From contig JASEGY010000085.1 of the NCBI GenBank assembly GCA_030019105.1, forward strand, positions 1 to 10,865: a DNA stretch of 10,865 nucleotides. The letters run 5' to 3'. The DNA comes from a bacterium. Its GTDB lineage: Bacteria; UBA9089; JASEGY01. A program made the position numbers and the translations under genes. Positions 1 through 10,865 of the stretch are shown in pieces; the stretch's first letter is position 1; every line of letters starts with the position of its first letter. Below the pieces are notes generated by a model. It was not told the origin of the DNA. It saw only the letters and a list, made by a program, of their open reading frames with translations, and ran no database searches.

Positions 1-78
1 GCCCTGAGTTATTGAGAAGATACAAAATCGCAGATTATGCCCGCGTTGAGTATATGCAAACTCAGCGGTAAACAGGAA

Positions 79-1239
79 CTAAAGAACAATCACTACCCGG
101 CCTCTTTCAAGGAGATGGTATTTCTGCTCTATTTCTTCGATTTTTCGGGCAGCTTCCTGGCTAATGGCCAGAGACTTTTTGTCATCTGAGACTGAGGCTG
201 CTTTTACTACAAAAGGCGTTTGGGCCACACGGGAATTATCTGTAGCCCCGGTCAGTGTTTGTTCCCAGGCGGCTAAGGCATGCAGGTTCGGATCCCTCTG
301 CCGGCCGTCCCCTATCCCATAAAAAAGACTGGCCGCATCCTTAGCTTGGGTATAGATATTAGGTTTCATATGGGGCGTTATGCCGGAACCGGCGGCATTA
401 ACCACTATCCCGGTATATTCTACTTCAGGCTCTACCGGGGTTGTTTGAGATTTCTTTAAAAGGTCAATTTCCTGCATCAAGGTGGCCAGGATAGCCAGTA
501 ATTTTTCGTCTTTTTGCGCCATATTATTCAGGCTCTGTTGTACCTCGTCCAGGTTTCTACCTGACCTGACCGCATTTATTACTTCCGCATTGTCGCCAAT
601 GAATGGCGTCAACGTTGGATTTTGGCTGCTTTCCAAACTCGCAAATTTTAAAGGAAGCTGCTGCGGCGACGACGGGCTAATGGCTTTCTTTGGGATGGCC
701 CCGCCTACTTCTTCTAAGAAAACAGCTACTTCGACCACAGCCATCTGTTCTTTTTCCAGGAATTCCATTTTAATCTCTTTGGCCCCTTTAAGAATACCCT
801 CCACTTTTGTCTCAATAACCCGGTCTTTTACCATGTAGTCCTTCACCGTGCTGGTGGCCGTAATATGCACCCCGGCCGTAATTTCCAGCAAATTGGCCTG
901 GGCTTCTATTTTTGCCGCTTGAAAGGCCAGAAGCCTGGCTACTTCAGGGGTAGGCGCGTCTGCCGGCGGCACACCATAACCTTTAGCGGAAACCAGTCCT
1001 TTTGACCAGTTAAGCGAACCGTTAACCGTTTTTACAATGAAGTCAAGTTTCTCTGTCTCAGGCATCTCTTTAGACACCGGCGCTACTGGTCCTGGCTGAG
1101 GCGGTTCTACTGGCGATGGGAGTGTTTCCGGCCCTTCTTTCTTCCCTCCCCCACTAAAGACGCTGCAGCCGGCAACCAATAAAAGCACCAGGCCGCCAAC
1201 AAAGAATGGGTGTAACAGAAATCTTGGGTTTTTACTCAT
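79..1239 (-). CDS. LPP20-type outer-membrane lipoprotein of the T6SS cluster
   Basis: The 386-aa protein starts at 1239 (AAGGAGG 9 bases upstream). It carries a lipoprotein signal: basic N-terminus, hydrophobic core and lipobox LVAGC with the lipidated Cys at residue 25, followed by Ser, which favours outer-membrane sorting. A Pro-rich linker follows (about 37-60). Next is an LPP20/FlgP-like domain (about 77-185) with WSKGLVSAKGYGVPP, then AFQAAKIEAQANLLEITAGV. A helical, coiled-coil-like segment covers about 215-270. The C-terminal domain (275-386) begins YTGIVVNAAGSGITPHMKP and ends GRVVIVL, a pattern I associate with this lipoprotein group. TssJ, the usual T6SS lipoprotein, is only about 150-180 aa and unlike this one. 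By position after tssM it may serve the TssJ role, anchoring the complex to the outer membrane. That is inference. Confidence 0.87.
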   Translation of the reverse strand: MSKNPRFLLHPFFVGGLVLLLVAGCSVFSGGGKKEGPETLPSPVEPPQPGPVAPVSKEMPETEKLDFIVKTVNGSLNWSKGLVSAKGYGVPPADAPTPEVARLLAFQAAKIEAQANLLEITAGVHITATSTVKDYMVKDRVIETKVEGILKGAKEIKMEFLEKEQMAVVEVAVFLEEVGGAIPKKAISPSSPQQLPLKFASLESSQNPTLTPFIGDNAEVINAVRSGRNLDEVQQSLNNMAQKDEKLLAILATLMQEIDLLKKSQTTPVEPEVEYTGIVVNAAGSGITPHMKPNIYTQAKDAASLFYGIGDGRQRDPNLHALAAWEQTLTGATDNSRVAQTPFVVKAASVSDDKKSLAISQEAARKIEEIEQKYHLLERGRVVIVL

Positions 1240-1248
1240 GAGACTTCC

Positions 1249-1255
1249 CCTCCTT
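1249..1255 (-). promoter_or_regulatory. ribosome binding site fixing the lipoprotein start
   Basis: AAGGAGG on the minus strand lies 9 bases before the ATG at 1239. This supports the start giving MSKNPRF and a normal lipoprotein signal, over the longer reading from the ATG at 1290. Confidence 0.85.
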
Positions 1256-1292
1256 TTTAAGATTTTTGGTGGGATATAACTCCCGACCATGA

Positions 1293-1364
1293 TTATTCTC
1301 GAACCCTAATTCTATGGATTATAAAATTGGAAACACAATGGTCTGCAAAAAATCTCAAGCTCAT
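1293..1364 (-). pseudogene. truncated DUF5615 PIN-like toxin (first 23 codons)
   Basis: The reading begins MSLRFFADHCVSNFIIHRIR, which matches the start of DUF5615 toxins (MKxRFFADHCVPxxVxxxLR). These are PIN-like putative nucleases of about 110-120 aa whose first catalytic Asp is the one in FADHC. It then hits a TAA at 1295-1293, 54 bases before the lipoprotein start codon. About four fifths of the toxin is missing, so it is inactive. The start overlaps the DUF433 stop as ATGA, showing that the pair arrived together and then lost the toxin. Confidence 0.82.
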
Positions 1365-1585
1365 GCGGCAACCTCAAACTCTGATAACTCTCGGGCATAA
1401 TCTAAACAAGCAGCGACCATTTTTATAGTGAGGTCTGGAAACTCCTCCATAATTTTTTCGAAAGAGCTGCCTGCCGCAAAATATCCAAGGATAAGACTAA
1501 CTGGGATTCGGGTCCCTTTGACTCGTGGCTTGCCTCGAAGTACATCAGGCGTGCTTACAATATAATCTCTCCAATCTGCTTGTAT
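1361..1585 (-). CDS. DUF433 antitoxin-type protein with apparent ATA start
   Basis: DUF433 proteins are small winged-helix or homeodomain-like antitoxins that accompany PIN-like DUF5615 toxins. The 74-aa reading matches the full family length: WRDYIVSTPDVLRGKPRVKG (residues 5-24) with the signature GKPxxKGTRIPVSLIL continuing to 33, then YFAAGSSFEKIMEEFPDLT (35-53), and a final helix VAACLDYARELSEFE. It is missing an ordinary start: the codon at the expected position after a perfect AAGGAGG is ATA (1585-1583), and no other start codon exists upstream in frame. Either ATA is used weakly or an ATG has mutated, which would make this a fresh pseudogene. Its stop overlaps the ATG of the toxin remnant (ATGA at 1364-1361), the normal arrangement for this pair. 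Confidence 0.85.
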   Translation of the reverse strand: MQADWRDYIVSTPDVLRGKPRVKGTRIPVSLILGYFAAGSSFEKIMEEFPDLTIKMVAACLDYARELSEFEVAA

Positions 1586-1590
1586 GTTAT

Positions 1591-1597
1591 CCTCCTT
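1591..1597 (-). promoter_or_regulatory. ribosome binding site for the DUF433 gene
   Basis: A perfect AAGGAGG on the minus strand lies 5 bases before the ATA codon at 1585-1583. No ATG, GTG or TTG is in frame between the upstream stop and the conserved DUF433 core, so this site points to ATA as the start codon position. Confidence 0.7.
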
Positions 1598-1611
1598 CTT
1601 CCCGAAATTCT

Positions 1612-1989
1612 TTACAGTCGGTGCAAGTTAGAGATTGTTCGCCCAGCTATCTTTAGAGCATACTCAGCAGTAGCAGGTAGTCTTGTGGCTATATCTTCAT
1701 AATCTGCATTCTTCCGGTGTATATGCAAGCGAGTCAAGTTCTCTCCCACTTTTCTACGCACGTTGTCACCGCCCTTTTTGAATTGATTTTGAACATACTG
1801 ATGTGCTTCTCCTCCGCTGGGAATCGTATGCCCCTCTTTATCCCGCAAATGATTTCGCGCTTTACAGAAAGTCGCATAGTAAGCCCGACTGATTGCAGAA
1901 CGCAACTTGGCTTCCTGGGTCGAAGGGCTTGTAGCTTGCCCAGCCAATTCTTGTGATAGATTGAGATACTCTGACCAGTCAAAACTCAT
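1612..1989 (-). CDS. HEPN domain protein (possible toxin)
   Basis: HEPN proteins are all-helical and include many RNase toxins. The 125-aa chain is one HEPN domain: an N-terminal WSEYLNLSQELA helix, the characteristic SAISRAYYATFCKARNHL (residues 31-48; SRAYYA is the family hallmark), and a late TRLHIHRKNADYED (87-100). The catalytic RX4-6H motif of RNase HEPNs is not clearly present. The corresponding segment instead has RKNADY (92-97), as in HEPN proteins paired with nucleotidyltransferases. Activity therefore cannot be assumed. It overlaps its upstream partner by four bases, and its stop lies 26 bases before the DUF433 start. It appears intact, unlike the toxins of the neighbouring cassettes. 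Confidence 0.85.
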   Translation of the reverse strand: MSFDWSEYLNLSQELAGQATSPSTQEAKLRSAISRAYYATFCKARNHLRDKEGHTIPSGGEAHQYVQNQFKKGGDNVRRKVGENLTRLHIHRKNADYEDIATRLPATAEYALKIAGRTISNLHRL

Positions 1990-2372
1990 CGGAACTCCAC
2001 GTTAATACAGAGCTTCTCTTGCGCTCGGTCTAAAGCGTCCAACCACCAGTCCTCATCGAACCACTCAAGCCTCTCAACAGCCTCATTCGGGGCAAGGTTT
2101 GTCGCAATGGATATTACCAATTGATAGTTATTAATTGTTTCCGGATCAGTAAAGACCTCAAGAAAGAGTTGTGAATCCGGAAAGTAACTTCCAATCTTAC
2201 CGGATGCCTCCAGCAATAGCGAGCCCAAAAACGGATATCTTTCAAGAAACCACAGAACCTCTCCTCGCTCCCTGAAGGCATACAATTGCTCAAGCCATTT
2301 GATCTTGGCCTCTGAGACATGAAATGTTGCAGCACCTACCTCTTGCCGGGCCTCGACAACTTTTGTTCTCAT
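1986..2372 (-). CDS. uncharacterised 128-aa partner of the HEPN protein
   Basis: I recall similar proteins encoded directly upstream of HEPN genes, for example in cyanobacteria, but no named domain. Visible features are a helical N-terminus, then LWFLERYPFLGSLLLEASGKI, then YFPDSQLFLEVFTDPE and the acidic, Trp-rich WFDEDWWLDALDRAQEKLCI near the end. The FPDSQLFLEV segment has an alpha/beta look, but the GSxxxGxxxxSDxD motif of minimal nucleotidyltransferases (MNT) is absent, so it is not a normal MNT antitoxin. The start was chosen at 2372 (GGAGG 6-8 bases upstream). A longer reading from 2450 would translate the 9-bp repeat and is unlikely. Its stop overlaps the HEPN start by four bases (ATGA). 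It may be the antitoxin side of the pair, by position only. Confidence 0.75.
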   Translation of the reverse strand: MRTKVVEARQEVGAATFHVSEAKIKWLEQLYAFRERGEVLWFLERYPFLGSLLLEASGKIGSYFPDSQLFLEVFTDPETINNYQLVISIATNLAPNEAVERLEWFDEDWWLDALDRAQEKLCINVEFR

Positions 2373-2409
2373 GTCCACCCTCCTCCCCATCTTACCGAAC
2401 CAATTTACC

Positions 2410-2454
2410 ACAAAGGACATAAAGGACACAAAAGACACCAAAGACACCAAAAAT
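2410..2454 (-). repeat. 9-bp tandem repeat after tssM
   Basis: Four units plus a degenerate fifth of the form A-C/T-A/C-AAAGGAC (ACAAAGGAC, ATAAAGGAC, ACAAAAGAC, ACCAAAGAC) lie between the tssM stop and the next gene. On the minus strand they read as GTGTCTTTG-type units, which would translate as VSFVSFMSF if the next gene were started at 2450. Similar GTCTTTTGTGTCC-like runs are scattered in gaps of many environmental genomes (from memory). The repeat marks the upstream edge of the third cassette. Confidence 0.85.
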
Positions 2455-2493
2455 TACCGGCCTTTATGTTCTTTAAGGATGCTGCGCGGCATT

Positions 2494-5400
2494 TTATTGG
2501 ACAACGCTCAGCAACTCCCGTAACTGCTGGTCAATAAGCTGCTCATTGCCTTCAAAATCAAGCAGTTTAAGCCCCACTCCTGTTTCAGCTTGTTTACGCG
2601 CGTCTTCGCCCTGGTTGCTTTCGTAGTAGGTCCAGCCAAGGTCTAAATAAAAATCCTTGCGCGGCATTAATCTGATGGCCTTTTGATATTTATCAATGGC
2701 TTCGGAAAGGCCCTGTTGTTTGTGATATTCTTTGGCCTGACCATAATAATGAATGGCCCCGTCAATCTGCCAGGGAGCAAAATCTTTTACTGCACGTTCC
2801 TCCTTAATTCCCAGCATCCTGACTTTTTGAGTCCCCTCTTTCCACTTAGCAGTTCGAGGCCAGTACTGCGGATGAGACAACAGGAACTGATGTTCGGCAA
2901 CTTCTTTGGGAAGCTGTCGCAGGCCTTTTTTATCTGTCGCGCCAATCTGGACCAGCTTAAAATCCTTACCGCCAGGCCGGCTCGGCCCGCCAGGCCGGCT
3001 CGGCCCCCCGGATTCAAACCACATTCGCCGGCTGTCCTCAGTTGAAGCCCACAATTTGTCATCCCCTTTTTCCAATAGTACCCAGACCTCAGCATCTTGA
3101 ATGGACTTTCCGTCGGACAAGTCAACTACCTTTAATTCAGCGCCAGGTTTAGGAGGCGGAGAAGGCGTTGGAGTTGGAGAAGGAGTGGGAGAAGGTGGAA
3201 TAGGAACCGGCTCTTCTGTCGCCCCATATTGCAGCAAAATGGTATAGTTGGGATATTCTTCGCCAATGGTTACTGCTTCCGGAAGGGGAGAAGAGCTTAC
3301 ATTCTCATTTGTCGGAATGATATCGATTTGCGTCTCCAATTTACCGGACCTGTCTGTCTGTCCGACCGGTTTTCCTCCCACCAGGACAGTCACTCCCCGT
3401 CTGGGTCGTTGAGTGGCTGATTCCTGGGCGGTCACGGCAATATTAAGCTTACGCCGGATTTCTTTATCACCAAGCGGGTATTCATATTGCCCCATCTTAA
3501 TATTAAGTGAAGAAGAAGCGGCAGGCGGCTTGTCATAGACTACCTCAAGCGAGCGGCCGGCCGGTGAGACAAATTCGAGTCGAACAGTCCCCTTCTCATC
3601 CGTGGCTCCAACACTGTAATTACGCAATTCATCCTTAATCGAAACCGGCACTCCCTCTAAGTCTTTTCCGAATCGGTCCACGCAATGAACAGTAACTACC
3701 CGTTTCCTGGCAAAGATAAATTCGACCTGCCAGGCCGGCTCGTCTCCACGCAAGGACTCGCCAGGGGAAATCTCGTAACTCAGGGTCGGTTCTGAAAGCG
3801 GAATTTCCTTCTTTTGGCCGAGCCGGCCTGGCGGGCCGAGCCGGCCTGGCGGGCCGAGCCGGCCTGGCAGAAGGTCGGTTTCAACAACAGCCCTGGCTAT
3901 CTTCCAGTCAGACTCCGCAGACTGCCAGGCCGGCTCGGCCTCAGGAAGCCGGGGGACATCCTTCTTAAATATCTTATCCTTAAGACTCCCTGAATCTAAA
4001 TCAGATTTAGGATAATCAGTGGTGATAACTACTTTGGTCGATTTCACATCCACCAGGACAGCCGCGCCGTCTTTATCGGTATAGACGGCCCGGTCCTTGT
4101 AGTTACCCGGATAGACGGCATTTCCAACCACCGGCTTAAGGCTTGTTCCGGATTCGGTTTCTAACTCCCTTGAGACCTTTACCTGAACTCTAATCGTATG
4201 TTTTTCATATAATTCACTGCTGGCCCGGGCCACCTCTTTTCTCTCTCTCCGCCAGGGAAAACTAAAGGGAGCGAAGCCTTCCAATCCAGCCTTCTGCCGG
4301 TTCAATCTCTCCAATTTGCTCCATTTCTCCTCCGGCGGCGCAGCCGGATCAGTCTCAGCGACTTCAGCCGCCGCCGTTTGGACATTAGTCATAATTTGTT
4401 TATTATGACCGTAGGAGACGCGCAAGCCTATCCCCAGCGCTACCGCTACTATTAATGCGGCGGCACAAAAAGCCAAACGGAAGCGGGTCCTGCGAATCTC
4501 TGCCTTTGTGGTTAAGTTCTCCAGGCCCGCCAGGCCGGCTCGGCCCGCCAGGCCGGCTCGGCCCGCCAGGCCGGCTCGGCCCCGGTCAGGAAAGATTACC
4601 TGCTTAAACAGGTCTTTGATAAAATAACCTTGTTTTCCTCCGAATACTGCCGGTAATGTGAGTGGCTGTCGATTAACCGATTCAGATGCTTGCTGCAATA
4701 CCAGATCGATAGGAGTTCCTTCTTGAGCCGCGCTGGTAAAATAAAACCCCCGAAAGATAGGTTTTTCAGAGGCTACTTCGGGGAATATTCCTCCCACAAA
4801 GTGAGCGAGTTTCCGGTAAGCTGCTTCAAATTCTAATGGAAAAGTGTAACCAGCGACGCGCTGCTCCACTGATGTCTTTTCTGAAACTAATTTTTGTAAC
4901 TGGCGGTCACTTAGCGACTGGAAAAGCCGATGACATTCTTCTTTAAAGACCACATCAGCCTTTTCCTCCCGGTCGCTTCTAAGCGTGCATCCCCAAACTT
5001 GCGTCCGTTCAGCCGTGCTTAAATCATCAAAAGATTGCGTAAACCCATAAATCTGGTCGCCTTTAGTAAAAACAAGATAGATGGGAACCCTGGTTTCTAA
5101 TTGTTCGATAAGGTCTTCAATATGTCGGCGAATCTTCTGAGCTTCCTGTTCGATGGCATATTCTTCTTTTTGTAATAGAGGAGTAATGTCTGTCGTCAGA
5201 ATCAGTCCATCAACAGGTCTCTTGCGCCGATGTTTTTTTAAGACGTTCAGCAGTCCCAACCATTCTGTCCTGACAGAGGCCTCATTACTATGAGTGACAT
5301 ACCGCCCGCTGGTGTCGAGGATAATAGCTTCTCTGGTGAAGAAGAAGTCACAGTTCCTGGTTTCGTCAATACCTTGCTGAAGCGGTCTTTCCTGGAGGGA

Positions 5401-5814
5401 GTCAATGTAAGAAAAATCCAGATTTGAATTTCTAAGGAGGGTGGTTTTCCCGTTTCCGGATGGCCCGATGACCATGTACCAGGGCAGGATGTATGGATCA
5501 GGTTTCTTGAAAATATTCAGCCAGCCACGACGGGCTTTTTTGCCCCTGAAATCCCGGACCGATTTAATGGCATTTCTTACCCGCTCTTCAAACCTGGTAA
5601 TATCTTCGGGCAGCGCTTCTTTCGCTCCTGCTCCTTCCTTTTGCCGCATCCATCTGATTAGAAGAAAGACACCCCATACTCCCAGGATCGCTACCGTGAG
5701 CATAATACGGACGTTAAAAGGCAGCCATCTTCCGCCTGGGATCCAGACCAAAAGGACCATAATGGGGACCCACTTCCCCGGAAGGTCTTTAATGTGTTGA
5801 AGTAAAAAACTCAT
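2494..5814 (-). CDS. tssM: atypical type VI secretion protein TssM (IcmF family)
   Basis: TssM is the large inner-membrane protein of the T6SS envelope complex. The N-terminal half is canonical. There are two membrane segments (about 15-25 and 33-55), a GTPase-like domain with Walker A GPSGNGKTT (117-125), the Walker B region ILDTSGRY (165-172) and TKGD (250-253), a linker ending IFPDR, and a third membrane segment (about 447-467). After about residue 540 it departs from the family. It has successive beta-rich segments resembling carboxypeptidase-regulatory or Ig-like folds (about 541-601, 706-762, 788-860, 892-960), a Pro-rich linker (870-890: PIPPSPTPSPTPTPSPPPKP) and a TPR-like helical end (1013-1080, with AIDKYQKAIRLMP). 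The usual IcmF C-terminal domain was not recognised. Ten copies of an 18-bp repeat add GRAGLA, PGRLGP and PSRPGG runs and two AEPAWQ-type sites. The start at 5814 has GAGGAG 6 bases upstream. Confidence 0.92.
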   Translation of the reverse strand: MSFLLQHIKDLPGKWVPIMVLLVWIPGGRWLPFNVRIMLTVAILGVWGVFLLIRWMRQKEGAGAKEALPEDITRFEERVRNAIKSVRDFRGKKARRGWLNIFKKPDPYILPWYMVIGPSGNGKTTLLRNSNLDFSYIDSLQERPLQQGIDETRNCDFFFTREAIILDTSGRYVTHSNEASVRTEWLGLLNVLKKHRRKRPVDGLILTTDITPLLQKEEYAIEQEAQKIRRHIEDLIEQLETRVPIYLVFTKGDQIYGFTQSFDDLSTAERTQVWGCTLRSDREEKADVVFKEECHRLFQSLSDRQLQKLVSEKTSVEQRVAGYTFPLEFEAAYRKLAHFVGGIFPEVASEKPIFRGFYFTSAAQEGTPIDLVLQQASESVNRQPLTLPAVFGGKQGYFIKDLFKQVIFPDRGRAGLAGRAGLAGRAGLAGLENLTTKAEIRRTRFRLAFCAAALIVAVALGIGLRVSYGHNKQIMTNVQTAAAEVAETDPAAPPEEKWSKLERLNRQKAGLEGFAPFSFPWRRERKEVARASSELYEKHTIRVQVKVSRELETESGTSLKPVVGNAVYPGNYKDRAVYTDKDGAAVLVDVKSTKVVITTDYPKSDLDSGSLKDKIFKKDVPRLPEAEPAWQSAESDWKIARAVVETDLLPGRLGPPGRLGPPGRLGQKKEIPLSEPTLSYEISPGESLRGDEPAWQVEFIFARKRVVTVHCVDRFGKDLEGVPVSIKDELRNYSVGATDEKGTVRLEFVSPAGRSLEVVYDKPPAASSSLNIKMGQYEYPLGDKEIRRKLNIAVTAQESATQRPRRGVTVLVGGKPVGQTDRSGKLETQIDIIPTNENVSSSPLPEAVTIGEEYPNYTILLQYGATEEPVPIPPSPTPSPTPTPSPPPKPGAELKVVDLSDGKSIQDAEVWVLLEKGDDKLWASTEDSRRMWFESGGPSRPGGPSRPGGKDFKLVQIGATDKKGLRQLPKEVAEHQFLLSHPQYWPRTAKWKEGTQKVRMLGIKEERAVKDFAPWQIDGAIHYYGQAKEYHKQQGLSEAIDKYQKAIRLMPRKDFYLDLGWTYYESNQGEDARKQAETGVGLKLLDFEGNEQLIDQQLRELLSVVQ
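2973..3008 (-). repeat. two tandem copies of the 18-bp repeat (reads PSRPGG)
   Basis: Units start at 2973 and 2991, in the same orientation as the 4531 array but in a different coding frame, reading GGPSRPGGPSRPGG (TssM residues 936-949). The array interrupts a region just before the TPR-like C-terminus. Confidence 0.93.
3731..3742 (-). repeat. partial single copy of the repeat (reads DEPAWQ)
   Basis: CAGGCCGGCTCG on the plus strand is a 12-base match to the 18-bp unit. It gives EPAWQ (TssM residues 692-696), in the same frame as the copy at 3926. Two independent EPAWQ sites 65 residues apart make chance similarity less likely, but this copy is short. Confidence 0.7.
3816..3868 (+). repeat. 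three tandem copies of the 18-bp repeat in inverted orientation (reads PGRLGP)
   Basis: Units start at 3816, 3834 and 3852 with the form GGCCGAGCCGGCCTGGCG on the plus strand. This is the reverse complement of the unit in the other arrays. On the tssM coding strand they read PGRLGP repeatedly (residues 650-666). The array lies between two beta-rich segments. Confidence 0.95.
3926..3940 (-). repeat. single copy of the 18-bp repeat core (reads EAEPAWQ)
   Basis: The plus strand carries CAGGCCGGCTCGGCC once, in the same orientation as the 4531 and 2973 arrays but in a third reading frame. In TssM it yields AEPAWQ (residues 626-631). Only 15 of the 18 unit bases match. Confidence 0.85.
4531..4584 (-). 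repeat. three tandem copies of an 18-bp GC-rich repeat (reads GRAGLA)
   Basis: Three units start at 4531, 4549 and 4567, of the form CAGGCCGGCTCGGCCCGC on the plus strand; the last differs only at its 3' end. On the coding strand they read as three GRAGLA repeats at TssM residues 412-429. This is exactly the linker between the cytoplasmic domain (ending IFPDR) and the third membrane segment, a place where extra residues are likely to be tolerated. Confidence 0.95.
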
Positions 5815-5826
5815 AATTAACTCCTC

Positions 5827-6077
5827 TTAGCCGAAAATCCTGGTCAGTTTCTTTACTTCACGCTCAAAATATTTTTTCACTATCTTGACAGCTCACCAGA
5901 AAAAACTTTAGGCACAAATTCCTTCATGGTAAAGAAGTCAAAATCTACAGAAATACGGTGTCCTAATTGGAGAGCAGCCGCTGTGCCACCGGCCAAATAG
6001 GCATCCTTCAAAATACCTGAACGACCTAATAAGGCCAAATTCTCTTTTGCTCCTTCAACGAGGCTTTCTTCAAACAT
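5827..6077 (-). pseudogene. AbiEii/AbiGii-type nucleotidyltransferase toxin, internally deleted
   Basis: AbiEii toxins are about 220-270-aa nucleotidyltransferases. Here an N-terminal piece of 65 residues begins at 6077 (AGAGG 4 bases upstream) and carries the signature: YLAGGTAAALQLGHR, then SVDFDFF, with metal-binding Asp at residues 45 and 47. It breaks off after FSGELSR at a TAG (5882-5880). In the next frame, starting after a TGA at 5895, a short reading IVKKYFEREVKKL runs to a TAA at 5829-5827. This looks like the C-terminal helix usual for the family (FFxxEVKKL). The central part, including the substrate lobe, is missing, so a deletion joined the two ends out of frame. The remnant's stop lies 12 bases before the tssM start and abuts its ribosome site. 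It cannot make active toxin unless the N-terminal fragment has some other role. Confidence 0.82.
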
Positions 6078-6328
6078 AGAACCTCTTCTCTTGGGATATT
6101 TAATACAATCGCCCAAAAATTAGCGCTTTTTTGAGAATAGCCTCGAAAATCAGACAGGGTATTCTTTATTTCTGATTTCTCAAAATTTTCCCACATCCAG
6201 GCAACGGCCTTCTCATCACCGTACTCCAGGATTCGCCTCAGAACATATACCCTGCGTTTTTGCAAGTCTATCTTTTCAAATTCCACATCCCAAAAATACT
6301 TATTTAAAAACTCAGGCAGTTTTCTCAT
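6026..6328 (-). CDS. DUF6922-like protein, probable partner of the AbiEii-type toxin
   Basis: This 100-aa protein has the pattern of the small helical family placed upstream of AbiEii-type nucleotidyltransferase toxins (DUF6922, named from memory). LPEFLNKYFWDVEFEKID (residues 4-21) gives the hallmark KYFWDV. RRILEYGD follows (31-38), and ANFWAIVLNIPREEV (69-83) is the C-terminal core. The gene overlaps the following toxin remnant by 52 bases (toxin start at 6077, this stop at 6026), a coupling typical of TA pairs. A GGAG sits about 10 bases before the ATG at 6328, a weak site. The role is presumed to be antitoxin by position; direct evidence for that in this family is limited. It looks intact although its toxin partner is deleted. 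Confidence 0.75.
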   Translation of the reverse strand: MRKLPEFLNKYFWDVEFEKIDLQKRRVYVLRRILEYGDEKAVAWMWENFEKSEIKNTLSDFRGYSQKSANFWAIVLNIPREEVLCLKKASLKEQKRIWPY

Positions 6329-6344
6329 TTCTATAGACTCCGAA

Positions 6345-6385
6345 ATCTACTACGCCTGCCGTAGGATACATGGGGCGTAGGAGAT
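6345..6385 (-). repeat. inverted repeat after the ATPase gene (possible terminator or repeat element)
   Basis: The arms at 6345-6356 and 6374-6385 pair in 11 of 12 positions (CTACGCC with GGCGTAG, then one mismatch, then ATCT with AGAT). The repeat starts at the stop codon of the ATPase gene and fills most of the 56-base gap before DUF6922. There is also internal symmetry, CTACG with CGTAG. No T-run follows, so this could be a transcription attenuator, an mRNA 3' end stabiliser or the remnant of a small palindromic element. Confidence 0.6.
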
Positions 6386-7503
6386 TATTCGCTCCGCCGT
6401 AGATACTCTTCAAAGAAGGGGTCGATTATTACATACTTATTCTTTTCTTCCTTACGGACTATTCCCTTCTTTAAGAGCGAGTTAATAGACCGGGAGACAT
6501 TTATCCCATTCCCATTCTCAAGCGAATAGAGTTTTCCACATCCTTTAACAATCTCCGTTAGTAAGGTTAACTGAGCAGGTGCGCCTGACATCTCTTCCCA
6601 CATTTTTTCCAGATATGTCTTTTCAGCGATAAAGGCATTCTCCCAGCCCGTCAAAAGGTCATGCTCATTAATAACCGCCTTCTCCCCTTTTACCAAATAA
6701 TAAAGATGCTGACACAAAAGTTGAGTATAGTAAGGATGACACCTTGTTTTTTCTAAAAGGTAGAGGATAACTTCTGCCGGGACAGATATTCCTTCTTGTT
6801 TGAACTTCCGGCCAATATGCTCCCTGAAATCTTCTGAAGCGATCTCAGCCAGATAGATAATACTTCCGAACTTATAAAAGGCGCTTTTTTCAGCGGCAAA
6901 TATCTCTTTCATTAACGACTCGTGACTGCCGGCAAAGAGATAACAGACCTGTTGATGTCGTTGGAACTTACTTCTCAGCAATTTCAACAATTCATCCCCA
7001 TCAAGTTTACCAATATCGCCGAATTCATCATAGAAGAAATAAAAGTCTTTTTTATCCCTTTCAGCCAATTCCTGAGGAAAGTCAAGGGCCGCCTCAAGAA
7101 GCTCCTCAGGCCTGGTATGAGGCTCAACAAATTTCAGGACGAACTCAAAGTCTTCTATAATTTGTTTAACCTCAACATTCTTGAATAATCCGGAAATCCC
7201 TTGTTTTAGCTTCGCGCCAAACTTGAAGATCTTTTTATTTTCCAGGCTGCTTGTGGTGATCTTTTCGGCCAGTTTTCTCTTGTCTACTACACCAAACAGG
7301 TCTACATCCGCCACATAATGGCCTTCCTTCTTAAGCCGGTCAAGGACGGTCAGGAGAAGAGATGTCTTGCCAAATCTCCTTGGCGCAATCAGGATAATAC
7401 TCTGGCCGGTCTGCAAAAGATGGATAATTTGCTTTAGTTCTTTGTCTCTGCCTATTAACTGGTCACCAACTACCGGTAGACCGGTAACAAACAATTTTTT
7501 CAT
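6385..7503 (-). CDS. archaeal-type AAA ATPase (ATPase_2-like)
   Basis: This 372-aa P-loop ATPase resembles the archaeal/bacterial ATPase_2 (STAND-related) group. An N-terminal IGRDKEL motif (residues 17-23) precedes the Walker A box APRRFGKTS (40-48). Walker B is FYFFYDEFGD (154-163), with the catalytic Asp-Glu at 159-160. A sensor-1-like strand LFAGSHES follows (189-196), and HPYYTQLLCQHLY (about 256-268) is the family's C-terminal helical signature. The last roughly 80 residues look like a winged helix (SINSLLKKGIVRKEEKNKYVIIDPFFEEYLR). Members are widespread, often as lone accessory genes, and their targets are mostly unknown. It follows tssL with a 64-base gap and only a weak ribosome site. 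It is not one of the known T6SS ATPases: ClpV/TssH is a much larger double-AAA+ protein. A role in the T6SS is possible but unsupported. Confidence 0.85.
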   Translation of the reverse strand: MKKLFVTGLPVVGDQLIGRDKELKQIIHLLQTGQSIILIAPRRFGKTSLLLTVLDRLKKEGHYVADVDLFGVVDKRKLAEKITTSSLENKKIFKFGAKLKQGISGLFKNVEVKQIIEDFEFVLKFVEPHTRPEELLEAALDFPQELAERDKKDFYFFYDEFGDIGKLDGDELLKLLRSKFQRHQQVCYLFAGSHESLMKEIFAAEKSAFYKFGSIIYLAEIASEDFREHIGRKFKQEGISVPAEVILYLLEKTRCHPYYTQLLCQHLYYLVKGEKAVINEHDLLTGWENAFIAEKTYLEKMWEEMSGAPAQLTLLTEIVKGCGKLYSLENGNGINVSRSINSLLKKGIVRKEEKNKYVIIDPFFEEYLRRSE

Positions 7504-7567
7504 TATTCTGACCTGGGGTCTCAGATTATCGAAACTGGTAGAGAACTTATGCCGTGCTGTATTAGGC

Positions 7568-8230
7568 TCAGGAGACTATCAAAAGCCGCTGAAGCTGTTT
7601 CACTACATCTACTGCCCAGCCGTACAGGCGGAATTTTAGAAAGATATAAATAACGACTACCCCTACCCCACACACGGCGGTAACCGTCCAGGGCAGCCAG
7701 GAAGGGATACTGCTTTGACTACGCTGGATGATCTCTTGAGGAATTTCAGCCGAGGGCGAAAGTTGCCTTACATCTTTCAGCTTGATTCCTTCTCGAAATT
7801 CCTTGATATATTCCTGAAGTCTTTGGGGGTTAAGGGCATACTTTCCTTCGAATCCGAGCAGTAAACACAGAGAATATACTTGCAAGACTTCCCCTCTTGA
7901 CTTAACCTTTCGGATTTGTTCCAGTTTGTTAAAAAATTCCTCGCCGGCAATATTGCTTTGGAAAAGCTCAAGTTCCAGGCGGCTTTCCCAGCCGATGATT
8001 TCGTCCAGAAAGGCGGCCAGAGCATACCTGGCATCCTGAATATCCCTGTCGGCAATCTTTGACTCTATCGCTCTTTCCTCCATAGAGTGAAAAAGAGTGT
8101 TAATCCTGTGATGCAGGGTATCGAAGGGTTCAAACTCCTGGGATTCCCGCAGATACAGAATGAGTAAGAAGAGATCAGTGCAGATGTCTGACAGAGATTG
8201 TATTTGGGAATTACTGGTTTCTAAATCCAC
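7568..8230 (-). CDS. tssL: type VI secretion membrane protein TssL (DotU family)
   Basis: TssL is the inner-membrane partner of TssM; its cytoplasmic hook-like helical domain recruits the baseplate through TssK. At 220 aa it matches the short family form without a peptidoglycan-binding extension. Recognisable DotU elements are ARYALAAFLDEIIGW (residues 67-81), where FLDE is the family hallmark, then GEEFFNKLEQI (96-106) and LCLLLGFEGKY (121-131). A single C-terminal membrane segment spans about 179-199 (WLPWTVTAVCGVGVVVIYIF). About 20 residues follow it, so it is a tail-anchored protein. The start is GTG at 8230, preceded by AGGGAG about 9-10 bases upstream. It begins 20 bases after the HicB-like stop. 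In a compact T6SS operon it would directly follow tssK, but here four foreign genes or relics separate them. Confidence 0.93.
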   Translation of the reverse strand: MDLETSNSQIQSLSDICTDLFLLILYLRESQEFEPFDTLHHRINTLFHSMEERAIESKIADRDIQDARYALAAFLDEIIGWESRLELELFQSNIAGEEFFNKLEQIRKVKSRGEVLQVYSLCLLLGFEGKYALNPQRLQEYIKEFREGIKLKDVRQLSPSAEIPQEIIQRSQSSIPSWLPWTVTAVCGVGVVVIYIFLKFRLYGWAVDVVKQLQRLLIVS

Positions 8231-8250
8231 CCTTATTTCTCCCTAAGCAA

Positions 8251-8595
8251 TTACTGTTGGTCGCTTAATTCACGGCATGCGCTCTCTACAAGATGTTCAG
8301 CAGCCCATGTATTCAGACTCTTGTTCGTAAGTTGCGCTGCAAGAGCAATTGTCCGATGTCTTTCCGGAGATACGCGTAACACAAATCTTCCTGAACAGGG
8401 CTTTTCAGGCTCTTCTCCAAGTTCCTGACAGAATTTGAGATACGTGTCAATGGACGAGCAAAATTCTTGTTCAAGTTGTTTGGCGTTGTCGGACTGAAAT
8501 GTAATCTTATCACGAGTGTTAATCACTTTTCCATAAAATATTTTTGCCTCACCATCAAATTCAACTTTGCCAATATATCCTTTGTATGATAACAT
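8251..8595 (-). CDS. HicB-family antitoxin-like protein, without HicA
   Basis: HicB proteins are antitoxins of HicA RNases: an N-terminal partially degraded RNase H-like fold binds the toxin, and a C-terminal DNA-binding domain represses the operon. From the chosen start the protein is 114 aa. MLSYKGYIGKVEFDGEAKIF and YGKVINTRDKITF match the N-terminal domain, followed by YLKFCQELGEEPEKP. GRFVLRVSPERHRTIALAA plus NKSLNTWAAEHL form the ribbon-helix-helix end (about 69-102). The start is uncertain. The ATG at 8595 fits family homology but has no evident ribosome site and sits 7 bases after the DUF2442 stop, suggesting coupling by reinitiation. In-frame alternatives are ATG at 8619 and GTG at 8643, both overlapping DUF2442. 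No HicA gene (about 60-80 aa) lies on either side, so this is an orphan. Confidence 0.87.
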   Translation of the reverse strand: MLSYKGYIGKVEFDGEAKIFYGKVINTRDKITFQSDNAKQLEQEFCSSIDTYLKFCQELGEEPEKPCSGRFVLRVSPERHRTIALAAQLTNKSLNTWAAEHLVESACRELSDQQ

Positions 8596-8602
8596 ATTTT
8601 GT

Positions 8603-8914
8603 CTAAAGGGATGGATCATTACCACCAAGGGCGAAGCATCCACTGCCTCCTAATTGTTTAACCAATCGGCCATGCTCCCACAATTCCGATTCACTCAGGT
8701 CTATTTCATCAGCCCAGCTGATGCCGTATCCTCCCACATCTCTCTTAACTATTTGAAAAAACCAATCGTGCCTCAATAGACTGAAGGCTTCCTCTTTGAG
8801 AAGCGGCTTGCAGTCATAACGCTTCATTACCCCATTGTCGAAAGTTACTCGCAAGCATTTGTTTTCTATTGGCTCAACCGATTCGATTTTCGGAAATGTC
8901 CTTGTATTTATCAT
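8603..8914 (-). CDS. DUF2442 domain protein
   Basis: This 103-aa protein has the DUF2442 pattern. A beta-rich N-terminus carries VEPIENKCLRVTFDNGVMKRYD (residues 14-35; the middle, VTFDNG, is the family signature), followed by a stretch on how the chain fills (KPLLKEEAFSLLRH). The closing motif is GYGISWADEIDLSESELWEHG (about 62-82), close to the family consensus G-x-x-I-x-W-x-x-E-x-D-L-x-x-x-x-L. Function is unknown; partners are usually DUF4160 proteins. The ATG directly abuts the DUF4160 stop, so this is a compact two-gene unit. The last roughly 18 residues (Gly-rich, ending GGNDPSL) extend beyond the usual domain and overlap possible upstream starts of the HicB-like gene. Confidence 0.88.
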   Translation of the reverse strand: MINTRTFPKIESVEPIENKCLRVTFDNGVMKRYDCKPLLKEEAFSLLRHDWFFQIVKRDVGGYGISWADEIDLSESELWEHGRLVKQLGGSGCFALGGNDPSL

Positions 8915-9163
8915 CTATTCCAACCCCTGCAGTTTTTTGAACTTCTGGGTATTCCACATCTCCAACAATTCTGACTGATACAGTTGAACCCAATCGGCAA
9001 TCATTTTCCGGGCTCTATTCGGAAGGTCTCCTTCAATCATCTCCATTGTAGCAATATTGAAGACTCCGTTGTATTCGCCGTAGATTGCATGAAAATGAGG
9101 CACGCCGTGCTCCTTGAAGTACATCTTGATTAGGATACCGTAGAACCTTGCTATTACTGGCAT
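8915..9163 (-). CDS. DUF4160 domain protein
   Basis: This 82-aa protein spans essentially the whole DUF4160 family, which is typically 75-95 aa. The N-terminal ARFYGILIKMYFKEHG and the following motif HGVPHFHAIYGE (residues 19-30) are its recognisable core. A C-terminal helix ends in WNTQKFKKLQ. The biochemical function of DUF4160 is not established. The family is very often encoded beside DUF2442, as here, and the pair is commonly regarded as TA-like. The start at 9163 has AAGGAG about 9 bases upstream. The stop codon is followed immediately by the ATG of the DUF2442 gene (TAGATG), so the two are translationally linked. This is the first intact gene of the cassette between tssK and tssL. Confidence 0.88.
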   Translation of the reverse strand: MPVIARFYGILIKMYFKEHGVPHFHAIYGEYNGVFNIATMEMIEGDLPNRARKMIADWVQLYQSELLEMWNTQKFKKLQGLE

Positions 9164-9203
9164 TACCGAACACTCCTTCCCTGCCTGCTACCTGCTTCCT
9201 CCA

Positions 9204-9228
9204 CGGCCATCAATTCTAATTCGACCTT
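9204..9228 (-). repeat. 25-bp direct repeat, copy B, in the tssK-DUF4160 gap
   Basis: This is the second copy of the tssK 3' end segment at 9359-9383, with one mismatch. Read in the tssK frame it continues as VELELMAVEEAGSRQ and runs on to a TAA that overlaps the DUF4160 start codon (TAATG). That layout is what an undisturbed tssK end, closely coupled to the next gene, would look like. Confidence 0.85.
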
Positions 9229-9249
9229 TTGATCATCGCCTGATTTTGA

Positions 9250-9354
9250 TTAGCCCGCGACAGTTGATTCACAGATGTGCTCAACCAGAAAGACATTCAC
9301 CGACACCCTTTGGGCACGAGCTTTCTGTATGAGTTCAACGGCGATATCTACTGT
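9250..9354 (-). pseudogene. relic of a small antitoxin-like gene (34 codons)
   Basis: This stretch reads open for 34 codons and stops at 9250, with no start codon; a stop at 9357-9355 closes it upstream. The reading includes IAVELIQKARAQRVSVN and then FLVEHIC. That resembles the helix-turn-helix part of ribbon-helix-helix or other small addiction-module antitoxins (charged helix, then VSVNxFLVE). It overlaps the tssK stop by a few bases and lies between the two copies of a 25-bp direct repeat. The family assignment is tentative and made by eye. It may instead be chance coding, but its placement in a string of antitoxin-type genes favours a decayed member of the same cassette. Confidence 0.4.
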
Positions 9355-10709
9355 TCAGCGGCCATCAATTCTAATTCCACCTTCATAAACCCGGGAGGAA
9401 CATAAATAGCCAGAGATTTTGACTGCTGAATATTTACCCAATAATCCCCCCGCAAGTCCAGGCTAAAGTAACAATATCCTAATTTCTTGGGAATAGCCGC
9501 GGGTGGGGATGGTAAATGGATGAGAGCAATACCCCGCAGGGCCTTGCCAATGAGCAGATTAATTTCTCCGGCCGAAGCGATTTTCACCCTCTGTAATATC
9601 CCGTCAATCATCTCTCTCTGGCTCCCTTCCCCCTTAACGGCCAAATAAAATCTGTAGGAAGGGGCAAACAGATAATCATCTATGGTTGCCTCGTAGATGG
9701 ATTCGCTCACTTTTCTCAAGGGGATCAATTTGTACATGGTAACCGGGGCCAGCATCTGTAAGAACTCCCGGATTACGGTGTCAAGATAACCAAAACAATG
9801 CGCCGGATTTTTGTGGTTATAGCCGGGCAAATCCATCGGCCGGATATTGGCGTTAAAGGCCGTTATAGTTCCGGCAAACCGCAAAAGAAGACGGAAGAGT
9901 TCTTCCGGATGTATCTCCTGCATACGATAGAAATGATAAACTTCCGGGATAAAGGAATTAATGGTATGCAGGAACCAGAGATTGGAGACATCGGCTGCCC
10001 CAAATTCGTACAGTCCACCCTCCCTCTGCCGGAATTGATCTGACAGCTCATTGCTTTTGGTGGTAAGGACCTCCATCAGGCGGCCAAGCATCTTCATTAA
10101 TTGCGGTGAGGCAGAAATAGATAGACACGGCGGGATATAGTCATCATGCAGCACAATAGCGCCGCTCGGAGATCGACCTAATTCAGCAATCTTAAGGCAG
10201 TCGTGATCATCCAGAAGTTCTCCACCAAACATAATTTTGAAATTCTTTTTAGCTACGGGAATTTCCTGCTCATTCTCTGAGTCTCCGGTGTTTTCATCTA
10301 CTACCCGCACAAATTCCCTGGAATACCGGGTCTCATGGGGGCCTTTCCTGCTTTCAAGGGAGCAGCTTGCCTTGCCGGGTCGTTCTACCGGTATGGCTAA
10401 ATGCACGTCAAGGGTACTCAGAGACGGGCCAAAATGTTCTTCAATCGGTCGACTTAACGGCGACTCATCTGTCCGGGGAATATCGACGGGTGTGCCCCCG
10501 GGAAGTATCCCCTGACAGGATACCAGGATAAAATTACCATTCTCCAGGGCCTCTTGATTTATCTCCAGGCCTATTAGTCCCCAACCAAACGGCAGAACAG
10601 ACCTCATCCGAAAATCAAGGAGACCTTCGTAATAATGGTCCTGCTGTTGAAAATGCTGCGGGGTAAGGAACATCCCCTCGTTCCAGACAATCTTGTGATA
10701 CGGTGGCAT
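9348..10709 (-). CDS. tssK: type VI secretion baseplate protein TssK
   Basis: TssK (ImpJ/VasE) is the cytoplasmic trimeric adaptor that links the T6SS baseplate to the TssL/TssM membrane complex. The protein is 453 aa, the usual family length. It opens with the family signature VVWxEGMFLxPQHFQQQ in the form IVWNEGMFLTPQHFQQQ (residues 7-23), followed by PFGWGL (41-46), a hallmark of the N-terminal shell domain. The start at 10709 is supported by AGAGGTGA about 8 bases upstream and by the position of the N-terminal motif. The 3' end looks altered: the last codons (ELELMAAEQ, stop at 9348) lie inside the first copy of a 25-bp direct repeat, and a second copy 155 bases downstream continues the same reading as ELELMAVEE for about 12 further residues. 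The present C-terminus may therefore be shorter than the ancestral one. It is the first gene of the cluster. Confidence 0.96.
   Translation of the reverse strand: MPPYHKIVWNEGMFLTPQHFQQQDHYYEGLLDFRMRSVLPFGWGLIGLEINQEALENGNFILVSCQGILPGGTPVDIPRTDESPLSRPIEEHFGPSLSTLDVHLAIPVERPGKASCSLESRKGPHETRYSREFVRVVDENTGDSENEQEIPVAKKNFKIMFGGELLDDHDCLKIAELGRSPSGAIVLHDDYIPPCLSISASPQLMKMLGRLMEVLTTKSNELSDQFRQREGGLYEFGAADVSNLWFLHTINSFIPEVYHFYRMQEIHPEELFRLLLRFAGTITAFNANIRPMDLPGYNHKNPAHCFGYLDTVIREFLQMLAPVTMYKLIPLRKVSESIYEATIDDYLFAPSYRFYLAVKGEGSQREMIDGILQRVKIASAGEINLLIGKALRGIALIHLPSPPAAIPKKLGYCYFSLDLRGDYWVNIQQSKSLAIYVPPGFMKVELELMAAEQ
9359..9383 (-). repeat. 25-bp direct repeat, copy A, inside the tssK 3' end
   Basis: This 25-base segment encodes the TssK C-terminal residues KVELELMA. 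It matches 9204-9228 in 24 of 25 positions, the mismatch being C versus G. The copies are 155 bases apart, start to start, and bracket an antitoxin-like relic. They could be a target duplication, or the product of a recombination or slippage event that duplicated the end of tssK. Confidence 0.85.
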
Positions 10710-10776
10710 TGGAAATCACCTCTATTAGGCATCGTTCCATCTGGCCCGAAAGTGACCGAACCGATGATCAATGTCT

Positions 10777-10805
10777 AATATATCATAGCTTACCAAGAAT
10801 GTCAA
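10777..10805 (-). promoter_or_regulatory. sigma70-type promoter for the secretion operon
   Basis: On the minus strand a perfect -35 box TTGACA (10805-10800) is followed after exactly 17 bases by a -10 box TATATT (10782-10777). Transcription would start near 10770, giving a leader of about 60 bases before the tssK start codon at 10709. The leader ends in a purine-rich ribosome site (AGAGGTGA, about 8 bases from ATG). No equally good promoter was seen in the downstream junctions, so this one may drive the whole cluster as one transcript. That last point is inference. Confidence 0.75.
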
Positions 10806-10837
10806 TCACAGATTTTTGACGGCATTTCAAGCGGTTG

Positions 10838-10854
10838 GATTATCGAAAATAATC
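10838..10854. repeat. short perfect inverted repeat upstream of the tssK promoter
   Basis: Six-base arms GATTAT and ATAATC enclose a five-base loop, CGAAA. The repeat lies about 30 bases upstream of the -35 box of the tssK promoter. It could be an operator or the end of a neighbouring transcript. The arms are AT-rich and no clear T-tract follows in either direction, so a strong intrinsic terminator is unlikely. Only the symmetry is directly seen. Confidence 0.4.
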
Positions 10855-10865
10855 TGTGTAATCCG

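What the first reader, a model, noticed from the sequence alone, without database searches (positions are those of the whole stretch)
2973..4584. An 18-bp repeat inserted in tssM and read in four different frames
Ten copies lie in tssM: arrays of three, three and two, plus two singles. The same DNA unit is translated as GRAGLA, PSRPGG and AEPAWQ (three frames of one orientation) and PGRLGP (the inverted array). The unit is 18 bp, so it keeps frame, and it has no stop codon in any of the six frames. This is what a selfish or mutation-driven coding-compatible repeat would need, comparable in logic to Rickettsia palindromic elements inserted in genes. The protein sequence is not what is conserved; the DNA is.
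Basis: seen in the sequence. Interest (0 to 1): 0.82.

Follow-up and report, generated by a model that had tools for sequence, protein, structure and literature searches.

The report
Tiny mobile DNA repeat inside genes
An 18-letter DNA repeat has copied itself into more than a hundred places of an uncultured bacterium's genome, mostly inside genes and in every reading frame, landing where the DNA already looks like the seam between two of its own copies, which would make it among the smallest pieces of spreading DNA known.

Summary
In detail: ten 18-bp units sit in tssM as 3+3+2+1+1, in two orientations and four frames. The genome holds 185 exact 17-mer cores (0 for the reversed pattern). In 448 kb read there are 105 loci of 1-7 units; of 98 away from contig ends 86 lie in called genes, all six frames used about evenly (p=0.63). 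Hosts include uvrA, glyS, hemC, priA and mutS2. In a same-genus genome (G001), 20 of 35 comparable loci are gapless empty sites; four of the five tssM arrays are absent there and one is shared. New: the target resembles the unit-unit junction. A matrix from 57 occupied sites ranks 19 other, unoccupied G001 sites at a median of 4% (p=3e-8; reverse strand 56%), which would also explain the tandem arrays. Unit variants keep a hairpin by paired changes. No mobilising enzyme is shown; template switching is favoured but inferred. Closest known: cyanobacterial small dispersed repeats and Rickettsia palindromic elements; it fails a defining feature of each.

The parts
2494..5814 (-). tssM (IcmF-related N-terminal domain), host gene of five arrays
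   Evidence: ORF of 1106 aa; PF14331 E=3.5e-69; G001 orthologue 83% aa
2970..3005 (+). array of 2 units, read as PSRPGG; absent from G001
   Evidence: 36-bp gap, gapless empty site idx104
3728..3745 (+). single degenerate unit (2 mismatches), read as DEPAWQ; the one array shared with G001, intact there
3816..3869 (-). array of 3 units in the inverted orientation, read as PGRLGP; absent from G001
   Evidence: 54-bp gap, gapless empty site idx108
3923..3940 (+). single unit, read as AEPAWQ; absent from G001
   Evidence: 18-bp gap
4528..4581 (+). array of 3 units, read as GRAGLA; absent from G001
   Evidence: 54-bp gap, gapless empty site idx107

Best explanation
It is a dispersed, recently active micro-repeat that spreads at the DNA level. 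The unit is YGCCAGGCCGGCTCGGCC, with a 5-bp stem GGCCG-GCT-CGGCC. SHOWN: at the gapless sites whole units (18n bp) lie, in either orientation, between bases that are adjacent in a sister species. The target resembles the unit's own junction, CGGCC|CGCCGGG, so an existing array should itself be a strong target. Insertions persist inside genes, core ones included, and all six frames are used. INFERRED: copying happens by template switching. A strand ending in ..GGCC or ..C at a junction-like site pairs with an array elsewhere, copies one or more units and returns at the same microhomology. That gives 18n bp, a fixed phase, at most a 1-2 bp duplication, and tandem growth, without a dedicated transposase. 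Insertions survive in genes because the unit is a multiple of 3 and nearly always stop-free; the peptides are a by-product.
For: 185 exact copies against 0 for the reversed pattern. Of 35 comparable loci, 20 are gapless empty sites in G001; one (3728-3745) is filled in both. An array of G001 (C6:4810-4862) sits where G000 has none, net difference 54 bp, so insertion happened in both lineages. Target matrix: 57 training sites, 19 unoccupied test sites, median rank 4%, p=3e-8; with C at -1 matched 14%, p=1.5e-4; reverse strand 56%, p=0.75. The unit junction scores 10.6, best of all 36 array phases, next 8.4. Six frames even, p=0.63. In uvrA and hemC the peptides are extra residues against solved homologues. 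Paired stem changes: 8 of 8 doubly changed cells Watson-Crick among 38 distinct 17-mers; 57 of 20000 shuffles reach 8, and slid registers give 0 to 2.
Against: Template switching is not observed directly. Some targets share little with the junction: 5 of the 19 tested sites rank worse than 20%, idx108 in tssM worst at 60%. Contiguous microhomology is short, mean about 2 nt on the left. A fixed phase over some 100 loci is also what an enzyme would give. The first base of an array is T in 48 of 109 calls but in only 8 of 110 later units, which the model does not explain. The enrichment in genes (86 of 98 against 70.5% coding) is not predicted by neutral insertion. 15 of the 35 comparable loci are not gapless by my cut-off, so exact 18n length is shown for part of them only.
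Confidence: 0.55

Rival explanations
1. The same mobile unit, but moved by a dedicated enzyme (reverse transcriptase copying a small hairpin RNA, an HUH/REP-type transposase, or a recombinase that recognises the unit junction).
For: Whole units in one phase at the gapless sites; a strand-specific target preference; paired changes in the stem, as for a folded intermediate. G000 encodes a REP-associated tyrosine transposase relative (NF047646 at 68 bits, cut-off 80) and reverse transcriptase matches, one fused to TPR and an AEP primase; in G001, with few copies, neither family was found.
Against: No gene is linked to the unit: the only Y1 transposase found in G000 has the nearest unit on its contig 2.4 kb away beyond a 679-aa ORF. 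The enzyme correlation rests on two genomes, and G001 also gained an array. The reverse transcriptase-primase matches a CRISPR-associated primase model above its cut-off.
Confidence: 0.32
2. The unit is a functional signal (protein-binding site, uptake or recombination signal, mRNA hairpin) dispersed by selection.
For: Copies are very uniform (138 of 219 units are the exact consensus with C or T first) and the stem is kept by paired changes.
Against: No strand bias relative to genes (39 same, 47 opposite). Placement is clustered rather than spaced (5 in tssM, 6 in one L137 gene; Poisson about 1e-7 and 1e-10 with an assumed 140 arrays genome-wide). G001 has few: 7 copies at up to 2 mismatches, 4 for its reversed control.
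Confidence: 0.07
3. Protein-level selection for the encoded peptides.
For: Most arrays are in reading frames (86 of 98).
Against: Six different peptides from one DNA unit, used evenly (p=0.63); absent from the 120 listed TssM relatives apart from EPAW in two and extra in UvrA and HemC.
Confidence: 0.02
4. Old arrays inherited by the genus and precisely lost in G001.
For: One tssM unit is shared by both genomes.
Against: It needs about 34 losses of whole units with frames left intact. Solved HemC and UvrA of other organisms also lack the insert. Many units are identical to the consensus.
Confidence: 0.03
5. Assembly artefact of a fragmented metagenome-assembled genome.
For: 1053 contigs; 7 of 105 loci are at contig ends.
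Against: Flanks are collinear with an independent genome at gapless sites, the host frames stay open, and the second genome has its own copies.
Confidence: 0.01

Closest known systems
Small dispersed repeats (SDR) of cyanobacteria (Elhai et al. 2008; paper not held; its content is recalled; seen only as cited, with one descriptive passage in PMC2884548)
   Same: About 20 bp, hairpin with compensatory changes (recalled), recently mobile, can sit inside other repeats (recalled)
   Different: 18 bp rather than 21-27 (recalled); no sequence link tested; chiefly inside genes, exact tandem units, target resembling the unit junction
Rickettsia palindromic elements (RPE; passages read in PMC2229807)
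   Same: In-frame in genes of conserved proteins; encoded peptide probably incidental
   Different: [quoted passage not shown] here 18-bp units in 56 called genes of the stretches read, all six frames, often in tandem
REP/REPIN with RAYT (passages read in PMC3116915 and PMC3733652)
   Same: Short hairpin repeat in a genome that has a REP-associated tyrosine transposase relative
   Different: No GTAG or CGTC tag in the unit, mostly intragenic, no unit directly beside the transposase gene
Bacterial MITEs such as Correia/NEMIS and ERIC (passages read in PMC2229807)
   Same: Some are fused in frame to genes
   Different: 100-200 bp, mostly with terminal repeats and target duplication; here no duplication longer than 1-2 bp
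TAACTGA direct repeats of Beggiatoaceae (PMC4679880, title and start of abstract only)
   Same: Dispersed short tandem direct repeats in one bacterial lineage
   Different: Heptamers called intergenic in the title; no in-gene insertion in what was seen

Membership tests
Cyanobacterial SDR | 21-27 bp (recalled) | tested here: not met
   18-bp period and 18n insertions at the gapless sites
Cyanobacterial SDR | hairpin supported by compensatory changes (recalled) | tested here: met
   8 of 8 doubly changed cells Watson-Crick; single units fold as a 5-bp stem, one variant as RNA in another register
Cyanobacterial SDR | recent mobility | tested here: met
   20 gapless empty sites of 35 comparable loci
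Cyanobacterial SDR | sequence relationship to an SDR family | not tested
   no SDR sequence was at hand
RPE | in-frame insertion in protein-coding genes | tested here: met
   86 of 98 loci in called genes
RPE | 105-146 bp palindrome | tested here: not met
   18-bp unit
REP/REPIN | GTAG or CGTC tag beside the hairpin | tested here: not met
   neither tetranucleotide occurs in the consensus unit
REP/REPIN | extragenic | tested here: not met
   10 of 98 intergenic
REP/REPIN | linked RAYT gene | tested here: inconclusive
   one Y1 transposase match in G000, none in G001; nearest unit on its contig 2.4 kb away; NF047646 below cut-off
MITE | terminal inverted repeats with target-site duplication | tested here: not met
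   gapless empty sites without duplication beyond 1 bp; a 2-bp CY duplication at some sites not excluded

The most novel reading that the evidence does not exclude
An 18-bp DNA unit acts as a self-targeting mobile element. Sequences resembling its own unit junction are its landing sites, so it both forms tandem arrays and seeds new loci, and it adds multiples of six residues to housekeeping proteins in every frame. It would be the smallest mobile DNA known to me and a continuing source of in-frame protein insertions.
Probability: 0.5. Interest if true: 0.85.

Novelty: new variant of a known kind. Interest (0 to 1): 0.74.

Why it matters
Very small bacterial repeats mostly lack a known mechanism, and filled and empty sites are seldom available side by side (my own knowledge, not searched). 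Here a pair of same-genus genomes gives 20 gapless pairs, all in called genes, with a phase, a unit and a target rule precise enough to test in a laboratory strain. It also suggests how core proteins can gain six-residue blocks in bulk without selection for the peptide.

Tried and rejected
Target as the tip of an inverted repeat: several sites look like it by eye (CCTTC|AAAAGAAGG in tssM), but the enrichment is weak (21 G001 sites, mean rank 0.46, p=0.14, or 0.44, p=0.05, with C at -1 matched; 76 G000 sites against CY-matched positions, mean rank 0.425, p=0.02), so it is not claimed.

Microhomology by first base: C-first and T-first arrays do not differ in left match (p=0.17). Rfam at gathering thresholds: no match in the window. 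Dimer of the unit in viral contigs: 0. The unit as a string in papers: 0. In the titles and abstract starts listed by further paper searches I saw no 18-bp in-gene tandem mobile repeat (five of these seven held more papers than were listed, and the library lacks most subscription papers, so this is weak evidence of absence).

Dropped rows: before the target tests, sites in element B, in the GTTTGGGC element, with units in the flanks or with short flanks were left out, and the G001 test used gapless sites only (57 training and 19 test sites remain). One locus called on both strands and two compound arrays were merged (109 calls to 105 loci). In one search I aligned 23 of 44 distinct units; the statistic reported uses all 38 distinct 17-mers. 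The gene calls come from a simple script (codon log-odds on ORFs of 60 codons or more), not a standard gene finder. The insert in the wecB gene aligns less cleanly to its solved relative than those of uvrA and hemC.

Full report
OBSERVATION. The window holds ten units of GCCAGGCCGGCTCGGCC at an 18-bp period, nine exact and one with two mismatches, all in tssM (shuffles mean 0.04, maximum 1). They form arrays of 2, 1, 3 (inverted), 1 and 3 units. Three frames of one orientation and one frame of the other are read: GRAGLA, PSRPGG, A/DEPAWQ and PGRLGP. The gene is one open frame of 1106 codons with an IcmF-related domain, near genes with DotU and VasE domains (TssL and TssK by recalled naming).

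GENOME. The 17-mer core occurs 185 times in the 4.34-Mb genome, 90 on one strand and 95 on the other, against 0 for the pattern read backwards. At up to two mismatches there are 287, control 3. Of 61 genomes searched, only this one and its same-genus relative G001 (3 copies) have an exact copy. At two mismatches G001 has 7 (control 4); the 17 other genomes of the phylum have 1 between them, and one genome outside it (G019) has 3. A two-unit pattern was absent from GTDB genome contigs (own or near genomes may be left out) and from viral contigs.

CENSUS. I read 448,421 bases of the genome, nearly all chosen because they hold units (8 short contigs were not), with 140 of the 185 exact copies. 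They contain 109 array calls and 219 units, which merge to 105 loci of 1 to 7 units. Of these loci 86 lie in called genes, 10 are intergenic, 2 partial and 7 at contig ends. Of the 98 not at ends, 88% are in genes against a coding fraction of 70.5% in the same stretches (p=8e-5). By frame they are 14, 16 and 9 on the gene's strand and 18, 16 and 13 on the other (p=0.63). Eleven other dispersed repeat words in the same stretches are in called genes in 23 of 125 places, though one of the eleven, ATCCGCAATCCGCAA, is in called genes in 15 of 21; so lying in genes is not general to repeats here. The 56 host genes include uvrA, glyS (two arrays), hemC, priA, a recQ-family gene, hypF (two), mutS2, wecB and a prephenate dehydrogenase relative below its cut-offs, and a fused T6SS sheath-like gene (three). 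Against solved homologues the hemC array (PPGRLGPPGRLGP region) and the uvrA unit (CQAGSA, exactly six residues) are extra residues within well-aligned stretches.

EMPTY SITES. G001 has a tssM of 85% nucleotide identity. Relative to it the window gene has gaps of 54, 18, 54 and 36 bp at four of the five arrays; the fifth is shared. Two smaller gaps, of 6 and 9 bp, also occur, the 6-bp one beside the shared unit. I fetched 1.50 Mb of G001. Both flanks were found for 38 array calls, 35 loci after merging. Of these 20 are gapless empty sites (at least 24 of 40 bases identical), 13 have an indel nearby (one of these is the shared tssM unit; several have no net length difference, others differ by up to 60 bp), and 2 are others: one gapless but one base under the identity cut-off, one lacking the whole aligned stretch. 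The boundary of an insert can be slid by a base because C stands at both ends. G001 also has an array of three units at a place where this genome has none (net 54 bp, not gapless, frame open). Insertion therefore happened on both branches.

TARGET. With the arrays left out, the flanks of 76 non-nested sites show C at -1 (91%), C at +1 (75%), C at +4 (58%) and G at -4 (49%), +5 (43%) and +6 (46%). A matrix trained on 57 sites was tested on 19 other loci using the unoccupied G001 sequence. The median rank is 4% of local positions (p=3e-8), 14% among positions with C at -1 (p=1.5e-4), and 56% for the reverse strand (p=0.75). The unit-unit junction scores best of all 36 array phases (10.6; next 8.4, on the other strand). 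The preference is therefore seen in sequence without the insert and points to the unit's own junction, which would also explain tandem growth. Five of the 19 sites fit poorly (rank above 20%).

NESTING. A second dispersed hairpin repeat, element B (GTTCGGGGCACCCGC|TTGCGGGTCGTCG core), carries the unit at its loop. Genome-wide there are 28 matches to the filled form in G000, one of them in fact an empty B, and 11 to the empty form; in G001 34 to the empty form and 3 to the filled form, of which one is convincing. At two loci (idx3, idx14) G001 has B empty where G000 has it filled. This supports insertion into a pre-existing B at least twice; spread of B together with the unit may explain others.

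STRUCTURE. The unit folds as GGCCG-GCT-CGGCC, DNA -5.4 and RNA -7.2 kcal/mol (z only -1.75 and -0.78, so the energy itself is unremarkable). Among 38 distinct 17-mers all 8 doubly changed stem cells are Watson-Crick, at three of the five pairs; 57 of 20000 shuffles reach 8, and registers slid by 1 to 3 give 0 to 2. One-sided changes also occur at all five pairs. Shared descent of units inflates such counts, and quasi-palindrome correction could give the same pattern without selection.

MECHANISM. Shown: whole-unit insertion, two orientations and one phase at the gapless sites, a strand-specific target, activity in two lineages. Inferred: template switching between an array and a junction-like site. 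Enzymes remain possible. G000 has a REP-type Y1 transposase relative and a reverse transcriptase-TPR-primase fusion, and neither family was found in G001, but nothing ties them to the unit. Unexplained: first base T in 48 of 109 arrays but 8 of 110 later units; its association with the base after the array (T in 9 of 26 T-first against 3 of 47 C-first, p=0.003); and clustering, 5 arrays in tssM and 6 in one 712-codon gene.

PLACE AMONG KNOWN THINGS. It works like cyanobacterial small dispersed repeats (as recalled) and Rickettsia palindromic elements, but is shorter than either, lacks the long palindrome of the latter, and fails the tag and extragenic features of REPs (see membership table). 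I rate it a new variant of a known kind.

Noticed in passing
G000:C292 (L158 399-2714): Reverse transcriptase fused to TPRs and an AEP primase (PF00078, PF22548; matches CRISPR-associated primase-polymerase model NF040561 above cut-off).
   Followed up: partly
G000:C175 (L130 49-681, minus): REP-associated tyrosine transposase relative, the only Y1 transposase match in this genome; none found in G001.
   Followed up: partly
G000 and G001 genome-wide; e.g. G000:C123 514-640 (L048): Element B, a dispersed hairpin repeat often inside called genes (10 of 12 places in the stretches read), whose loop carries the 18-mer in most G000 matches but in one convincing G001 match.
   Followed up: partly
L035, L086, L091, L093, L131: Another repeat context, GTTTGGGC[unit]CAGTCGG or close variants, called intergenic, also hosting the unit.
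   Followed up: no
G000 and G001 stretches: Both genomes carry many other dispersed short repeats, largely different families in each.
   Followed up: partly
G000:C213 (L203, about 3115-3693): Reverse transcriptase match with one TGA inside.
   Followed up: no
L091 6616-6694: A compound array in which part of the period is 21 bp (18+3), still a multiple of three.
   Followed up: no
window 2422-2457: Tandem 9-bp repeat AAAGACACC (with variants) near the upstream end of the ORF at 1986-2450.
   Followed up: no
window 9204-9228 and 9359-9383: A 25-bp direct repeat (96%) 155 bp apart around the 3' end of the VasE/TssK-like gene.
   Followed up: no
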